Of a stretch of 64,000 nucleotides of DNA, positions 1 to 64,000 are shown piece after piece. Numbering within the stretch: the stretch's first letter is position 1; every line of letters begins with the position of its first letter. Made by a program: the position numbers and the translations under genes. Source of the DNA: Sutcliffiella horikoshii DSM 8719 (GTDB lineage Bacteria > Bacillota > Bacilli > Bacillales > Bacillaceae_I); the NCBI GenBank assembly GCA_001648575.1, contig LQXN01000060.1:1-64000 (forward strand), written 5' to 3'. Under the pieces are notes generated by a model. That model worked only from the letters and a program-made list of their open reading frames with translations. It did not search any database and was not told the origin of the DNA.

Positions 1-25
1 ACAAAGTATACGAAAACAGCCAACT

Positions 26-74
26 ACAAATAAGCTCGCCACTATCCCTTAAAGGGATTGGCGAGCTTATTTGT
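26..74 (-). terminator. terminator hairpin behind dbpA
   Basis: A perfect 15-bp stem (26-40 pairs with 60-74) encloses a smaller hairpin at 44-58. It lies 10 bp past the dbpA stop codon. U residues are mostly inside the stem, so it is a plausible intrinsic terminator that could work in both directions. Confidence 0.75.
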
Positions 75-84
75 GTTAGAAAAT

Positions 85-1530
85 TCATTTAGTCCGTGCC
101 TCATGCACTTTCAATTGTTTTCCTTTGACGGTGCGGTTTTTCATCTCTTTCATTACCAAAGGTCCCTTGCCATTGAGGATATCCACATATGTCTGATTGT
201 CTTGAATGGATATGATTCCAATATCTTCTGATGTCAGGCCATCTATTTGGCAGATGGTACCTACAAAATCCACAGCCCTGATTTTCTTTTTCTTACCGCC
301 GTTAAAATAGAGCTTCATGATATCCTGCTCTAATTTGGCGTTTCTTTCTAGTTTTTTAGATGGTCTATTTTCAATTTTCTTCACAAAAGATTTTTCAGCC
401 CTTAAAACTGTCTCCCGATTTGGGGCCACAGCTACGGAAAGTGTATAACCAAGATAACCCTCTATATCAACCAGCTGATTAGTTTCCCGCTCCGTCACTA
501 ACGTGATGGCCTTGCCTGTTTTACCTGCTCTTGCCGTTCGGCCGATACGATGTACATATCGCTCCTTATCTGAGGGAATATCAAAGTTTATGACAAGGCT
601 TATATCTTCAACATCTATTCCTCTTGAAGCCACATCTGTTGCAATAAGGTAGCGAAATTCTCCCCGTTTGAAAGCATTCATAACAGAGAATCTGTCTTCC
701 TGAACCAAACCGCCATGCAATTTACCACAAGGATATCCGGCGCGATGAAGTTTCCGGTGAACCCTCTCCACTTCTTCTTGGGTAGCGCAGAAAACAATAC
801 AACTATCAGGATTTTCTACTATTGTGATGTCTTTTAGAATGGAGAATTTCTCCTCCACTTCCACCTTATACACAATATGCTTGATCCTATCCGTTGTAAT
901 ACCCTCGGCCTTTATATCAATGAAGGCCGGGTCTTTCATATATTCTTTGGATAAGTGTGCGATGTCTTCCGGCAATGTGGCAGAGAATAACATGGTCATT
1001 CTTTCTGTGGGCAGCATTTGAATGATTGCCTCCACCTGATCGATAAACCCCATGTTTAACATCTCGTCTGCTTCATCAATAACCAGAAATGCCAACTTAT
1101 CCACATCAAATGTCCCTTTTTCAAGATGATCCAGCACCCTGCCAGGGGTACCTACGACTATATGAGACTTTTGCTTCAACTCAAGCTGTTGCTTCTGAAA
1201 AGATTGTTTTCCAAAAATGGCGGTAGCTTTGATCCGCTTGTATCGCCCGATATTGGTTATATCGTCCTTCACTTGGGCGGCAAGCTCCCTTGTTGGTGTA
1301 AGCACCAAGGCCTGTGGCTTGTTTTCTTCCCATTCAACAAGCTCACAGAGAGGCACAGAAAAAGAAGCTGTTTTTCCGCTCCCTGTCTGTGATTTTACAA
1401 TAATATCCTTTTTCTTCAGTGCCAAGGGAATTACTTCTTTCTGAACATTAGTAGGCTCTATATAGTTAAGGCTTGTTAATGCTTTTATGATGTCTTCTCC
1501 AAGCATAAATTTCTGAAAAGTTCTATTCAT
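85..1530 (-). CDS. dbpA: DEAD-box RNA helicase DbpA/YxiN
   Basis: ATP-dependent RNA helicase of the DbpA/YxiN type, which acts on 23S rRNA during assembly of the large ribosomal subunit. Visible motifs are a Q-motif near the N-terminus, Walker A (SQTGSGKTA), motif II (VIDEADEML), SAT (LFSATLP) and motif VI ([13 protein letters not shown]). The last ~75 residues match the position of the RRM-like domain that gives YxiN its specificity for rRNA hairpin 92. The length of 481 aa is normal for YxiN. The start overlaps the stop of the upstream phosphoesterase gene by 8 nt, so the two are probably co-transcribed and translationally coupled. Confidence 0.93.
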
Positions 1531-2662
1531 GGTTTAAGCGCCCTTCTTTACCTTCAAATTTTACGAGAATCTCCATTACTTCGGACCTGCTGCCTATACG
1601 CAATGGCGGACCCCAAAAGCCGAATCCGGATGAAACAAAGGCATGCAACTGCCCTTTTTTCAAATAGCCCCAATCCAGTTCGAAAAGTCTTCTGGTAATG
1701 AAGTGATTCGGAGCCATCTGTCCCTTGTGAGTGTGTCCGGAAACGATGAGGTCTACACCATTCTCCTGTGCTTCCTTCAACTCTGCAGGTTGGTGATCCA
1801 TTGCAATCAGAGGCAAAGAGCCATCTAATTTCATATCTTTCACAAGTTGATTAAACGTCTTTCTTCTTATATCCGTTTTATCTTTTCGTCCGAGCAGATA
1901 AAAACTTTCTCCTATCTGAATTACCTCATCCATCAATATGCGGATATCCACGTTCTTCATCTCATTTAAAAACGCCGGGATTTCTCTGCCGTAATATTCA
2001 TGGTTCCCCAGGACCCCGTATATACCCAGTGGAGCGTGGAGTTGCTTCAGGATAGCTCCCATATTCTTTTTTTGAAAATGTTTCGGGTCGTCATCAATGA
2101 TATCACCGGGAAGCAAAATAAGATCGGCCTTGATGCGTTCCATCGTTTTAACAAGCCTTTTGGCATGGGCAACACCGGACAACTTGCCAAAATGCATGTC
2201 AGAGGCAACAGCTATATGAAGCTTTCCCATTTTATTTTTCTTTGGTATGCTCACTTCATATTTTCTGATAACAGGGCTATAGGCGTTATATGTACCGAAT
2301 GCGAAAACACCAGCAAGCATGATAGCGGTGACCGTCCCAACCCACACAACTGCAGTGTCACCTGGAACCCCAGATACACCAAGTATCCAGACTGCAAAGT
2401 TAGCTAACGGAAAGAAAAGCAAGCCGTACTGGATAAACCCAAACCAGATCGACCCCACAACAGATAGCGCGGATAGGGGTTTTACCATTCTGCCTAGTAT
2501 ATAGGCATAAGAGAGTACAGTAACAGTAATCCAATAAAGTATTTCTTGTTGGAATGAAAACATTGCCTTTAACCATACCAAACCATTCCAACCAAGATAA
2601 AACATCAAGATATTATATATAGAGAAAAATGCAACGATCGATAATACCCGACCAACTTTCAC
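1523..2662 (-). CDS. membrane-anchored metallophosphoesterase
   Basis: Calcineurin-like phosphoesterase with an N-terminal membrane region. Roughly residues 1-125 carry four hydrophobic segments. The metallophosphoesterase domain follows, with the dinuclear-metal signature blocks DMHFGK, GDIIDDD, GNHEYYG and SGHTHKGQ in canonical order. It resembles the YkuE/YkoQ group, some of which have been linked to cell-envelope or lipid phosphate hydrolysis, but the substrate cannot be read from sequence. The start is GTG with an AAAGGAG about 12 nt upstream. It is the first gene of a two-gene unit with dbpA (8-nt overlap). Confidence 0.85.
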
Positions 2663-2783
2663 GTAAACAACTACTCCTTTAATAGGATAAATATTTTCTA
2701 CTCATTATAGCTAATTTTTATATCCAATGTGAAATTTGAAGATCTTAGTTCACCTAAGACCCTTCTTTCTGACTGACCAAACG

Positions 2784-2814
2784 AAAAAAACTGACCCACA
2801 TAGCGGAGTCAGTT
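2784..2814 (-). terminator. terminator of DUF3817 gene
   Basis: On the minus strand a 7-bp stem (AACTGAC/GTCAGTT, 2789-2795 with 2808-2814) is followed at once by a run of T residues. The stem includes the stop codon of the gene at 2809-3108. Confidence 0.85.
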
Positions 2815-3108
2815 GACAAAAGAAGATTTCTTCAAATATTTATCAAACACAAAATTCCCGAACGGAATGAAGGCGACAGCCACTGCACCTGCAGCCCATT
2901 TAAAGGACCATCTGATTTTCAATGTGATGTATGCAATAAAAAGAACATAAGTCACGAATAAAAAACCGTGTAACGCTCCGACGACACTTACTGCTTGAGG
3001 GATGTCAAATCCATATTTTAAGGGCATTGCTATGAAGAGAAGGATGAGCAGTGATCCCCCTTCTATCAATCCCATCATTCGAAATCTATTAATTGTAGTG
3101 TGTGCCAT
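2809..3108 (-). CDS. DUF3817 small membrane protein
   Basis: A 99-residue integral membrane protein with three hydrophobic helices. An amphipathic N-terminus (RFRMMGLIEGGSLL) and the central block ALHGFLFVTYV are characteristic of the DUF3817 family (YdzA-like in B. subtilis). Family function is unknown. It is a single-gene unit with its own terminator overlapping the stop codon. It is unlikely to be anything other than a DUF3817 member, but no biochemical role can be inferred. Confidence 0.8.
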   Translation of the reverse strand: MAHTTINRFRMMGLIEGGSLLILLFIAMPLKYGFDIPQAVSVVGALHGFLFVTYVLFIAYITLKIRWSFKWAAGAVAVAFIPFGNFVFDKYLKKSSFVN

Positions 3109-3203
3109 TGTCTATCAGCCTGCCTTTACCATACTTTGATTTCCCTCTATTATAAAACACTTTTTTCTTGTGCCTGCCACTTACCAATGACAATCCTGTG
3201 AAT

Positions 3204-3413
3204 TCAAGGGTCGTTTTTTCTTTTGGAATAAGACAGTACTGCAATCTGTGTAATCAATGAAACTAGGATCGAAGTTGGAAAAAGAACCACGAAAGATGCA
3301 ATGGAAGTAAGATCTCCCCATGCTGGATCCGAAAGGTAAATATATAGTGAATATAGAGAGCAAAAGGTGAAACCAATACAAACTCCATAGAAGAAAACTT
3401 TATACCGTTTCAC
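3204..3413 (-). CDS. small two-helix membrane protein, unknown
   Basis: A 69-residue hypothetical protein with two predicted transmembrane helices (about residues 8-28 and 36-60) and a basic C-terminal tail (SKRKNDP). The start is GTG: a good GGAGGT lies 8 nt upstream, and the nearby ATG is out of frame and runs directly into a stop. I do not recognise the family. It follows the gene at 3470-3892, separated by a terminator, so it is probably transcribed on its own. Confidence 0.6.
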   Translation of the reverse strand: MKRYKVFFYGVCIGFTFCSLYSLYIYLSDPAWGDLTSIASFVVLFPTSILVSLITQIAVLSYSKRKNDP

Positions 3414-3436
3414 ATCACAGCACCTCCAATCAAAGG

Positions 3437-3464
3437 AAAGACAGTGCCAATCAACACTGTCTTT
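3437..3464 (-). terminator. terminator of hmoA-like operon
   Basis: Perfect 10-bp stem (AAAGACAGTG with CACTGTCTTT), 8-nt loop, 5 bp behind the stop of the gene at 3470. The U-rich arm is inside the stem. Confidence 0.8.
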
Positions 3465-3469
3465 TGATA

Positions 3470-3892
3470 TTATTCAATCCCGCTATTTTGTTTATATTCC
3501 TTGAGGGCCTGAATGCCCCCGTCCAGATAGGATAAAAAGCTTTCTTCTATCTCTTTATCCAACATTCCTGACATATTTTCTTTAATTTTCTCAAAATTGT
3601 AGATGATCAAGTCCGTTTTCATGCCCCTGCTTACAAGTATACTGTTTAGCCACAATGCGTATTCGAGAAAAGTTTGGGTGTCCTTCAGCTTATATGCTGT
3701 ATTCAGATAAAGAAAATGATAGAAGTTATCTTCAATGGTTCGTTCTTTTCCTTTATCTCCAAATTTTTCTTCTAGGTAAGGATAGTCTTTATACATGGTA
3801 ATTACCACTTTTTCTACGATTGGAGTTACATCCAAATCGCCTATATCTGCCTTTATTTTTTGAACGGTAGGTGTGAATAATAGATTGGTCAT
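3470..3892 (-). CDS. helical protein of unknown function, hmoA partner
   Basis: A 140-residue soluble, mostly helical protein with no signal peptide or membrane segment. I do not recognise a named family. It contains a conserved-looking central stretch (DNFYHFLYLNTAYKLKD) and a C-terminal acidic helix. Its ATG overlaps the stop of the upstream HmoA-like gene by 4 nt (ATGA), which implies translational coupling. A role connected with heme or with the monooxygenase is therefore an inference from position only. Confidence 0.6.
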   Translation of the reverse strand: MTNLLFTPTVQKIKADIGDLDVTPIVEKVVITMYKDYPYLEEKFGDKGKERTIEDNFYHFLYLNTAYKLKDTQTFLEYALWLNSILVSRGMKTDLIIYNFEKIKENMSGMLDKEIEESFLSYLDGGIQALKEYKQNSGIE

Positions 3893-4194
3893 GTTGATAC
3901 AACCTTGTATCTTGTGATGGTGGGAATTATAGCAGCCAGATCTTGGTCAGGATACTTCTTCTCCAGCTCATGGATGCGCTTATAATCTTCACTGCTTACC
4001 CATACAAGGAAATCTTCTTTGGAATCCCACTCCATAAAAACAGTGAGTTCACCAGCTTTCTTCTCATTTTGAAGGAGGAGAAACCGTTGAAATCCTGTTG
4101 CCTTTTCAACCAACCTGGATCGATTATGATAAATGGAAATAACTTCGTCTGCCTTTTCCACCGGTACTTGGAATGTTGAATGAACAATATACAT
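3889..4194 (-). CDS. ABM-fold (HmoA-like) monooxygenase
   Basis: A 101-residue antibiotic-biosynthesis-monooxygenase-fold (ferredoxin-like) protein of the HmoA/YetG type, a group that includes heme-degrading monooxygenases. Typical blocks are visible: the N-terminal strand MYIVHSTFQV, the helix containing RSRLVEKATGFQRF, the W of FMEWDSKEDFLVWV and the C-terminal strand. Heme degradation is a family-level inference, because small ABM proteins vary widely. It is the first gene of a two-gene unit with the overlapping 140-aa gene. Confidence 0.7.
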   Translation of the reverse strand: MYIVHSTFQVPVEKADEVISIYHNRSRLVEKATGFQRFLLLQNEKKAGELTVFMEWDSKEDFLVWVSSEDYKRIHELEKKYPDQDLAAIIPTITRYKVVST

Positions 4195-4253
4195 CTTATG
4201 CGACCCCTTTCTGGGTGTGGAAATACATTTTTATATAGTTTGAGAAATAAACC

Positions 4254-4290
4254 TAAAGAAAAAAGATGCCGGTTTTCCGTTACATCTTTT
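4254..4290 (-). terminator. terminator of sda
   Basis: On the minus strand the sequence forms AAAAGATG...CATCTTTT with an inner CGG/CCG stem and an AAAA loop, followed by TTCTTT. It begins 18 bp after the sda stop codon. Confidence 0.8.
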
Positions 4291-4307
4291 CTTGAAAAGT
4301 TATCTTA

Positions 4308-4445
4308 TTATGTTTGAGAGACAGGAATCTCAATGTTCCTTCTCTTTAACTCATCTGATATTAACTTTAAAAAATCGTCATTTAGTTCATTGCTCTTTGC
4401 AACTTCATATACTTCCACTAGTGAATCATCACTTAATGAATCCAT
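4308..4445 (-). CDS. sda: Sda-type sporulation histidine kinase inhibitor
   Basis: A 45-codon gene on the minus strand, ATG at 4445-4443 and TAA at 4310-4308. A strong ribosome binding site (GGAGGGG) lies 6-8 nt upstream and a terminator follows directly. The product begins MDSLSDDSLVEVYEVAK and ends with an ISDELKRRNIEI helix. It matches the pattern of B. subtilis Sda as I recall it: LSD, E..Y..A, LN.DF..LI, E.KRR, length 46. Sda is a helical-hairpin protein that binds the dimerisation domain of sporulation kinase KinA and blocks the phosphorelay when replication is disturbed. Here it lies just downstream of a soluble PAS histidine kinase and its response regulator. Confidence 0.87.
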   Translation of the reverse strand: MDSLSDDSLVEVYEVAKSNELNDDFLKLISDELKRRNIEIPVSQT

Positions 4446-4877
4446 TTTATCCCCTCCCATATAACAGAAATCCCTTAATCAAATCGGCAACTTATTTAAT
4501 TTTCAAAAAGCTTTTTACCAAAAGTGCAATGCTTGCTTGTGAAAATTCCAAATAAGATAGCCTTATCTTTTAAAAAATTTCCATACTATTTCATGTGAAG
4601 TGAATGGATTCATTTGAAGTTATTTTAATACAATCTCTCTTTATATTATTCTAACGAACATCTCCAGCCTTTGTCCAATGATACTAAGACCTTTTAGCTG
4701 AATTTTAATGCATTTCAATGCTCAACAATGTCATTTCAACCGCTATTAATCAGCATTTTGGAACATCGATGGAATTATTATGAAAAAGCATAAATTCCTA
4801 TGAAACATTCAGAAAATGGATAAATCTACCTAGTCTTTTTAAATCTATATTTTTAAAACTCAAAACAAAAAACTTTT
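4446..4877. other. AT-rich intergenic region upstream of sda
   Basis: About 430 bp of AT-rich sequence without a convincing ORF on either strand. It must hold the sda promoter and the 3' end of the regulator/kinase operon. I see no strong intrinsic terminator behind the response regulator gene. A single near-match to a DnaA box lies at 4538-4546, too weak to claim. Confidence 0.5.
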
Positions 4878-5612
4878 TCAAGATCTTGTGATTTGAGCTA
4901 ATAGTTCTTGTACTTCATTTATTTTCAGCTTGGAAATATGAGCATATTTTTCAAGGTTAGTAAAATATGCGAAATAGGTTTCATTTTTTGGAGTGATATG
5001 GGATATCATCCGTAAATTCACTATGTACGAGCGGTGTGTGCGATAAAATCTCTGGTCTAGTTGTTTATATATATCGCTTATATTCTCATAGGTCTCGACA
5101 GCCTGGCTGGTTGTATAAATGATGCACTTCTTCGCTGATTTTTCAATGAAGATTATATCCTCAAAGGGGATATAATAAAAAGAACTGTTCGAGCGGACAG
5201 ATAATCTCTTATTTGAAGCTTTCTCCTCGGAATCCCTCTCAGTGAGCAATTGGTTCTTTGCTCGTTCTAAAGCTTTGTATAATCTGATTTTCTCGATTGG
5301 CTTCACAATATAATCAACCGCTGAAATAGCGAAAGCCTCAACAGCAAATTCATTATATCCGGTAACAAAGATGAATCGTAAGTCAGGAGAGAACACAAGG
5401 CACTCTTTGATTGCGACAATCCCATTTTTTTTAGGCATGTTTATGTCAGCAATCACAAGGTCCACTTGGTTCTTCATCACACTATCAATCAGTTCCTCTC
5501 CGGTCCTGCATGTATCTAATATCTTAAATTCTTTTAGTTCTCTAATAAAAATTTCCAATATTTCAAGAGAATCTTGATTGTCATCAACAATTACTATGTT
5601 TATTGGTTTCAA
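4878..5612 (-). CDS. LytTR-family response regulator
   Basis: A 244-residue response regulator. An N-terminal receiver domain (about 1-120) has acidic pocket D10/D11, predicted phospho-acceptor D56 (IADINMPKKNG), a conserved T (FVTGYNEFA) and K (YIVKPIEK). A linker leads to a C-terminal LytTR DNA-binding domain (about 140-240) with typical strands (IIFIEKSAKKCIIYTT; FYRTHRSYIVNLRMI). LytTR regulators usually bind paired direct repeats upstream of target promoters. It is encoded 28 bp downstream of a PAS histidine kinase and is its likely partner. LytTR regulators more often pair with LytS/AgrC-type kinases than with HisKA kinases. Confidence 0.9.
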   Translation of the reverse strand: MKPINIVIVDDNQDSLEILEIFIRELKEFKILDTCRTGEELIDSVMKNQVDLVIADINMPKKNGIVAIKECLVFSPDLRFIFVTGYNEFAVEAFAISAVDYIVKPIEKIRLYKALERAKNQLLTERDSEEKASNKRLSVRSNSSFYYIPFEDIIFIEKSAKKCIIYTTSQAVETYENISDIYKQLDQRFYRTHRSYIVNLRMISHITPKNETYFAYFTNLEKYAHISKLKINEVQELLAQITRS

Positions 5613-5640
5613 TCGAAGAAAACCCCTTTCTTCCGATGTA

Positions 5641-7095
5641 TTATATAGGTACCTTGATCCAGAAGGTACTTCCTGTTCCCTCTATACTTGAAACGCCGAC
5701 AGTCCCTTTCATTTCAAGTACATTCTGCTTAACAAGAGTCAAGCCTATCCCTGTACCTTCAATGTTGTAGGAAGGATGGTTTATGCGGTAAAATGGCTCA
5801 AAGATGTTTTCTTGGTGCTCAAAAGGAATACCCAGACCTGTATCCTTGACAAATATGGCCAAGTATCTGCCATCCACTCTCCAATAGAGCGTGACGGTTC
5901 CTTTATTCTTATTATATTTAATGGCATTGTTCAAAAGATTCACCAATACCTGTTGTAAACGGATTGGATCAATATTTATGGATATATCCTCGACATCCTT
6001 CTCGATATGAAGAGATATATCTGAATCGTCTGCATTACTTTTAACAGCCTGTAAGCTTTCAGAAATAGCACTCTTGATTCGCACCGTTTTTATATTTGCA
6101 TTGATTGTTTCAGTCTTTGTATCTATTCTGATCAATTCTAGGATATTATTAATCAATTGCATCAGATGCCTGCTGGAGGACAAGATTTTCGCAAGCCTGG
6201 TTTTTTGTTTATCTGTCAAGGGCTCTCTTTTATCTTCTTCAAGCACTTGACTGTATCCTATAATGGAATTCAGTGGCGTTCTTAATTCATGACCGATCAT
6301 TGCGAGGAAGTTAGTCTTCGTCTTACTGGCCCTCTCAGCTTCATTCCTCTCAATGATAAGGGAGTCTTGAATATTTTTCTGAAGCGTTAAATCATGAAAT
6401 ATAATAAGGTGATGGCCCTCATATATATTCTTGGATGCTGAAAAACTGATAATCCGTTTTGACTTATCCGGCCTGATTATTATGTATTCATTATCTTTAG
6501 CTTTTCCATATTTAAGCAGGTGAATCCAATGCTCTTTCAAAGGAACTTCATTCGTTTTACTGACAAAATTATTGATATTTTCCCCATTAAGCTTTTCACT
6601 TTTGACTCCGAAAATACATCCAGCAGCAGGGTTCAGTTCTATGATTTTTCCTTTATTATCAATAATGATAATTCCAACATGAGACCCTTCGAAAATATCT
6701 TGGAGTTTTCTTTTTGTTTCTATCAACTTCTTTTGCTGATTGATATCTACCAATAGCAAAGAATAGCTGTTTTTTCCGATAGGATGAATGATCATGTTAT
6801 ACCATTGAACCGGATGTTCTGAGACCTTAATATCTTCTTGTACAAATAGATCTTCTTGTATTACACTGTATATATAATTAAGTAATATTTTATATGCATC
6901 TTTTTTCAATAGATTAGGTAGAAAACAGCCTGTGACAGTTTGATTGGTAAGTCCTAGCATTTCCCTGGCTCCCTCATCCATTGAGAAGACTTTCAAATCA
7001 GAGTCAAATAGGATATATCCTTTGGATGTATCCGCTTGTGTTATTTCAGATTCAGTTTTCAATGTAGACAAACTATTGATGCCGATTCTCTTCAA
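5641..7095 (-). CDS. soluble PAS-PAS sensor histidine kinase
   Basis: A 484-residue histidine kinase without transmembrane segments. Two PAS-type sensor domains (about 25-115 and 130-240) precede a HisKA domain with H269 in the H-box (AMIGHELRTPLNSIIGYSQ). The HATPase domain has N-box (NLLNNAIKYNKNKG) and glycine boxes (DTGLGIPF, GTGIGLTLVKQ). The soluble multi-PAS layout resembles the sporulation kinases of Bacillus. The start is uncertain: the TTG at 7095 has its purine-rich sequence directly abutting. It is the first gene of an operon with the LytTR regulator, and sda lies further downstream. Confidence 0.88.
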   Translation of the reverse strand: MKRIGINSLSTLKTESEITQADTSKGYILFDSDLKVFSMDEGAREMLGLTNQTVTGCFLPNLLKKDAYKILLNYIYSVIQEDLFVQEDIKVSEHPVQWYNMIIHPIGKNSYSLLLVDINQQKKLIETKRKLQDIFEGSHVGIIIIDNKGKIIELNPAAGCIFGVKSEKLNGENINNFVSKTNEVPLKEHWIHLLKYGKAKDNEYIIIRPDKSKRIISFSASKNIYEGHHLIIFHDLTLQKNIQDSLIIERNEAERASKTKTNFLAMIGHELRTPLNSIIGYSQVLEEDKREPLTDKQKTRLAKILSSSRHLMQLINNILELIRIDTKTETINANIKTVRIKSAISESLQAVKSNADDSDISLHIEKDVEDISINIDPIRLQQVLVNLLNNAIKYNKNKGTVTLYWRVDGRYLAIFVKDTGLGIPFEHQENIFEPFYRINHPSYNIEGTGIGLTLVKQNVLEMKGTVGVSSIEGTGSTFWIKVPI

Positions 7096-7540
7096 CCCCT
7101 TCCATTTCTTATTAAAGGATGATTAATCATATAAGATAGATACATGTGATTTCCTCATCTAATTAGCATGACATACCTCATAATAAGAAAGTTAAAGGTA
7201 GGTGTTGCATGGTCGTACATGCCTAAACTTTAGATTCTAATAGTACATTAAAACTTGCCCTATAAGCATTATAGCTTGTATAATCCGTTATTTGAACCAT
7301 CTGTTTCTTAATATTTCTTATGTATGCTTTGCTATTTTACAACTAAACACTATCCAACAACCACTCATATTAAACACTTTTCATGTAGCAAATACCCCCT
7401 TTTCAAACCAAAACCCCCTTATTTCACAAGCTTTTTACTACTTTTTAATGATAAAGCGAAAGAACCTTACTTCTTTTCTGAAATAATAACTCCATGTCCC
7501 AAACTTAACATTATTTACCTTGTTAAAAGAATATGACAAA
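7096..7540. other. non-coding region upstream of the histidine kinase
   Basis: About 440 bp, AT-rich. No ORF with a credible ribosome binding site beyond peptides of about 14 codons on either strand. It presumably holds the promoter of the kinase/regulator operon, but no clear -35/-10 pair was identified. Confidence 0.4.
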
Positions 7541-7542
7541 CT

Positions 7543-7567
7543 AAAAAAAGAAGCTCCGGGAGCCTCT
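7543..7567 (-). terminator. terminator of the PHA operon
   Basis: On the minus strand a 7-bp stem (GAGGCTC/GAGCTTC with one G-U pair and a CCG loop) is followed by seven T residues. It comes straight after the stop of the 37-codon ORF at 7568-7681, which therefore belongs to the phaC transcript. Confidence 0.8.
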
Positions 7568-7681
7568 CTAGCATTCTTCTTTTAGATATGTCAGGAACAT
7601 TTTATAAACTATTGCTCCAACACCCATGTAATCCATATGTGGATCGAACTCTATTTTTGTATTTTGATAGAAAAAAGACAT
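7568..7681 (-). CDS. 37-residue ORF at end of PHA operon
   Basis: ATG at 7681-7679 with AAGGGGGAT about 6 nt upstream and TAG at 7570-7568. The product starts MSFFYQNTKIEFDPHM and has a hydrophobic C-terminal half ending LKEEC. It begins 11 bp after the phaC stop and ends directly before the operon terminator. That placement and the strong ribosome binding site support translation. I do not recognise a family; association with PHA granules is only a positional guess. Confidence 0.5.
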   Translation of the reverse strand: MSFFYQNTKIEFDPHMDYMGVGAIVYKMFLTYLKEEC

Positions 7682-7692
7682 ATATATCCCCC

Positions 7693-8730
7693 TTACTGTT
7701 TTTCAATTGGATTTGAACGCTCATCCAGCCAACTATCCAGATAGGCTGGCAGTTTGCCATTCTGCACAGACGTCCCAGTATGCCCCCCTTTTAGGATGTG
7801 GGTTTGTTTATCAATGCTTGATACTTTATTTATAATCGGAAGGATGTGATCAAGTGGGACAAGCCGATCTCCCTCTGTGCCGACCACCAATAGGTTAGCT
7901 TTGATATTAGAAAGCTCAGCCCTCTTCCCATTCACTTCGAAACGGTTATTGATCACTTTATTTTCCTTTGTCAGATCCTTGGTAATCTGTTTGGCAACCC
8001 CGCTTGTTAGGGGAATATGCCCTTTTGTCCATGTGTTAAAGCGATGCCATTTTTCGACGTAATCTTTTTTGTGCCGATTTAAAAGGAGAGAAAGGTATGG
8101 TGTGAAATATAAAGGGGAGGTGACCATTCGAATTCCCGCTTCTACATGGGAGGAAGGGATGATTCCGAGTTCTTCTAAATATCTGAATCTATCAATTTCT
8201 CCTTCCCGAAGAGCTTTGACCCATTTGTCAAAATATGCAGGACTCTGAAAATCGATCGGTGTAACAAATAAGACTAGGTTTTTAATGGGTTCTTCAGCAA
8301 CAGCTGCATAGATGGCTGCCATGGTTCCCCCTAAGCAATAGCCCATTATTGTAATTTCAGTTGTTCCGGAGTGATTAATTGCCGCTTTCATCCCTGGTTG
8401 AATGTAGCTAGTTATTACATCACTCACATCCATATCACTATCTTCCAAACCAGGTTTTCCGAAATCAATCAAATACACTTCAAAACCTTTTTGAACAAGT
8501 GCTTCAATCGTACTGCCGCCGGTTTGCAAATCTAAAATGAACGGCTGATTGATCAAGGAATAAATGATAAAGATGGGGACATTGTATTTTTTTTCAGATG
8601 CCCTGTAATACCAAAGGGTTGCTTTATTTTTTTTCCAAATGGGTTCCCTAGGTGTCACTCCATCCTTAAATGGCGTTTCATTGTAATGTTGCATGTTTTT
8701 CTTCCAGGTTTCCAACTGTTCGTCATTCAC
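7693..8730 (-). CDS. phaC: class IV PHA synthase catalytic subunit PhaC
   Basis: Polymerises 3-hydroxyacyl-CoA into polyhydroxyalkanoate at the granule surface. An alpha/beta-hydrolase fold carries the lipase-like box GYCLGGT, whose Cys is the catalytic nucleophile. A distal Asp (VVGTEGDRLVP) and His (KGGHTGT) complete the triad. The short length (about 345 aa) and the PhaR partner gene identify the Bacillus class IV type. I prefer the GTG at 8730, which overlaps the phaR stop in GTGAATGA and has GGTGA upstream. An upstream TTG at 8757 in the same frame is possible but lacks a good ribosome binding site. Confidence 0.92.
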   Translation of the reverse strand: MNDEQLETWKKNMQHYNETPFKDGVTPREPIWKKNKATLWYYRASEKKYNVPIFIIYSLINQPFILDLQTGGSTIEALVQKGFEVYLIDFGKPGLEDSDMDVSDVITSYIQPGMKAAINHSGTTEITIMGYCLGGTMAAIYAAVAEEPIKNLVLFVTPIDFQSPAYFDKWVKALREGEIDRFRYLEELGIIPSSHVEAGIRMVTSPLYFTPYLSLLLNRHKKDYVEKWHRFNTWTKGHIPLTSGVAKQITKDLTKENKVINNRFEVNGKRAELSNIKANLLVVGTEGDRLVPLDHILPIINKVSSIDKQTHILKGGHTGTSVQNGKLPAYLDSWLDERSNPIEKQ

Positions 8731-9154
8731 CGTGCTCACCAGTTTCAGTCCGAACAACCTTTGATTCGCTACCCGGTTGCTGTGACACTATCGCTTGATG
8801 ACGGGCGAGGTCTTCCATGATCACCTTCACCCTATCTCTTTTAAGTGCTCCTGATTGATCACTCATCTGTTCTTCCATTCGATCTATTTTTTCTTCTACT
8901 TGAATCAGAAGCCTGGCGATATTCGCTACGTCATTTTTTGTAGGAAAATTATATTGCAAGGAGAGGACCTCGACTTCTTCCCTCAGCCTCCGCAACACAT
9001 CAGCCCTCAGTTCACTTTCCATCCCCACCATCTGAAAGATAGACTCGCGGTTCAGAACTTCTTTAATCACACTATTCAACTCATCTTCCACTTGAACAGC
9101 CTTAACTTTTATTTTTTTGTTCCTTTCTTTGCTTTTGTCACCTGAAGTCAACAT
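8723..9154 (-). CDS. phaR: PHA synthase subunit PhaR
   Basis: A 143-residue, highly charged, largely coiled-coil protein matching the PhaR subunit that Bacillus PhaC needs for activity. Visible features are an N-terminal lysine-rich stretch, the block VLNRESIFQMVGME, the predicted coiled coil containing RLREEVEVLSLQYNFPTK and a further helix IEEK-type segment. The start ATG has AAAGGGTGA upstream. It sits between the reductase gene and phaC and overlaps phaC. Confidence 0.88.
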   Translation of the reverse strand: MLTSGDKSKERNKKIKVKAVQVEDELNSVIKEVLNRESIFQMVGMESELRADVLRRLREEVEVLSLQYNFPTKNDVANIARLLIQVEEKIDRMEEQMSDQSGALKRDRVKVIMEDLARHQAIVSQQPGSESKVVRTETGEHGE

Positions 9155-9178
9155 TGTTCACCCTTTCATCGTTATCAA

Positions 9179-9955
9179 TTAGATCAAGGAAGTCATACCG
9201 CCATCTATAACCAAAACATGGCCGACACAGTAATCCGATGCTCTTGAGGATAGGAAGACAGCTGCCCCCTTTAAATCATGCTCTGTGCCAAACCTCTTTG
9301 CTGGGATCTGACCCTTCAATGCAGGAGCCGAATGCTCGAGTATGCTTTTTGTAATTTTTGTCGGGAACATCCCAGGGGCAATTGCATTAACTTGAATGTT
9401 ATGCCGAGCAAGTTTCACTCCAAGGTCTTTTGTAAAAGTAATGACTCCACCTTTGCTCGTATTGTATGCAATGGTGTCCATGAAAGTTGGATCTGTCCCT
9501 CCAAGACCGGAAACAGAAGCGATATTGACAATTTTGCCACTTCCCTGTTTCACCATTACTCTTGCGGCCTTTTGGCTGAACAGAAATAATCCCTTCAGAT
9601 TTACATCCATGACCTTATCCCATTTGTCGGCAGGCAGGTCCAAAGTCGGCGCCATCCATGATGTACCACTATTGTTCACAAGGATATCCAATGAACCGAA
9701 TTCTTTTACGACTTCGTCAATCACGTGTTGAATCTCTTCTTCTTTGGTCACATCGCAGGTCATAGCCTTCGATTTAACACCCTTTTGTTTTAACTCCTCG
9801 CTAACTTTTTGACATGAGGCTAAATCGCGTGAGCAAACAATGACATTAGCACCTGCTTCGGCAAGTGCCGTCGCAATCTGCGCTCCAAGCCCCTTGCCTC
9901 CACCTGTCACAATGGCCGTTTTATTTTCCAGATTAAATAAGTCCTTTACCTCCAA
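9179..9955 (-). CDS. SDR-family reductase of the PHA cluster
   Basis: A short-chain dehydrogenase/reductase of about 258 aa, likely an NADPH-dependent 3-oxoacyl (acetoacetyl-CoA) reductase that supplies the PHA monomer. It shows the cofactor motif TGGGKGLG, NNSG, the catalytic Ser (NIASVSG) and YxxxK (YNTSK), and a C-terminal VIDGGM. TTG at 9955 is the best start because AGAGGGGG lies 7 nt upstream; a longer frame reaching 10042 has no such signal. It is first in the cluster, followed by phaR and phaC. It could alternatively serve another keto-substrate, since SDR specificity is hard to read. Confidence 0.78.
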   Translation of the reverse strand: MEVKDLFNLENKTAIVTGGGKGLGAQIATALAEAGANVIVCSRDLASCQKVSEELKQKGVKSKAMTCDVTKEEEIQHVIDEVVKEFGSLDILVNNSGTSWMAPTLDLPADKWDKVMDVNLKGLFLFSQKAARVMVKQGSGKIVNIASVSGLGGTDPTFMDTIAYNTSKGGVITFTKDLGVKLARHNIQVNAIAPGMFPTKITKSILEHSAPALKGQIPAKRFGTEHDLKGAAVFLSSRASDYCVGHVLVIDGGMTSLI

Positions 9956-10162
9956 AATCGTTCCCCCTCTTATGTTTGCGTTATTTCCCATTGCAAAACT
10001 AGTATTATTTAATAGATTCCTTATAGTATAGTAGGGAAGCATTACAGATGTGTGTAAATTAGTGAAATAGTGGAGGCGGAAATTCTTTTCCGGATGGAGG
10101 GGGTATTTGTGCTAGATATCAGAGTTGGTCGATATTCCTCATCATTAAAAAAACACCAAAAA

Positions 10163-10186
10163 AAGGCCCTCCAGATGGAGGGCCTT
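10163..10186 (-). terminator. terminator of cold-shock gene
   Basis: Perfect 10-bp GC-rich stem (AAGGCCCTCC with GGAGGGCCTT), 4-nt loop, followed on the minus strand by a T tract. It begins 15 bp past the stop of the cold-shock gene. Confidence 0.93.
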
Positions 10187-10201
10187 TACCTGACGTCAAA
10201 A

Positions 10202-10399
10202 TTACTTTTGAACGTTAGTTGCTTGAGGTCCACGAGCGCCTTGCTCGATTTCGAAAGTTACTGTTTGACCTTCTTCTAAAGATTTGAAACCTTCGCCTTG
10301 AATAGCGGAGAAATGTACGAATACATCGTCTTGTCCGTCTACTTCGATGAAACCGAATCCTTTTTCAGCGTTGAACCATTTTACTTTACCTTCTAACAT
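10202..10399 (-). CDS. cspB: cold-shock protein CspB-like
   Basis: A 65-residue single-domain RNA chaperone and transcription antiterminator that binds single-stranded nucleic acid. Both RNA-binding motifs are present (RNP1 [11 protein letters not shown]2 VFVHFSAI). The start [10 protein letters not shown] is set by AGGAGGAAA about 6 nt upstream. The N-terminus and the [12 protein letters not shown] segment are closest to B. subtilis CspB, though CspC/CspD are very similar. Confidence 0.95.
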
Positions 10400-10844
10400 T
10401 ATGTTTCCTCCTACAGTGGAACTTTTCCACAATTGTATTACCATTCTTGCTCTGCATAATCTTTCAAGACGAAAAACATTGAAGTAAATTCCTTCTATCA
10501 GCCTTACCGAACAAAAACAATTAACTTAATCATAGAGGTTATGTAATGAAAAATCAAGTTTTATTTGGTTTTACTAGTAACTTCCATTTAAAAAGTCATA
10601 CTTGTTACGGGTGAAGACTTACAAGATTTGCTGCAACTATGGTGATTTCCTGTAGTATTGTGCCCAACTTACACCATTTTATACATAAGTAAACAAACAA
10701 TTGCTCTCCTTTAATATTTTGTTGAAAATATTATTGGAAAAAAGTTTTTCGGAAAGAGGACATTTTAACCTTTCTTTTTAGTAGAGGATTATGTAAGATA
10801 GTAAAATATTCAGCATAGACATATGTATTTATAGGGAGGACACC
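10400..10844. other. cold-shock leader and symporter promoter region
   Basis: About 445 bp between two divergent genes. The half next to the cold-shock gene is probably its long 5' untranslated leader, usual for csp genes. The other half is AT-rich and should hold the symporter promoter. No ORF or strong inverted repeat seen. Confidence 0.4.
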
Positions 10845-12008
10845 ATGAGGAAATTCGGACTTTTACCAAGAATTATTCTAGCCATTCTATTAGGTGTTGC
10901 CATTGGGACCTTTGCACCTGAATGGTTTGTAAGAATATTTGTTACATTTAATGAAATTTTCGGCAACTTCTTAGGCTTTGCCATTCCGCTTATCATTATC
11001 GCATTCATTGCACCGGGTATAGGGGAGATCGGGAAAGGGGCAGGGAAATTTTTAGGTCTTACCGCCTCTATTGCATATATTTCAACGATTGCAGCAGGCG
11101 CGCTGGCATATTTCGCAGCAAGCTCCCTCTATCCATCTCTATTAAAAAATGCCAGCCTCTCAGGGGCAATGGAAAATCCGGAGGAATCTCTGCTCAAACC
11201 TTTTCTGGAGTTAGAAATCCCTGCCCCATTTGAAGTGATGACCGCACTGATTATTGCCTTTACATTAGGTCTTGGAATGTCGGCAATTAAAGGGGAAGCC
11301 TTAAAAACAGCCATGATAGAGTTTAGGAGTATCATTGAGCTGGTTATTTCAAAAGTCATCATCCCACTCTTGCCTATTCATATTTTGGGGATTTTTGCGA
11401 ATATGACATACGGTGGACAAGTGCAAACAATCATCAGCGTTTTTGCTAAGGTATTTGTTCTTATCATTCTTTTGCATTTTACTATGTTACTATTACAGTA
11501 CTCTGCAAGTGGCGCTTTATCGAAAAAGAACCCGTTTGCCATGCTTAAGTCTATGATGGCTGCATACTTTACAGCTCTTGGGACACAATCATCGGCTTCT
11601 ACCATCCCTGTAACACTTCAACGGACAAAAAATATGGGGGTCAGGGAGAAAACCGCGGACTTTACTGTACCATTACTTGCTAATATTCATTTATCTGGTA
11701 GTACTATTACAATCGTTTCCTGCGCGATGGCTATCATGTTTATCAATGGTATGGATTATTCCTTCGTTATCGTCCTGCCATTCATCATGATGCTTGGGGT
11801 GACGATGATTGCCGCTCCTGGTGTACCAGGTGGGGCAGTGATGGCTGCTATCGGCCTTTTACAAACCATGCTTGATTTTGATTCTACGATGGTTTCATTA
11901 ATGATCGCATTGTATCTTGCACAAGACAGCTTCGGTACTGCGTGTAATGTTACCGGTGATGGCGCCATTGCAAATGCAGTCGACAAACTCACTCAACCGA
12001 AATTATAA
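10845..12008 (+). CDS. dicarboxylate/amino acid:cation symporter
   Basis: A 387-residue inner-membrane transporter of the DAACS (GltP/SdcS) family, which imports acidic amino acids or C4-dicarboxylates with Na+ or H+. Family landmarks are the serine-rich hairpin (TQSSASTIPVT), the glycine-rich AAPGVPGGAVMAA hairpin tip and the substrate-binding DSFGTACNVTGDG with the conserved N and D. The start has GGGAGG upstream. It is monocistronic, and its terminator hairpin has been invaded by a repeat element. The exact substrate is not predictable. Confidence 0.87.
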   Translation: MRKFGLLPRIILAILLGVAIGTFAPEWFVRIFVTFNEIFGNFLGFAIPLIIIAFIAPGIGEIGKGAGKFLGLTASIAYISTIAAGALAYFAASSLYPSLLKNASLSGAMENPEESLLKPFLELEIPAPFEVMTALIIAFTLGLGMSAIKGEALKTAMIEFRSIIELVISKVIIPLLPIHILGIFANMTYGGQVQTIISVFAKVFVLIILLHFTMLLLQYSASGALSKKNPFAMLKSMMAAYFTALGTQSSASTIPVTLQRTKNMGVREKTADFTVPLLANIHLSGSTITIVSCAMAIMFINGMDYSFVIVLPFIMMLGVTMIAAPGVPGGAVMAAIGLLQTMLDFDSTMVSLMIALYLAQDSFGTACNVTGDGAIANAVDKLTQPKL

Positions 12009-12024
12009 GGTGGCCTTTATGGCC
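12008..12024 (+). terminator. left, truncated copy of symporter terminator (direct repeat)
   Basis: Seventeen bases identical to 12423-12439. They are the 5' arm, loop and first part of the 3' arm of the hairpin GGTGGCC-TTTAT-GGCCACC. The 3' arm is cut short where the repeat element begins at 12025. Confidence 0.75.
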
Positions 12025-12422
12025 TCAGTGTGTAGACAAAGTACAGTAATAAAAAAATCCCTAGTTGATCGTAGTGGAAGGAGCGGAGACTCCTGCGGGA
12101 GGAAAGGACATGGAAGACCCCGCAGGGCGTAAGCCCGAGGAGGCTTCCGGACTGCCCGCGGAAAGAGAAGCTCCTGCAACGAAGATCAATTGTCCCAGCA
12201 GATACTCTAACTAAAGTAGAGTTTTATCTTTGAGATATGCAAAACCTGTGTTGATCGTAGTGGAAGGCGCGCAGACTTCTGCGGGAGGAAGGGACAGGGA
12301 AGACCCCGCAGGGCGTAAGCCCGAGGAGGCTTCCGGACCGCCCGCGAAAAGCGAAGCGCCTGGAACGAAGATCAACAGCAGGATGCAAATTTAAAAATTT
12401 TTAGGGCTTTGTCAACAGTCTG
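12025..12422 (+). mobile_element. family A repeat element with two tandem cores
   Basis: Non-coding insertion of 398 bp, flanked by the 17-bp direct repeat of the symporter terminator. Ends are related inverted repeats (CAGTGTGTAGACAAAG at left; CTTTGTCAACAGTCTG at right). Inside are two copies of the GC-rich core (about 12064-12190 and 12250-12376), each starting GTTGATC and ending GATCAA(C/T). No transposase is encoded; short ORFs through it are fortuitous. It is probably a MITE-like, non-autonomous element. Confidence 0.8.
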
Positions 12423-12450
12423 AGGTGGCCTTTATGGCCACCTTTTATTT
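12423..12450 (+). terminator. right, complete copy of symporter terminator
   Basis: Stem AGGTGGCC/GGCCACCT followed by TTTTATTT. It is the intact hairpin; its first 17 bases duplicate 12008-12024. It now lies 415 bp from the symporter stop but directly behind the convergent gene at 12445. Confidence 0.85.
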
Positions 12451-12630
12451 GTTTGTGCAATGTACACTATCATATCCGAAATGTTCCAGGAACTCATTAA
12501 AGCCCTCTATTTTGCCTAACAAAATATCATGCTCCAAGCTCCCTGAAGTCACTTTCTCCATTTCGTCACAGTACTCTTTAATTCTGGACTCTACATAAGA
12601 AATAATGGCACTTTCATTAAAGGACGTCAT
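12445..12630 (-). CDS. 61-residue acidic protein, unknown
   Basis: Small soluble hypothetical protein starting MTSFNESAIISYVESRIKEY. The ATG at 12630 is chosen because GAGGTGATAG lies just upstream; a longer frame to 12684 lacks a site. It is helical and rich in Glu, ending in HCTNK. I do not recognise the family. It is convergent with the symporter, and the two share the terminator that the family A repeat invaded. Confidence 0.6.
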   Translation of the reverse strand: MTSFNESAIISYVESRIKEYCDEMEKVTSGSLEHDILLGKIEGFNEFLEHFGYDSVHCTNK

Positions 12631-12732
12631 TTCTATCACCTCACTTATCATTAGTAGGTGATACCCGCCATTACTTCGGTGCAAACTAGATAAAGCACAT
12701 TCAAACTTATTTTACCAAAACAGCCAATTTAA

Positions 12733-12764
12733 AAGAAGAAGACTCATCAATGAGCCTTCTTCTC
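12733..12764 (-). terminator. terminator of sspH
   Basis: Inverted repeat GAAGAAG.CTCA/TGAG.CTTCTTC (12735-12762) just downstream of the sspH stop, with U-rich sequence on the minus strand. Confidence 0.75.
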
Positions 12765-12775
12765 TTCTATATAAT

Positions 12776-12961
12776 CTATTCTCCCGCTTCCACTAAATCT
12801 GAAACAGCTACTTGCGTACGTTCTTCCCCAGGTCCACGAAGATGAACTATTGCAGTTTGTCCATCCTCACTTAACGAATCAATCCACACTTTTGTTCCTT
12901 CAAAGGTGACCTCTATTGTTGCTGGTGAAGATAGTATTTGCCTTGCTCGTCTTTCATCCAT
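12776..12961 (-). CDS. sspH: H-type small acid-soluble spore protein
   Basis: A 61-residue protein of the SspH family, a minor SASP expressed in the forespore and stored in the dormant spore. It starts MDERRARQILSSPATIEV, matching the typical RA..IL.SP start, followed by VTFEGTKVWI and a C-terminal hydrophobic-acidic VSDLVEAGE. The ATG at 12961 is preferred over a GTG 9 nt upstream because of the spacing to GGGAG. A sigma-G promoter would be expected, but I could not identify one with confidence. Confidence 0.85.
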   Translation of the reverse strand: MDERRARQILSSPATIEVTFEGTKVWIDSLSEDGQTAIVHLRGPGEERTQVAVSDLVEAGE

Positions 12962-13093
12962 ATCTTTCACTCCCGCTCCTATCAGATTCTACTAAAACAT
13001 TCGCACTTATTTTTCCATATTAAAGGCATTTTATCCCCCTGGAAGTTTAATCTTTATACTATTTTGTCAACAATGAGAGAAGAGGTGAACGAC

Positions 13094-13342
13094 ATGAAGC
13101 TAAGGCAGGAAGAAAAAGAACAACTGAGTGAAGCAATCGATCGTATGAACGAAAGCTTGGATCGTTTTATTGAATTTTACAATGAGTCAGAGGATGACAA
13201 GCCCATCATTTCATTCAATGATGAGGTAATCAAACTAATAGAAACCGGAAAACAAAAATATGGGGAAGAAGCGTTGAATACTAAAATAAACGCCATTGTA
13301 AAAGAAGTGCTTACATTCATTTCAGCTGAGGATGAAAAGTAA
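13094..13342 (+). CDS. mstX: Mistic-family membrane-associating protein MstX
   Basis: An 82-residue homologue of B. subtilis MstX (Mistic), a hydrophilic four-helix protein that associates with the membrane. It is encoded directly upstream of the YugO potassium channel. Matches to Mistic as I recall it include EEKEQLS.AIDRMNE.LD.FI..YNESE and the C-terminal NTKINAIVKEVL. It corresponds to the shorter (about 84-aa) Mistic variants of other bacilli that lack the B. subtilis N-terminal extension. The ATG follows GAGGTG with 7-nt spacing. Its stop codon abuts the yugO start with no gap, so the pair is co-translated. Confidence 0.88.
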   Translation: MKLRQEEKEQLSEAIDRMNESLDRFIEFYNESEDDKPIISFNDEVIKLIETGKQKYGEEALNTKINAIVKEVLTFISAEDEK

Positions 13343-14353
13343 ATGGAAAAGATTAAAGAACAGACTTCCCTCATCTTCAAGTTTGTGCACTGGCCTTTGA
13401 TTGCCAGGATCCTCATCATCATTTTCATTATTAATTTTACTTTTGGTGTTCTGATACATTTTATTGAACCAGATGAGTTTCCTACATTCTTTGATGGTGT
13501 GTGGTGGGCTATCGTTACTACAGCAACCTTGGGTTATGGTGATTATGTTCCTGTTACTGTAACTGGAAGGTCATTGGGCATTTTATTAATTTTATTTGGT
13601 ACAGGATTTGTTACTACATATTTTGTGTCATTGGCAGCAAGCGCCATCGCAACACAAAATAACTACTTGGAGGGCAAAGTGGATTATAAAGGATCAGAAC
13701 ATATCATTGTAATCGGCTGGAATGAGCGTGTCAGGGAAACGCTCAGACAGATTAATTCCATGAGCAATAAACCTTTATCCATCGTTTTAATTGACCAAAC
13801 ACTGGAAAAGAATCCGCTTCATGATCAGAACGTTCATTTTATTAAAGGGAACCCGTGTTATGATCAAACGTTATTGGCAGCAAATGTGAAGGTAGCGGCA
13901 TTTGTAGTTGTTTCCGCAGATCAAAGTAAAACGGAAGTCCAGGCCGATATGAATTCGGTTCTGACTTTACTCGCTGTAAAAGGCTTGAATCCTGACGTAT
14001 ATACGATTGTAGAGATTCTTACTTCCTTGCAAGTGAAAAATGCAAAGCGGGCAGGTGCTGATGAAGTCATCCAGACCAACATGTTTACAAGCTATGTGAT
14101 GACTAATAGCATGATGTCAAACGGGATGTCGAATACATTGTTGAGCATGCTGGACCAATTGAAGGGAAGTAAATTGAAGTATTTGGAAGCCGAAAAAGGA
14201 TTTGTAGGAGAAACATTTGAAAAGATCAGTAATCAGCTTTTGCAAAATAAAACCCTTTTAATTGGAGTGAAAAGGAGAGGGGACACAATGGTCAACCCTC
14301 CCCTATATACACTTATACAAGAAGATGACTGTCTCCTTGTTATTAAAGACTAA
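13343..14353 (+). CDS. yugO: potassium channel YugO
   Basis: A 336-residue K+ channel. Two transmembrane helices flank a pore loop with the selectivity filter TATLGYGDYVPV (about residues 56-67). A cytoplasmic RCK/TrkA-N domain (about 115-240) begins with the nucleotide-binding fold HIIVIGWNERVRETL, and a C-terminal TrkA-C-like segment follows. In B. subtilis, YugO-mediated K+ efflux drives electrical signalling in biofilms. It is cotranscribed with mstX (zero spacing) and overlaps the convergent yugN by 4 nt at their 3' ends. Confidence 0.92.
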   Translation: MEKIKEQTSLIFKFVHWPLIARILIIIFIINFTFGVLIHFIEPDEFPTFFDGVWWAIVTTATLGYGDYVPVTVTGRSLGILLILFGTGFVTTYFVSLAASAIATQNNYLEGKVDYKGSEHIIVIGWNERVRETLRQINSMSNKPLSIVLIDQTLEKNPLHDQNVHFIKGNPCYDQTLLAANVKVAAFVVVSADQSKTEVQADMNSVLTLLAVKGLNPDVYTIVEILTSLQVKNAKRAGADEVIQTNMFTSYVMTNSMMSNGMSNTLLSMLDQLKGSKLKYLEAEKGFVGETFEKISNQLLQNKTLLIGVKRRGDTMVNPPLYTLIQEDDCLLVIKD

Positions 14354-14757
14354 TCCCTACCCAGTATTGCTTCGAGTTCATGCACAAGGGTACGTCCAAG
14401 CTCCATGTATTCTTTCGGGAAAGAGGCATCCGGGTCTTCAGGTTCCGAGAACTGATTTATGGATGCAGTTCTGTTCCATACATGGACATTGTCGTCGATC
14501 CCGACCTGATATTTATGTGATAACAGGAATGGCCTCCCCAGCTCAACCGTAGTCCCTTGCGAATCCAATTGGCCGTCCACAGCTTGAAATGGCACCCTTA
14601 AGAATTGGTAGCCCACTTTGTCATCTATTTTATAATCAAAATAGCCGTGGTCATAGTCCCAGTTCCCTCCAATGGAATAACCGACTGCTTTAAGATCTTG
14701 CTCTAGTTTATATAACTGAAACTCCGCACCTTCGATTTTTGAAGGAATAGGAATCAT
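14350..14757 (-). CDS. yugN: YugN-family protein
   Basis: A 135-residue soluble protein of the YugN family (function unknown), starting MIPIPSKIEGAEFQLYKLEQ. The ATG is set by AAAGGAGGG 6 nt upstream. Synteny with yugO and pgi is conserved with B. subtilis. A family B repeat element has inserted only a few bases upstream of the ribosome binding site (14777), separating the gene from its ancestral promoter region. Confidence 0.85.
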   Translation of the reverse strand: MIPIPSKIEGAEFQLYKLEQDLKAVGYSIGGNWDYDHGYFDYKIDDKVGYQFLRVPFQAVDGQLDSQGTTVELGRPFLLSHKYQVGIDDNVHVWNRTASINQFSEPEDPDASFPKEYMELGRTLVHELEAILGRD

Positions 14758-14768
14758 ATCAATCCCTC

Positions 14769-15004
14769 CTTTTATAGAGACCACTGAAAAAGTACAGTAT
14801 TTTAGTATTCTGTATCATACCGCTGTTGATTTCAGCAATCGGCTTCGCTTTCCACGGGGCGACCTTGAGCCTCCTCGGGCTACGCCCTGCGGGGTCTCAA
14901 GAATGTCGCTATCCCCCCGCAGGAGTCTTCGCCTATTGCTCCAATCAACAGCTAGAAATTTAAAATAAGATTAGTTATTTGGTTTTCAGTGGCCTTCTTT
15001 TATA
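14769..15004 (-). mobile_element. family B MITE-like element in the yugN leader
   Basis: Element 14777-14996 (220 bp) flanked by a perfect 8-bp target duplication (CTTTTATA at 14769-14776 and 14997-15004). Ends are GACCACTGAAAA and TTTTCAGTGGCC (inverted). The GC-rich core (14825-14949) starts GTTGATT and ends AATCAAC and carries no ORF of note. Two other copies are at 23185 and 58703. Confidence 0.87.
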
Positions 15005-15049
15005 TGGGTAGGTTTCCCCGAGGAGGAGTTTTCAATGCATAATGAAACA

Positions 15050-15089
15050 GGGATAGTTCACTCCACCTTATGATGGAAGGAACTATCCC
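15050..15089 (-). terminator. hairpin between yugN and pgi
   Basis: Stem GGGATAGTTC/GAACTATCCC (10 bp, with further pairing CTCCA/TGGA inside). It lies 75 bp past the pgi stop on the minus strand and is the likely pgi terminator, although the trailing sequence (TGTTTCATT) is only moderately T-rich. Confidence 0.6.
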
Positions 15090-15164
15090 CTAGTATGTTT
15101 GGACTCTGAAGACAACGTTGTGAATCTTCGCAAACCGCTCGTTGCGTTTTCAAAAAAACCTCTC

Positions 15165-16514
15165 TTATTTCAAGCGTTTTTCCAATTCTGCTTTAACTTC
15201 TTCAAATCCCGGCTTGCCAAGCAGAGCGAACATGTTCACTTTGTATGCCTCCACTCCAGGTTGGTCGAATGGATTGACACCAAGTAAGTATCCACTCATC
15301 GCACACGCTTTTTCAAAGAAGTACACAAGGTATCCGAACGTGTATGCATCCATTGCAGGAATGTTGACTACAAGGTTTGGCACCCCTCCGTCTGTATGTG
15401 CAAGAAGTGTTCCTTCGTACGCTTTCGTGTTGACGAAGTCCACTGTCTCACCTGCAAGATAGTTTAACCCATCAAGATCGGACGCTTCCTCTTCCACTTT
15501 CAGTTCATGGCGAGGATTTTCAACTTTGATGATCGTTTCAAACAGATCACGTCGTCCTTCTTGGACATATTGACCCATGGAATGTAAATCTGTTGAGAAA
15601 TTAGCAGACGCCGGGAAGATACCCTTTTGGTCTTTCCCTTCACTTTCACCGAATAACTGCTTCCACCATTCAGAGAAGTATTGAAGTCCTGGTTCGTAGT
15701 TGATCAACATTTCAATCGTTTTTCCTTTGTTATAAAGGAGATTACGGACTGCCGCATATTGGTATGCCGGATTTTCTTCCAGTTCTGACTTAGAGAAGTC
15801 ACGGCTTGCATCTGCCGCACCCTTCATCATCGCTTCAATATCTGCCCCTGATACAGCAATCGGCAATAATCCTACCGCTGTAAGGACAGAATAACGGCCA
15901 CCGACATCATCAGGGATGACAAAGGACTCATAGCCTTCTTCTGAAGCCAACGTTTTTAATGCGCCACGAGCTTTATCTGTTGTAGCATAAATACGCTTGC
16001 GCGCTTCTTCTTTACCATACTTTTCTTCTAGAAGCTTACGGAAAATACGGAATGCAAGAGCAGGTTCTGTAGTTGTACCTGATTTTGAAATCACGTTGAT
16101 AGAGAAATCTTTACCTTCTAAAAGATCCATTAAATCCCTCATGTACGTAGAACTGATATTGTTACCAACAAAAACGACTTGAGGGGTTTTACGCTGTTCT
16201 TTTGTTAATGCATTGTAAAAGGAGTGGTTCAACATTTCTAGGGCTGCACGGGCACCTAGGTAGGAACCACCGATTCCTACTACTAAAAGGATGTCTGAAT
16301 CGTTCTTGATTTTATCTGCACTTTTTACAATTCGTGCAAATTCTTCTTTGTCATAATCAATAGGCAGGTCGATCCAACCAAGGTAGTCGTTTCCTGCGCC
16401 GGTTTTTTCATGTAAAGAATGATGGGCAACTTTTACCGCATCCTGTAAGTATGTAATTTCATGTTCGCCGAAAAATGATAATGCTTTGCTATAATCGAAG
16501 CGAATATGTGTCAT
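15165..16514 (-). CDS. pgi: glucose-6-phosphate isomerase
   Basis: Cytosolic phosphoglucose isomerase interconverting glucose-6-phosphate and fructose-6-phosphate. The 449-aa length is that of the Firmicute type. Landmarks are the phosphate-binding stretch [25 protein letters not shown], the [13 protein letters not shown] signature with the catalytic Glu, and the C-terminal catalytic Lys region (VEAYKVNMF). The start MTHIRFDYS has GGAGGTAAT 5 nt upstream. It is a single-gene unit in the conserved yug neighbourhood. Confidence 0.95.
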
Positions 16515-16642
16515 GTGATTACCTCCAAAAACATATTTGCATGCCAATTTTCACTTTACAGAATCCTGTCCGATAATTCAAGGAGAGCCCCTTGATGAAA
16601 GCGTATTCTTGTTAAAAATAATTAAATTGTGCTTACTTCATC

Positions 16643-16680
16643 AAGAAAACGGCTATACAGAGTGTATAACCGTTTTCTTT
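16643..16680 (-). terminator. hairpin terminator between pgi and the 80-aa gene
   Basis: Stem GAAAACGG.TATAC/GTATA.CCGTTTTC with a short loop. It is followed by a T-rich tract on both strands and lies behind the gene at 16697-16939. Confidence 0.8.
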
Positions 16681-16696
16681 TTCGGGAACACCATCA

Positions 16697-16939
16697 TCAG
16701 GTCGGTTCCACTTCTTCTTTTTCCTTTTTCGCCACTACAATTCGTATATACTCACGTGGCTTAAATGGCTGGATGACACTCAAGTTGCCTTCTTGATTAG
16801 AACCGATTAGCACAATGGAAGAATCCTCATTATGATAATGCTCCACATAATCCCTTTTTTGCTCCGCATTAAACCACCATGCTCCAGCAAATAAAGTAGA
16901 AAATATCGAAAGGGCAACCGCTGCTTTTCTTTTCACCAT
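16697..16939 (-). CDS. small signal-anchored protein, unknown
   Basis: An 80-residue hypothetical protein. An N-terminal basic start (MVKRKAA) and hydrophobic helix (about 5-23) suggest a signal anchor, followed by an extracytoplasmic tail ending in a lysine/glutamate-rich stretch (KKEKEEVEPT). The ATG at 16939 has AGGTGG 8 nt upstream. I do not recognise the family. Confidence 0.6.
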   Translation of the reverse strand: MVKRKAAVALSIFSTLFAGAWWFNAEQKRDYVEHYHNEDSSIVLIGSNQEGNLSVIQPFKPREYIRIVVAKKEKEEVEPT

Positions 16940-17276
16940 ATTTACCACCACCTAAGTCTAGGATGGCAAAAAAATCGACATTTTATGCAATTGGAAAAAA
17001 ATTTTTTGAGTACTTTTTGACTAGTTTCTATCATATTTAATATGCAGATTAAAATCGGCCCATACTAACAATCAGCAAGGATGCAAGCGGTTATGATTTA
17101 GTATATAATTTGGATTAGTATTTTTCTTTACAAATAATTATTCCTTCTTACATCCAGCAAGGCAGGTACCGTTCTAGTAGAGTAAAATCGACTAGAAAAA
17201 ACGGTATTTGGCGTTGTTTTCTTATGTTTATAAGGGAATACTATTATTTATAGAAGAAACAGAGGAGGTTTGTGTC
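16940..17276 (+). promoter_or_regulatory. mrp operon upstream region with leader hairpin
   Basis: About 335 bp of non-coding sequence. A TATAAT-like -10 with a TGN extension-poor -35 lies near 17100-17110. Further down, 17166-17206 folds as TACCGTT/AACGGTA with an inner TCTAGT/ACTAGA stem, which would be in the 5' leader of the mrp transcript. No T tract follows directly, so I would not call it an attenuator. Confidence 0.4.
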
Positions 17277-19685
17277 TTGTCACTGATTCATTTAGTGATT
17301 TTATCGCCTTTCTTGTTGGCGATTCTTGTGCCTTTTGCGCATAAGTATTTCAAAAGCATACATACAGGGTGGTTTGTTTTTGTATTGCCACTCGCTTTGT
17401 TCGTTTACTTTCTCCAATTCTTAAGCACCACCATGAACGGGGAAACGTATATCAGCACCATGAAATGGATTCCTTCCATCGGAATAGATTTTGTCGTTTT
17501 CCTGGATGGGTTAGGCTTGCTTTTTGCTCTGTTGATAACAGGAATTGGTGCATTGGTCGTTCTTTACTCCATTTATTATCTATCTAAAGAGAAAGAAGCT
17601 CTAAATACGTTCTATGTTTATTTACTTATGTTTATGGGTGCGATGCTAGGGGTTGTTCTTTCGGACAACCTACTTGTGATGTATTCATTCTGGGAGTTAA
17701 CTAGTATCTCCTCCTTCCTGTTGATCAGTTATTGGTACCACCGTGAGAAATCTCGTTATGGTGCCCAGAAGTCGATGTTGATAACAGTGTTCGGCGGATT
17801 GGCGATGCTTGCCGGTATCATTCTCCTATACTTGATCACTGGTACATTCAGTGTTCGAGAAAACATTGCAAATGTGGATCTTATAACAAGTCATGAGTTT
17901 TTTGTGCCGGCACTTCTTTTATTCTTGCTTGGTGCTTTTACAAAATCTGCACAATTCCCTTTCCATATCTGGTTACCGGATGCAATGGAAGCACCGACAC
18001 CTGTCAGTGCTTATCTGCATTCCGCTACGATGGTTAAGGCAGGTATCTATCTTGTAGCCCGGATGAGTCCCGTTTTTGCAGGTGCACCAGAATGGTTCTG
18101 GCTAATATCTGGATTTGGTATCGTGACACTGTTCTGGGGTTCATTCTCTGCCGTCAAACAAACGGACCTCAAAGCAATACTGGCCTTTTCCACCGTCAGT
18201 CAGTTGGGATTAATCATGACCCTTCTCGGTGTGGGCAGTGCTGCGGCATATTATGATTACATTGGTGAAAATGCTTATACGATTGCAACACTTGCGGCAG
18301 TGTTCCACCTGATTAACCATGCAACTTTCAAAGGAAGCTTGTTCATGGTAGTCGGGATAGTGGATCACGAAACCGGGACAAGGGATATCAGAAAGCTCGG
18401 CGGTCTGATGAACCTAATGCCGATTACGTTCACACTAGCAATAATTGGGGCTTTCTCTATGGCCGGTCTACCTCCATTCAATGGGTTCTTGAGTAAGGAA
18501 ATGTTCTTTACCGGGATGTTGCAGGCAACAGAGATAAGCGCATGGAATATGGAAACACTCGGGATGATATTCCCTGTTCTTGCTTGGGTGGCAAGTGTGT
18601 TCACATTTATCTACAGCATGGTTTTAGTCTTTAAGACTTTTACCGGGAAATACCAACCTGAAAAACTTGACAAGAAACCGCATGAAGCACCGATCGGCAT
18701 GCTAATACCGCCAATCATCCTTGCTTCTTTGGTTGTCATTTTTGGTTTCTTCCCAATGCTATTAAAAGGAATTATTGAACCAGCCGTGTATTCCATTCTT
18801 CCTACAAATGTTCTTTCTGTAGAGGTGGATATTTATCACTGGCACGGGTTTAATACAGAGTTATTTATGACTATCGGGGTCATCCTTGTCGGGGTATTGC
18901 TTTACCTTACACTGGCAAAATGGGGGAAGATCTACAGTTGGTTCCCTCAAAGACTTACGCTTAACAAATTGTATGATGGTGGGCTTGTGGCATTGGATCG
19001 TGGTTCTTCTGCGTTCACAAAGTCTCATATGACTGGTTTCATCCGCGACTATCTTGTAATGATATTCGCATTTATGATTGTATTACTCGGGGTGGTATTG
19101 TTCTCGACCGGTGCTTTCCATGTCAATTTGACAAATGTGGAAGAAGTAGGAGTGTATGAAGTCATCCTTGCATTGGTGATGGTGATTTCCGCCATTACCA
19201 TCCTGTTTACAAAATCCAGACTTACAGCCATTATATCTCTTGGTGTTGTCGGGTATTCCATGGCATTGTTCTTCGTCTTATTCAGGGCTCCAGATCTTGC
19301 CCTTACACAGTTGGTTGTAGAGACTGTTTCGGTGTCATTGTTCCTTTTATGCTTCTATCACTTGCCGGAGTTGTCAAAAGAAATCGGCAAATTACGATTC
19401 CGTTTGACGAACTTTATCATCTCGGTTGGGGTAGGACTCATTGTCATCTTTATCGGACTTTCGGTAAATAGCTCACGATTGTTCGAATCCATTTCAAGTT
19501 ATTTTGAAGCAGTAACTTATGAGGAAGCTGGCGGTAAGAACATGGTTAACGTGATACTGGTCGACTTCCGAGGACTCGATACCATGTTTGAAATTGCTGT
19601 ATTGACCATCGCAGCATTTGGCATCTATACGATGATCAAGCTACGCCTGACCGATAAGAAGGGAGGGGTAAAAGGTGAAAGTTAA
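17277..19685 (+). CDS. mrpA: Mrp Na+/H+ antiporter subunit A
   Basis: Largest subunit of the hetero-oligomeric Mrp cation/proton antiporter, essential for Na+ resistance and pH homeostasis in alkaliphilic bacilli. About 802 aa, matching MrpA. It is a NuoL/ND5-like antiporter domain followed by a C-terminal MbhD-like extension. Typical blocks are YSFWELTSISSFLLI with the conserved Glu, LPDAMEAPTPVSAYLHSA and the C-terminal FRAPDLALTQLVVETVS. TTG at 17277 is the start, because AGAGGAGGT lies 7 nt upstream. It is first of seven overlapping mrp genes. Confidence 0.96.
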   Translation: MSLIHLVILSPFLLAILVPFAHKYFKSIHTGWFVFVLPLALFVYFLQFLSTTMNGETYISTMKWIPSIGIDFVVFLDGLGLLFALLITGIGALVVLYSIYYLSKEKEALNTFYVYLLMFMGAMLGVVLSDNLLVMYSFWELTSISSFLLISYWYHREKSRYGAQKSMLITVFGGLAMLAGIILLYLITGTFSVRENIANVDLITSHEFFVPALLLFLLGAFTKSAQFPFHIWLPDAMEAPTPVSAYLHSATMVKAGIYLVARMSPVFAGAPEWFWLISGFGIVTLFWGSFSAVKQTDLKAILAFSTVSQLGLIMTLLGVGSAAAYYDYIGENAYTIATLAAVFHLINHATFKGSLFMVVGIVDHETGTRDIRKLGGLMNLMPITFTLAIIGAFSMAGLPPFNGFLSKEMFFTGMLQATEISAWNMETLGMIFPVLAWVASVFTFIYSMVLVFKTFTGKYQPEKLDKKPHEAPIGMLIPPIILASLVVIFGFFPMLLKGIIEPAVYSILPTNVLSVEVDIYHWHGFNTELFMTIGVILVGVLLYLTLAKWGKIYSWFPQRLTLNKLYDGGLVALDRGSSAFTKSHMTGFIRDYLVMIFAFMIVLLGVVLFSTGAFHVNLTNVEEVGVYEVILALVMVISAITILFTKSRLTAIISLGVVGYSMALFFVLFRAPDLALTQLVVETVSVSLFLLCFYHLPELSKEIGKLRFRLTNFIISVGVGLIVIFIGLSVNSSRLFESISSYFEAVTYEEAGGKNMVNVILVDFRGLDTMFEIAVLTIAAFGIYTMIKLRLTDKKGGVKGES

Positions 19686-20097
19686 TGATTTAATCTTACA
19701 GACTGTGACGACCCTTTTATCTTTTATCATCATCATCTTTTCCGTATACCTCTTCTTTGCCGGGCATTATACGCCCGGTGGAGGTTTTATCGGTGGACTG
19801 ATGACTTCCGCAGCTCTTGTACTTTTATTGCTTGCGTTTGATATTAAGACAATCAGAAAGATTTTTCCGTTCAATTTCATGACGGTCGCGGCTGCAGGGC
19901 TGCTGATTTCCATTCTTACTGGAGTAGCGGCAATGTTCTTCGATGTTCCATATTTGACCCATACGTTTGGTTATGTAGAACTGCCGATTCTGGGTGAAAC
20001 CGCCCTTGCATCCACATTGATTTTTGATTTAGGTGTTTACCTAGTTGTTGTCGGTATTGCGATGACCATTATTCAAACGATAGGAGAGAGTGAATAA
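19675..20097 (+). CDS. mrpB: Mrp antiporter subunit B
   Basis: A 140-residue, four-helix MrpB subunit. It shows the diagnostic GHYTPGGGFIGGLM loop after the first helix and a following hydrophobic run. Its start lies 11 nt inside the end of mrpA, indicating translational coupling. It contributes to the MrpA-D-containing membrane complex. Confidence 0.95.
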   Translation: MKVNDLILQTVTTLLSFIIIIFSVYLFFAGHYTPGGGFIGGLMTSAALVLLLLAFDIKTIRKIFPFNFMTVAAAGLLISILTGVAAMFFDVPYLTHTFGYVELPILGETALASTLIFDLGVYLVVVGIAMTIIQTIGESE

Positions 20098-20438
20098 TGG
20101 AAATAATTATGACGATAGTGGCGGGTGTGCTTATTGCCACGGCTACTTACTTAATCTTATCTAAAAGTATTTTGCGTATCATTGTCGGAACAGGTCTCTT
20201 GGCACACGGTGCCCATCTACTTCTTCTGACAATGGGTGGATTGAAGAGAGGGATGGCCCCGTTGCTTGGTCAAGAAGCGGAAGCTTATACAGATCCACTT
20301 CCACAGGCACTGATTTTGACAGCCATAGTTATCAGTTTCGGTGTCACATCCTTCTTCCTGGTACTCGCTTATCGCGCATATCAGGAGCTGAAGACAGACG
20401 ATATGGATAAATTAAGGGGAAATGAAAATCATGAATAA
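20097..20438 (+). CDS. mrpC: Mrp antiporter subunit C (NuoK-like)
   Basis: A 113-residue three-helix protein homologous to NuoK/ND4L, with GTGLLAHGAHLLLL and the conserved acidic residue in PLPQALILTAIVI. The ATG overlaps the mrpB stop (TAATG). The C-terminal tail (DDMDKLRGNENHE) overlaps the start of mrpD. Confidence 0.95.
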   Translation: MEIIMTIVAGVLIATATYLILSKSILRIIVGTGLLAHGAHLLLLTMGGLKRGMAPLLGQEAEAYTDPLPQALILTAIVISFGVTSFFLVLAYRAYQELKTDDMDKLRGNENHE

Positions 20439-21912
20439 CCTAGTTATATTACCGATACTGATCCCTTTAATTGCAGCTACACTTTTATTATTGATACCAA
20501 AGAAGATAAAGCTTCAGAAAGTGATTAGTGTCATCAGTTTGACTCTTACAACAATTGCCTCCGCTGTGCTTGTACAAGTAGTTTACACACAAGGAATCCA
20601 AACATTGGAGGTTGGAAATTGGCGTCCTCCATTTGGGATTGTGCTTGTTGCTGATATGTTTGCAGCACTCCTTGTTCTTACGGGAGTCATCGTCAGCTTC
20701 ACTTGTGTACTATTTGCATTCCGTTCAATTGGTAGGGAACGGGAAAACTATTACTTTTATGCTTTTACCCAGTTTCTTATCACTGGGGTAATGGGGGCAT
20801 TTTTAACAGGAGACCTGTTTAATCTATTTGTATTCTTTGAGGTTTTCCTAATGGCTTCTTACGTTTTGATTGTGATCGGCGGTACAAAAGTGCAACTGCG
20901 TGAATCCTTAAAGTACGTATTAGTCAATGTCATTTCTTCTGGTTTATTCGTTATTGCTTTAGCCTATTTATACGGATTGGTCGGAACTTTGAATATGGCG
21001 GATGTATCTAATAAAGTCGCACAAGCTGGACAACCAGCAATTGTAACAGTTGTTGCCATCCTGTTTCTAGTGGTATTTGGTCTGAAAGGCGGGATTTTCC
21101 CACTATACTTTTGGCTTCCTGGCTCTTACCAGGCACCTCCTTATGCGGTAACAGCGCTATTCGGTGCATTGTTGACCAAAGTAGGTATCTATGCCATCTA
21201 TCGCACATTCAGTCTCATTTTCTATCATGAGCCACAGATTACACATCAGATCATTGCGGTACTTGCCGGTATCACCATCCTGATCGGGGCTATCGGTGCG
21301 ATAGCTTACTGGGATGTTAAGAAAATCTTGATTTATAATATTGTCACTGCAGTGGGTGTCATCATTTACGGAGTGGCAATCGCTAATGAAACTGGTTATG
21401 CCGGTGGAATTTATTATCTAGTTCACGATATGGTTATCAAAGGGGCATTATTCCTGCTGGCAGGTGCAATGTTCGCGATTACCGGAACTGATAACATCAA
21501 GAAAATGGGCGGACTGATCAAACGCCATCCACTACTTGGTTGGATGTTCTTTGCAGCATGTCTTGCCTTAGCCGGAATTCCTCCACTAAGTGGATTTGTC
21601 GGGAAAGTTCTTCTGGTTCAGGGTGGTCTCGAAACTGGACATTATGTCTTTGTCGGGGTTATGCTTTTTTCAAGCTTGCTGGTACTGTATTCCGTCATGA
21701 AAATTTTCATGAATTGCTTCTTTAGAGAAGAGGTATTAACAGCGAAAGAAGAAAAAGGGTCCACTAAAGGGTTGGTATATCCAAGCGTCGTACTTATCGC
21801 CATTTCTGCATTCCTAGGTTTAGGGGCAGAATTCGTATATCCGTATATATATGAGGCGGCAGAAACATTGATGGACCCATCCATCTATATCCAAGCAGTT
21901 TTAAAGGAGTAG
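20431..21912 (+). CDS. mrpD: Mrp antiporter subunit D (NuoN/L-like)
   Basis: A 493-residue antiporter-like subunit homologous to NuoM/NuoN, identical in length to B. subtilis MrpD. Conserved blocks are FEVFLMASYVL (functional Glu), LKGGIFPLYFWLPGSY and LLTKVGIYAIYR. The ATG at 20431 is preferred over one 9 nt upstream because the AAGGGG site is then properly spaced. It overlaps mrpC by 8 nt. Confidence 0.95.
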   Translation: MNNLVILPILIPLIAATLLLLIPKKIKLQKVISVISLTLTTIASAVLVQVVYTQGIQTLEVGNWRPPFGIVLVADMFAALLVLTGVIVSFTCVLFAFRSIGRERENYYFYAFTQFLITGVMGAFLTGDLFNLFVFFEVFLMASYVLIVIGGTKVQLRESLKYVLVNVISSGLFVIALAYLYGLVGTLNMADVSNKVAQAGQPAIVTVVAILFLVVFGLKGGIFPLYFWLPGSYQAPPYAVTALFGALLTKVGIYAIYRTFSLIFYHEPQITHQIIAVLAGITILIGAIGAIAYWDVKKILIYNIVTAVGVIIYGVAIANETGYAGGIYYLVHDMVIKGALFLLAGAMFAITGTDNIKKMGGLIKRHPLLGWMFFAACLALAGIPPLSGFVGKVLLVQGGLETGHYVFVGVMLFSSLLVLYSVMKIFMNCFFREEVLTAKEEKGSTKGLVYPSVVLIAISAFLGLGAEFVYPYIYEAAETLMDPSIYIQAVLKE

Positions 21913-21918
21913 TTTCTT

Positions 21919-22395
21919 ATGGCTTTTCAAATATTAATTAACTTAATCATTGCATTCAGCTGGATGTTTCTGAAGAACGAATGGGCCTTTGCCGACTTTT
22001 TTATCGGGTATTTCTGGGGACTTGTGATCATTTTCACCATGCGCCGCTTTATTCCCGGACGCTTCTATTTTGAAAGGGTACTTGCTGCCGGAAAGCTGCT
22101 ATTCCTTTTCCTAAGAGAGTTGGTATTAGCTAATGTCCAAGTGATTCGTGACATCCTTCGTCCAAAACTTAAAATAGAACCCGGTATTTTCGCCATGCCT
22201 ACCGAACTGAAGAGTGAGTGGGAGATCACTTTACTCTCCCTTCTCATCAGTTTGACTCCCGGGACACTTGTCATGGATGTTTCAGATGACAACAAAGTGC
22301 TTTATATCCATGCCATGAACATCCCTGATTCAGACCAGGCAGTAGCGGAAATTAAGAATACCTTTGAAAAAGCGATCATGGAGGTGACCAGATAA
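21919..22395 (+). CDS. mrpE: Mrp antiporter subunit E
   Basis: A 158-residue MrpE protein. A hydrophobic N-terminal half is followed by a cytoplasmic C-terminal domain containing the family's LISLTPGTLVMDVS block. Starts 6 nt after mrpD. In other bacilli MrpE is needed for assembly or activity of the antiporter. Confidence 0.94.
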   Translation: MAFQILINLIIAFSWMFLKNEWAFADFFIGYFWGLVIIFTMRRFIPGRFYFERVLAAGKLLFLFLRELVLANVQVIRDILRPKLKIEPGIFAMPTELKSEWEITLLSLLISLTPGTLVMDVSDDNKVLYIHAMNIPDSDQAVAEIKNTFEKAIMEVTR

Positions 22396-22396
22396 C

Positions 22397-22699
22397 ATGT
22401 TGGAGTTTGAGAGTACCTTCGATGCCTTGTTGGCTATAAGTTTGCTTATCATATCCATTTCTACACTTGGGCTTGTCTATCGTGTTATTAAAGGTCCCTC
22501 TGTTCCTGATAGGGTAATGGCACTTGATTCGATCGGAATCAACTTGATTGCTATAACCGCGATCACCTCTATCATCTTGAGAACAGATGCTTTTCTGGAG
22601 GTAATACTTTTAATCGGGGTCATAGCTTTTGTAGGTACAGTCGCATTTTCCAAGTTTCTGCAAAAAGGAGAGATAATCGAGTATGACAGAGACAATTAG
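22397..22699 (+). CDS. mrpF: Mrp antiporter subunit F
   Basis: A 100-residue three-helix MrpF subunit with the typical YRVIKGPSVPDRVMALD loop containing a conserved Asp. Starts 1 nt after mrpE with GGAGGTG upstream and overlaps mrpG by 17 nt. MrpF has also been associated with cholate efflux in B. subtilis. Confidence 0.94.
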   Translation: MLEFESTFDALLAISLLIISISTLGLVYRVIKGPSVPDRVMALDSIGINLIAITAITSIILRTDAFLEVILLIGVIAFVGTVAFSKFLQKGEIIEYDRDN

Positions 22700-23054
22700 T
22701 ATTTTCATCGGCGTTGTCGTCTTGCTAGGTTCTCTTCTAAGCTTAGTAACGACCATCGGGTTAATCAGGCTTCCTGACGTATACTGCCGCAGTCACGCGG
22801 CCTCTAAGAGCGCCACATTGGGTGTATTGTTCATACTGATTGCAGCACTGATGCATTTTTGGTTTGAAGATGGGTATTTCAGTGCCAGATTGGTCCTTGG
22901 AATCATTTTCGTATTCGTAACTGCTCCCGTCGCAGGTCATCTCATAACACGTGCAGCTTATTATACAAATGTGCCTTTATGGGAAAACTCCGTACAGGAT
23001 GATTTGAAAACAAAAGAAAAACCCGAAACGGTTAGCGAAATGAAAAACAGCTGA
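22683..23054 (+). CDS. mrpG: Mrp antiporter subunit G
   Basis: A 123-residue MrpG subunit with three membrane helices and the signature TTIGLIRLPDVYCRSHAASK. Last gene of the operon. Its stop codon lies inside the 5' arm of the terminator hairpin that has been duplicated around a family A repeat. Confidence 0.94.
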   Translation: MTETISIFIGVVVLLGSLLSLVTTIGLIRLPDVYCRSHAASKSATLGVLFILIAALMHFWFEDGYFSARLVLGIIFVFVTAPVAGHLITRAAYYTNVPLWENSVQDDLKTKEKPETVSEMKNS

Positions 23055-23078
23055 CGGAAATTAATCCGTCAGCTGTTT
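23045..23078 (+). terminator. mrp operon terminator hairpin, left copy
   Basis: A 13-bp stem (AAACAGCTGACGG with CCGTCAGCTGTTT), 34 bp in all. It is perfectly identical to 23517-23550. The T tract of the original terminator is missing here because the repeat element begins at 23079. Confidence 0.9.
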
Positions 23079-23516
23079 CAATTTGCAGAAAAAATTATTT
23101 TCGAGTTATAAATTCCCTGTTGATCGTAGTGGAAGGAGTCTAGACTCCTGCGGGAGGATGGGCAGGTAAGACCACGCAACAGAAGAGGCCACTGATAAAC
23201 CCAGTAACTTTTTAATAACATGATTTCTAGCTGTAGATTGGAGCAATAGGCGAAGACTCCTGCAGGGGAGTAGCGACATTCTTGAGACCCCGGAGGGCTT
23301 AGCCCGAGGAGGCTCAAGGTCGCCCCGCGGAAAGCGAAGCCGGTTGCGGAAATCAACAGCGGTGTTTAAACAGATTACTACACTCATGCACTTTTTCAGT
23401 GGCCTTCAACAGAATGAGGAGGCTTACGGACCGCCCGCTGGAAAAGCGAAGCTCCTGCTACGAAGATCAACTTTACCATCAATAACCTAACTAAGTTCTA
23501 GTTTGTCAACAGTCTG
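23079..23516 (+). mobile_element. family A repeat interrupted by a family B element
   Basis: A 438-bp insertion between two identical 34-bp copies of the mrp terminator hairpin. The right end CTTTGTC-type sequence (GTTTGTCAACAGTCTG) matches the other A copies; the left end has diverged. The A core (from about 23119 to 23471) is split by the B element at 23185-23406. Confidence 0.8.
23177..23414 (-). mobile_element. family B element nested in family A
   Basis: Element 23185-23406 (222 bp) with 8-bp target duplication CAACAGAA (23177-23184 and 23407-23414). Ends GGCCACTGA/TCAGTGGCC. It is oriented opposite to the copies at 14777 and 58703. It sits at the same position of the A core as the B copy at 58703. 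Confidence 0.87.
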
Positions 23517-23556
23517 AAACAGCTGACGGAAATTAATCCGTCAGCTGTTTTTTTGA
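23517..23556 (+). terminator. mrp operon terminator, right complete copy
   Basis: Second copy of the 34-bp hairpin followed by a run of seven T residues. It also lies 65 bp from the 3' end of the convergent alcohol dehydrogenase gene. Confidence 0.9.
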
Positions 23557-23619
23557 TTTCACCAGAGCCACCACAAGGAGGCTTAGAACAGGAGTAAATC
23601 CTTATTTATAAAATCGAAT

Positions 23620-24783
23620 TTATAATGATGCCTTTAAAATGGAGACGAAATCGTCATAGGAAAGAGACTTAAAGTTTCCTACCGCCCCTCGTGACATGAC
23701 ATGCTCTGCCATTTTATCGATATTCTTGCCATCAATTTCATAATCAGCTAGACGTGTCGGTGCCCCGAGGCTGGACCAGAATTCGCGAAGCCTGCGAATT
23801 CCTTCAAGCGCAACTTCCTTGTCAGATGAACCATTATCCTGCACACCGAATACACGGACTGCAAGCTGTTTGAAACGTTCAACATTCGCATCCAGGACAT
23901 GCTCCATCCAATTAGGGAACAAAATTGCCAATCCACCTGCATGTGGAATATCATAGATCGCAGAAACAGCATGTTCGATGCCATGTGTCGCCCAATCGCC
24001 ACGATAACCCATCTGCAACATGCCGTTGAGTGCAATCGTACCATTGTAAAGGATTGTCTCGCGATGCTCATGATTCTCCAGATCTTCCAATAGCTGAGGC
24101 GCCGTTTCCATCACTGTTAAAAGGACAGCCTCGCACATACGATCCTGAAGCGGTGTATTGCTCGTTTGATGAAAGTACTGTTCCAGCACATGTGACATCA
24201 TGTCGACAATCCCATAGACCGTATGATCTTTTGGAACAGTAAAGGTGTTCACTGGGTCAAGGATTGAGAATTTAGGGAATGTCACCGGGCTTCCCCAACC
24301 ATACTTCTCCTGAGTCTCCCAATTGGTAATAACAGAGCCGGAATTCATCTCAGACCCTGTTGCCGCAAGGGTCAACACAGTTCCGAATGGCAAAGCTTCT
24401 GAAGCAATATGCTTCCTGAGAACGATATCCCAAACATCACCATCATATTTTGCACCGGCAGCAATTGCTTTCGTACAGTCAATGACACTCCCTCCACCAA
24501 CAGCCAGCAGGAAATCAATATCATTTTCCTTGCAAAGTTCGACTCCTTTTCTTACAGTGGTCAACCTTGGATTCGGTTCTACCCCTGCAAGCTCGGTAAC
24601 CTTGGCACCTGCTTTATGTAAGGTATTCAACACATCATCATATAGCCCACTTCTCTTGATGCTTCCTCCACCATATACAAGAAGCACATTCTTACCATAT
24701 GCCTCCAACTCCTGTGGCAGAGTTTCAAGCTGGCCTTTACCAAAAATCAACTTCGTTGGATTATAGAATGTAAAATTGTCCAT
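23620..24783 (-). CDS. iron-containing alcohol dehydrogenase (YugJ/YugK, BDH type)
   Basis: A 387-residue group III, iron-dependent NAD(P)H alcohol (butanol-type) dehydrogenase, cytosolic. The N-terminal nucleotide fold contains [11 protein letters not shown] and [14 protein letters not shown]. The metal-binding half contains [21 protein letters not shown] and IPHAGGLA, whose His/Asp residues ligate iron. It corresponds to B. subtilis YugJ/YugK, also in the yug cluster next to pgi. The physiological substrate is unknown; butanol or methylglyoxal-type carbonyls are family possibilities. Confidence 0.9.
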
Positions 24784-24966
24784 TTTCTATTACCTCCCTT
24801 TTGCCTCGATTATGGATCATTTTTTGATTGCTTGCAAAGAATTAGCTTGGTTGAACTTTGTCACTCTTTTATCATGCGTCTTTAAAATTTTTTTACCGAT
24901 GAATATTTTTCGTTTTGTTACAAATTATATGGAGGAAAGCACTTATATTCTCAAGGAGGGAATGTT

Positions 24967-25200
24967 ATGAGTACTATACAACGTATTGCTTTAGTATTGA
25001 CTATTGTCGGAGCTATCAACTGGGGATTGATTGGTTTCTTCCAATTTGATCTTGTAGCAGCTATATTTGGCGGCCAAAGCGCTGCATTATCCCGTATCAT
25101 CTACGGTCTTGTAGGAATTGCCGGTCTAATCAACCTTGGCCTTCTTTTTGTACCATCTGAACAGCATGAAAGAGAAGTAGAACCAAGAACAACTCGATAA
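24967..25200 (+). CDS. yuzA: DUF378 membrane protein YuzA
   Basis: A 77-residue two-helix membrane protein of the DUF378 family with the diagnostic VGAINWGLIGFF and IIYGLVGIAGLINL. Function unknown. Preceded by AAGGAGGG. It is a single-gene unit with a terminator directly behind. Confidence 0.88.
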   Translation: MSTIQRIALVLTIVGAINWGLIGFFQFDLVAAIFGGQSAALSRIIYGLVGIAGLINLGLLFVPSEQHEREVEPRTTR

Positions 25201-25208
25201 CTGAACTG

Positions 25209-25240
25209 AGAGCCGCTTCCTATACAGAGGCGGTTTTTAT
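25209..25240 (+). terminator. yuzA terminator
   Basis: Stem GCCGCTTC/GAGGCGG (one wobble pair) followed by TTTTTATTTTT. Confidence 0.85.
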
Positions 25241-25251
25241 TTTTCGGGAGA

Positions 25252-25376
25252 ATTGTGGCAAAGCAGAGATGATTGTGACTTTTCGGAGGTTGATTGTGAC
25301 TTTTTTATTGAGGATTGTGACTAATTCGGCATTTATTGTGACTTTTAAGTAGGTTATTGTGATATTTCTGAAATCG
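25252..25376. repeat. tandem array with 21-nt period (ATTGTGACTTTT units)
   Basis: The heptamer ATTGTGA (first copy ATTGTGG) recurs at 25252, 25272, 25293, 25314, 25335 and 25356: spacing 20, 21, 21, 21, 21. Units then degenerate (CTTTT, TCGG or AGG-type tails). No ORF with a ribosome binding site covers it. It lies between the convergent genes yuzA and yugI, each of which has its own terminator outside the array. Confidence 0.8.
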
Positions 25377-25492
25377 AAATAATTAAAAGGTACAAAAATA
25401 ACCGAAAGTTGTTCGATTAATCCGCAAACAACTCCGCTTTCAGTAACAATTTTTCATCCATAAATAGCAACAATCTTTGAGAAAAAGCCTAA

Positions 25493-25522
25493 AAAAAGAC
25501 ACCCTGCATAGGATGTCTCTAC
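25493..25522 (-). terminator. yugI terminator
   Basis: Stem AGACATCCT/AGGGTGTCT on the minus strand followed by seven T residues. Confidence 0.88.
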
Positions 25523-25531
25523 AAAAGAAGA

Positions 25532-25939
25532 TTACTTCTTGATTAGGTCGTTACGGTTGGATTGCTCGATCCACTCTTCTAATTTGTCTTTAAGTGTGTT
25601 GAATCCGCCAGGAGCAGCTTCTGTGTGGTTTTTCACTACAGTAGCTTGACGCTTCTTAGGCTTTCTTGGTGCAGCCGCTGGAGCTTCAGCAGGAGCTTCT
25701 TGAGTAGCTTTGATGGACAAGCTGATTTTGTTGGACTTTTGGTCAACAGAAAGAACCTTTACTTGAACCTCATCTCCCATTTTCAAATGTTCGTTTACAT
25801 CTTTCACATAACCGTGCGTAATTTCAGAAATATGAACAAGACCTTGAGTTTCTTCGTCAAGAGCAACGAACGCTCCGTAAGGTTGGATACCAGTGACTTT
25901 CCCAGTTAATACACTTCCGATTTCGAATTTATCAGACAT
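25532..25939 (-). CDS. yugI: S1-domain RNA-binding protein YugI
   Basis: A 135-residue protein with an N-terminal S1 domain (about 5-75; GSVLTGKVTGIQPYGAFVAL, GLVHISEI). An Ala/Pro-rich linker and a basic C-terminus with a KKRQATVVK patch follow. This is the YugI/general-stress-13 type, which binds RNA and may associate with ribosomes. The ATG at 25939 has AGGAGTG upstream; an in-frame extension to 26011 has no site. Confidence 0.9.
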   Translation of the reverse strand: MSDKFEIGSVLTGKVTGIQPYGAFVALDEETQGLVHISEITHGYVKDVNEHLKMGDEVQVKVLSVDQKSNKISLSIKATQEAPAEAPAAAPRKPKKRQATVVKNHTEAAPGGFNTLKDKLEEWIEQSNRNDLIKK

Positions 25940-26202
25940 GAAAACACTCCTAATTAATATAATTTTTATACACATTGAACGCAATAAAAAATTATACCAC
26001 AAATTCAGCATTAAATCAAAAATACTTTTTTACCACCCTATGTCCCAAGTATTATTTGTGCTTTTTAACGTTTATATCCCAATGAGAGAAAAATAAACAT
26101 TCTTGGGAAAGTGAAGGAAAAAGTAAAAATATGTTCAAACTTTATCTTAATTAATCATGATATGATGATAATAAGAAAATGCTTACATTGGAGGTTATTA
26201 GG

Positions 26203-26568
26203 ATGAGAGAAATCGGGGAAAACATTCGCTTTTACCGGGAACGGGCAAAACTTACCGCTGCTGAGCTTGCTTTAAAAATCCGCGTTGGTACAGGTACGAT
26301 TGAAAAATATGAGTCAGGATCTCATAAGCCTGACATGCAGACCATCCTTAAAATCTCAACTGTTTTGGATGTACCGGCGTCAGAGCTATTGGAATCTATC
26401 TCTTCTTCAAGCAATGCAAGAGGGCTTGATCCTGAACTTGAGCTATTAATTGAAGAAGTCGGGGTAAAACGGGCAAAATTGATCCTTCGTAAAGCAAAAG
26501 AATATACTGATGAAGACTTCCTGAATGTAATGCAAATATTGTACGAAAAAAAATATAGCGCACAATAA
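26203..26568 (+). CDS. Xre-family transcriptional regulator
   Basis: A 121-residue DNA-binding protein. An N-terminal Cro/C1-type helix-turn-helix (about 6-60; LTAAELALKIRVGTGTIEKYESG) precedes a helical C-terminal region (LLIEEVGVKRAKLILRKAKE). The ATG at 26203 follows GGAGGTTATT; an upstream ATG at 26179 would place that site inside the gene. No operator was identified. Targets are unknown; neighbours yugI and alaT are convergent or separate units. Confidence 0.8.
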   Translation: MREIGENIRFYRERAKLTAAELALKIRVGTGTIEKYESGSHKPDMQTILKISTVLDVPASELLESISSSSNARGLDPELELLIEEVGVKRAKLILRKAKEYTDEDFLNVMQILYEKKYSAQ

Positions 26569-26601
26569 AAAGAATTTAATAATATTAGGTTTCAAAAATA
26601 T

Positions 26602-26650
26602 AAAAGGGGGAATACTAATACCATCAAGGCTTTCTAGTATTCCCCCTTTT
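26602..26650 (+). terminator. Xre gene terminator, first hairpin
   Basis: A perfect 16-bp stem (26602-26617 with 26635-26650, AAAAGGGGG...CCCCCTTTT) with a 17-nt loop. Confidence 0.88.
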
Positions 26651-26654
26651 GTTA

Positions 26655-26690
26655 GGATCAAATCCACGTGGATTTGGTCCTCTTTTTTTG
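26655..26690 (+). terminator. second tandem hairpin, palindromic
   Basis: A 26-bp near-perfect palindrome (GGATCAAATCCAC/GTGGATTTGGTCC, one G-T pair) followed by TCTTTTTTTG. Only 4 bp separate it from the first hairpin. It stands between the Xre gene and alaT and could stop read-through either way. Confidence 0.85.
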
Positions 26691-26714
26691 CGAAACTTTA
26701 TAAAGGAGTTTTTA

Positions 26715-27875
26715 TCACCTAAACTGCTTAACAAACCTCTCCATACGCTTAATAGCATCCTGCAGTTGCTCAAGTGAAGATGCATAGGAACATCTTACAT
26801 ACCCTTCACCTGATTCACCAAAGACATCCCCCGGTACGACTGCCACTTTTTCCTCCAACAATAACCTTTCCGCAAATTCTTGAGAAGTTAGGCCGGTAAG
26901 CTTAACAGATGGAAAAGCGTAAAAGGCTCCTCCAGGATTATGACAGGGCAACCCTATTTCATTAAGGGAGGCAACAAAATAATTACGGCGTCTGCGATAG
27001 CTTTTCTTCATGGTTTCAATATCCTGCCGACCGTTTTTCAAGGCTTCTATTGCACCGTATTGTGCCATGGTCGATGCACACATCATCGCATATTGATGGA
27101 TCTTCAGCATTGCCTCCACAATATCAGTCGGTCCAGCAACAAATCCCAACCTCCAGCCGGTCATGGCAAAGCTTTTAGAAAATCCGGATATCAATATGGT
27201 TCGGTCTTTCATATTAGGGAGGGTCGAAAAACTGGTGAATTTTCCGTCAAAGGAAAGCTCTGCATAAATTTCATCTGACAATACTAATAGATTATATTTG
27301 TCGACCAATCTGCTTACCTGGATAAGTTCATCGCGAGTAAGCATCGTCCCAGTCGGATTGTTCGGGAAACAAAGAAGAATTGCTTTCGTCTTATGAGTAA
27401 TTGCCGACTCCAGATTTTCAAAGTCAATACGGAAACCATTTTCCGCGTCCGCCCCCACTCTGACCGCAGTGCCTCCTGCCAACTCAATTAATGGGGCATA
27501 GGAAACAAAACTCGGTTCTATTACGATCACTTCATCGCCTGGGTCAACGATGGCCCGGATAGCAAGATCAAGCGCCTGACTTGCTCCAACTGTAACGATA
27601 ATATCACTTGAAGGATTATACTCGACCTCAAACTCCTTCTTCATGTATTTACTGATTTCTGTCCGTAGTTCCATCAGTCCTGCGTTAGCGGTATAAGAGG
27701 TATATCCGTTATGCAAAGAGGCTATGCAAGCTTCCCTGACCCCCCATGAGGTAACAAAATCCGGTTCTCCCACACCAAGGGAAATGACCCCTTCCATATT
27801 TGCCGCCAAATCAAAGAATCGGCGAATACCGGAAGGCTGAAGCCTCTGTACATGATCTGCGACTCTGTTTCTCAT
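26715..27875 (-). CDS. alaT: alanine transaminase AlaT (YugH)
   Basis: A 386-residue fold-type I PLP aminotransferase. It has the PLP-lysine motif SGFSKSFAMTGWRLG, upstream LCFPNNPTGT, SDEIYAELS and the C-terminal carboxylate-binding Arg region (GYVRCSYASS). By homology with the B. subtilis alaR-alaT operon it converts pyruvate and glutamate to alanine, supporting use of alanine as nitrogen source. Its ATG overlaps the alaR stop by 4 nt, so the two are coupled. Confidence 0.9.
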   Translation of the reverse strand: MRNRVADHVQRLQPSGIRRFFDLAANMEGVISLGVGEPDFVTSWGVREACIASLHNGYTSYTANAGLMELRTEISKYMKKEFEVEYNPSSDIIVTVGASQALDLAIRAIVDPGDEVIVIEPSFVSYAPLIELAGGTAVRVGADAENGFRIDFENLESAITHKTKAILLCFPNNPTGTMLTRDELIQVSRLVDKYNLLVLSDEIYAELSFDGKFTSFSTLPNMKDRTILISGFSKSFAMTGWRLGFVAGPTDIVEAMLKIHQYAMMCASTMAQYGAIEALKNGRQDIETMKKSYRRRRNYFVASLNEIGLPCHNPGGAFYAFPSVKLTGLTSQEFAERLLLEEKVAVVPGDVFGESGEGYVRCSYASSLEQLQDAIKRMERFVKQFR

Positions 27876-28372
27876 GGTGACACCACAATACGGCGATCAT
27901 CTTCTCCCTGATCAAATATGGTGCCGTCATGCTTGTATTTTTTCATGATGAAGTGTGTGGTGGTTGATATGACCGAATCCAAGGTGGACAGCTTTTCAGA
28001 AACAAAGTTTGCCACTTGTGATAGCGACCTTCCTTCCACTACGACAGATAAATCATAGGCTCCTGACATGAGATATACAGATTTAACCTCCGGGAATCTA
28101 TAGATGTTCTTTGCAATTTCATCAAATCCAACTTCCCGCTTTGGTGTCACTTTAACATCAATCATAGCCGTCACGCCTTCAAAATTGTCGACCTTGCGCC
28201 AATCAATGACCGCTCCGTATTCCACTATAATTCTTTGTTCCTCTAGCTGTTGTAGGATCCTTTCTGTTTCCGAATCGGAAAGTTCCACCATTTTAGAGAG
28301 CACATCTATCGCCATTCTACCGTTTTCTTCAATGATCTGTAGCAAGTCCAATTCTTTTTCAGTTAATTGCAT
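27872..28372 (-). CDS. alaR: Lrp/AsnC-family regulator AlaR (YugG)
   Basis: A 166-residue feast/famine regulator. N-terminal helix-turn-helix (about 1-60; LLQIIEENGRMAIDVLSKMV) and C-terminal RAM/AsnC effector domain (about 70-150; TAMIDVKVTPKREVGFDEIA). In B. subtilis AlaR activates alaT. First gene of the alaR-alaT operon. The ATG has AAGGAG somewhat far upstream (about 13 nt). Confidence 0.9.
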   Translation of the reverse strand: MQLTEKELDLLQIIEENGRMAIDVLSKMVELSDSETERILQQLEEQRIIVEYGAVIDWRKVDNFEGVTAMIDVKVTPKREVGFDEIAKNIYRFPEVKSVYLMSGAYDLSVVVEGRSLSQVANFVSEKLSTLDSVISTTTHFIMKKYKHDGTIFDQGEDDRRIVVSP

Positions 28373-28409
28373 TGCTTTCTGCCAACTCCTTCAATATAAA
28401 CATTGACTC

Positions 28410-28418
28410 ATTATAGCA
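28410..28418 (-). promoter_or_regulatory. extended -10 promoter of alaR-alaT
   Basis: On the minus strand TGCTATAAT is an extended -10 element (TGN-TATAAT) about 38-46 bp upstream of the alaR start. No good -35 accompanies it, as is common for extended -10 promoters. Confidence 0.55.
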
Positions 28419-28734
28419 AAAATTCTTACGAAAAGTATTACGATTATTTTACAGAACATATTTAAAAAAATTCACAGGTTTGAAATGACCGAGAGAGGAT
28501 AAAATACCTATATCCAATAAAAAAAGGCTGTTTTTGTAAACTTTGTTGCTTTTTCGTATTAACCAACTAACCGTTATAATACTTACTGTCGTGCTATTTC
28601 ACTTTTATTTTTGTAAAGTTAACTTGGTCATTTTAGAGCAGGTAAGAGGACAAAAAGTCCAAATGCCGATTTTTTGCTAGTGGACAGCAGCTATCTTTTA
28701 GAAGAGAGCCTAAAAAAAGGAGGAGAAGTCACAG

Positions 28735-29574
28735 ATGAAAACCAATCAATACACAGCCAACATAGCAGGAATCAATGTGTTTTATGAATTTCATCATGAC
28801 TCTCATTCTCCGTTTGTCAATAAACCGACACTTGTTCTCATTCACGGATTTCTTTCATCCTCATTCAGCTTCCGGAGACTAATTCCTTTGCTTACTAAAG
28901 AATACACTGTACTGGCGGTTGATCTACCACCCTTTGGTAAAAGCGAAAAATCAAAGAAATTTGTCTATTCTTATGAAAACATGGCAAAAGTTGTGATATC
29001 CCTTTTAGAAAAGCTTGGCATTAAACGGACTGTCCTTATCGGCCATTCCATGGGTGGCCAAATTTCCTTAAATATCAGCCACCAAAAACCCGAGCTGGTC
29101 GAAAAAGTGGTACTGTTGTGCAGTTCAGGGTATTTAAAAAGAATGCACCGGTCCATCATCTATTCTTCGAGAATTCCATATTTTTATCTGTGGCTGAAGT
29201 ATTGGCTTGCAAGACAGGGACCAATAAAGAATTTATTGAATGTCGTATATGATCATTCTTTAATTGATGATGAAATGATTGCAGGCTATACCGAGCCATT
29301 CTACGATGATCAAATTTTTGTTGCATTAACAAGGATGATCCGTGATCGGGAAGGTGACTTGGCAACCGAGATATTGAGGCAGATTGAAACACCAAGCCTT
29401 TTGATATGGGGAGAAGAGGACAAAGTGGTACCTGTCGAGATAGGTCGCCGCCTTCATAAGGACCTGCCTAACTCCAATCTTATTACTTACAAGAATACGG
29501 GACACCTTCTACCTGAGGAAAAGCCCCAGCATGTATATGACAACATCCTAGACTTTCTGCAGACATCACCATAA
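28735..29574 (+). CDS. yugF: alpha/beta hydrolase YugF
   Basis: A 279-residue cytosolic alpha/beta-hydrolase. Oxyanion-hole region LIHGFLSSSFSF, nucleophile elbow GHSMGGQ with the catalytic Ser, Asp in WGEEDKVVP and His in NTGHLLPEE form a complete triad. It matches YugF in position and length. The substrate is unknown; family members are esterases, lipases or dehalogenases. AAAGGAGGAG precedes the start. Confidence 0.88.
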   Translation: MKTNQYTANIAGINVFYEFHHDSHSPFVNKPTLVLIHGFLSSSFSFRRLIPLLTKEYTVLAVDLPPFGKSEKSKKFVYSYENMAKVVISLLEKLGIKRTVLIGHSMGGQISLNISHQKPELVEKVVLLCSSGYLKRMHRSIIYSSRIPYFYLWLKYWLARQGPIKNLLNVVYDHSLIDDEMIAGYTEPFYDDQIFVALTRMIRDREGDLATEILRQIETPSLLIWGEEDKVVPVEIGRRLHKDLPNSNLITYKNTGHLLPEEKPQHVYDNILDFLQTSP

Positions 29575-29612
29575 GAAAAGAGAAAAGCCGACGTTGGCTT
29601 TTCTCTTTTCTT
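29573..29612 (+). terminator. yugF terminator
   Basis: A perfect 17-bp stem (29573-29589 with 29596-29612) with a 6-nt loop. The 3' arm is pyrimidine-rich (CTTTTCTCTTTTCTT), so U residues are within the stem. The stop codon of yugF overlaps its first bases. Confidence 0.9.
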
Positions 29613-29650
29613 ATGTGCTTCCATCATGACATTTTTGCCAAAGAAGCTTA

Positions 29651-29914
29651 TTATAAAGAACAAGAATCTTCTTCATTTTTTATGACCATAAGCTCCAGGG
29701 CTTTCTCTTTACAATTGGAAAGTGGAATGAATTCCTCAAAAGAAAACTCATAGATATCCTGAATTCTTCTGGCCAGCTTATTTATATCATCAAGTTCATG
29801 TACAGCTTGCACTACATCGACACATTCCGTTTCATATGCGTCAATCCCATACCCTAATGGGTCCCAATGCAATAGATTTTCCATCAACCTGACATTCACA
29901 CTGGCTTTTATCAT
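29651..29914 (-). CDS. yugE: YugE, DUF1871 protein
   Basis: An 87-residue soluble protein of the YugE/DUF1871 family, with the typical block HWDPLGYGIDAYETE and a C-terminal helical segment (RRIQDIYEFSFEEF). Function unknown. Conserved position between yugF and patB as in B. subtilis. AAGGTGA precedes the ATG. Confidence 0.85.
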   Translation of the reverse strand: MIKASVNVRLMENLLHWDPLGYGIDAYETECVDVVQAVHELDDINKLARRIQDIYEFSFEEFIPLSNCKEKALELMVIKNEEDSCSL

Positions 29915-30019
29915 TGTAAAATCACCTTGCTTTCAAAACTATTACTGCATATTATACCTTGTTTCAACACAATTGTTTAGCAATGTAAGGGAATACTTTT
30001 TTAGAGGAGTGGTTTACAT

Positions 30020-31192
30020 ATGAAAAAATATGATTTGGATAATCTCATTAACAGAAAAGACACTTCAAGTGTAAAATGGGATGAAAATGTCCGCATTTTT
30101 GGCAGAGGGGATGTTTTACCTATGTGGGTGGCGGATATGGATTTTCAAGCCCCACTTGAAGTATCTAAAGCCATCATGGAAAAGGCAAACCATGGAGTCT
30201 ACGGTTATACGACAATTTCACCTTCTGTTCATGATGCAGTAAAAGGCTGGTTTCAGGATCGTCATGGATGGAGCCTGAATCCCAAATGGTTTACCTATAT
30301 ATCAGGAGTGGTACCGGCACTGAGTGCAACCATTCAAGCCTTTTCTGATCCTGAAGACAAGATTATCCTCTTTTCACCAGTCTATTATCCTTTTTATGAC
30401 ATGATCATTAATAATGGCCGTAAGCTGCTTACAAGCCCGATGAATTATAAGGAAGGGCGCTACCATATGGACTTGGAACATTTTGAATCCCAGCTTGATG
30501 GTTCAGTCAAGATGCTGCTTTTATGCAATCCACATAATCCTGGTGGAACGGTCTGGACATATGAAGAGTTGAAACAGCTTAGCGAAATCTGTGTTAAACA
30601 CGGTATAGTTGTGGTGACAGATGAAATCCATGCAGATTTGGTTTTCAAAGGGCATGCCTACACGCCTTTCGCATCCATTTCAGAAGAAATCGCCTTGCAG
30701 ACCGTCACCTGTATCGCTCCTACCAAAACATTTAATATTGCCGGATTACAGGCATCCCTCATGGTGACTCCCAATCAGGCAATGCGCGAAAAATTAGAGG
30801 TGTTTATGAAAAAACAGGGACACTTCACATTAAATATTTTTGGCATCGTGGCTATGGAAGCGGCCTATCGTCATGGGGCTGAATGGTTAGAGGAAGTGAT
30901 GGAATATATAGAAGAGAACATGGACCTCGCCGTTTCCTTCATCCAAAAAGAAATCCCCGGGGTCTCTGCTGCCAAACCCGAGGGAACATACCTGCTCTGG
31001 ATTGATTGCACGTCACTTGGATTGAAGGATGATGAGTTGACAAGACTCCTTGTCCATAAAGGCAAACTTGCCCTTGACGCGGGGAAGAAGTTCGGGAATG
31101 AAGCGGATGGTTTCATCCGTATGAATGTCGCCTGTACTAGATCCACTTTACTGGATGGTCTAGAACGGCTGAAACAGGCCCTGGAATCATAA
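30020..31192 (+). CDS. patB: PatB/MalY-type C-S lyase
   Basis: A 390-residue PLP enzyme of the MalY/PatB group, which cleaves cystathionine and other cysteine conjugates (B. subtilis PatB is a C-S lyase). N-terminal LPMWVADMDFQAP, LLLCNPHNPGGTVW, VTDEIHADL and the PLP-lysine block APTKTFNIAGLQAS are all present. Preceded by AGGAGTGG. Monocistronic. In B. subtilis kinB follows; here a phosphatase gene on the other strand follows instead. Confidence 0.9.
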   Translation: MKKYDLDNLINRKDTSSVKWDENVRIFGRGDVLPMWVADMDFQAPLEVSKAIMEKANHGVYGYTTISPSVHDAVKGWFQDRHGWSLNPKWFTYISGVVPALSATIQAFSDPEDKIILFSPVYYPFYDMIINNGRKLLTSPMNYKEGRYHMDLEHFESQLDGSVKMLLLCNPHNPGGTVWTYEELKQLSEICVKHGIVVVTDEIHADLVFKGHAYTPFASISEEIALQTVTCIAPTKTFNIAGLQASLMVTPNQAMREKLEVFMKKQGHFTLNIFGIVAMEAAYRHGAEWLEEVMEYIEENMDLAVSFIQKEIPGVSAAKPEGTYLLWIDCTSLGLKDDELTRLLVHKGKLALDAGKKFGNEADGFIRMNVACTRSTLLDGLERLKQALES

Positions 31193-31195
31193 AAA

Positions 31196-31233
31196 ATAAG
31201 GGTTATGCATTCAATTGGTGCATAGCCCTATTA
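31196..31233 (+). terminator. bidirectional terminator, patB and phosphatase gene
   Basis: Stem GGGTTATGCA/TGCATAGCCC (31200-31209 with 31219-31228, one G-U pair) flanked by A-rich and T-rich arms. It serves two convergent genes. Confidence 0.85.
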
Positions 31234-31241
31234 ATAAGGTA

Positions 31242-31847
31242 TCAATAATTATATAAGTGCTCAGTATTATTCAATGTGACAATTTGCAGCCCTTCATCTT
31301 CTTTCTTAATTAAGTGTATACCTGTGTCCCCGGTCGCAAACTTCACACTTGTGGAAACAGGCAAATGTAAGATAGACCTCAAGAGATTGGATATCGTTCC
31401 ACTATGGGATACAATCGCAATTCGGAGAACCGCTGAACTTTCCGCTAATATCTTGGAGAATGCCATTTCCACCCGCATCCGGAACTCGATTTCCGATTCA
31501 CCGTTTTGAATTCTTTCATGTGGCTTTCTTCCTCCTGGTGGCAATGGATACTTTGTCGCTGCTATCTCCCTTGGAAGCCCGGCCAATACGCCATTATTGA
31601 ATTCCATCAAATTCGGCTCCTTCATCAGCATGCACCCAACCTCATCCGCTAAAATCGTTGCCGTTTCGGACGCTCTTTTTAATGTACTCGTCCAAATGAT
31701 ATCCGGAGGACATTGTTCGTTCAACCGACAAGCCAACCTTTTCGCCTGCTTTTTTCCAAGCTCTGTCAAAGGATAGTCCGCTCTCCCTTCATGGACGCCA
31801 AGAATATCCGCTTCAGACTGGCCATGTCGTATTAATAGTATCTCCAA
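31242..31847 (-). CDS. histidine phosphatase superfamily protein
   Basis: A 201-residue phosphoglycerate-mutase-like (PhoE/GpmB type) phosphatase. It shows the catalytic RHGQSEAD motif with phospho-acceptor His, a conserved RA (LKRASETA), the acid E (NLMEFNNG) and the second catalytic His (IVSHSGTI). Soluble and cytosolic. The substrate is not predictable. It occupies the place where kinB lies in B. subtilis. Confidence 0.85.
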   Translation of the reverse strand: MEILLIRHGQSEADILGVHEGRADYPLTELGKKQAKRLACRLNEQCPPDIIWTSTLKRASETATILADEVGCMLMKEPNLMEFNNGVLAGLPREIAATKYPLPPGGRKPHERIQNGESEIEFRMRVEMAFSKILAESSAVLRIAIVSHSGTISNLLRSILHLPVSTSVKFATGDTGIHLIKKEDEGLQIVTLNNTEHLYNY

Positions 31848-32021
31848 AGATGCAACCCCCTTTTTATCTATAAATTTAAAATTATCTTAAAAGTACGAAC
31901 TATGTCAATATGATTACGAATATTTCTAAAATAATACATTTTTTTAAAATGATTTTCCCTCTAGAATCATTGTTATTCGAAAAAGCTGTAAAGTATACAA
32001 AACCAGACTTTCTAAAGTATA

Positions 32022-32059
32022 TAAAAAGAAGCCGTCCAACATTCAGCTGGACAGCTTCT
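32022..32059 (-). terminator. terminator of sodC-like gene
   Basis: Stem AGAAGC.GTCCA/TGGAC.GCTTCT followed by TTTTTAT on the minus strand. Confidence 0.87.
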
Positions 32060-32074
32060 CCTCAAGTATAATTC

Positions 32075-32656
32075 CTATTCTTTTTCTTCCTCATCAACAG
32101 GCTCTTCTACCACTTTTCCCTTTTCCGCAACCTTCTTTGTAATCGCACCGCATGCGATTCTTTCTCCAGAATCACCTGCAGGCTGGGTCATTCCGTCATC
32201 TAGATTCTCTGTAATGATTATTGCCGTCCCGTCTTTACCGAACAGTGACGTTTTGCCATCATCTAGCGTTGCCTGAGGTGCCATTAATTCCGCAATGACG
32301 GTCCCATCATCCTCCACAATGATATTTGGCAAGTCCCCGACATGCGCCCCCTCCGGATGCATCAATCCATGTTGCTTGTCATCAGGATTGTAATGATTTC
32401 CCGCAGTTTTGAAATCAGGTGCATCACATACCCCTTTTTCATGAATATGTATTCCATGCTCTCCAGGCGGAAGTCCCTCAAGGTTCAACTTAATCATTAC
32501 TCCATCAGGTTCTTCAGAGACCTTAGCAACTCCAAGGCTATCACCTGTAGAATTGAATATTTCCACATCTAACCCTGTGATCTCCTTTTCCAAGCAACCT
32601 GAAAGCATAAGGCAGCTACAAATGCTCACAAAAGAAATATATTTCAGAAATTGCAT
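32075..32656 (-). CDS. Cu/Zn superoxide dismutase-like lipoprotein
   Basis: A 193-residue SodC/YojM-type lipoprotein: hydrophobic signal with lipobox LSGC (Cys21) and a Greek-key SOD domain (about 28-172). Ligands present are H70 and H72 (GIHIHEKG), bridging H88 (GNHYNP), H96, H105 and D108 (GAHVGD). The disulfide cysteines C77/C169 and catalytic Arg (GERIACG) are also present. The usual fourth copper ligand is replaced: the motif expected to read HEN reads TEN (T149). B. subtilis YojM is also known to lack copper ligands, so activity is doubtful. An acidic tail ends the protein. Confidence 0.85.
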   Translation of the reverse strand: MQFLKYISFVSICSCLMLSGCLEKEITGLDVEIFNSTGDSLGVAKVSEEPDGVMIKLNLEGLPPGEHGIHIHEKGVCDAPDFKTAGNHYNPDDKQHGLMHPEGAHVGDLPNIIVEDDGTVIAELMAPQATLDDGKTSLFGKDGTAIIITENLDDGMTQPAGDSGERIACGAITKKVAEKGKVVEEPVDEEEKE

Positions 32657-32744
32657 CTATTCATACTCCTCCCTTATAATCGTTTTCTTAAGTTTCTCCG
32701 AAAATGAAAGGGAATATGTTATTTTTAATATGGTCTATCATATA

Positions 32745-32784
32745 AAAAAGGCCTGCCAGCCACCAATGGCAAGCAAACCTTTTA
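32745..32784 (-). terminator. terminator of the 70-aa gene
   Basis: Imperfect stem with core TGCCA/TGGCA and AAAGG/CC(T)TT outer pairs, followed by TTTTTTAT on the minus strand. Confidence 0.7.
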
Positions 32785-32798
32785 ATAAATCAAATAGA

Positions 32799-33011
32799 TC
32801 AATCTTCAATAACCTTGTCTCTTTTTAACTGTTCTTCAAGCTCCTTAGCCTTTTGGCTTTCTCTTTTAGATATTTTAATAATATATCGAAAAACAAAAAT
32901 CGCCGCAATGAAGAAAATCGCAAAAGTAATACCAGCTGGAATATATTCTGTTTTATCCTCAGGAAAATACAAGAATAATTGTAGCATAAAGGATGTAAGC
33001 ATCGTTATCAC
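32799..33011 (-). CDS. small membrane protein with coiled tail, unknown
   Basis: A 70-residue hypothetical protein. Two hydrophobic segments (about 4-16 and 24-44) are followed by a charged, probably coiled-coil tail (SKRESQKAKELEEQLKRDK). The start is GTG at 33011 or ATG three codons later; AAAGG is upstream of both. Family not recognised. Confidence 0.6.
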   Translation of the reverse strand: MITMLTSFMLQLFLYFPEDKTEYIPAGITFAIFFIAAIFVFRYIIKISKRESQKAKELEEQLKRDKVIED

Positions 33012-33087
33012 ACGACCTTTCGCATGTTATGAACCTGTCCATTATAACAAAAGTTCATGACACAGACCAATACTTACGTACGTTTCC

Positions 33088-33843
33088 TTATTTTACTACA
33101 GTTATATTTTCAATGACAACGTCCTCAACGGGCTTGTCCGCTTCGCCTGTTTCTACAGAAGCGATGGAATCAACTATTTCCATTCCTTCTACCACTTGTC
33201 CAAAAACGGTGTGTTTAAAGTCTAGACCTGGCGTTCCGCCGTGTTCTTCATACAATTCGATTACCTCTTCCGGGTATTCCGCTTTAATCATTCTTTCCAT
33301 TGTTCCCTCATCTACCTCTTTTGCATGTACAATGAAAAATTGACTTCCGTTAGTACTTGGCCCTGAGTTGGCCATGGAAAGAGCTCCCCGAAAATGAAGC
33401 ATCTCACGGCTGAATTCATCTTCAAAAGGTTGCCCCCAGATACTTTCTCCACCCATGCCGGTTCCTTGCGGGTCGCCGCCCTGAATCATGAAATCTTCAA
33501 TAACACGGTGGAAGATCAACCCATCATAATAACCGTTTTCTGCATGCGTGATGAAATTCTCTACCGCTTTTGGCGCAGCTTCCGGATAAAGATTTATGAC
33601 AATCTTCCCTTTTGTCGTTTCCATTTCTACCGTTCTGATTGTTTCGCTTGTGTTGGTGAATTGTTGGAATTCACCAACCTCTATTTCCTCATTATCTTGT
33701 TCCGTATTGCTATCATTTGACTGCCCTTCATTTCCAGCATTATTTCCACTGCTTGCATTCTCATCGTTTGTACTTGTCCCACAACCTGCTACAATAAGAA
33801 GTAGCGCAATCATCAATACCATAATCTTTTTCAACTGTTTCAC
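33088..33843 (-). CDS. lipoprotein peptidyl-prolyl isomerase (cyclophilin)
   Basis: A 251-residue extracytoplasmic PPIase. The lipoprotein signal ends IVAGC. An Asn/Glu-rich linker of about 45 residues ([18 protein letters not shown]) leads to a cyclophilin domain (about 75-250). Catalytic-site blocks are [19 protein letters not shown] (with FHR just before), [11 protein letters not shown] and FGQVVEGM. It probably assists folding of secreted proteins at the membrane surface. B. subtilis PpiB is cytosolic and lacks the signal, so this is a distinct lipoprotein form. Confidence 0.9.
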
Positions 33844-33922
33844 ATCCCACTATTTTATTTGCTTAACAAGATATTACTAAAAATAACAAAAAAAATCATT
33901 AATTAATGAAGAAAGGGGTCAA

Positions 33923-34312
33923 ATGATGGAGGAAATTAAAGTCGGAACCACTGTGACCGGAATCTATAAAACAGGGAAATACATTGGGGAAGTGACAGAT
34001 GTTCGTCCCATGCATTATTTAGTGAAAATCAAAGCAGTATTGAAACACCCGCAACAAGGTGACCTTCACTCACCAAAGGACGTGGATGTCCCGCTCTTTC
34101 ATGAACGCCGTGCACTTGCCCTTCATGAACAGACAAACATCCCCAAAAATATGGTGAAATCATATGGAGAAGGAGAAGTCATTGACTATCATGAATCCTT
34201 AAAAATAGCCATAGATGCAGCCACTGAGGCTTTAAAGAAAGACGACAGCCTGTGGGCGAAAAAGAGCCTCGAAAACTTCTCAACCTTGAAAAAAGACTAT
34301 AAACTTACCTGA
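33923..34312 (+). CDS. kapB: kinase-associated lipoprotein B, KapB
   Basis: A 129-residue protein of the KapB family. It starts with a small beta-barrel segment (VGTTVTGIYKTGKYIGEV) and continues into a helical C-terminal half. In B. subtilis KapB is needed for activation of sporulation kinase KinB and is encoded right behind kinB. Here no kinB precedes it; a cyclophilin gene is divergent. AAAGGGG precedes the start. Despite the name, no lipobox is seen. Confidence 0.87.
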   Translation: MMEEIKVGTTVTGIYKTGKYIGEVTDVRPMHYLVKIKAVLKHPQQGDLHSPKDVDVPLFHERRALALHEQTNIPKNMVKSYGEGEVIDYHESLKIAIDAATEALKKDDSLWAKKSLENFSTLKKDYKLT

Positions 34313-34321
34313 TAGCAAACG

Positions 34322-34357
34322 AAAAGCCAAATCTCCTTAATCGGGATTTGGCTTTTT
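34322..34357 (+). terminator. bidirectional terminator between kapB and kapD
   Basis: A perfect 12-bp stem AAAAGCCAAATC/GATTTGGCTTTT followed by T; A-rich on the other side, so it serves both convergent genes. Confidence 0.9.
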
Positions 34358-34979
34358 ATAGGGCATATTTATTCATTATCTTGGAGAGATCGATACGGTC
34401 ACCGATTGTCGTCGGTTCAGGCCTTTCCAAATAGCTTTTATCCTTTTCCACCAGCCGGAAAATGTTATAAGTCGTCAAGGCATCGTCCAATGCCCGATGA
34501 TGTTTGCCGGTTCCTTCCTTGCCGTATTCCTGAACAGCTTTCCACAGCCCAGTCTGATTTTGATCACCGAAAAACTTTTTATACTCCATGGAAAGGTCTA
34601 CATGCTTACAAGGCAAGGGGAAGGGTATCCCATGATACTTGCAGTTGTTCTTCAGCACCTTCATGTCCATATTCCCCCACGTGACAACCGTTCCCCTTTC
34701 GTGCGCGCAGTAGGAGTTCAAAACCGCAATCAGTTCGGTGAAGCACGCTCCTCCCTGCACATCCTTTTGGCTGATGTTCAAAAAGGATTTACATCTGCTT
34801 GTTAACATTGGGAACGCTTTGGGACATATATAGTTTGAATATTGGTCGATGATCTTATCCTTTTCCACCACCACTATCCCAGCTTCAATAATTTCCGGAA
34901 AGAAATTATTAGGATAATTTCTGTTCTCCGGCATGGTAAATTCAAAATCGATAAATAAATGTATAGGAGTTTGCTTCAT
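34356..34979 (-). CDS. kapD: KapD, DEDD-family exonuclease-like sporulation inhibitor
   Basis: A 207-residue 3'-5' exonuclease-fold protein. DEDD motifs are visible: FIDFEFTMPE (Exo I), WGNMDMKVL (Exo II) and HHRALDDALTTY (Exo III). It corresponds to B. subtilis KapD, which when overproduced inhibits the KinA sporulation pathway. Here it converges on kapB, whereas in B. subtilis the two are in one neighbourhood with kinB. Confidence 0.88.
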   Translation of the reverse strand: MKQTPIHLFIDFEFTMPENRNYPNNFFPEIIEAGIVVVEKDKIIDQYSNYICPKAFPMLTSRCKSFLNISQKDVQGGACFTELIAVLNSYCAHERGTVVTWGNMDMKVLKNNCKYHGIPFPLPCKHVDLSMEYKKFFGDQNQTGLWKAVQEYGKEGTGKHHRALDDALTTYNIFRLVEKDKSYLERPEPTTIGDRIDLSKIMNKYAL

Positions 34980-35164
34980 CGTTCCCCTCCTTTCATCATT
35001 TTAATTTTCAGAATTTTATTACTATATTATATCATGATGAATATTATTTTTAGCACGCAATTTTCTGGGTTTTTGAAAAATAAAGCCTGTTCTGTTGATT
35101 TTTTTAGTGGATAGGTTATTATTTAGTTATACGAAATATTTAAAAACCGAAACTTTTAAAGAAG

Positions 35165-36391
35165 GTGACGATCATTTCAACATCAGGACGAAACCTGTTC
35201 ATTATGTGGATTGCGAACTTTTTCGTTGCTGCTAGTGCTACCATGATTCTCCCTTTCTTATCTTTATTCATCGAAACGTTCGGGAATTACTCTGATTCCT
35301 ATGTACAGCGCTGGTCCGGCTTTATTTTTGGAATTACCTTTCTTACCGCGTTCTTCGTTTCACCGATTTGGGGAAGAATTGGGGATAAATATGGCTATAA
35401 GCTTATCCTGTTATTAACAGGTACAGGAATAGCAACCAGTATTCTTTTGATGAGTGTGGTGGACTCTGTCCATGGACTGTTTATTTTAAGGATGGTGATG
35501 GGTTTAGCAACCGGCTTCATTCCCACTTCCATGGCACTGATTTCTTCACAGGCACCAAAGGAGATAGCAGGTAAAACTTTAGGAACCTTGCAGACTGGTA
35601 CGGTATCAGGGGGTCTCCTTGGCCCATTGATCGGCGGGATGCTTGCAGACTCATTCGGCTTTGCCTATACATTTTTCCTGACTTCTGCACTTATTTATCT
35701 GGCAGTGATTCTAGTGGCATTCGGCATTAAAGAAAAGAAGAAGAGTTCTACAGATAATAAAGAAAAACAATATACTCGAAAAGAAGTACTGCAATATATT
35801 ATTCAAAAACCTATGTTGCTGAAAATCATGTTCTTATCCATGTTCATTCAAGCCGCCAATTTCAGCATCCAGCCATTGCTGGCTTTATATGTCAATGAGT
35901 TGACTGGCGGTACAGCGGCAAATATTGCCTTGCTTGCAGGATTCGCCTTTTCTGCGACAGGCTTTGGAAGTCTGTTGGCTTCACGTAACTGGGGAAAACT
36001 TGGGGATAATATCGGCCATGATAAGGTCATCGTGATCCTTATGCTGGCAAGCTCCATTCTCTTTATTCCACAGGCACTCGCCACTTCGCTCTGGCAGCTT
36101 GTCCTATTCCGGTTCTTGTTCGGAATGGTGGTGGGTGGACTGATTCCATGCATGACCGCATACATCCGTAATGTTGCTCCGCTATCCATGCAGGGAGAAG
36201 TACTTGGCTACAATGTCAGCTTCCGCTTCCTAGGCAATGTCATCGGGCCGGTCATGGGTGGAGTCATAGCTGGATTTTACGGAATCTCTACCGTTTTCTA
36301 TTTCACTAGTTTTATTTTTCTCTGCTCGGGAGTTCTGCTCCTTTACAGCATCCTTCATGCGGAGAGCGCGAAAAAAACGGCAGAATCATAA
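35165..36391 (+). CDS. yuxJ: MFS transporter YuxJ
   Basis: A 408-residue major facilitator with about 12 transmembrane helices. It has the family loop 2-3 motif GRIGDKYGYKL and the repeated half-transporter motif in the second half (GKLGDNIGHDKVI), plus a motif-C-like GPLIGGMLAD. It resembles B. subtilis YuxJ, a putative multidrug exporter. Start: GTG at 35165 has only an abutting AAAGAAG. An ATT codon at 35174 has AAGGTGA 6 nt upstream and may be the true, non-standard start. Confidence 0.85.
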   Translation: MTIISTSGRNLFIMWIANFFVAASATMILPFLSLFIETFGNYSDSYVQRWSGFIFGITFLTAFFVSPIWGRIGDKYGYKLILLLTGTGIATSILLMSVVDSVHGLFILRMVMGLATGFIPTSMALISSQAPKEIAGKTLGTLQTGTVSGGLLGPLIGGMLADSFGFAYTFFLTSALIYLAVILVAFGIKEKKKSSTDNKEKQYTRKEVLQYIIQKPMLLKIMFLSMFIQAANFSIQPLLALYVNELTGGTAANIALLAGFAFSATGFGSLLASRNWGKLGDNIGHDKVIVILMLASSILFIPQALATSLWQLVLFRFLFGMVVGGLIPCMTAYIRNVAPLSMQGEVLGYNVSFRFLGNVIGPVMGGVIAGFYGISTVFYFTSFIFLCSGVLLLYSILHAESAKKTAES

Positions 36392-36418
36392 AAAAGGCAT
36401 GGTTTCATCGCCTTCCAA

Positions 36419-36451
36419 TTTCCTGTATTCTACAAGTAGAAGGACAGGAAA
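36419..36451 (+). terminator. compound hairpin between yuxJ and the alkD-like gene
   Basis: Outer stem TTTCCTGT/ACAGGAAA and inner stem TTCTAC/GTAGAA with a 2-nt gap. A T7 run follows 12 nt later, overlapping the ribosome binding site region of the next gene (GGGAGG). It could be the yuxJ terminator or a leader structure of the downstream gene. Confidence 0.6.
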
Positions 36452-36469
36452 TATGGGAGGTTTTTTTAT

Positions 36470-37171
36470 ATGTCAGCCATCACAATTGAAAAGTACCAAA
36501 AAGAGTTAGTGGATCTGTTCCACTCAAATGGTGATCCATCAAAGAGAGAAGCCATGGAAAACTATATGCGCAATCAATTTTCATTTTTGGGGATAAAGTC
36601 CCCGGAGCGAAAAACCTTATTAAAAGGATTTCTCGTGGAACATGGCAAACCAGAAATCGAATGGATCAAACAGCTTGTGACATTTTTATATGCGCAGCCT
36701 GAAAGGGAATTCCATTATGCTGCCCTTGCGATGATTGATGTTCATATAAAAGAACTTGACGCTGAATGGCTTCCCTTTGTTGAAGAATTGATCGTTACAA
36801 ATTCCTGGTGGGATACAGTGGATCATCTTGCACCACATCATGCTGGGGCGATCCTGCTGAGGGATAAGAAGGGCATTGTGGATTTTCCTGAGAGGTGGAT
36901 TGGGTCGGATAATTTCTGGCTTCAAAGATCGGCCATACTCTTTCAATTAAAGTATAAAGGGAAAACTGATGCTGAGAAATTGTTTTCATATATAGAGGCG
37001 ACAAAAGCATCTAAGGAATTTTTCGTTCAGAAGGGGATTGGCTGGGCATTAAGAGAGTATTCCAAAACAGCTCCAGAGGATGTGCTACATTTCATTAACA
37101 AAACGGAAGGTTTGGCATCTCTCAGTAAACGTGAGGGATTGAAACATTTGGAACGTATGAAATCGTGTTAG
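36470..37171 (+). CDS. AlkD-family DNA alkylation repair protein
   Basis: A 233-residue all-helical HEAT-like repeat protein of the AlkC/AlkD DNA glycosylase family, which removes positively charged alkylated bases. It has WWDTVDHLAPHHAG, the conserved Trp-Asp active-site region, and WLQRSAILFQLKYK with the conserved Arg. About the expected length (AlkD about 235). The start ATG is preceded by GGGAGG. Confidence 0.85.
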   Translation: MSAITIEKYQKELVDLFHSNGDPSKREAMENYMRNQFSFLGIKSPERKTLLKGFLVEHGKPEIEWIKQLVTFLYAQPEREFHYAALAMIDVHIKELDAEWLPFVEELIVTNSWWDTVDHLAPHHAGAILLRDKKGIVDFPERWIGSDNFWLQRSAILFQLKYKGKTDAEKLFSYIEATKASKEFFVQKGIGWALREYSKTAPEDVLHFINKTEGLASLSKREGLKHLERMKSC

Positions 37172-37199
37172 AACATTGTATTTTCGAACAACTATGACT

Positions 37200-37228
37200 C
37201 CCGGATTTGGAAGGAAAACAAATCCGGG
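37200..37228. other. hairpin between alkD-like gene and yuxO
   Basis: A perfect 10-bp stem CCCGGATTTG/CAAATCCGGG with a 9-nt loop between two convergent genes. No T tract on either strand, so terminator function is unproven. Confidence 0.6.
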
Positions 37229-37235
37229 CGCCAAA

Positions 37236-37625
37236 CTACCTCTTCTTCAAAATTGCCATCGTGCAACGTGAAATACATATCAATGCATCGTCTTCATCAA
37301 CTATCTTAATATCCCAGACCATCGTCGATTTTCCGCGGTGCAACGGAGTTCCGATCGCTTTCACGACTCCTTCCTTTTTTCCCTTCAGATGGTTGGCGTT
37401 AATTTCCAATCCTACACAGATTTCTGTCTCTTTATCAATCAGGTTGAAGGTGCCGATGCTTGCGATCGTTTCTGCCAAGGCAACCGAAGCCCCGCCATGA
37501 AGTAAACCAAATGGTTGGTGTGTCCTTTTATCCACAGGCATCGTGGCTACCGCCCTCTTCTCTGAGAGCTCCACAATCTCAATTCCTAGTTGGTCTATTA
37601 GTGTGTCTTTTAGTTCCAATCTCAT
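37236..37625 (-). CDS. yuxO: hotdog-fold thioesterase YuxO (PaaI family)
   Basis: A 129-residue PaaI/4HBT thioesterase. It shows the family signature HQPFGLLHGGASVALAET with HGG at the active site, and a C-terminal strand ISRCTMAIL. It matches YuxO, related to the hydroxybenzoyl- or dihydroxynaphthoyl-CoA thioesterase group, so it may act on an aromatic or short acyl-CoA. It starts 12 bp after a 29-codon membrane ORF and may be co-transcribed with it. Confidence 0.88.
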   Translation of the reverse strand: MRLELKDTLIDQLGIEIVELSEKRAVATMPVDKRTHQPFGLLHGGASVALAETIASIGTFNLIDKETEICVGLEINANHLKGKKEGVVKAIGTPLHRGKSTMVWDIKIVDEDDALICISRCTMAILKKR

Positions 37626-37637
37626 TTCCTCCTTTGA

Positions 37638-37727
37638 TCATTGCTTATTCTTTAATAATACTATTGCAAAGAGAAAATACACAGAGAATAATACTAAAAT
37701 GGGAATCATTGCTGACCAATTGATCAT
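37638..37727 (-). CDS. 29-residue single-helix membrane peptide
   Basis: ATG at 37727-37725 with a strong AAGGAGGGG 5 nt upstream and TGA at 37640-37638. The product (starts MINWSAMIPILVLFSVYF, ends LLKNKQ) is one hydrophobic helix with a basic end. It lies 12 bp upstream of yuxO on the same strand. The strong ribosome binding site and the clean transmembrane profile support a real small protein. No family recognised. Confidence 0.55.
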   Translation of the reverse strand: MINWSAMIPILVLFSVYFLFAIVLLKNKQ

Positions 37728-37766
37728 CAACACCCCTCCTTTTTACAGAACTCTTTTATCACTTTC

Positions 37767-37790
37767 AAAAAGTCGATATCTGGACTTTTT
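37767..37790. terminator. hairpin with T tract upstream of the small ORF
   Basis: Stem AAAAAGTC/GACTTTTT, 8-nt loop. Followed on the plus strand by TT and on the minus strand by TGAAAG. Possibly a second terminator behind the SIMPL gene. Confidence 0.55.
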
Positions 37791-37837
37791 TTGCTTAAAT
37801 ACACTTCAATTGCAAATGACTCTTTGCAGTGTGTAAA

Positions 37838-37881
37838 AAACAGACCGCCACTCCCAATATGGAAGTCGAAACGGTCTGTTT
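37838..37881 (-). terminator. terminator of SIMPL-domain gene
   Basis: A perfect 10-bp stem AAACAGACCG/CGGTCTGTTT with a 24-nt loop, followed on the minus strand by TTTAC, just past the stop codon. Confidence 0.8.
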
Positions 37882-37883
37882 CT

Positions 37884-38537
37884 TTAATAGATATATTCAA
37901 GGTTAACGGAAGCTGTTATGGTAATTTCCTGAGGTTCAATCGGCGTGCTTGTTTTTTCCTGCACAGCAAAGGAGGCATAGCGTGGCCCGGCAAAAACTTG
38001 TTGATTCACCTCTTCCACCTTGATCGGTACAGAAGAGAGGCACACTTGAAGTGTTACAGCCATTGCCTGGGCTTTCTTTGCTCCATCAACCACCGCAAGT
38101 TGCAGGACATGCCGGTAGATTTCATTGTAGTTGGAAACTTCAAAGGATATGTTCTCAGAAATATTAGCCCCATTTTCAAAGGCAACATCCACAATGGCAC
38201 CTGCTTTTGTAACATCTCTGACAGTAATGCGGAAAATATGCCGGACCTCATAAGCTGATAGGACGGAATTACCTGATGGATCTGTTTCGTAACGAGGAAA
38301 AGAAGTGTAAGAGGATGTTTCAATGTCTGCCTGAGGAATACCTGCTGCAAGTAAAGCTTGGATCATTCTGTTCGCTATTAATCTATTTTCTTCCTGTGCA
38401 CGTTGGACATCAGGATTGGTGGTGACCACTCCCAATTGAAGATAGGCAATATCCGGTTGGACTTCCTTTTTGGCACTGCCCTGGACTATCAGCGTTCGTT
38501 GCAAGATGACCACCATCCCCCATACTTTTTTACTCAT
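37884..38537 (-). CDS. SIMPL-domain (DUF541) protein
   Basis: A 217-residue SIMPL/DUF541 protein, a family of periplasmic or cytosolic oligomers including BP26 and E. coli YggE. Visible landmarks are the start of the domain (LIVQGSAKKEVQPDIAYLQL), the conserved ETSSYTSFPRYE and a C-terminal ITITASVNLEYIY strand. No signal peptide. The start is uncertain: ATG at 38537 has a distant GGAGG, and internal ATG/TTG codons near 38510 have a GGTGG-like site. Confidence 0.8.
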   Translation of the reverse strand: MSKKVWGMVVILQRTLIVQGSAKKEVQPDIAYLQLGVVTTNPDVQRAQEENRLIANRMIQALLAAGIPQADIETSSYTSFPRYETDPSGNSVLSAYEVRHIFRITVRDVTKAGAIVDVAFENGANISENISFEVSNYNEIYRHVLQLAVVDGAKKAQAMAVTLQVCLSSVPIKVEEVNQQVFAGPRYASFAVQEKTSTPIEPQEITITASVNLEYIY

Positions 38538-38567
38538 AGTCTATGAGGAGACCTCCACACATATACA

Positions 38568-39179
38568 TCAACGATATTTCTGGAAGATGAAGGTTGGATC
38601 GTTCTGTTTCTTATACCAGTCATAGGCAAAATATAAGACAATGAAAACAGCCGCCCCCAAGAGCAATTCCATTTTATACAAGACGATAAGTTGAATATGA
38701 TTCCATACAAGGCTCCCTGTAAAGAAGAAAGTCGTCACCCACACAATTGCGGAGGTATAAGCAGCTATGGCAAACTGATAGTATGGCAGTTTCATAAATC
38801 CCGCCAAAAAAGGAACCACATTCCGGACTCCGGGGAGGAAATAGGAGATACATAAGGCAAATACATGATATTTATTTAATAGCTCTTCACCTTTTGCCAA
38901 AGATGCTTCTATCTTTTCGCTTTTCTCAAGTGTTGAGTAAACCCCTTCCCCAAGGCAACGGCCCAATAAGTAACAGGTGGTCAGGCTGGCGATCACCCCT
39001 AAGTAGATGGTGAACAATGCAGGCGTCGTCTGAAGGATACCTTTTTGTGTGATGATGCCTATGGAACTTACTAAAACTTCGTTAGGTACAGGTATCCCGA
39101 ACATACCTAACCATAACCATAGAAATAACCCTATATATCCGTAGTCCTTCATTATGTCCAAAATGATGCTCAGGTCCAT
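38568..39179 (-). CDS. DedA-family membrane protein
   Basis: A 203-residue DedA/VTT-domain protein. Conserved blocks are FGIPVPNEVLVSSIG at the N-terminus, YFLPGVRNVVPFLAGFMKL with the essential Arg, and four to five hydrophobic helices. DedA proteins are implicated in lipid (undecaprenyl phosphate or phospholipid) flipping and membrane homeostasis. The ATG at 39179 has AAGGG 5 nt upstream; an in-frame extension to 39260 has no site. Confidence 0.88.
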   Translation of the reverse strand: MDLSIILDIMKDYGYIGLFLWLWLGMFGIPVPNEVLVSSIGIITQKGILQTTPALFTIYLGVIASLTTCYLLGRCLGEGVYSTLEKSEKIEASLAKGEELLNKYHVFALCISYFLPGVRNVVPFLAGFMKLPYYQFAIAAYTSAIVWVTTFFFTGSLVWNHIQLIVLYKMELLLGAAVFIVLYFAYDWYKKQNDPTFIFQKYR

Positions 39180-39279
39180 ATGATCCCTTCTTTCTGCATA
39201 GAGCCCTACTTGCTCCCATATGCCCATCGAAAAGAATTTTGTTATTGGCTCTTTTCTCAAAGTTTGTTGCTATTCACAG

Positions 39280-39307
39280 GTGAAAAGTCGGAAATTGGAC
39301 TTTTCAC
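39280..39307. other. hairpin upstream of dedA
   Basis: A perfect 10-bp stem GTGAAAAGTC/GACTTTTCAC with an 8-nt loop, about 100 bp upstream of dedA in a 350-bp intergenic region. It could be an operator or leader structure. No T tract follows on either strand. Confidence 0.5.
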
Positions 39308-39533
39308 TACTTACATACTCTTGAATTTGCAAGTAGTATCCATTGAACTACAGGGAAAGAGCACGATAGTAAGTAGTTTAACGAGTTGATCGAAAAATAC
39401 GTAATAGCTGCAAAATAATCGAAAACAACCTTACAATTAGATTCTCAATGTACTGGTTTTATTCCTTTTTTTTCAAAAAGATAAACTAACAAACTAGCTG
39501 CCAATAAATGCAAATGAACAGGAGGCTGAGTAA

Positions 39534-40382
39534 ATGGAGAAAAAAATTGTCATTATTACAGGTGCATCCGGTGGTTTCGGGAAGGAATTTACAAAAAGAT
39601 TTATAGAAGCAGGGTATCATGTTGTCGCGACCGTTAGAAATGAAGCAAAGAAGCCTGTCGTGTTGGAAGGATTATCCCCAGAGGAGGCGGAGCATGTATC
39701 TATTGCTCTATTGGATGTTGCAGACAAAGAGTCTGTGACTGGATTCGGCAGATACCTCCTTGCCCTGGAGCGGGTGGATGTGCTCATCAATAATGCGGGT
39801 TTTGCTGTTGCGGGTTTTGCCGAAGAATTGACTGATGAAGAATATTTGTACCAGTTTGAAACAAACTTTTTCGGAGTAATGAGGGTCACTAACTTGGTCC
39901 TGCCAATAATGAGGAATCAAAAAGAGGGAAGGATCATCAATATAAGCTCGATCAGTGGGTTAATCGGTTTCCCTGGCCTTTCCCCCTATGCCTCCTCTAA
40001 ATATGCATTAGAAGGGTATAGTGAGAGCCTCAGGCTGGAACTGAGGGAGTCCGGCATAGATGTGACCTTAGTTGAACCGGGATCCTTCCAGACAAATATC
40101 TGGTCGACTGGCACTTATATGTCTGAGAAGGCGGGAAAGGATGACTCCCCCTATCATGAGCTTTTTACTAATATGAATAAAAGACTTCAAAAGGATCAAG
40201 AAACATATGGAGATCCGAAAGAGGTCGCAGATTTAGTTGTAAAGATAGCCGTAAGGAAGAAGTCCCCGACTCTTCGTTATACCGTCGGAAACGGTGTAAA
40301 GCTCTCCCTATTGGCAAAAAAACTTCTACCTTGGAAAGCTTGGGAAAGAATCGTCTTAAACCAACTCCGCAAAAAAGAATAA
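39534..40382 (+). CDS. SDR-family oxidoreductase
   Basis: A 282-residue classical short-chain dehydrogenase: cofactor motif TGASGGFGKEF, NNAGFAV, catalytic Ser (NISSISG) and YASSK. Its longer C-terminal region (from about 190) resembles the group annotated as 17-beta-hydroxysteroid-dehydrogenase-like or YusZ-like oxidoreductases. Preceded by AGGAGG. No neighbouring pathway genes, so the substrate cannot be guessed. Confidence 0.85.
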   Translation: MEKKIVIITGASGGFGKEFTKRFIEAGYHVVATVRNEAKKPVVLEGLSPEEAEHVSIALLDVADKESVTGFGRYLLALERVDVLINNAGFAVAGFAEELTDEEYLYQFETNFFGVMRVTNLVLPIMRNQKEGRIINISSISGLIGFPGLSPYASSKYALEGYSESLRLELRESGIDVTLVEPGSFQTNIWSTGTYMSEKAGKDDSPYHELFTNMNKRLQKDQETYGDPKEVADLVVKIAVRKKSPTLRYTVGNGVKLSLLAKKLLPWKAWERIVLNQLRKKE

Positions 40383-40456
40383 ATCTTCCATGACAACTCT
40401 CCATTTTCGAATAATGTACATATGGTACATTACCGAAGAAAAATGGAGGGTTTGTC

Positions 40457-40852
40457 ATGTATTATTATCCATCCACCTATCACCAGCCGGTCTATTATCC
40501 CAGACATGTTTATTTTCCAGTCTACACTCCCATCCCGCCAAGGTCATATGTTCGTGTTTATCCCCCGGTAGACCCGACAGTACTCACGGAGTCAGCCGAA
40601 TCCATGCAACAGTTGATGAAAGAGGCCAGCATCATTCTTCAAAAACTATCAGATTCGAAAGAGTTCGCTTCAGAAGTAATGAGCGCGGCACAGGAAGGAA
40701 ATAAAGAAAAAGTTTCTCAGCTGCTAAAATCAACTGGAGTGCATTCGGGGATAGAAGTGAGTTTTAATCCAGATGGCATTCATCTGGATATGTCATCGGA
40801 AGTTCAGGGAAAAGATTGTTGCCACCTTACCATCACCTTAAGGTGGGGATGA
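40457..40852 (+). CDS. YuzC-like Tyr/Pro-rich protein, possibly spore-associated
   Basis: A 131-residue protein. The N-terminal ~38 residues are strikingly rich in Tyr and Pro (MYYYPSTYHQPVYYPRHVYF), a composition typical of spore coat proteins. The rest is an acidic helical segment and a short beta region. It resembles B. subtilis YuzC by start and length, from memory. Sporulation association is an inference. Its terminator hairpin is duplicated around a reversed family A repeat. Confidence 0.6.
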   Translation: MYYYPSTYHQPVYYPRHVYFPVYTPIPPRSYVRVYPPVDPTVLTESAESMQQLMKEASIILQKLSDSKEFASEVMSAAQEGNKEKVSQLLKSTGVHSGIEVSFNPDGIHLDMSSEVQGKDCCHLTITLRWG

Positions 40853-40855
40853 AAA

Positions 40856-40885
40856 AAAGGATTACAGGGGAATCTGTAATCCTTT
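40856..40885 (+). terminator. terminator hairpin behind the yuzC-like gene, left copy
   Basis: Stem AAAGGATTACA/TGTAATCCTTT, 3 bp after the stop codon. The same hairpin with small loop changes recurs at 41070-41098. Confidence 0.85.
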
Positions 40886-41069
40886 CAGACTTATCACAAA
40901 CGATAAATTGGTTAGGTTTTCTGCGGGAACAGTTAATCTTCGTTACAGGCGCTTCGCTTTCCAGCGGGCGGTCCGTAAGCCTCCTCACTCCGTTGCGGGG
41001 TCTTACCTGTCCCTTCCTCCCGCAGGAGTCTGCGCGCCTTCCACTACGATTAACTTAGGAATTGCGCTT
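40886..41069 (-). mobile_element. family A repeat, reversed and partly decayed
   Basis: A 184-bp insertion between two near-identical terminator hairpins. The A core runs from about 40931 to 41055 in reverse orientation. The left end (TCAGACTTATCACAAAC) is the reverse complement of the usual right end with a few changes; the right end is eroded. Divergence of core, ends and hairpin loops suggests an older insertion. Confidence 0.78.
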
Positions 41070-41098
41070 AAAGGATTACAAGGGAGACTGTAATCCTT
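41070..41098 (-). terminator. terminator hairpin behind GH16 gene, right copy
   Basis: Stem AAGGATTACA/TGTAATCCTT, 14 bp from the stop codon of the convergent glucanase gene. It differs from the left copy at about 2-3 positions, mainly in the loop. Confidence 0.82.
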
Positions 41099-41111
41099 AG
41101 CTTGTCATCTA

Positions 41112-44060
41112 TTATTGATCTGTACCTTCGAGTTGTGCAAGAAAGGCTCTGGCACCTTTTGCTTCAAGCTTCACTTCACGAAAGTCGATGTGATGTTTTT
41201 TCTTAGAAACGCCATCCATCTTGCCTAACAAGAACTTGACTCCCACCTGGGCGTCATCTGGTTGTTCCCATTCGAAGTAATAATTTTGCGGTTTTGGACC
41301 AATTTTCACTTTTTCTTCAAAAAATCTGTGGAAGGATGGGTCCCCGTTATCCACTACAACCTCGATATTTCTAGGGTGATTTGATCTTGTTTCCACCTCA
41401 AGTTCATAGGTTTTGCCTCCTGATAGCTCAAGATTCTCCTGGAAAAATATAATATCCCATGGGTTGGCACCTAAGTCTTCCACGCTAACTGTTGCGTGTT
41501 GGCCCTTTGCTTTTACTTTTGCCTTGGAGGTACCTTCAAACTCTCCTTGGACATGCAGATTCCAATTTTCCAAGCTAGAAGCAAGCTCACCATTTTTAAG
41601 GGGGAACAGCTTCTCTCTTTCCCCTGAAACCTCTACTCTCACATTATCTAAGAAAACTTGGTGCTCTTCACCTGAGATATCTTGACCTGCAATGTTTCCG
41701 AGCAGATATTTGAGGCCGAGCTGTTTATCTTCATCTACAGTTACTTCAAATGTGTGGGTAGTCGTTTCCGAAGTAAGGGAAATCACCTCTGACAAAGTGC
41801 GTTGATACGAACTGTCCTCCAACACAACTTCCATATCCCGTCCTAAGCTTGAAGAAGCTTCGAAAGAAACAAGATAAGTGTATCCACCCTTCAACTGCAG
41901 GCCTTCCTGCATAAAAATGACATCCCATGGGTTCCATCCCACATTTCTTATCGTTGCTACAGCTTTCCCATCCAAAGAATCAAAGTCAGCATCAGAAGGA
42001 CCATCATATATCCCCTGAACATGGCTGTTCCAATCTTCTAGCCCATAGTTAAAGCGACCATTTTTCAAAGGAAAGATCTCTTCATAAGACAAGTTATCGG
42101 CTATTAATTTCTTTCCAAACATCGATACGTTATCCAATGTTATCGACCCTGGATCTCCACCTAATAAAAATATTAACTGAGCCTCCGGATCATCTACAGT
42201 TCCGGGCTGAAAAGTAAATGTTTTGCTTTTGCTTTCTCCGGTTGTAGAGAGGGATATTGTCTCCCACCCCGAATAGTTTTCACTGCCATCTTTACTTACA
42301 ATCGCAACTCTTATTTCCCTTTCTTCTCCTGCATGTGCATCAAAGGTGAGGGAGTATTCATTGTTGCTTTTAATGGAAATCCCTTTTTGGATGAGTTTAA
42401 CGGAATCAGGTGCTCCGTTATCTTTTAATTCCACAGTGAGTATTCTCGTATCCTCTGGAACATTTGCTTGTGCATTCGCACCATTTAGGATAAAATCCCA
42501 ATATGTCATCCGATCCATTCGACCCTGGTCAAAGGTCCCATTATAAATATGGTTACCGTTACGTAGCGGTGGCTTCGTTGCGTCTTCATTGTATGGATCG
42601 GTGGCATCCACTTCCTCAACCTTTACATTACCGATCCAGACAGAACTATTATTCAACCCCATATTAAATTCCAGACGTGCTTTCGCATCAGATTCCGCTT
42701 GCATCTGGTACGTGTATTCATAGCTCTTTAGATCAGGTGTCAGCCCTACCTCATAATTTGGTGAATACAGAGACCATCCCCTCTCTTCTCCGCCGCTTAC
42801 TTTAAGGTTCATATTCCTGTTTGAAGCAGCTTTTGCATCAAAGCTAATTTTGTAAGTTCGACCTACTCCTGCCGGGACTTGCTGTATGAGCTGAATGGAG
42901 TGCGGCTGTGAGCCAGCTTGACTGATATCAATCTTTGCAAATCCTCCCTCCACCGAAGCATTCCCATTTCCGCCAAACTGATTTAAATGAACAAAGTTCC
43001 ACTCATCCTCACTGAACGTTTCTGTCCCATCCTTGATTTCCGTGAATCCGTTTTCAAAACCAGGATCATAAATATAGTTACCATCCATCGGGTCTTTTGA
43101 TCCTTCCGGAAGCTCTTCTTTTTCAAAAACAGGCTCCACTGGCTCCCGGTATTGCTCTTCATCAAGTTCATACACTTTTACATAATCTATTTCCATTTTT
43201 CCCGGAAATTCAGTGGATCCATCTGGATTTCCTCCATACCAGCCACCGATTGCCAGGTTGAGTATCAAATAAAATTCTTGATCAAAAGGGGCTGGATAGG
43301 AATACTTGGTTGCATTGTCCCCATTCACACTGCTCCAATTATTTAAGGTTTGGTACAGTTCACCATTCACATACCATCTAATTTCTCCAGGCTCCCATTC
43401 TACAGAATAGATATTATAATCTGTGATGTCTGATCCTTGAGCAAAATGGTAATCCTTCGCTGTATAAGTATTGTTGGGCCATTGTCCGCCATAGTGTATC
43501 GCTCCGCCTACTTTATCAAGGTGCGCACCTGCCGCCTCCATGATGTCGATTTCACCTGATGCAGCCCAGCCGCCATATTTGTCTTCTTCTGGCATCATCC
43601 AGAATGCGGGCCAATACCCTTGTCCGCCGGGAAGTTTGATTTTCGCCTCAAACTTTCCGTACTTTTGACTGAATTTCCCTTGTGTGTGCACTTTCCCTGA
43701 CGTGTAATTGTATGTGCCATGCTCATCTGATGCAGCCTCATTTTTTCCAGTAAGGACAAGCTTTCCATCCTCAATTATCACATTATCTTCGGAATAATAC
43801 TGAAGCTCTTCATTTCCCCAGCCAGGTACATAGTTGCCATCGGGCTGTACAAACCCATTTCCAGTATCAAAAGACCACTTGGATTGATCCAATTCAGAGC
43901 CTTCAAAATTGTCCTCCCATACTAACTGCCAATCCTTTTCTCCCTCTGCCATCGACTTATTGCCTTCTCCTTTCCCTGTTGCATCATTGGAATATGCCGG
44001 AGAGTACCCCGTTGTAAGTAAGCAAGCTGCCAACATGACCGTGAATCCTTTTTTTAACAC
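41112..44060 (-). CDS. secreted GH16 beta-glucanase with four CBM modules
   Basis: A 982-residue secreted endo-beta-1,3(-1,4)-glucanase (laminarinase type). Signal peptide about 1-24. The GH16 domain (about 43-310) has the catalytic motif GEIDIMEAAG, with E170 nucleophile and E175 acid/base. Four carbohydrate-binding, CBM4/9-like modules follow (about 330-490, 510-660, 670-820 and 823-975). Each starts with an N-G/P-x-F/L-type strand (DPGFENGF; NGTFDQGR; NGRFNYGLEDW; NGELASSLENW). The last two modules are close duplicates. It degrades beta-glucan outside the cell and so feeds the importer and beta-glucosidase encoded upstream. Confidence 0.92.
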   Translation of the reverse strand: MLKKGFTVMLAACLLTTGYSPAYSNDATGKGEGNKSMAEGEKDWQLVWEDNFEGSELDQSKWSFDTGNGFVQPDGNYVPGWGNEELQYYSEDNVIIEDGKLVLTGKNEAASDEHGTYNYTSGKVHTQGKFSQKYGKFEAKIKLPGGQGYWPAFWMMPEEDKYGGWAASGEIDIMEAAGAHLDKVGGAIHYGGQWPNNTYTAKDYHFAQGSDITDYNIYSVEWEPGEIRWYVNGELYQTLNNWSSVNGDNATKYSYPAPFDQEFYLILNLAIGGWYGGNPDGSTEFPGKMEIDYVKVYELDEEQYREPVEPVFEKEELPEGSKDPMDGNYIYDPGFENGFTEIKDGTETFSEDEWNFVHLNQFGGNGNASVEGGFAKIDISQAGSQPHSIQLIQQVPAGVGRTYKISFDAKAASNRNMNLKVSGGEERGWSLYSPNYEVGLTPDLKSYEYTYQMQAESDAKARLEFNMGLNNSSVWIGNVKVEEVDATDPYNEDATKPPLRNGNHIYNGTFDQGRMDRMTYWDFILNGANAQANVPEDTRILTVELKDNGAPDSVKLIQKGISIKSNNEYSLTFDAHAGEEREIRVAIVSKDGSENYSGWETISLSTTGESKSKTFTFQPGTVDDPEAQLIFLLGGDPGSITLDNVSMFGKKLIADNLSYEEIFPLKNGRFNYGLEDWNSHVQGIYDGPSDADFDSLDGKAVATIRNVGWNPWDVIFMQEGLQLKGGYTYLVSFEASSSLGRDMEVVLEDSSYQRTLSEVISLTSETTTHTFEVTVDEDKQLGLKYLLGNIAGQDISGEEHQVFLDNVRVEVSGEREKLFPLKNGELASSLENWNLHVQGEFEGTSKAKVKAKGQHATVSVEDLGANPWDIIFFQENLELSGGKTYELEVETRSNHPRNIEVVVDNGDPSFHRFFEEKVKIGPKPQNYYFEWEQPDDAQVGVKFLLGKMDGVSKKKHHIDFREVKLEAKGARAFLAQLEGTDQ

Positions 44061-44152
44061 ATTTCCTCCTCCTTCACCCTTCTGTATTTTCCTTCCTTAG
44101 AGTTAGCTCATCACCTCCCTAAAGTAATCACCTTCAATCTCCCAATCGAGAA

Positions 44153-44257
44153 GAGTTGATGCCGGAATCATACAAGTTCGTTCCGAAACGTTCCGAGTTC
44201 GTGCTGAAACCACACGAGTTCGTGCCGAAATCCCCCGAGTTCGTGCCAAAACCAATT
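44153..44257. repeat. tandem array with 21-nt period (GAGTTCGTGCCGAAA units)
   Basis: GTTCGT-type cores recur at 44155 (as GTTGAT), 44176, 44197, 44218 and 44239: exactly 21 nt apart each time, five units of pattern GAGTTCGTGCYGAAA plus 6 nt. It lies between the beta-glucosidase and glucanase genes, both on the minus strand, in a region with no start codon and site for translation. Confidence 0.82.
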
Positions 44258-44292
44258 TTCACCTTTCAAAAAAACCACTCAATCCTGAGTGG

Positions 44293-45624
44293 TCATATAC
44301 TTCTTGAATTAATAATCTCCTGATACCTCTTTGCACTGTCCTTCAAAATTCTCTCCTGCGTTTCAAAATCCACATATACCATGCCGAAACGTTTGTCATA
44401 ACCAAACGCCCATTCAAAATTATCAAATAAAGACCAAAGGAAATAACCTGCGATATTCATCCCTTCTTCATTCAATTCCGCAACAGCGGTGATATGCTTT
44501 TCCACATAATCCTTACGCTCATTGTCATGTACACACCCGTCTACCACTACATCGTCATACGCCGCACCATTTTCAGTGATGTAGATTGGTAGGTCCGTAT
44601 AGTTCTCACGAAGCCCTCTGATTAATTCCTTGAACTCTTTTGGAGAGATATCCCAGCCCATTCCTGTTTTCGGATAATCAGAATATGCACCTTTACTTAG
44701 CATTGGGGAACTTGGATCAAATTCCACTAAAGACCTGCTGTAATAATTAATTCCGAAGAAATCACATTCAGTGGAGATAGATTGTAAATCTCCTTCTTTG
44801 ATGAAATCAAAGTTATGGATCAATTTGGAGAACAGATTGATCATATCCATCGGGTAAGAACCTTTAAAAATTGGATCTAAGAACCATCTGTTGGCATAGC
44901 CGTCAGAATTATTTTTTGCAATCTGGTCATTGATGGAATCTGTAGGAGCGTACGCCGGTGCCAGGTTAAGGGTGATTCCGATCGGTGTGGAAGAGCCGAA
45001 TTTACCCTTTAACAATTTCACCGCTTCACCATGCGAAAGCAGTATATGATGGGCTGCCTTTACACCTTCTTCTAGGTTGGTATGTCCAGGGGCATGATGT
45101 CCAAGGTGGTAGCTCAAGAAACTCGCACACCATGGCTCATTGTGCGTGATCCAAGAGTGAACCAAGTCATCTAACTCTTCATAACACTTCTCTGCAAACT
45201 CAAGGAACCATGAAACGGACTCTCGGTTTATCCATCCGCCCTGTTCATGCGCCCACATCGGAAGATCCCAGTGGTATAACGTTACCATTGGCTTGATGCC
45301 TGCATCCAACAGCCCTTGAATCAACTTTTTATAAAAGTCCATTCCTTCTTGGTTATAGACTCCTTGTACTGGGAAAATTCTTGGCCAAGCGATAGATAGA
45401 CGATAGGAATCTACACCAAGGTTTTTGATTATTTTGATATCCTCTTCATAGCGGTGGTAATGGTCACAAGCCACATCTCCTGTGTCACCATTCCACACTT
45501 TTCCCGGTGTTCTTGAAAAAGCATCCCAAATGGAAGGAGTACGACCTCCTTCATCATGTGCACCTTCTATTTGGTAGGAAGATGTTGCTGTCCCAAAAAT
45601 AAAATCCTTTGAAAAATTCAACAT
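44293..45624 (-). CDS. GH1 beta-glucosidase
   Basis: A 443-residue intracellular family 1 beta-glucosidase. N-terminal GTATSSYQIEGA, acid/base Glu in ITHNEPWC and nucleophile Glu in YITENGAAY are all present, and the protein has no signal peptide. Context suggests hydrolysis of imported laminaribiose or cello-oligosaccharides. The ATG at 45624 is preferred over a GTG 9 nt upstream because GAGGTG then has correct spacing. It follows the two permease genes by 43 bp in one operon. Confidence 0.93.
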   Translation of the reverse strand: MLNFSKDFIFGTATSSYQIEGAHDEGGRTPSIWDAFSRTPGKVWNGDTGDVACDHYHRYEEDIKIIKNLGVDSYRLSIAWPRIFPVQGVYNQEGMDFYKKLIQGLLDAGIKPMVTLYHWDLPMWAHEQGGWINRESVSWFLEFAEKCYEELDDLVHSWITHNEPWCASFLSYHLGHHAPGHTNLEEGVKAAHHILLSHGEAVKLLKGKFGSSTPIGITLNLAPAYAPTDSINDQIAKNNSDGYANRWFLDPIFKGSYPMDMINLFSKLIHNFDFIKEGDLQSISTECDFFGINYYSRSLVEFDPSSPMLSKGAYSDYPKTGMGWDISPKEFKELIRGLRENYTDLPIYITENGAAYDDVVVDGCVHDNERKDYVEKHITAVAELNEEGMNIAGYFLWSLFDNFEWAFGYDKRFGMVYVDFETQERILKDSAKRYQEIINSRSI

Positions 45625-45667
45625 GCCGTTCACCTCTTCTATTAATCTAGTTGTAATTTGAAAACAC

Positions 45668-46498
45668 CTATTCTTTTACGGAACCTGCCGAAATACTGCT
45701 AATGATATATTTGGATAGGAACAAGAAGATGATCATGATCGGTACGACCGATATCGCAATTCCCAAGTACATGGAACCGAGATTTTCTGCTACCTTTGAT
45801 CCTCTCAAGAAGCCCATCATGACAGGTAACGTGTACTTTTCCGGACTGAAAAGAACTACTAATGGAACAATGTAGTTGTTCCATGAACCGATAAAGGTGA
45901 AGATACCCATTGTGGCGACTGCAGGCATCATAATCGGTAAGCCTATCGTATGGAATATTCTTATTTCACTTGCTCCATCCATCCTGGCTGCTTCCAACAA
46001 CGTCGGATGCAGGGTGGAAACAAGAAATTGTCGTAGGAAGAAAACAACGAAAGGACTCGCTATTGCCGGTATGATTAATGGAATATAGCTGTCCAATGTA
46101 CCTAAAGTTTTGTTAAGGTCATAGAATCCGATCAGACCTAATTGGCCTGGTACCATCATCAAGATCAAAACGGAAACGAAAAGAAAATTCCTTCCTTTGA
46201 AGTTATAGATAGCAAACCCATACGCTGTCAGCGCGGAAAAGTATGAACTTAATAACGTGACACAAATTGCGATAAATACACTATTTCCGAAACCTTGCCA
46301 TATATTGACGAAGCTTATTAACCGTTCATAGTTTTCCATAATGGAAGTCCCAGGAAGCATCGTAAATCCTTGACGCAGGATCTCCGAATTGGACCTGGTT
46401 GCATTGATGATCATCATATAAAAAGGGATAAAGCTAATAATCGCAAGCAATATTAAAAGCCCGTATAGGATGCTTTTGACAAAAATCCTTTTATTCAC
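45668..46498 (-). CDS. sugar ABC transporter permease (MalG type)
   Basis: A 276-residue inner-membrane permease of the carbohydrate uptake-1 family with six transmembrane helices. The EAA loop for ATPase contact reads EAARMDGASEIRIFHTIGLP. It forms a heterodimer with the gene product encoded just upstream (46511-47395). No ATPase is encoded in the locus, so it must share a general MsmX-type ATPase. Confidence 0.92.
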   Translation of the reverse strand: MNKRIFVKSILYGLLILLAIISFIPFYMMIINATRSNSEILRQGFTMLPGTSIMENYERLISFVNIWQGFGNSVFIAICVTLLSSYFSALTAYGFAIYNFKGRNFLFVSVLILMMVPGQLGLIGFYDLNKTLGTLDSYIPLIIPAIASPFVVFFLRQFLVSTLHPTLLEAARMDGASEIRIFHTIGLPIMMPAVATMGIFTFIGSWNNYIVPLVVLFSPEKYTLPVMMGFLRGSKVAENLGSMYLGIAISVVPIMIIFLFLSKYIISSISAGSVKE

Positions 46499-46510
46499 AC
46501 TACCTCACTC

Positions 46511-47395
46511 CTAATCCATGCTTTTGCGGTACATAGCTTTAAATGTTGCAAACGAGAAAATCAACGTTATCAAGAATAATCCGTATGCGACCGCTGCGGC
46601 GTATCCATAGTTGTTGAATTTAAATGCCTGATTATACATATATAAAACCATTGTGTTTAAAGATCCTTGAGGTGCCCCCATGCCATCTGTCAACAACATC
46701 GGCAGTTCGAAAATCTGCAAGCCGCCGATCAAAGATGTGATCATGATGTATAACATGATTGGCTTCAGCAATGGCAAGGTGATATGGAACAATGTTTTCC
46801 AGCGGTTGGCTCCATCGATGAGTGCCGCTTCATAATAATCCTTCGAGATCCCCGAAATTCCTGCCATTAAGACGATAAATGTATGACCGAACCACATCCA
46901 TGCTCCAATAAGTGCTACCGACCATCTTGCCGTAGTCGGGTCGTTCAACCAATTGATAGGTTTAGAGATGATTCCCAGGTCCATCAGCAAGTGATTCAAT
47001 GTACCATGATGCCATCCTAGTAAAATACCGAACAACAAAGCTACTGAAGCAATCGTGATAAGGTTTGGAAGATAAAGTACCGCCCGGAAAAAGCCAAGGC
47101 CTTGCATCTTTAAGCGAATATCGGAAAACAATATGGCAAGCCCCAATGCAATTAGGATCTGAAAGAAGAAATTGACTCCCCATATGTACCAAGTATTGAA
47201 AAATGCCTGTAAAAAGTAGCTGTCAGTCAGTAGTCTTGTATAATTAGCCAATCCAACAACTTCAGGAACCCCCATACCGGAGTAGCTGGTAAAACTATAA
47301 TAGAAGGTTAATAATATTGGATAAATGCTAAAAATCGCAAAGACGATGAAAAATGGGAGGATGAACAGGTATCCATAATGATCTTTTTTCTTCAA
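46511..47395 (-). CDS. sugar ABC transporter permease (MalF type)
   Basis: A 294-residue permease with six transmembrane helices. The EAA loop reads EAALIDGANRWKTLFHITLP. It pairs with the MalG-type permease encoded 12 bp downstream. Separated from the binding-protein gene by 71 bp containing a strong hairpin. Confidence 0.92.
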   Translation of the reverse strand: MKKKDHYGYLFILPFFIVFAIFSIYPILLTFYYSFTSYSGMGVPEVVGLANYTRLLTDSYFLQAFFNTWYIWGVNFFFQILIALGLAILFSDIRLKMQGLGFFRAVLYLPNLITIASVALLFGILLGWHHGTLNHLLMDLGIISKPINWLNDPTTARWSVALIGAWMWFGHTFIVLMAGISGISKDYYEAALIDGANRWKTLFHITLPLLKPIMLYIMITSLIGGLQIFELPMLLTDGMGAPQGSLNTMVLYMYNQAFKFNNYGYAAAVAYGLFLITLIFSFATFKAMYRKSMD

Positions 47396-47423
47396 ATCAA
47401 CCGCCTTCTTTCTTTAAATGATG

Positions 47424-47451
47424 GGTGGGAGCTAAGTTTTCAGCTCCCACC
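47424..47451 (-). terminator. intercistronic hairpin behind the binding-protein gene
   Basis: A perfect 10-bp stem GGTGGGAGCT/AGCTCCCACC, 8-nt loop, no T tract. It probably stabilises the upstream mRNA or partly terminates, giving more binding protein than permease, as in many sugar ABC operons. Confidence 0.7.
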
Positions 47452-47466
47452 ACATCCTTTGCTGCG

Positions 47467-48777
47467 TTATTCAGGTGTCTTGATATCCGGGTATGCATTC
47501 TTCACTAAACGATAGAACTCTTCAATTGCTTCTTCTTTCGTTTTCGTTCCTTCTACATACTCCCCAACCATGGAACCAAAGAAACTATCGATCTGTTGGT
47601 CATACCTTGTTACAGTACCTGGGTTGATGTTTTGTGCTTCTTCCAAGAAGAACGTATAGTTATTTTGTCCGCCTAAGAATGGCTCTTGGAACTCACCCTT
47701 GATTTTTTCTGTAACCGGCAAGTAAGATAAAACATCTCCTGTTTCTGTTGCCCAATCAGTCAAGAAGTCTTCATCATGTGACATCATTTGAACAAATTCC
47801 CATGCAAGTTCTTTGTTATCAGAACCTTTGTAAATTCCTAACCAAGTTCCGCCCCAGAAGTAAGGGTTTGGACCGTTTGTTACTGCCCAGTCTCCCACTG
47901 TCTCTTTTGTATTCGTTTTCAAAACACTGTGAAGACCCCAAGTCGGCAATGAATAAGCAAACACTTCTGTCTGGTCGGAAGTATTTTCGTCTACTTCTTC
48001 CCAGCCTGCATTGTAGTTGATTGGCTCATCCATTGCAGCGAACCATGCAGGAGACCATTCTGGTGCAAATGAAGTCAAGTCTTTATCACGTAAATCTTTC
48101 GCATAGTCGAAATAATTGATTCTTCCTTCTGTAAGTACAAGTTCATTATTCTCATCTACCCAAGGTTGTGGATCTTGACCTTGTGCAAACCAACGAACAG
48201 CACCTTCATCTGGGAATAAACGATATCCAGCTGCTTTCATTTTTTCTCCAACTTCGAATAAACCATCCATATCACTGAACATCGCGCCGATTTCAGCTGG
48301 ATCTTCCGTGCCCAATACTTCATTTGCAATGCTTCTTCTATAGAAAATCCCACCAGGAGTCGTCTGCCAAGAAACAGCTTTGATCTTGCCTTCTGAATCT
48401 TTCCCTAAGTCAAATACATAAGGGATATAGTCTTCTTCCCACTCTTGAACGTTATAAGGCTCTTGTGAAAGATCCTCCCAATAGTCCTGCTCCACCCAAT
48501 CCTTAATGAATGCCAATTCTCCAGTAAATACATCCGGAGCCCCTTGACCACTTTCCAATACCGGACGCAGGCGTGTTGGATAATCTTCAATCGGGATAAT
48601 CGTCAAATCAACCGTAACCCCATTTTCTTCTTTAAACAAATTGATTGGTTCTTGCAGCTCATCCGTAAAAGACCATACAGTCAAATCTGCCTTCTTGGAT
48701 GAAGACGAGCTGCTGCAAGCCGATAGTAGGCTAAACGTCATTACTGCAGTAATAAAAATCAAAAGCTTCTTTCTCAC
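47467..48777 (-). CDS. sugar ABC transporter solute-binding lipoprotein
   Basis: A 436-residue extracellular binding protein of cluster 1 (MalE-like). Lipobox LSAC (Cys21) followed by a Ser-rich linker. The mature part has family features LTVWSFTDEL, GQGAPDVFTGE and W-rich ligand-cleft segments (WEFVQMMSHDEDFLTDWA). GTG start with GGGGGG 8 nt upstream. First gene of the transport/beta-glucosidase operon, with two LacI-type operators in its promoter region. Confidence 0.92.
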   Translation of the reverse strand: MRKKLLIFITAVMTFSLLSACSSSSSSKKADLTVWSFTDELQEPINLFKEENGVTVDLTIIPIEDYPTRLRPVLESGQGAPDVFTGELAFIKDWVEQDYWEDLSQEPYNVQEWEEDYIPYVFDLGKDSEGKIKAVSWQTTPGGIFYRRSIANEVLGTEDPAEIGAMFSDMDGLFEVGEKMKAAGYRLFPDEGAVRWFAQGQDPQPWVDENNELVLTEGRINYFDYAKDLRDKDLTSFAPEWSPAWFAAMDEPINYNAGWEEVDENTSDQTEVFAYSLPTWGLHSVLKTNTKETVGDWAVTNGPNPYFWGGTWLGIYKGSDNKELAWEFVQMMSHDEDFLTDWATETGDVLSYLPVTEKIKGEFQEPFLGGQNNYTFFLEEAQNINPGTVTRYDQQIDSFFGSMVGEYVEGTKTKEEAIEEFYRLVKNAYPDIKTPE

Positions 48778-48813
48778 AAAAAATACCCCCCTGTTTTGTT
48801 GTTAAAAATTACT

Positions 48814-48854
48814 AAAGCGCTTTCGAAAATGCATAATATTAACTAAAGCGCTTT
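48814..48854 (-). promoter_or_regulatory. paired LacI/CcpA-type operators of the transport operon
   Basis: Two copies of the palindrome AAAGCGCTTT (48814-48823 and 48845-48854), each flanked by CG on the same side, 31 bp apart (about three helical turns). They sit 37-77 bp upstream of the binding-protein start. The same palindrome precedes the lacI-type gene, so the local regulator is the obvious ligand. The sequence is also close to a CcpA cre site. Confidence 0.8.
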
Positions 48855-48898
48855 CGTTTTATGGATAAAAAGAAGACCTTTTATTTATAGTCCCCTCT

Positions 48899-49918
48899 TC
48901 ATACATCAATTTTTACTGCACCACATGATTCTCTTATCATTAGTTGCACTGGAATCGTTATTGCTTTGCTAATCTTCTTTTTTTCATTGATCTGTTCTAG
49001 CAACAGATCGGCAGCATTGGATCCGATTTGGTCCATATCCTGTTTGACGGTAGTTAATGGCGGTGCAATATGCTTGGCAATCTCAATATCGTCAAATCCA
49101 ATAACTGATATATCTTCCGGTACGGATAACCCTTGTTCCCTAATTGCTTTCATGGCACCGATCGCCATATTGTCCCCTGCAGCATAGACTGCCGTTGGAG
49201 GATCCTCAAGCGATAATAACTCCTTCATAGCTTGTTCTCCACTTTCTAATGAAAAGAAGCCGCCATTCACAAAATATGATTTTGGTAAATCAAGACCATG
49301 TTTTTTCAAAGCCTTAATGAAACCTTTCAATCTTTCAGTACCTGCATATGTTTCCTGATGTCCATAGATATGTGCAATCTTTCTGTGACCAAGTGAGTGA
49401 AGATAGTCTACAGCCAACACACTTCCATAACTATTATCACTATAGACGACACTTGATTTGGAACTGTGCATATCAATAATGACGGTAGGCAGTGGTGATT
49501 CCATCAACTTTTTCACTTCTGGATCATCAGAGATAGAACAGACTACTACAACACCATCTACTCCCCTATGCTGAAAGTGATCCAAATAACTTTTTCTCTC
49601 ATTAATGATGTTCCGGGAGACAAAAAGCATATCATAGCCAAATTGTTCTGCTCTTTGTTTAAAGCTTTCAATAACGGCATTGAAAAAGGGATGTTTGATT
49701 CCCACGCCCAAGTTTTCCATGAAAACCACTCCGATTGTCCAAGACTTCTTGGTCATCAGTGAACGTGCATGGGAATTAGGGTAATACCCCATTTCTTCTA
49801 CAGCTTTTAGTATCTTCTTTTTGGTTTTCTCACTAACATCTGTATAGTTATTCAACACTTTTGAAACAGTTGTGATTGAAAACCCTGTCTTCTTAGCAAT
49901 ATCATAAATAGTTGTCAT
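48899..49918 (-). CDS. LacI-family regulator of the glucan locus
   Basis: A 339-residue LacI/GalR repressor. N-terminal helix-turn-helix and hinge (TIYDIAKKTGFSITTVSKVL, NSHARSLM) precede a periplasmic-binding-protein-like effector domain (about 60-335; VIGFDDIEIAKHIAPPLTTV). The ATG at 49918 has GAGAGGGAG upstream. Probably represses itself and the transport operon through AAAGCGCTTT sites and is released by a beta-glucoside sugar. Confidence 0.92.
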   Translation of the reverse strand: MTTIYDIAKKTGFSITTVSKVLNNYTDVSEKTKKKILKAVEEMGYYPNSHARSLMTKKSWTIGVVFMENLGVGIKHPFFNAVIESFKQRAEQFGYDMLFVSRNIINERKSYLDHFQHRGVDGVVVVCSISDDPEVKKLMESPLPTVIIDMHSSKSSVVYSDNSYGSVLAVDYLHSLGHRKIAHIYGHQETYAGTERLKGFIKALKKHGLDLPKSYFVNGGFFSLESGEQAMKELLSLEDPPTAVYAAGDNMAIGAMKAIREQGLSVPEDISVIGFDDIEIAKHIAPPLTTVKQDMDQIGSNAADLLLEQINEKKKISKAITIPVQLMIRESCGAVKIDV

Positions 49919-49937
49919 TGTTCTCCCTCTCTCGAAC

Positions 49938-49951
49938 CGAAAGCGCTTTCG
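49938..49951 (-). promoter_or_regulatory. autoregulatory operator of the LacI-type gene
   Basis: A perfect 14-bp palindrome CGAAAGCGCTTTCG. It lies 6 bp downstream of the -10 element, at about +1 to +14, where a bound repressor would block initiation. Confidence 0.85.
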
Positions 49952-49957
49952 AAAATA

Positions 49958-49986
49958 ATTATAAAATATAATAGAATAGTCGTCAA
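49958..49986 (-). promoter_or_regulatory. sigma-A promoter of the LacI-type gene
   Basis: On the minus strand TTGACG (-35), 17 bp, then TATAAT (-10). Confidence 0.85.
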
Positions 49987-50119
49987 TCACTTTTCTAAAG
50001 AAAATTCAGAATCTTACCATCGTGCGATTGGTAAATCTCCCCTCCTTAAATATTCCTACAAAATCATTAAACCTTTTTTCCTCTATTTCGTTATAATTAG
50101 TGAAGGATTAAGAAACCAC

Positions 50120-50183
50120 CTGTAGATCAGCGTTTGTAAAAGGGATCATCATCTTTCTAAATTAGTGAACACAAAATCTACAG
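50120..50183 (+). promoter_or_regulatory. spaced inverted repeat upstream of the ECF/ABC operon
   Basis: CTGTAGAT (50120-50127) and its complement ATCTACAG (50176-50183), with further pairing TTTGT/ACAAA just inside. Positioned 50-113 bp before the first gene of the operon. It could fold in the leader RNA or be a regulator binding site. No classic sigma-A or ECF promoter was clear nearby. Confidence 0.45.
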
Positions 50184-50232
50184 ATGTTATACGGCACAAT
50201 CATTATCAGATAAAAAGAAAGAAGGTTTCACC

Positions 50233-51099
50233 ATGATTGAAATTCGCAACCTATCAAAAACTTATAACCAACATCAAGCGCTATCTTCTGTCAATCTGCG
50301 AATTTCCACAGGCATTTTTGGACTACTTGGACCAAATGGTGCAGGGAAATCCACACTTATGCGAATTATGGCGACATTAATGAAGCCTTCTACAGGGGAT
50401 GTCTTTATCGACTCCCTTTCCATAAATGCTCACCCAGAAAAAGTGCGCAGAATGATCGGGTACCTGCCTCAACACTTCCATGTCTACCCCCAATTAACAC
50501 CTATTGAAATCCTTGATTATGTCGGGGTGATGAAAGGCCTGACAAACAAGCAAGAACGGAAGGAACAGATTCTTCATTGGTTGCACGAGGTGAATCTGAC
50601 CTCCAAAGCAAATGATAAATTGAAAACATTCTCTCACGGGATGAAGCAACGTGTCGGAATTGCCCAGGCATTCATGGGAAATCCAAAACTTATCGTATTG
50701 GATGAACCAACCGTAGGACTTGACCCAGAGGAGCGCCTCCGTTTTCGCAATCTCCTTTCTAAGGAAGCATTGAACAAAAGCATTCTTCTTTCTACCCATG
50801 TTGTGACAGACATCGAAAGCAGCTGCTATGAACTTGCAGTTTTAAAAAAAGGCGAGCTCATATTGGATGCTACAGTGGATCAATTAAAAGAAAGGGCATG
50901 CGGAAAAGTTTGGGAGGGAATCGTGCCACCGGGATATCTGGAAAACCTTGCAGAGGATACCATTTTATCCTCCGAGCATCGGGGCACCACCATTCATGCA
51001 CGTGTACTAGCGGAAGAAAAACCTTTTAATGGAGCAGTAATGCTAGATCCCAATTTGGAGGATGGCTACCTTGCGCTTCTAGGAGGGACTTCCTCATGA
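50233..51099 (+). CDS. ABC transporter ATPase, ABC-2 type
   Basis: A 288-residue ATP-binding subunit. Walker A GPNGAGKST, signature LTPIEILDYVGVMKG-type Q-loop region, ABC signature FSHGMKQRVGIA, Walker B LIVLDEPTVGLDP and switch His (STHV). It belongs to the BcrA/YxlF-like drug, lantibiotic or stress export group. It partners with the membrane protein encoded directly downstream (4-nt ATGA overlap). First gene of a five-gene operon. Confidence 0.92.
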   Translation: MIEIRNLSKTYNQHQALSSVNLRISTGIFGLLGPNGAGKSTLMRIMATLMKPSTGDVFIDSLSINAHPEKVRRMIGYLPQHFHVYPQLTPIEILDYVGVMKGLTNKQERKEQILHWLHEVNLTSKANDKLKTFSHGMKQRVGIAQAFMGNPKLIVLDEPTVGLDPEERLRFRNLLSKEALNKSILLSTHVVTDIESSCYELAVLKKGELILDATVDQLKERACGKVWEGIVPPGYLENLAEDTILSSEHRGTTIHARVLAEEKPFNGAVMLDPNLEDGYLALLGGTSS

Positions 51100-53390
51100 A
51101 ATTTCTCAAACAACTGCAAATGGAAGGCAGATTCATCTTTAAGAATTGGTTCTTCCTTATAGCACCATTTATATATTGGGCGGGAATGGCCTTCTGGTTG
51201 TCCAATGAGAAGCAAGGCGGCATTCATTATTACAGCCAATATATTGTGAGCTTCTATAGAGCGAATAATGAATTTCTTGCGATTGGGCATACCCTTTCAC
51301 TTGGGGTAATATTCTTGGCAAGTGTGCTTGCAATACGCAGGGATAAACAGACCGTGTTAATGGATTGGACGAATTCCCTTCCAAATTCCTTTCTATCCAT
51401 TATCCTAGCAAAGTATTTATCCCTATTTCTTTACAGTAGTATTTTTACACTTTTTTTCTATATTACTTTCATATGGCAAGGGTACACATATGGAGAAAGC
51501 TTCAACAATTTGATGGAACACGGTTTACTCCTTGCCATTCAAAGTCAGTTATCTTATGGGGTTTCCATTGCCTTGGGAATGGTGCTTGCCGTCTTGATCT
51601 CTAATAGGATTGTTTACATCATCGTCTTTTGTGCATGGATGTTCGGCACCTTTTTTATGGAAGGATATATTATTCAAAGATATAGTTTATTTTTCTTAAA
51701 GACTTTCCATTTAAATCAATTTTTTCTTGATGCATCATACTCCAGTGATTGGGGCAGCAGATTAGCAAGAAAGGAAACTATCTATTCTCAGTTGTTTGTC
51801 TTCTTTTTCAGTCTTTTCTTACTGGCCATAACGATAATCAAGTCTTCCACTGACAGGATATCTTCCTTTGAAAAACGGAAATGGGCATTCTTTGGGGTGG
51901 TGACCATCCTGACCTTGGCCTCCTTTGTTCCATACGGTGCTTTCTGGTTCGACCGTGTGAACCACTATGAACAATTAAAATCCAGTGCCGTCAATCATTG
52001 GGACGAGGATACAGGAGAAACTTTGAATACAGTGGGAGAATTTTATGATGTTGATAGCTACTCGCTGGTGATGGAGCGGCAGGGCAATTCCAAAATAGCC
52101 GTTCATTCAACGATGAAGATTCCTTCAACTGAGAATGAGGAAGTACTTCCCGTTCACTTTACCCTATATCCCACTTTTGAAGTCGAATCGGTGATATGGA
52201 ATGGTGTGGAAACGGCCTTTGTAAAAGAAGGTCACCTCATTACGCTTCCTCAGATAGAGGGGCAGGAAGTAAATACCTTGGAAGTGCACTATACAGGAAC
52301 CCTTCATGAATGGGGGCTTGTTTATGGAGATGAGAAGTATTTTGCTTTCTTGGATAAAGGGGATATGTATTTCCCATCTTATATCGGATGGTACCCGCTG
52401 CCAGGAGATTATCCCGTATTTACTTCCATGCAAGGTCAAATGGAGACTTATATAAATACCATTCAATACAACCGCCCTATTGAATTGAACCAGAAGTTAC
52501 CACTTTCAGACTTTGAAGTGACATTGAAAAATTTCGGTCAAGAGGTATTCAGTACTGGTCACGAAAGCTCCATTGAAGCAGACGGTTCCCAATTCTTTAA
52601 TAGCCAGGATGCAAAAGGAATTACGCTATTTTCCAATACAGGGCTTGTAGAAAGCAAAGAGAATTCTCCTTTTCCCATTATAGCCCATGAAAAAAACATC
52701 CCGATCCTACAACAACAACTTGATGATATTTCAGAGGTTGAAGACTATTTCAATGATTGGTTAGGTGAAACTATTCAATATAATATGAAACTAGCATATA
52801 TCCCTTCCCTTACCATAGTCGGGGCTGACAATTATTTTTTAAATCATTTTGATGAAGCAGTGTTTTTTGATGACAGTGTACAGACATATGTTCATCTAAC
52901 CGATGGAAACTTGATGAATAACACAATGACAGATTTAAAAGCACGACTGCTGTCTTTTATGTTGTTTGGACATCGCATAGCCGATTTCTCCTACTATTCA
53001 GAGGACTCTGTGGTGGACGCTGTTGCCCAAGCATATCTTCTTGTACTGTATAAGGATTTTTACGGGGTTGACTGGGAAGAGTTCGATCAATTTAACGGCA
53101 CCCAATTCTATTACCTTTCCACGGTCTCCCATATAAACTGGATGTCATCATCCAGTGAAATGACAACATTGGATAAATTCGAGGAACTTATTGATTCCCA
53201 TCACCTTCAATATAATGACCTAGTGGTATTGATGGTTGCAAAAGAGATTGAGAAAGGCAATATGAAAGAAATAAAGGAATTGCTGAAAGATGTCTATCAG
53301 GAAATTAAAATTAATAACAAAAAACCATTCACTTATAAAGAGTGGATGACCAATTGGAATCGCACGTTTGAAAGTGGGGGAATGCGATGA
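51096..53390 (+). CDS. ABC permease fused to degenerate M1-peptidase-like domain
   Basis: A 764-residue membrane protein. The first ~285 residues form about six to seven transmembrane helices like an ABC-2 permease. A large extracytoplasmic region follows, with the beta-sandwich features of M1 aminopeptidase N-terminal domains (VHFTLYP, ITLPQIEGQEVNTLEVHY, FPSYIGWYPLPGDYP) and a helical C-terminal half. The M1 zinc motif HExxH and its distal Glu are not found; the corresponding region reads LFGHRIADFSYYSED. It is therefore probably a non-catalytic binding module. The start overlaps the ATPase gene and the end overlaps the sigma factor gene, each by 4 nt. Confidence 0.8.
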   Translation: MKFLKQLQMEGRFIFKNWFFLIAPFIYWAGMAFWLSNEKQGGIHYYSQYIVSFYRANNEFLAIGHTLSLGVIFLASVLAIRRDKQTVLMDWTNSLPNSFLSIILAKYLSLFLYSSIFTLFFYITFIWQGYTYGESFNNLMEHGLLLAIQSQLSYGVSIALGMVLAVLISNRIVYIIVFCAWMFGTFFMEGYIIQRYSLFFLKTFHLNQFFLDASYSSDWGSRLARKETIYSQLFVFFFSLFLLAITIIKSSTDRISSFEKRKWAFFGVVTILTLASFVPYGAFWFDRVNHYEQLKSSAVNHWDEDTGETLNTVGEFYDVDSYSLVMERQGNSKIAVHSTMKIPSTENEEVLPVHFTLYPTFEVESVIWNGVETAFVKEGHLITLPQIEGQEVNTLEVHYTGTLHEWGLVYGDEKYFAFLDKGDMYFPSYIGWYPLPGDYPVFTSMQGQMETYINTIQYNRPIELNQKLPLSDFEVTLKNFGQEVFSTGHESSIEADGSQFFNSQDAKGITLFSNTGLVESKENSPFPIIAHEKNIPILQQQLDDISEVEDYFNDWLGETIQYNMKLAYIPSLTIVGADNYFLNHFDEAVFFDDSVQTYVHLTDGNLMNNTMTDLKARLLSFMLFGHRIADFSYYSEDSVVDAVAQAYLLVLYKDFYGVDWEEFDQFNGTQFYYLSTVSHINWMSSSSEMTTLDKFEELIDSHHLQYNDLVVLMVAKEIEKGNMKEIKELLKDVYQEIKINNKKPFTYKEWMTNWNRTFESGGMR

Positions 53391-53971
53391 TAAGTGATGA
53401 AAAGCTCCTTGAACAGATGGCTGATGGAGACCAGGCCGCCTTTGAAGCATTTGTGCACCGTTACCATGTAGCCATATATCAATATGTCGAGCGACTTTTA
53501 AAAGATTCAAAAAAAGCCGAAGATGTAGTACAAGAAACATTTATCCGCCTTTTAAAACAGTTGAAGAACAAACAGATACCAACCTATCCAAAAGCATGGA
53601 TGTACAGAGTGGCATCTAATATCTGTAAAGATTACTGGCGGAGTGCTCAATATCGTTCCGAGGATACCGCAAAAGAGGAAATGCCTGTAACAGTGGACCA
53701 ACAGGCTTCCGTCATTGAAATTTATGAACGACAAGAGACTAGAAAAGAAATATTGGCATCATTGAAAAATTTATCGGAAACGCAACAACAGATCGTCACT
53801 TTACGATTTTATCAAGATATGAAACTGAAAGAGATCGCTGAAATCCTCGATTTACCACTAGGGACAGTCAAGTCAAACCTGTTTCATGCTTTAAAGAGGT
53901 TAAAAGGGGTATTATCGAAAGAAGCGGAAAAGGAGGCGGAAAGACATGAAGGAACAACACAATCAAGATAA
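53387..53971 (+). CDS. ECF-type RNA polymerase sigma factor
   Basis: A 194-residue sigma-70-family ECF factor. Region 2 (about 20-90; AEDVVQETFIRLLKQL, AWMYRVASNICKDYWR) recognises the -10 element. Region 4 (about 125-180; LSETQQQIVTLRFYQDMKLKEIAEIL, LGTVKSNLFHALKRL) binds the -35. It overlaps the permease gene by 4 nt and the next gene by 26 nt. It is likely the regulator of this ABC system and perhaps of distant targets, but no ECF promoter could be confirmed here. Confidence 0.92.
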   Translation: MISDEKLLEQMADGDQAAFEAFVHRYHVAIYQYVERLLKDSKKAEDVVQETFIRLLKQLKNKQIPTYPKAWMYRVASNICKDYWRSAQYRSEDTAKEEMPVTVDQQASVIEIYERQETRKEILASLKNLSETQQQIVTLRFYQDMKLKEIAEILDLPLGTVKSNLFHALKRLKGVLSKEAEKEAERHEGTTQSR

Positions 53972-54761
53972 AGAGCTTTATCAACTAGAAGATGAAATGA
54001 AAGATACGTTTACTTCATATGTGGTGAAAACTCCATCCAGCCAGGATACAAAAGCGCTACTTGCCGCTTTGCAGCCAGCTTTTGATGAAATTGGAAAGGA
54101 ACCCGCAGAAGAGCCTGTTCATGAAATGATTAAAGCACCGAGCTTTCTTTCCCAGCTCAAAGCACAGGTTTCTTTTTATCAATGGCATTTTTGGATTGCA
54201 AGCACACTGATTTTCGTAATGCTGACACTTTTTTCATCAACTTATCTATTAAATGACGCCATTCTGATTTATCAGTTTGCCATTCCTTTATCCATGCTCG
54301 TTGGGGTTTTCTATACGTATCAGACCTGGAACAAGCAAATGCGTACAATAGAAGGGATCACCCCCTTCCCGCCTGCCTTGCTGTTGCTCAGTCGCATGGT
54401 AATCATCTTGATCATGAATATAATCATGGGGATTGTCAGTTCAATTTATTTAAGCTTTAGTATGGATCACTTCAAACTGCTTCCGTTTTTATTGCACTGG
54501 ATTGCACCTGCATTGTTGATTTACGGGATCATTGCCTATGTCATGATGCAAAAGGGCGTAAAGAAAGGTCTTGCCCTTGGTATGGCTTGCTGGATTGGAT
54601 TGATGATGGCTGCTTTTGTTTATCAAGCGTCTCCGGGCACATTCATCCAATTAACTTATACCAAAGTAGCCGGCATTCAGGGAGCATTTGTCATAATTGG
54701 AGCATTACTCCTATTCCTCTCTTATAAAAAAAGCTTAGAATTACAAACCATGTTTCGTTAG
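53946..54761 (+). CDS. six-helix membrane protein, candidate anti-sigma factor
   Basis: A 271-residue protein. A soluble acidic N-terminal ~75 residues (ending FLSQLKAQVSFYQWHF) is followed by about six transmembrane helices. No zinc-type anti-sigma motif (HxxxCxxC) is present. Its position 26 nt inside the sigma gene and its soluble-then-membrane layout suggest a membrane anti-sigma factor. The six helices could equally form the permease partner of the ATPase encoded next. I do not recognise a named family. Confidence 0.65.
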   Translation: MKEQHNQDKELYQLEDEMKDTFTSYVVKTPSSQDTKALLAALQPAFDEIGKEPAEEPVHEMIKAPSFLSQLKAQVSFYQWHFWIASTLIFVMLTLFSSTYLLNDAILIYQFAIPLSMLVGVFYTYQTWNKQMRTIEGITPFPPALLLLSRMVIILIMNIIMGIVSSIYLSFSMDHFKLLPFLLHWIAPALLIYGIIAYVMMQKGVKKGLALGMACWIGLMMAAFVYQASPGTFIQLTYTKVAGIQGAFVIIGALLLFLSYKKSLELQTMFR

Positions 54762-54775
54762 ATTGAGGCGAGAAT

Positions 54776-55642
54776 ATGTTACACATCCAAGATATAGTCT
54801 GGAAATATAAAAACTTCTCTTTAACTATTGATGAATTAACACTCAAAAATGGAATCACCATCCTTGTAGGGAATAACGGGTCGGGAAAGTCGACCCTCCT
54901 TCACCTTTTGGCCACCGCAAACAAGGCATCAAAAGGAACCATATCTTATAACAAGGATACAATGGATTCAAACCTTGTAGCTGTGCGAAGCAGAATAGGT
55001 TTTGTCCCGACAGGCATCGAGCTTTATCCGGATTTCACGCCCGTAAAACTACTTATGTACATGTCTCAACTAAAAGGGTTGAGAAAAGAATTTTCAAAAA
55101 GACAAACCCAAGAATTGCTAAAGGTTTTTCACTTGGAAGATGTACAGAAAACAAAAATTAAAAAGCTGTCCCAAGGAATGCAACAACGATTGGCATTGGC
55201 ACAGGCATTTCTCGGGAAGCCCACCTACATTTTTCTGGATGAACCCCTGAACTTCTTGGATATCCATGAACGGAAAAGTTTGTTGAACTATATAGCGAAA
55301 TTAGCTCCACACTGTGTCATTCTCGTTGCCACCCATGAATTAAATGAATGGGGACCGGTTTGCCATGATGTATTATGGATGCACCAAGGAAAGGTCCTTT
55401 TCTTCGGAAGCAAAACTATGTGGAAGCATAGCCTTCCCCTAACAGTCTGGACCGGTGAAATCCTAGACACATTTTATGAAGATTTCTCCCAACACAATTT
55501 AATTGTATTTGCCGGCAGGATGAAAGATAGACTCATCGTGCGATGTGCCAGCAAAACAAAACCTTCAGTGGGCTTTGAAGAAACCGCTCCCACCATGGAA
55601 GACACATTCTTTATAAGAAAACACTCAAAAGAAGCTAACTAG
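54776..55642 (+). CDS. second ABC transporter ATPase of the operon
   Basis: A 288-residue ATP-binding protein. Walker A VGNNGSGKST, signature LSQGMQQRLALAQAF, Walker B YIFLDEPLNFLD and switch His (ATHEL). It is distinct in sequence from the ATPase at 50233. Begins 14 bp after the membrane protein gene. Its stop codon lies inside the 22-bp terminator hairpin that is duplicated around a family A repeat. The C-terminal ~80 residues are not conserved NBD sequence. Confidence 0.88.
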   Translation: MLHIQDIVWKYKNFSLTIDELTLKNGITILVGNNGSGKSTLLHLLATANKASKGTISYNKDTMDSNLVAVRSRIGFVPTGIELYPDFTPVKLLMYMSQLKGLRKEFSKRQTQELLKVFHLEDVQKTKIKKLSQGMQQRLALAQAFLGKPTYIFLDEPLNFLDIHERKSLLNYIAKLAPHCVILVATHELNEWGPVCHDVLWMHQGKVLFFGSKTMWKHSLPLTVWTGEILDTFYEDFSQHNLIVFAGRMKDRLIVRCASKTKPSVGFEETAPTMEDTFFIRKHSKEAN

Positions 55643-55649
55643 CTTCTTT
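55628..55649 (+). terminator. ABC operon terminator hairpin, left copy
   Basis: Palindromic 22-mer (AAAGAAGCTA...TAGCTTCTTT) containing the last codons and stop of the ATPase gene. Identical to 55857-55878. Confidence 0.85.
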
Positions 55650-55856
55650 CAGTGTGTAGACAAAGCTTAAAATAATGAAATTCCCTAGTTGATCGTAGTG
55701 GAAGGAGCGTAGACTCCTGCGGGAGGAAGGGACAGGTAAGACCCCGCAACGGAGTGAGGAGGCTTACGGACCGCCCGCTGGAAAGCGTAGCTCCTGCAAC
55801 GGAGAACAACCGTTCCAACAGATAACTCAACTGATTTTTAGTTTGTCAACAGTCTG
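55650..55856 (+). mobile_element. family A repeat behind the ABC operon
   Basis: A 207-bp insertion with the best preserved ends (CAGTGTGTAGACAAAG; GTTTGTCAACAGTCTG) and one core (55688-55810). It is flanked by perfect 22-bp copies of the terminator hairpin. No ORF of its own. Confidence 0.85.
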
Positions 55857-55878
55857 AAAGAAGCTAACTAGCTTCTTT
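55857..55878 (+). terminator. ABC operon terminator hairpin, right copy
   Basis: Perfect duplicate of 55628-55649; followed by CTTTG, the start of another family A copy. Confidence 0.85.
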
Positions 55879-56070
55879 CTTTGTATAGATAAAGTCTTAA
55901 AAAATTAGCAAACCCATGTTGATCGCAGTGGAAGGCGCGCAGACTCCTGTGGGAGGAAGGGACAGGGAAAGATCCCTGCATGCCTAGCCGAGAAGGCTTA
56001 CGGACCCCACTGGAAAGCGATGCGCCTGCTATGAAAATCATCTGTTTCACCAGATAACTTAACTAGCGTA
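55879..56070 (+). mobile_element. second, decayed family A repeat in tandem
   Basis: Begins CTTTGTATAGATAAAG, a variant of the usual left end. Core from about 55918 to 56042 with several deletions and substitutions. The right end is eroded; a fragment AACTTCTTTT around 56077-56086 may be the remains of a third hairpin copy. Confidence 0.65.
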
Positions 56071-56261
56071 TAAATAACTTCTTTTCCTTTGAAACAAAAG
56101 GCTAAGGGGGATATATGGGGAACTCACCCGATGTTACATAAGTTTCACATATTCCCAATATCTTTGTAATGCCATTGTATTGTATAATTAACTTGGGAGA
56201 ATCTTTTCTTCTCACGGTAATTAAATGCAAAACCAGCCTTTCTTTAAAGGAGTACTAGTAA

Positions 56262-57410
56262 ATGATACATTTCAAAAAACTTGATTGGATATTGATAACA
56301 GCTATCGTCCTGTTATGTACATACGGGTTGATCATGGTTTATAGTGCAGGCATGCTGCTTGGATATGAACAATACGAAGATTATGCCTATTTCTTCAACA
56401 AACAAAAAGACTGGCTCATTTTAGGAATACCTGTATTTATCGGGGCAACCATGCTCAAGTATAAATTCTATGATAAATTTACTCCTTTATTTGTAGGAGT
56501 GATCATACTGATGTTATTGGCCGTTTTGATTCCCTTCATTGGAGTGGATGTGAATGGTTCCAGAAGATGGATTGACTTAGGATTCCGCATACAGCCTTCT
56601 GAAATCGCTAAATTGGTGATGGTCATTTATTTTGCACGGGTTTATGCCAGAAAACAACCATACATCCACCAATTCAAACAAGGTGTAGCACCTCCTTTGG
56701 CAGTATTGGTACTTGTTTTCTTCCTTATTTTACTTCAACCGGATTTAGGAACCGGAACATCCATATTGATTGCTTGCGGGGCTATATTAATTTGCTCAGG
56801 AGCAAAATTGAAACATATATTAATGCTCGGAACGGTTGCTGCTGGTGCTGTCATCATCTTGGCTACGACTGCCACATATCGATTACAAAGGATTACCTCC
56901 TTCATTGATCCATTCGGCAATGAATCTGATACCGGTTTCCAATTGGTGAACTCCTTTATTGCCATTGGGGATGCCGGATTGACAGGCAGAGGCCTGGGAC
57001 AAGGGATACATAAGCTCGGTTACCTCCCTGAGGCCCATACGGATTTCATCCTTGCAGTCATTTCCGAAGAACTTGGAATCTTCGGCGTACTCTTTCTTTT
57101 CCTGCTCTACCTGATCGTTTTAATACGCGGGGTAAGAATCGGAGTTGCCTTGAAAGATCCATTTGGAAAATTACTGGCCTTTGGGATCACCTTCCAAATC
57201 AGCAGCCAAGTATTCTTTAATGCAGGGGCAGTAAGCGGCTTATTGCCAATAACGGGTATTACCCTGCCCTTTATCAGTTACGGGGGGTCTTCCCTGCTCA
57301 TCACCATTTATGCAGCAGGTATTCTGGTCCACTTATCGAAACACGCCACCATTGCGAGAGAAGCTAGAGAGGAGACAGAATCTACATGGGGACAGAAAAT
57401 AACAAGCTAG
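56262..57410 (+). CDS. SEDS glycosyltransferase (RodA/FtsW/SpoVE family), first copy
   Basis: A 382-residue polytopic membrane protein of the SEDS family, peptidoglycan polymerases that work with a class B penicillin-binding protein. About ten transmembrane helices. Signature segments are VYSAG, GSRRWIDLGFRIQPSEIAK, LLQPDLGTG, the catalytic-Asp region EAHTDFILAVISEE and the C-terminal LPFISYGGSSLL. Preceded by AAAGGAG. It overlaps the next, paralogous gene by 25 nt. No penicillin-binding protein gene is adjacent. Confidence 0.92.
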   Translation: MIHFKKLDWILITAIVLLCTYGLIMVYSAGMLLGYEQYEDYAYFFNKQKDWLILGIPVFIGATMLKYKFYDKFTPLFVGVIILMLLAVLIPFIGVDVNGSRRWIDLGFRIQPSEIAKLVMVIYFARVYARKQPYIHQFKQGVAPPLAVLVLVFFLILLQPDLGTGTSILIACGAILICSGAKLKHILMLGTVAAGAVIILATTATYRLQRITSFIDPFGNESDTGFQLVNSFIAIGDAGLTGRGLGQGIHKLGYLPEAHTDFILAVISEELGIFGVLFLFLLYLIVLIRGVRIGVALKDPFGKLLAFGITFQISSQVFFNAGAVSGLLPITGITLPFISYGGSSLLITIYAAGILVHLSKHATIAREAREETESTWGQKITS

Positions 57411-58552
57411 AGTATAGTCGTATTGATTATACGTTGTTATTTCTGCTGTTTTTACTATTTATTATCAGTTTAGTAGCTGTTTATAGTGCATCGGGTCAAT
57501 ACTTTGTTAATGACCCGTATTATTTTGTGAAACGGCAGATCGTTTGGTATATCATCGGGTTGGGGATTATGTTTGCCATTATGTTCTTTGATTATGAACT
57601 ACTGGAAAACCTGGCCTTACCCTTTTACTTTCTTGGGCTTATTCTACTGATAGCCGTCCATTTTGTCGGTACAGTTAGAAATGGATCACAACGTTGGATT
57701 AACCTAGGGGGCTTCCTCTTACAGCCCTCGGAATTCATGAAAATATTTTTGATCATGGTGCTCGCCGGGGTCATATATAAATGGGCAAAGGAAAAACATG
57801 AGTTGGAAGTTATTACACCGATCAGTGTCGTTGTGAAAATCCTGGTTTATTCCTTACCGCCTTTTGGATTGATCCTGCTTCAACCCGATTTGGGTACTGC
57901 TTTGGTTATTGGAGCCATCATGGTGACAATGATATTCATCAGTGGTGCTTCCTGGCGAATACTGACACTTTTGGCCGGCAGTGCAACAGCAGGATTGGCA
58001 TTGCTGGTTTATCTGCATAATAACCATTTTGAGCTATTTTCAAAGTTCATCAAGCCTCACCAATTAGAGAGGATTTATGGTTGGTTGAGTCGTGAGGAAT
58101 ATGCGTCTTCCTTCGGTTTTCAGCTGACAGAAGCCTTAAAGGGGATTGGCTCCGGCCAAGTCGCAGGACGCGGATTGCTTGAAGGGGTTCAATCACAGAG
58201 CGGGCGGATACCAGAGGTACAGACCGACTTTATCTTCGCACTGATCGGCGAGGAATTTGGATTCGTTGGAGCTACTCTAGTAATCTCCATTTACTTTATC
58301 ATGATCTATCGATTGATCATCATAGCAATCAGCTGTGACAATCCTTATGGAACGTACTTGGTAACAGGGGTTATCGGACTCTTGGCATTCCAAATATTCC
58401 AGAATATAGCCATGACCATCGGCCTTATGCCGATTACCGGTCTTGCACTTCCATTTATGAGTTACGGCGGTAGCGCCCTCTTAACTAATATGATAGCCAT
58501 GGGTATTGTGATGAGCGTCAAATACCGAACAAAGAAATTTATGTTTAACTAA
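57386..58552 (+). CDS. SEDS glycosyltransferase (RodA/FtsW/SpoVE family), second copy
   Basis: A 388-residue paralogue of the upstream protein with the same landmarks: VYSASG, GSQRWINLGGFLLQPSEF, LLQPDLGTAL, EVQTDFIFALIGEEFGFVG and LPFMSYGGSAL. Starts within the 3' end of the first copy with GAGGAGA upstream. The pair differs clearly in sequence, so this is an old duplication and perhaps a heterodimer or two division-of-labour enzymes. Its terminator hairpin is duplicated around a family A/B composite. Confidence 0.92.
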   Translation: MGTENNKLEYSRIDYTLLFLLFLLFIISLVAVYSASGQYFVNDPYYFVKRQIVWYIIGLGIMFAIMFFDYELLENLALPFYFLGLILLIAVHFVGTVRNGSQRWINLGGFLLQPSEFMKIFLIMVLAGVIYKWAKEKHELEVITPISVVVKILVYSLPPFGLILLQPDLGTALVIGAIMVTMIFISGASWRILTLLAGSATAGLALLVYLHNNHFELFSKFIKPHQLERIYGWLSREEYASSFGFQLTEALKGIGSGQVAGRGLLEGVQSQSGRIPEVQTDFIFALIGEEFGFVGATLVISIYFIMIYRLIIIAISCDNPYGTYLVTGVIGLLAFQIFQNIAMTIGLMPITGLALPFMSYGGSALLTNMIAMGIVMSVKYRTKKFMFN

Positions 58553-58561
58553 TATTTTAAA

Positions 58562-58592
58562 AAACACTTTTCCGATTGCGGAAAAGTGTTTT
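58562..58592 (+). terminator. SEDS operon terminator hairpin, left copy
   Basis: A 12-bp stem AAACACTTTTCC/GGAAAAGTGTTT. Nearly identical to 59033-59064 (one loop difference). Confidence 0.88.
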
Positions 58593-59032
58593 AGTGTGTA
58601 AACAAAGAAAGCTCTTTTTGAGTTATAAATACCCTGTTGATCGTAGTGGAAGGAGCGTAGACTCCTGCGGGAGGAAGGGACAGGTAAGACCCCGCAACGG
58701 AGAAGGCCACTGAAAAAGTACATTATTTTAATAATCTGGTTCATGCCGCTGTTGATTTCCGCAACCGGCTTCGCTTTCCGCGGGGCGACCTTGAGCCTCC
58801 TCGGGCTATGCCCTGCGGGGTCTCAAGAATGTCGCTATCCCCCCGCAGGAGTCTTCGCCTTTTGCTCCAATCAACAACTAGAAGTTTAAAAACATTTTAG
58901 TTACTGGGTTTTTCAGTGGCCACCAACGGAGTGAGGAGGCTTACGGACCGCCCGCTGGAAAGCGAAGCTCCTGCAACGGAGGTCAACCGTTCCAACTGAT
59001 AACCGAACTAATTTTAGTTTGTCAACAGTCTG
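58593..59032 (+). mobile_element. family A repeat interrupted by a family B element
   Basis: A 440-bp insertion between the duplicated terminator hairpins. Ends AGTGTGTAAACAAAG and GTTTGTCAACAGTCTG. The A core (58636-58987) is split by B at 58703-58923 and would be contiguous on removing B and one copy of its 8-bp duplication. Confidence 0.87.
58695..58931 (+). mobile_element. family B element nested in family A
   Basis: Element 58703-58923 (221 bp) with target duplication CAACGGAG (58695-58702 and 58924-58931). Ends GGCCACTGAAAAA and TTTTTCAGTGGCC, a perfect 13-bp terminal inverted repeat. Inserted at the same A position as the copy at 23185 but in the other orientation. Confidence 0.9.
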
Positions 59033-59064
59033 AAACACTTTTCCCAATTGCGGAAAAGTGTTTT
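59033..59064 (-). terminator. terminator hairpin, right copy, next to yueH-like gene
   Basis: Second copy of the SEDS terminator hairpin with six T residues following on the plus strand. It also lies 7 bp from the stop of the convergent gene at 59071. Confidence 0.88.
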
Positions 59065-59070
59065 TTAATA

Positions 59071-59310
59071 TTACATCTCTCGAACCCATTGCACAATCTT
59101 TAAAGAAAGGTGAGTTGCATCTTCGCTGTCTAAAGCGGATTGAAGCTCATCCTCCAATCTTTTCGTTAAAGAAGTATTATCCTCTTTATACAATATAACT
59201 GTCGACCATTTTATAAATGGGATGGCAATCAACGTTTGTTCCTCTTTTTTGTTTTCATGAATATACACACTAAACGTATCTGCTTGCAAGTTAGCTTTCC
59301 TAATTTTCAT
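59071..59310 (-). CDS. YueH-like small protein
   Basis: A 79-residue soluble protein starting MKIRKANLQADTFSVYIHEN and ending KIVQWVREM. It appears related to the YueH family of bacilli (from memory; moderate certainty). Function unknown. The ATG at 59310 has GGGAGG 9 nt upstream; an in-frame extension to 59328 would include that site. Confidence 0.6.
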   Translation of the reverse strand: MKIRKANLQADTFSVYIHENKKEEQTLIAIPFIKWSTVILYKEDNTSLTKRLEDELQSALDSEDATHLSLKIVQWVREM

Positions 59311-59396
59311 AGTCAGCAATCCTCCCATTTTCTAATACAATCATTTTATACAGGCTAATAGAAATTATCAAGCCGTTCCGTTTCATGGTTTGTTTA

Positions 59397-59427
59397 ATGT
59401 CAACCACTTTTAAAATATTGTTGACAT
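59397..59427 (+). promoter_or_regulatory. BirA-type operator of bioY
   Basis: Perfect inverted repeat ATGTCAAC-N15-GTTGACAT. It resembles the Firmicute BirA (biotin repressor) site, and the right arm includes TTGACA, a consensus -35 box (59421-59426). A weak -10 (GATTAT) lies 15 bp further on. A further GTCAAC half-site sits at about 59457. Binding of biotinoyl-BirA would occlude the promoter when biotin is plentiful. Confidence 0.72.
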
Positions 59428-59487
59428 CTATTAGTCTTTTAGATTATCATTTTATTGTCAACTACATACAACAAAGGGGTTTACATT

Positions 59488-60084
59488 ATGAAGCGTTCAC
59501 TATCAACGTTGGATATCACATACGCAGCAATGTTTGTTGCATTGATGGCGATTGGGGCTAACATCGTATCATGGATTCCATTTCTCCAAATCGGTAATGT
59601 TCCATTATCCATGCAGCCATTCTTCTGTGTACTTGCAGGGATACTCCTCGGCTCACGCCTTGGTGCCATCTCCATGATCGTTTATTTATTGGTTGGGGTT
59701 GCAGGTGCTCCTGTTTTTGCAGGCTTCGGATCTGGATTCGCTCCTATCATCGGCCCGACAGGCGGATTCATTTTATCCTATATCATCGCTGCCTTTGTTG
59801 CCGGATTGATTGTGGAGAAGAAAGCTCAACCTAAAGCTGGAACTTTTATGTTTGCATCTTTCATTGGTATCGTTCTTATCTATTTCATTGGCACAAACTA
59901 TATGTACATGATAATCAATTATGTGCTAGAGGCTGACATGGCTTATTCAACAGCATGGATGACAATGGCATGGTTTGCTGTCAAAGACTTTGTTTTCACG
60001 ATCTTCTGCGGCGTTATTGCCACAAAATTATATTATGTTGTGAATAAAACAACTAAAGCCCCTTATAGGCAAAAAGCTGCGTAA
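59488..60084 (+). CDS. bioY: biotin transporter substrate-binding subunit BioY
   Basis: A 198-residue integral membrane S-component of the ECF-type biotin transporter. About six helices; typical blocks QIGNVPLSMQPFFCVLAG, GSRLGAISMIVYLLVG, GPTGGFILSY and the NY-containing GTNYMYMIINY. It corresponds to B. subtilis YuiG/BioY in the yui cluster. ATG at 59488 with AAGGGG 8 nt upstream. Regulated by the upstream BirA-type operator. Confidence 0.93.
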   Translation: MKRSLSTLDITYAAMFVALMAIGANIVSWIPFLQIGNVPLSMQPFFCVLAGILLGSRLGAISMIVYLLVGVAGAPVFAGFGSGFAPIIGPTGGFILSYIIAAFVAGLIVEKKAQPKAGTFMFASFIGIVLIYFIGTNYMYMIINYVLEADMAYSTAWMTMAWFAVKDFVFTIFCGVIATKLYYVVNKTTKAPYRQKAA

Positions 60085-60098
60085 ATAAACTGAATGAA

Positions 60099-60132
60099 GC
60101 CAGGCTGCAACGATAAGCAGCCTGGCTTTTTT
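60099..60132 (+). terminator. bioY terminator
   Basis: A perfect 10-bp stem GCCAGGCTGC/GCAGCCTGGC followed by six T residues. Confidence 0.93.
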
Positions 60133-60144
60133 GTTTAGAATTTC

Positions 60145-61476
60145 TTATAAAATCACTGCGGCGATACAGCCAAATATTATTAATGGGATGTTGTAGTGAA
60201 GAAAAGTAGGTACACATGTATCCCATATGTGATTGTGCTGACCGTCTGCATTCAAACCGGCCGTCGGTCCAAGTGTGCTGTCTGAAGCGGGAGATCCGGC
60301 ATCCCCCAGCGCAGCAGCTGTTCCAACGATCGCAATCGTAGCCATGGCGCTAAAACCAAGTTCTGCACACAACGGAACAAATACTGCAGCAATAATCGGG
60401 ATGGTAGAGAATGAAGATCCAATTCCCATTGTGATAAGAAGCCCTACTGTCAACATGGCAAGCGCTGCTAAAATGTGATTGGAACCAATCCAATCTGCTG
60501 AGGATGCCACTAATGTTTCAATATGGCCTGTCTCTCTTAACACACTTGCAAATCCAGAAGCAGCAATCATCACAAATCCGATGAATGCCATCATGCGCAT
60601 ACCTGAAGTAAGGATGACATCCGTTTCATTAAACCTCATGGCCCCACCTGCATACAGAATGATGATACCGATAAGGGAACCGAAAATCATCCCCTGCACT
60701 TCAACCACTTCTGTTAAATAGACTTGAGTTGCAAGTGAAACCACTACGGCCAACAATGCAAAAGCTATGGATTTAAACGAATAGGCAGCCGTCTCCTGAT
60801 CTGCAATAGCCTTTTGTTCATAGATTCTGGGCTTTCTATAGCTGAAGAACACTGCGACCAACAGCCCCACTACCATACCTGAAACCGGAATAATCATGGC
60901 TGATGGAATGGAGGATAGGCTGATATCCAATCCACTCTCACCCATATTCGTCCTTAAGGTATCATGGAATATACCTCCAAAACCAACAGGTAGGAGAATG
61001 TATGGTGCCGTTAATCCAAAAGTAATAATGGTTGCTGTCAGCCTTCTGTCAATATTCAACTCATTCAAGATTTTAAGTAACGGTGGAATAAGAATCGGGA
61101 TGAACGCAATATGAACAGGAATGATGTTCTGCGACATAATGGAAACCGCTAAAAGAATAAGTAATATCAATACTTTGGATAACGCTTTTCTTCGTGTATC
61201 TTCTTTTGTCCCAACAAGCCTAATGGCTCCTTCAACAAGTGCGTCTGGAAGACCTGTTTTGGATAAAGCTACTGCAAAGGCTCCTAAAAGCGCATAGCTG
61301 AGGGCAACTGCCGCATTTCCTCCCAAACCATCTGTAAATGTATTGATGGTGGTCTCCACCCCCAAACCACCAACCATGCCACCGATGAAAGCACCAGCAA
61401 CGAGAGCCAATACTACATTTATTCTAAGTAAGCTCAGTATAAGCATAACTAAAACAGCAATGATGACTGCATTCAT
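60145..61476 (-). CDS. yuiF: Na+/H+ antiporter family protein YuiF
   Basis: A 443-residue membrane protein with about 11-12 helices of the NhaC-related antiporter family. N-terminal NVVLALVAGAFIGG, conserved GAFAVALSKTGLPDAL and C-terminal ALGDAGSPASDSTLGPTAGL with multiple small and acidic residues. It corresponds to YuiF in B. subtilis. The transported ion or amino acid is uncertain; histidine transport has been proposed for relatives. AAAGGAAG precedes the start. Confidence 0.88.
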   Translation of the reverse strand: MNAVIIAVLVMLILSLLRINVVLALVAGAFIGGMVGGLGVETTINTFTDGLGGNAAVALSYALLGAFAVALSKTGLPDALVEGAIRLVGTKEDTRRKALSKVLILLILLAVSIMSQNIIPVHIAFIPILIPPLLKILNELNIDRRLTATIITFGLTAPYILLPVGFGGIFHDTLRTNMGESGLDISLSSIPSAMIIPVSGMVVGLLVAVFFSYRKPRIYEQKAIADQETAAYSFKSIAFALLAVVVSLATQVYLTEVVEVQGMIFGSLIGIIILYAGGAMRFNETDVILTSGMRMMAFIGFVMIAASGFASVLRETGHIETLVASSADWIGSNHILAALAMLTVGLLITMGIGSSFSTIPIIAAVFVPLCAELGFSAMATIAIVGTAAALGDAGSPASDSTLGPTAGLNADGQHNHIWDTCVPTFLHYNIPLIIFGCIAAVIL

Positions 61477-61677
61477 ATTAAAGACTTCCTTTCAATTATG
61501 TGTATCATATAAGTTCATATACTTTATCTAATTAAATCATTAGAGAATTAGAGTGAAAAAGCATAAAATTAAATTAACATAGACCATTAATGGCTGTCAA
61601 CGGAAAAGAAAGGAAGCATGAAGAAGTAGCTAGTGTGGCTTTACGGTGACTTCCTGCCAAAATTTTTACATAAAAAT

Positions 61678-61707
61678 AATGCGCACCCTATCATAAGGAT
61701 GCGCATT
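61678..61707 (-). terminator. pepA terminator
   Basis: Stem AATGCGCA.CC/GG.TGCGCATT followed by ATTTTTATG on the minus strand, about 35 bp after the pepA stop. Confidence 0.85.
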
Positions 61708-61740
61708 ATACGAATGACATATTTATTTTGTTATTACTCT

Positions 61741-63249
61741 TTACTCTTCTTCCTCTTGGCCAAAACGCTCCACCAGGGTTACAAGAGTCCTTACCATCGC
61801 ACCGGTTCCGCCGCTCGGTCCAAGGTCATGAGCTGATTTTGCGGTTGCTGTACCGGCTATATCCAAATGCACCCATGGTGTACCCTCAGCAAACTCTCCG
61901 ATAAATGCTCCTGCAAAAATCGCATGGCCATCGCGCCCCGGGGAGTTGTTCAAGTCCGCCACTTTACTGCTGCGCACACGTTCTTTAGCATGGTCGAAAA
62001 TAGGTAAACGCCACATTTCCTCCCCAGCTTCATGAGATGCCTCCAATACTTCCTCAAACCAGGACTCATCATTTGTCATCGCCCCTGTTGTGTGGTGGCC
62101 AAGTGCAATGACGACTCCTCCTGTAAGTGTGGCAACGTCAACAAGATAGTTTGCACCATGCTGTTTAGCATAAGTGACGGCATCTGCCAGTACAAGTCGC
62201 CCTTCAGCATCCGTGTTTAGGATTTCAATAGTTTTACCACTCATGGAAGTGATGACATCATCAGGCTTAAAGGCGTTTCCACTGATCATATTATCTGTTG
62301 AGGCAATAACCGCCACCACGTTTTGTTCAGGCTTCAACTCACCTATTGCTTCCATCGCACCAAGCACAGTCGCCGCTCCACCCATATCTGTTTTCATGCC
62401 GACAATGCCGTCTTTCGGTTTAATGGAATAACCACCAGTATCAAAGGTGATTCCCTTTCCAACCAATCCGATGACATCTGTCCACTCATCTTTCCCTTGA
62501 TACTTCAGGACAATCATCTTAGGCGGTTCAACGGAGCCTTTATTCACGGCAAGCAAAGCTCCCATACCTAGCTTCTCCATCTCTTCTTTTTCCAAGACTT
62601 CCAGTTCGAAGTTGTACTTTTCCGCCAAGCCTGCAGCATGGTTCGCCAAATCAGTGGCAGTCAACATATTGCCTGGAAGATTCACGAGTGTACGGGCACT
62701 GTTTGTCCCCTTTGCATACACATATCCTACATGCGCGCTCGCTTCCACTTCCCCCTTATCATGCTCGGTCAAAAGGAAGACCTGCTCAAGTTTCACTTCT
62801 GGTTCATTGGATTTTTGTTTATACCCATCGTATTTATAAGTAGCTAAAGGAATGGATTCCCCCAATGCATGGGCTGCATCCAATATATCCACATCTTCCG
62901 TGACAAACGATTCCAGTGCCACTGCAACACTAGCAAGCTTAGATTCTTGAAGTGTTTTTCCCACTTTACCAAAAATCTTGCGTAGTTCCACAAAAGTCAG
63001 CTTTTCTTCACGGCCAATCCCAACAATGAAAATTCTTTTAAAGGAAGTTTTGCCTAGAGTATGTATTCTTGAAAGCCTTCCTTTTTTGGCGGAGATATCT
63101 CCATCCTTCAATAATTGTGTCAGGTGACCTTCCAATTGCTGATCGAGTTCTTCCATAAATCCAGTCAATGTACTATGTTTTTCCGATAGGCCTACAACAA
63201 GGGCCTCCTGTTGCTCTGTAAATTCTTTTTCATTATGTACAACAAACAT
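61741..63249 (-). CDS. pepA: leucyl aminopeptidase PepA (YuiE)
   Basis: A 502-residue cytosolic M17 leucine aminopeptidase, probably hexameric with two divalent metals. Catalytic block [17 protein letters not shown], metal-ligand region [15 protein letters not shown] with the catalytic Lys and Asp, and [14 protein letters not shown] are all present. The N-terminal domain (about 1-160) is typical. The ATG at 63249 has GGAGGTG upstream; an in-frame extension to 63297 lacks a site. Same position next to yuiF as in B. subtilis. Confidence 0.95.
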
Positions 63250-63312
63250 GTTCCTGCACCTCCAGCTTAGTCTAATTCCATTATATCGGATAAACATAAA
63301 TATTTCGACTAT

Positions 63313-63693
63313 CTAATCATCTTCTAAAAAAAGGACAAGAGAAGGCAATAAAGGCAAGGTGGATACCTTTTCATAAGGGACATGATCTATATCTTTCGGC
63401 ATCACCTCTAAACAACGAAGAATGAAGGAATGAACCTTTTCGAGATCTACTCCCCAGTATCTTGGTCTATATTTTTGAATATACACCCTACCTGCTTCCA
63501 TCATTAAGCGGGCTCCTTTTACGTTCCCATATTCATAATGATAGATTGCCACGGTCATTTGCAACAATCCTTTAAGAAAATAATTCTCTTTATCTGTCAT
63601 CCATATTTCTTCAAGTAAATCGTGGCAGGTATAATAATCTCCTTCATTGAAGGAAATAAAGAATTCATAGTATTCTTCCGGGTATATCACCAT
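63313..63693 (-). CDS. DUF309 protein
   Basis: A 126-residue soluble helical protein of the DUF309 (YpuF-like) family. Signature FISFNEGDYYTCHDLLEEIW with the conserved His and Glu, then GLLQMTVAIYHYEYGN. Function unknown. ATG at 63693 with AAAGGGG 9 nt upstream. It precedes pepA on the same strand with a 63-bp gap and may be co-transcribed with it. Confidence 0.82.
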   Translation of the reverse strand: MVIYPEEYYEFFISFNEGDYYTCHDLLEEIWMTDKENYFLKGLLQMTVAIYHYEYGNVKGARLMMEAGRVYIQKYRPRYWGVDLEKVHSFILRCLEVMPKDIDHVPYEKVSTLPLLPSLVLFLEDD

Positions 63694-63857
63694 TTTTTCT
63701 GCCCCTTTAATCAATTTGTCCTATATTCATCTTAACAAATACGATATTATGATTCATAATAATAAGAAAATTATCTATCCTCCTTTCTTACGTGCTACAA
63801 CCTGGAAGAAAGGGTATAGTAATAGAAACAACCGCAGAGAAAGGGCGATGCTATCAG

Positions 63858-64000
63858 ATGGAGTTATTTTCTAATTTTCCTTTATGGGCTGCGTTGGCAG
63901 CAATCGGATTTGCACAATTCGTAAAGGTACCAATACAATATATTGCCACAAGAAGGATTGACTGGTCCCTTATTACAAGTACAGGCGGGATGCCAAGCTC
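63858..64000 (+). CDS. yuiD: YuiD, divergent PAP2/DUF212 membrane protein (partial)
   Basis: The first 47 codons of a gene that runs off the window. It starts MELFSNFPLWAALAAIGFAQ and continues FVKVPIQY...STGGMPSS, the DUF212/divergent PAP2 family start (acid phosphatase/vanadium-dependent haloperoxidase-like membrane protein). It matches YuiD, which lies beside pepA in B. subtilis. GAAAGGG lies about 12 nt upstream. Confidence 0.82.
   Translation, partial: MELFSNFPLWAALAAIGFAQFVKVPIQYIATRRIDWSLITSTGGMPS

Follow-up and report, generated by a model that had tools for sequence, protein, structure and literature searches.

An ECF sigma factor operon of Sutcliffiella horikoshii and its relatives encodes ABC-2 exporter proteins and a candidate permease-borne sigma tether

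The window analysed here is a 64,000-nucleotide stretch of Sutcliffiella horikoshii DSM 8719 DNA (contig LQXN01000060.1). Five overlapping or adjacent open frames, all on the + strand, span its positions 50233-55642. They encode a 288-aa ABC ATPase (A1, 50233..51099), a 764-aa protein that joins an ABC-2 permease to a pseudo-M1 domain (PERM, 51096..53390; assigned from a predicted model and structure comparison), a 194-aa ECF sigma factor that is not SigY (SIG, 53387..53971), a 271-aa ABC-2 permease and candidate sigma tether (TM6, 53946..54761; assigned from structure comparison and gene context) and a second, distinct ABC ATPase, also of 288 aa (A2, 54776..55642). The A1/PERM and PERM/SIG junctions are 4-nt overlaps, SIG and TM6 overlap by 26 nt, and a 14-nt gap separates TM6 from A2. 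An earlier, sequence-only reading had described five tightly packed genes with these spacings and taken them for one transcript; the coordinates agree, and the layout supports a single operon-like unit. That reading also proposed a search for the gene order elsewhere. The order and strand of the five genes are kept in all 45 wide loci fetched through the permease (44 distinct, L057 repeating L028; L047, L051 and L054 have broken frames). The arrangement is therefore not due to chance. The operon family is present in several genera of Bacillales and Paenibacillaceae.

A conserved pattern marks an ECF-type promoter ~140 nt 5' of A1 (50069..50096, + strand), with AAC at -35, CGTT at -10 and a spacer of 16. 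Of 55 regions upstream of the operon, 48 contain the core AAC-N16/17-CGTT; dinucleotide shuffles gave a mean of 2.5 and a maximum of 7 (100 shuffles, 55 regions). The strict promoter pattern was found in 41 of 46 upstream regions and was absent from 5. Only three of ten loci that had no part in finding the pattern carry the CGTT core. A looser form, AAC-N16/17-CGT, chosen post hoc after the misses of the CGTT version, occurs in 54/55 regions (7.0 in shuffles). Across the organism's own 4.68-Mb genome, the strict and looser long patterns match solely at this operon's promoter, and neither yields regulon sites beyond the operon. The looser long pattern, reversed as a control, gives 4 chance matches in the same genome, so weaker regulon sites there cannot be judged. 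An AAC/CGT-type promoter thus precedes the sigma factor's own operon, and SIG may recognize it.

SIG matches sigma regions 2 and 4 in Pfam (PF04542, E 2.7e-15; PF08281, E 4.5e-16), which bears out its earlier assignment as an ECF sigma factor. The possibility that it is the SigY orthologue was ruled out: it scores 98.5 bits against NF007216, whose curated cut-off is 194. A separate SigY in the same genome scores 245 bits and is 20% identical to SIG. The SigY operon comprises the sigma gene, YxlC, YxlD, YxlE, the YxlF ATPase and the YxlG permease. It resembles our operon in that genes for a small membrane protein and for an ATPase/permease pair come after an ECF sigma gene (as in L176 and L179). 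It differs in having one ATPase, no pseudo-M1 domain and a YxlC-like protein that is separate and small. The two operons are thus distinct, as had been proposed from the second ATPase and the pseudo-peptidase.

Both putative ATPases proved to be ABC ATPases (PF00005; E 6e-31 for A1 and 4e-26 for A2), with intact Walker A and B motifs in 42/42 homologues of each. The signature and H-loop of A1 are present in all 42 homologues. Those of A2 were caught by the search patterns in only 20/42 and 19/42, respectively; visual inspection of 14 A2 sequences showed a signature of the LSxG or MSxG type and an H-loop that contains His, of the HELNEW type. A1 and A2 are clearly different types.

In the predicted PERM model (pTM 0.82), residues 1-256 form an ABC-2 permease, a further membrane helix lies within residues 259-297, and the pseudo-M1 domain occupies residues ~310-764. 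The modelled residues 1-253 align with a NosDFY membrane chain (Z 22.1 over 233 aligned residues, rmsd 2.6), consistent with the ABC-2 or type V exporter membrane fold; Pfam gave only a sub-threshold ABC-2 match. Modelled residues 311-758 align with the aminopeptidase IRAP (7zyf; Z 17.2, rmsd 5.8, 359 aligned). The M1 fold, with its beta domain and catalytic domain, is recovered at Z 16-17 over ~340-375 residues of the model, and Foldseek matched M1 proteins at E down to 1.3e-9. The topology places this domain, by prediction, outside the cytoplasm.

The fold apparently lacks the zinc motif. No HExxH occurs anywhere in the sequence of 36 of 37 PERM homologues, and the remaining one (L052) has a stray HEPQH that does not fall within the aligned zinc-helix region. 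Peptidase families, including Peptidase_M1, are absent among the 15 Pfam families matched by the 37 homologues at E up to 0.1. An active M1 peptidase was therefore rejected because HExxH is missing. The M1-like domain without HExxH that had been proposed for the 764-aa protein is thus seen in the predicted model, which does not refute that reading. An M1 domain joined to an ABC permease also occurs in the OppC-type permease-Peptidase_M1 fusions of L168 and L169, whose M1 domain aligns weakly with PERM positions 310-604. However, those fusions have an importer-type permease (BPD_transp_1) and an intact HEIAHQ motif.

TM6 had been described as a six-helix membrane protein. It is a membrane protein, yet not merely a six-helix one: by its predicted model, residues 64-270 form an ABC-2 permease, preceded at the N-terminus by a conserved tail of two helices. 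Modelled residues 64-270 resemble ABC transporter membrane domains in all 50 matches listed, with Z up to 14.1. This support is weaker than that for PERM, and unrelated helical models can reach Z ~14; the listed matches are nevertheless ABC transporters. Foldseek returned nothing for TM6 at E <= 0.001, and Pfam returned no matches up to E 1, including Sigma_reg_N/C (PF13800/PF13791). TM6 is present in 36 of 397 surveyed genomes of the order. In all 36, SIG lies directly 5' of TM6 with overlapping open frames. The same holds for 15 of 16 further matches in the class, the exception being a weak match to the membrane part only.

The tail (residues 1-63; 53946..54134, + strand) is a candidate anti-sigma segment. 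Its helices (residues 3-25 and 32-51) are predicted at low confidence, with pLDDT block means of 45-64, and ABC-2 topology would place them in the cytoplasm. The tail is conserved among 33 aligned TM6 sequences. Column identity is 0.66 for residues 8-25, 0.71 for 30-47 and 0.47 for 48-63, compared with 0.53 for residues 78-271 and 0.77 for 129-150. Searches of Pfam and PDB sequences found no anti-sigma family for the tail; the nine PDB sequences listed for it are unrelated, weak matches at E 0.38 or higher and leave room for a relation. The YxlC-like N-termini may have the same two-helix motif. They align with the tail in register by hhalign (score 15.6, probability only 4.4%); the best of 60 column permutations scored 12.5, the reversed control 10.0, and 44 control windows reached at best 12.5 when compared with the tail and 14.2 with YxlC. 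This comparison of sequence profiles is only suggestive of a kinship between the two.

Could the tail instead serve only the structure of the permease, by docking to A2, while SIG has no anti-sigma protein and is governed by its own level or by some other partner? The lack of an anti-sigma family match would fit, and ECF groups without an anti-sigma factor but near ABC transporters are on record. ECF257, in the part of its description available to us, comprises ECF sigma factors near ABC transporters and AAA ATPases; by that description, it shares with our operon the neighbouring ABC transporters and the lack of a recognized anti-sigma factor (PMC8999054). However, solved ABC relatives align with TM6 only from residue 64 onward, and the tail pattern persists in divergent TM6 members and is seen only behind a sigma gene. 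We consider a purely structural tail improbable. The occurrence of the tail only beside a sigma gene suggests that this part of the transporter is a likely sigma tether.

These observations can be combined in an autoregulated ECF sigma system within an ABC-2 exporter, in which TM6 is the membrane anchor and probable anti-sigma factor and the pseudo-M1 domain of PERM is the sensor. We give this reading about an even chance of being correct. At rest, the TM6 tail would hold SIG at the membrane, acting like a short two-helix, class II-like (CnrY-like) anti-sigma factor. Outside, the pseudo-M1 domain may bind a peptide-like ligand. Ligand binding, or the ATP-driven movement that ensues, would displace the tail from SIG, and the freed SIG would transcribe its own operon. 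The amount of transporter would rise until the ligand is gone. The permeases and the ATPases of the five-gene form number exactly two each, which would allow one PERM-TM6-A1-A2 heterotetramer; in such a complex, the outside sensor would be connected directly with the inside tail. A more specific version, which we advance tentatively, is that the exporter itself acts as the anti-sigma factor: the sigma-holding tail belongs to one ABC-2 permease, the dead aminopeptidase of its partner permease binds peptide outside, and ATP-driven movement, rather than proteolysis, frees the sigma factor.

Variant loci bear on whether the five proteins work as one transporter. Between PERM and SIG, 16 of 45 loci encode an additional membrane protein that looks ABC-2-like by eye. 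Pfam gave one sub-threshold ABC-2 match (L029) among the five of these proteins tried (L029, L033, L034, L060 and L096) and nothing for that of L096. This extra protein makes two separate transporters possible: it could complete one of A1, PERM and itself. Two independent ABC-2 transporters, A1 with PERM and TM6 with A2, would then share a sigma operon, TM6 would be an ordinary anti-sigma tether, and transport would lie outside the signal path. The different types of A1 and A2 agree with this, as does L102, where SIG, TM6 and an ATPase occur with a 365-aa protein (sub-threshold ABC-2 match) and without PERM. In genome G139 SIG-TM6 is likewise present and PERM absent, so PERM is dispensable to the SIG-TM6 pair. 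However, strong PERM matches (E < 1e-25) occur in 35/397 genomes, which are the TM6 genomes minus G139; PERM thus accompanies TM6 in 35 of the 36 genomes of the order that have TM6. Together with the count of two permeases and two ATPases in the five-gene form, this makes two independent transporters rather unlikely.

Pseudo-M1-type permeases also occur in other settings. In L164 and L166, such a permease and an ATPase follow genes for a sigma factor and a Sigma_reg-type anti-sigma factor, which favours the autoregulated exporter reading. Among 11 inspected loci of sister operons that encode a pseudo-M1 permease and an ATPase, 5 have a small ORF directly upstream; by eye, these ORFs have a signal-peptide-like start. 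Peptides or antibiotics are frequent substrates of ABC-2 exporters. Both points would suit an immunity or detoxification operon against a secreted peptide or peptide antibiotic, with the pseudo-M1 domain capturing the peptide, the exporter clearing it and the role of the sigma factor limited to induction. However, the small ORFs match no family, and the window has no + strand frame of at least 60 aa between position 49763 and A1. We regard an immunity role of this kind as doubtful.

A regulator gene with a downstream membrane inhibitor and autoregulation is also the arrangement of LytTR systems, and for two of the five LytTR systems of S. mutans co-transcription with genes of ABC transporters is likely (PMC6193735). 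In the part of that source available to us, the LytTR regulator is a DNA-binding protein instead of a sigma factor, and the inhibitor is not described as a permease. Our searches of an open-access library, most subscription papers being beyond reach, turned up neither a permease-tethered ECF system nor a report of this operon.

The autoregulated exporter reading would have implications for how ECF sigma factors are controlled. They are usually switched through the destruction or remodelling of a dedicated anti-sigma protein. The same is stated in the available part of PMC6193735. Here, the partner of SIG resembles a functional component of an ABC exporter; such an arrangement would couple transport activity directly to transcription. 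The operon family is self-contained, and a peptidase fold appears to have been turned into a receptor on a transporter. Flux sensing is found in BceAB-type modules. If the proposed mechanism is true, the operon would represent a comparable form of flux sensing that acts through an ECF sigma factor, in which gene expression reports transporter activity directly.

The window sequence agrees exactly with the sequence-only reading of five overlapping frames (50233-55642, forward strand), overlap lengths included. Pfam recognises two ABC ATPases (A1 and A2) and one ECF sigma factor (SIG) among the products; PERM (764 aa) and TM6 (271 aa) have no Pfam match above cut-off. The search for the gene order in relatives, which that reading had called for, found A1 - PERM - SIG - TM6 - A2 on a single strand in all 45 wide loci fetched through PERM (L020-L064; 44 distinct, because L057 duplicates L028). 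The hosts are Sutcliffiella, other Bacillus-type hosts, Paenibacillus and Fontibacillus, and the closest named loci by PERM are from Sutcliffiella (Bacillus) horikoshii, with 75% identity in the permease, which makes the host a Sutcliffiella-like bacillus. L047, L051 and L054 contain broken frames. The SIG and TM6 frames overlap everywhere except in L054, one of these three (44 of the 45 loci). In 16/45 loci PERM and SIG are separated by the gene for an extra protein of ~230-250 aa, an ABC-2-type permease as judged by eye; one of five tried gave a sub-threshold ABC-2 match in Pfam. No extra frame was found there in the Sutcliffiella loci, where the PERM-SIG gap is too small.

Of 397 genomes surveyed in the order, 36 gave a match to the TM6 query, and in all 36 a sigma frame lies directly upstream of TM6, the open frames overlapping. 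The class-wide sample gave 18/398 matches, two of them already in the order count; a sigma gene stands directly upstream of the TM6 match in 15 of the 16 new loci, and the one without it (L153) is a weak match to the membrane part only. PERM matched in 62/397 genomes, strongly in 35 (E < 1e-25) and weakly in 27. The 35 are the TM6 genomes minus G139, whose locus (L102) has the order SIG - TM6 - ATPase - 365-aa protein, without PERM; the 365-aa protein has a sub-threshold ABC-2 match (Pfam).

In the predicted model of PERM (pTM 0.82), residues 1-256 resemble ABC-2 permeases (NosDFY membrane chain, Z 22.1, rmsd 2.6, 233 aligned). The proposed M1-like fold is borne out by predicted structure: residues ~310-764 match M1 aminopeptidases (IRAP, ERAP1, LTA4H and others; Z 16-17, rmsd ~5-6). 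This part is presumably extracytoplasmic, because a helix at 259-297 follows the permease part, a basic loop precedes that helix, and the topology is of the ABC-2 type. HExxH, claimed to be missing, is nowhere in 36 of 37 PERM homologues; the sole homologue with the motif (L052) has it outside the zinc-helix region. PERM as an active zinc peptidase is rejected on the missing HExxH. Two OppC-like permeases fused to Pfam Peptidase_M1 with an intact HEIAHQ (L168:934-3396; L169:1285-3681) align weakly to PERM 310-604, with low confidence around that motif.

The description of TM6 as a six-helix membrane protein was right about the membrane and fell short of its fuller identity: in the predicted model the helices after the N-terminal tail are ordered as in an ABC-2 permease. 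The 50 matches listed for residues 64-270, the limit of the list, are to ABC transporter membrane domains (best Z 14.1, rmsd 4.2, 192 aligned); the TM6 model (pTM 0.63) gave nothing in Foldseek at E <= 0.001. The tail has two helices predicted with low confidence (3-25 and 32-51). Their column identities are 0.66 and 0.71 versus 0.53 for the membrane part; residues 129-150 (0.77) lie above the tail helices and residues 48-63 (0.47) lower. The tail pattern is retained in divergent members, and no anti-sigma family match was found in Pfam or PDB sequences. Against the N-termini of 30 YxlC-like proteins, collected by profile match alone, the tail lines up without a register shift; hhalign gives this alignment a score of 15.6, a probability of 4.4% and P 0.009. 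Among the controls, the top score was 12.5 in 60 permutations and 10.0 in the reversed comparison; 44 control windows reached at most 12.5 when set against the tail and at most 14.2 with the YxlC profile. These alignments are a hint, no more, of a shared motif. CnrY is described as an existing two-helix anti-sigma factor (PMC7406223).

Walker A and Walker B are present in 42/42 homologues of A1 and likewise in 42/42 of A2. Signature and H-loop are found in 42/42 A1 homologues; in those of A2, the pattern search caught the signature in 20/42 and the H-loop in 19/42. In 14 A2 sequences inspected by eye, the signature is variable yet recognisable and the H-loop HELNEW-like. Judging by these motifs, both look like active ATPases.

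A candidate ECF-type promoter lies in front of A1 (50069-50096, forward strand). Of the 46 regions ahead of A1 (45 of them distinct), 41 contain AAC(C/T)TTT-N10-16-CGTT, always with a spacer of 12 or 13. Elsewhere in the 1.27 Mb of the 45 loci, with both strands scanned, the pattern turns up three times, once 421 nt upstream of A1 (L030). The core AAC-N16/17-CGTT is present in 48/55 regions of 450 nt (dinucleotide shuffles: mean 2.5, maximum 7) and in three of the ten loci left out of its discovery (0.5 expected). The shorter AAC-N16/17-CGT, picked after misses were seen, is in 54/55 regions versus 7.0 in shuffles, and in 9/10 loci left out of pattern discovery (1.1 expected). The match at -339 in L037 may be due to chance. 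The organism's own genome has a single match to the long pattern, and a looser version of it matches at that same place only (reversed control, 4 matches). The regulon is likely the operon itself.

Upstream of A1, a CCGCGCGG-like palindrome, a possible operator or RNA element, lies ~15-25 nt after the -10 element in many Paenibacillaceae loci (e.g. L033, L034, L039), "many" being an impression and not a tally. Behind the operon, a repeat of roughly 150 bp, recognised by eye, has two copies (window about 55660-55830 and 55880-56045); similar-looking sequence was likewise seen by eye between promoter and A1 in L021, L022, L027, L062 and L063.

By domain and promoter the operon is an ECF system, and by fold an ABC-2 exporter. 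SIG is not SigY, for which the genome has a separate gene (contig C3:3964-4494). The claimed difference from the SigY-type operon also holds: the genome's own SigY-type operon is separate and, besides a YxlC-like protein, encodes a single ATPase and a single permease (G000:C3:1-5200; L176). ECF257 may be related; its source describes ABC transporters nearby and an unknown mechanism (PMC8999054).

Read most economically, the operon would encode a sigma factor that is tethered by one permease, freed by transporter movement and autoregulated. The TM6 tail would hold SIG at rest, and the pseudo-M1 domain of the other permease, PERM, would engage a peptide-like ligand. The resulting transporter movement would free SIG, which would then exert positive feedback on the operon.

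From the 27 weak-PERM genomes, 16 loci were fetched. Two are the OppC fusions; the remaining 14 all have an A1-like ATPase frame, and none of these 14 has HExxH in frames of at least 90 aa; therefore the pseudo-M1 exporters form a family wider than this operon. At 5/11 inspected loci the gene of a sister pseudo-M1 permease is immediately preceded by a small ORF of 130-172 aa (L155:922-1359; L159:25-543; and, on the reverse strand, L161:3909-4301, L163:3511-3903 and L167:3345-3752). These ORFs begin signal-peptide-like, as judged by eye, have no noteworthy match in Pfam or NCBIfam, and are possibly secreted peptides handled by the adjoining transporters. In two loci (L164:120-4855; L166:458-4785, reverse strand), a pseudo-M1-type permease-ATPase pair comes after a sigma gene that is accompanied by an anti-sigma gene of the Sigma_reg type. 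Sigma_reg_C is above the Pfam cut-off in these anti-sigma genes and Sigma_reg_N just under it. The transporter type is the same, with a separate anti-sigma protein of canonical type. This arrangement supports a real link between the transporter type and ECF signalling.
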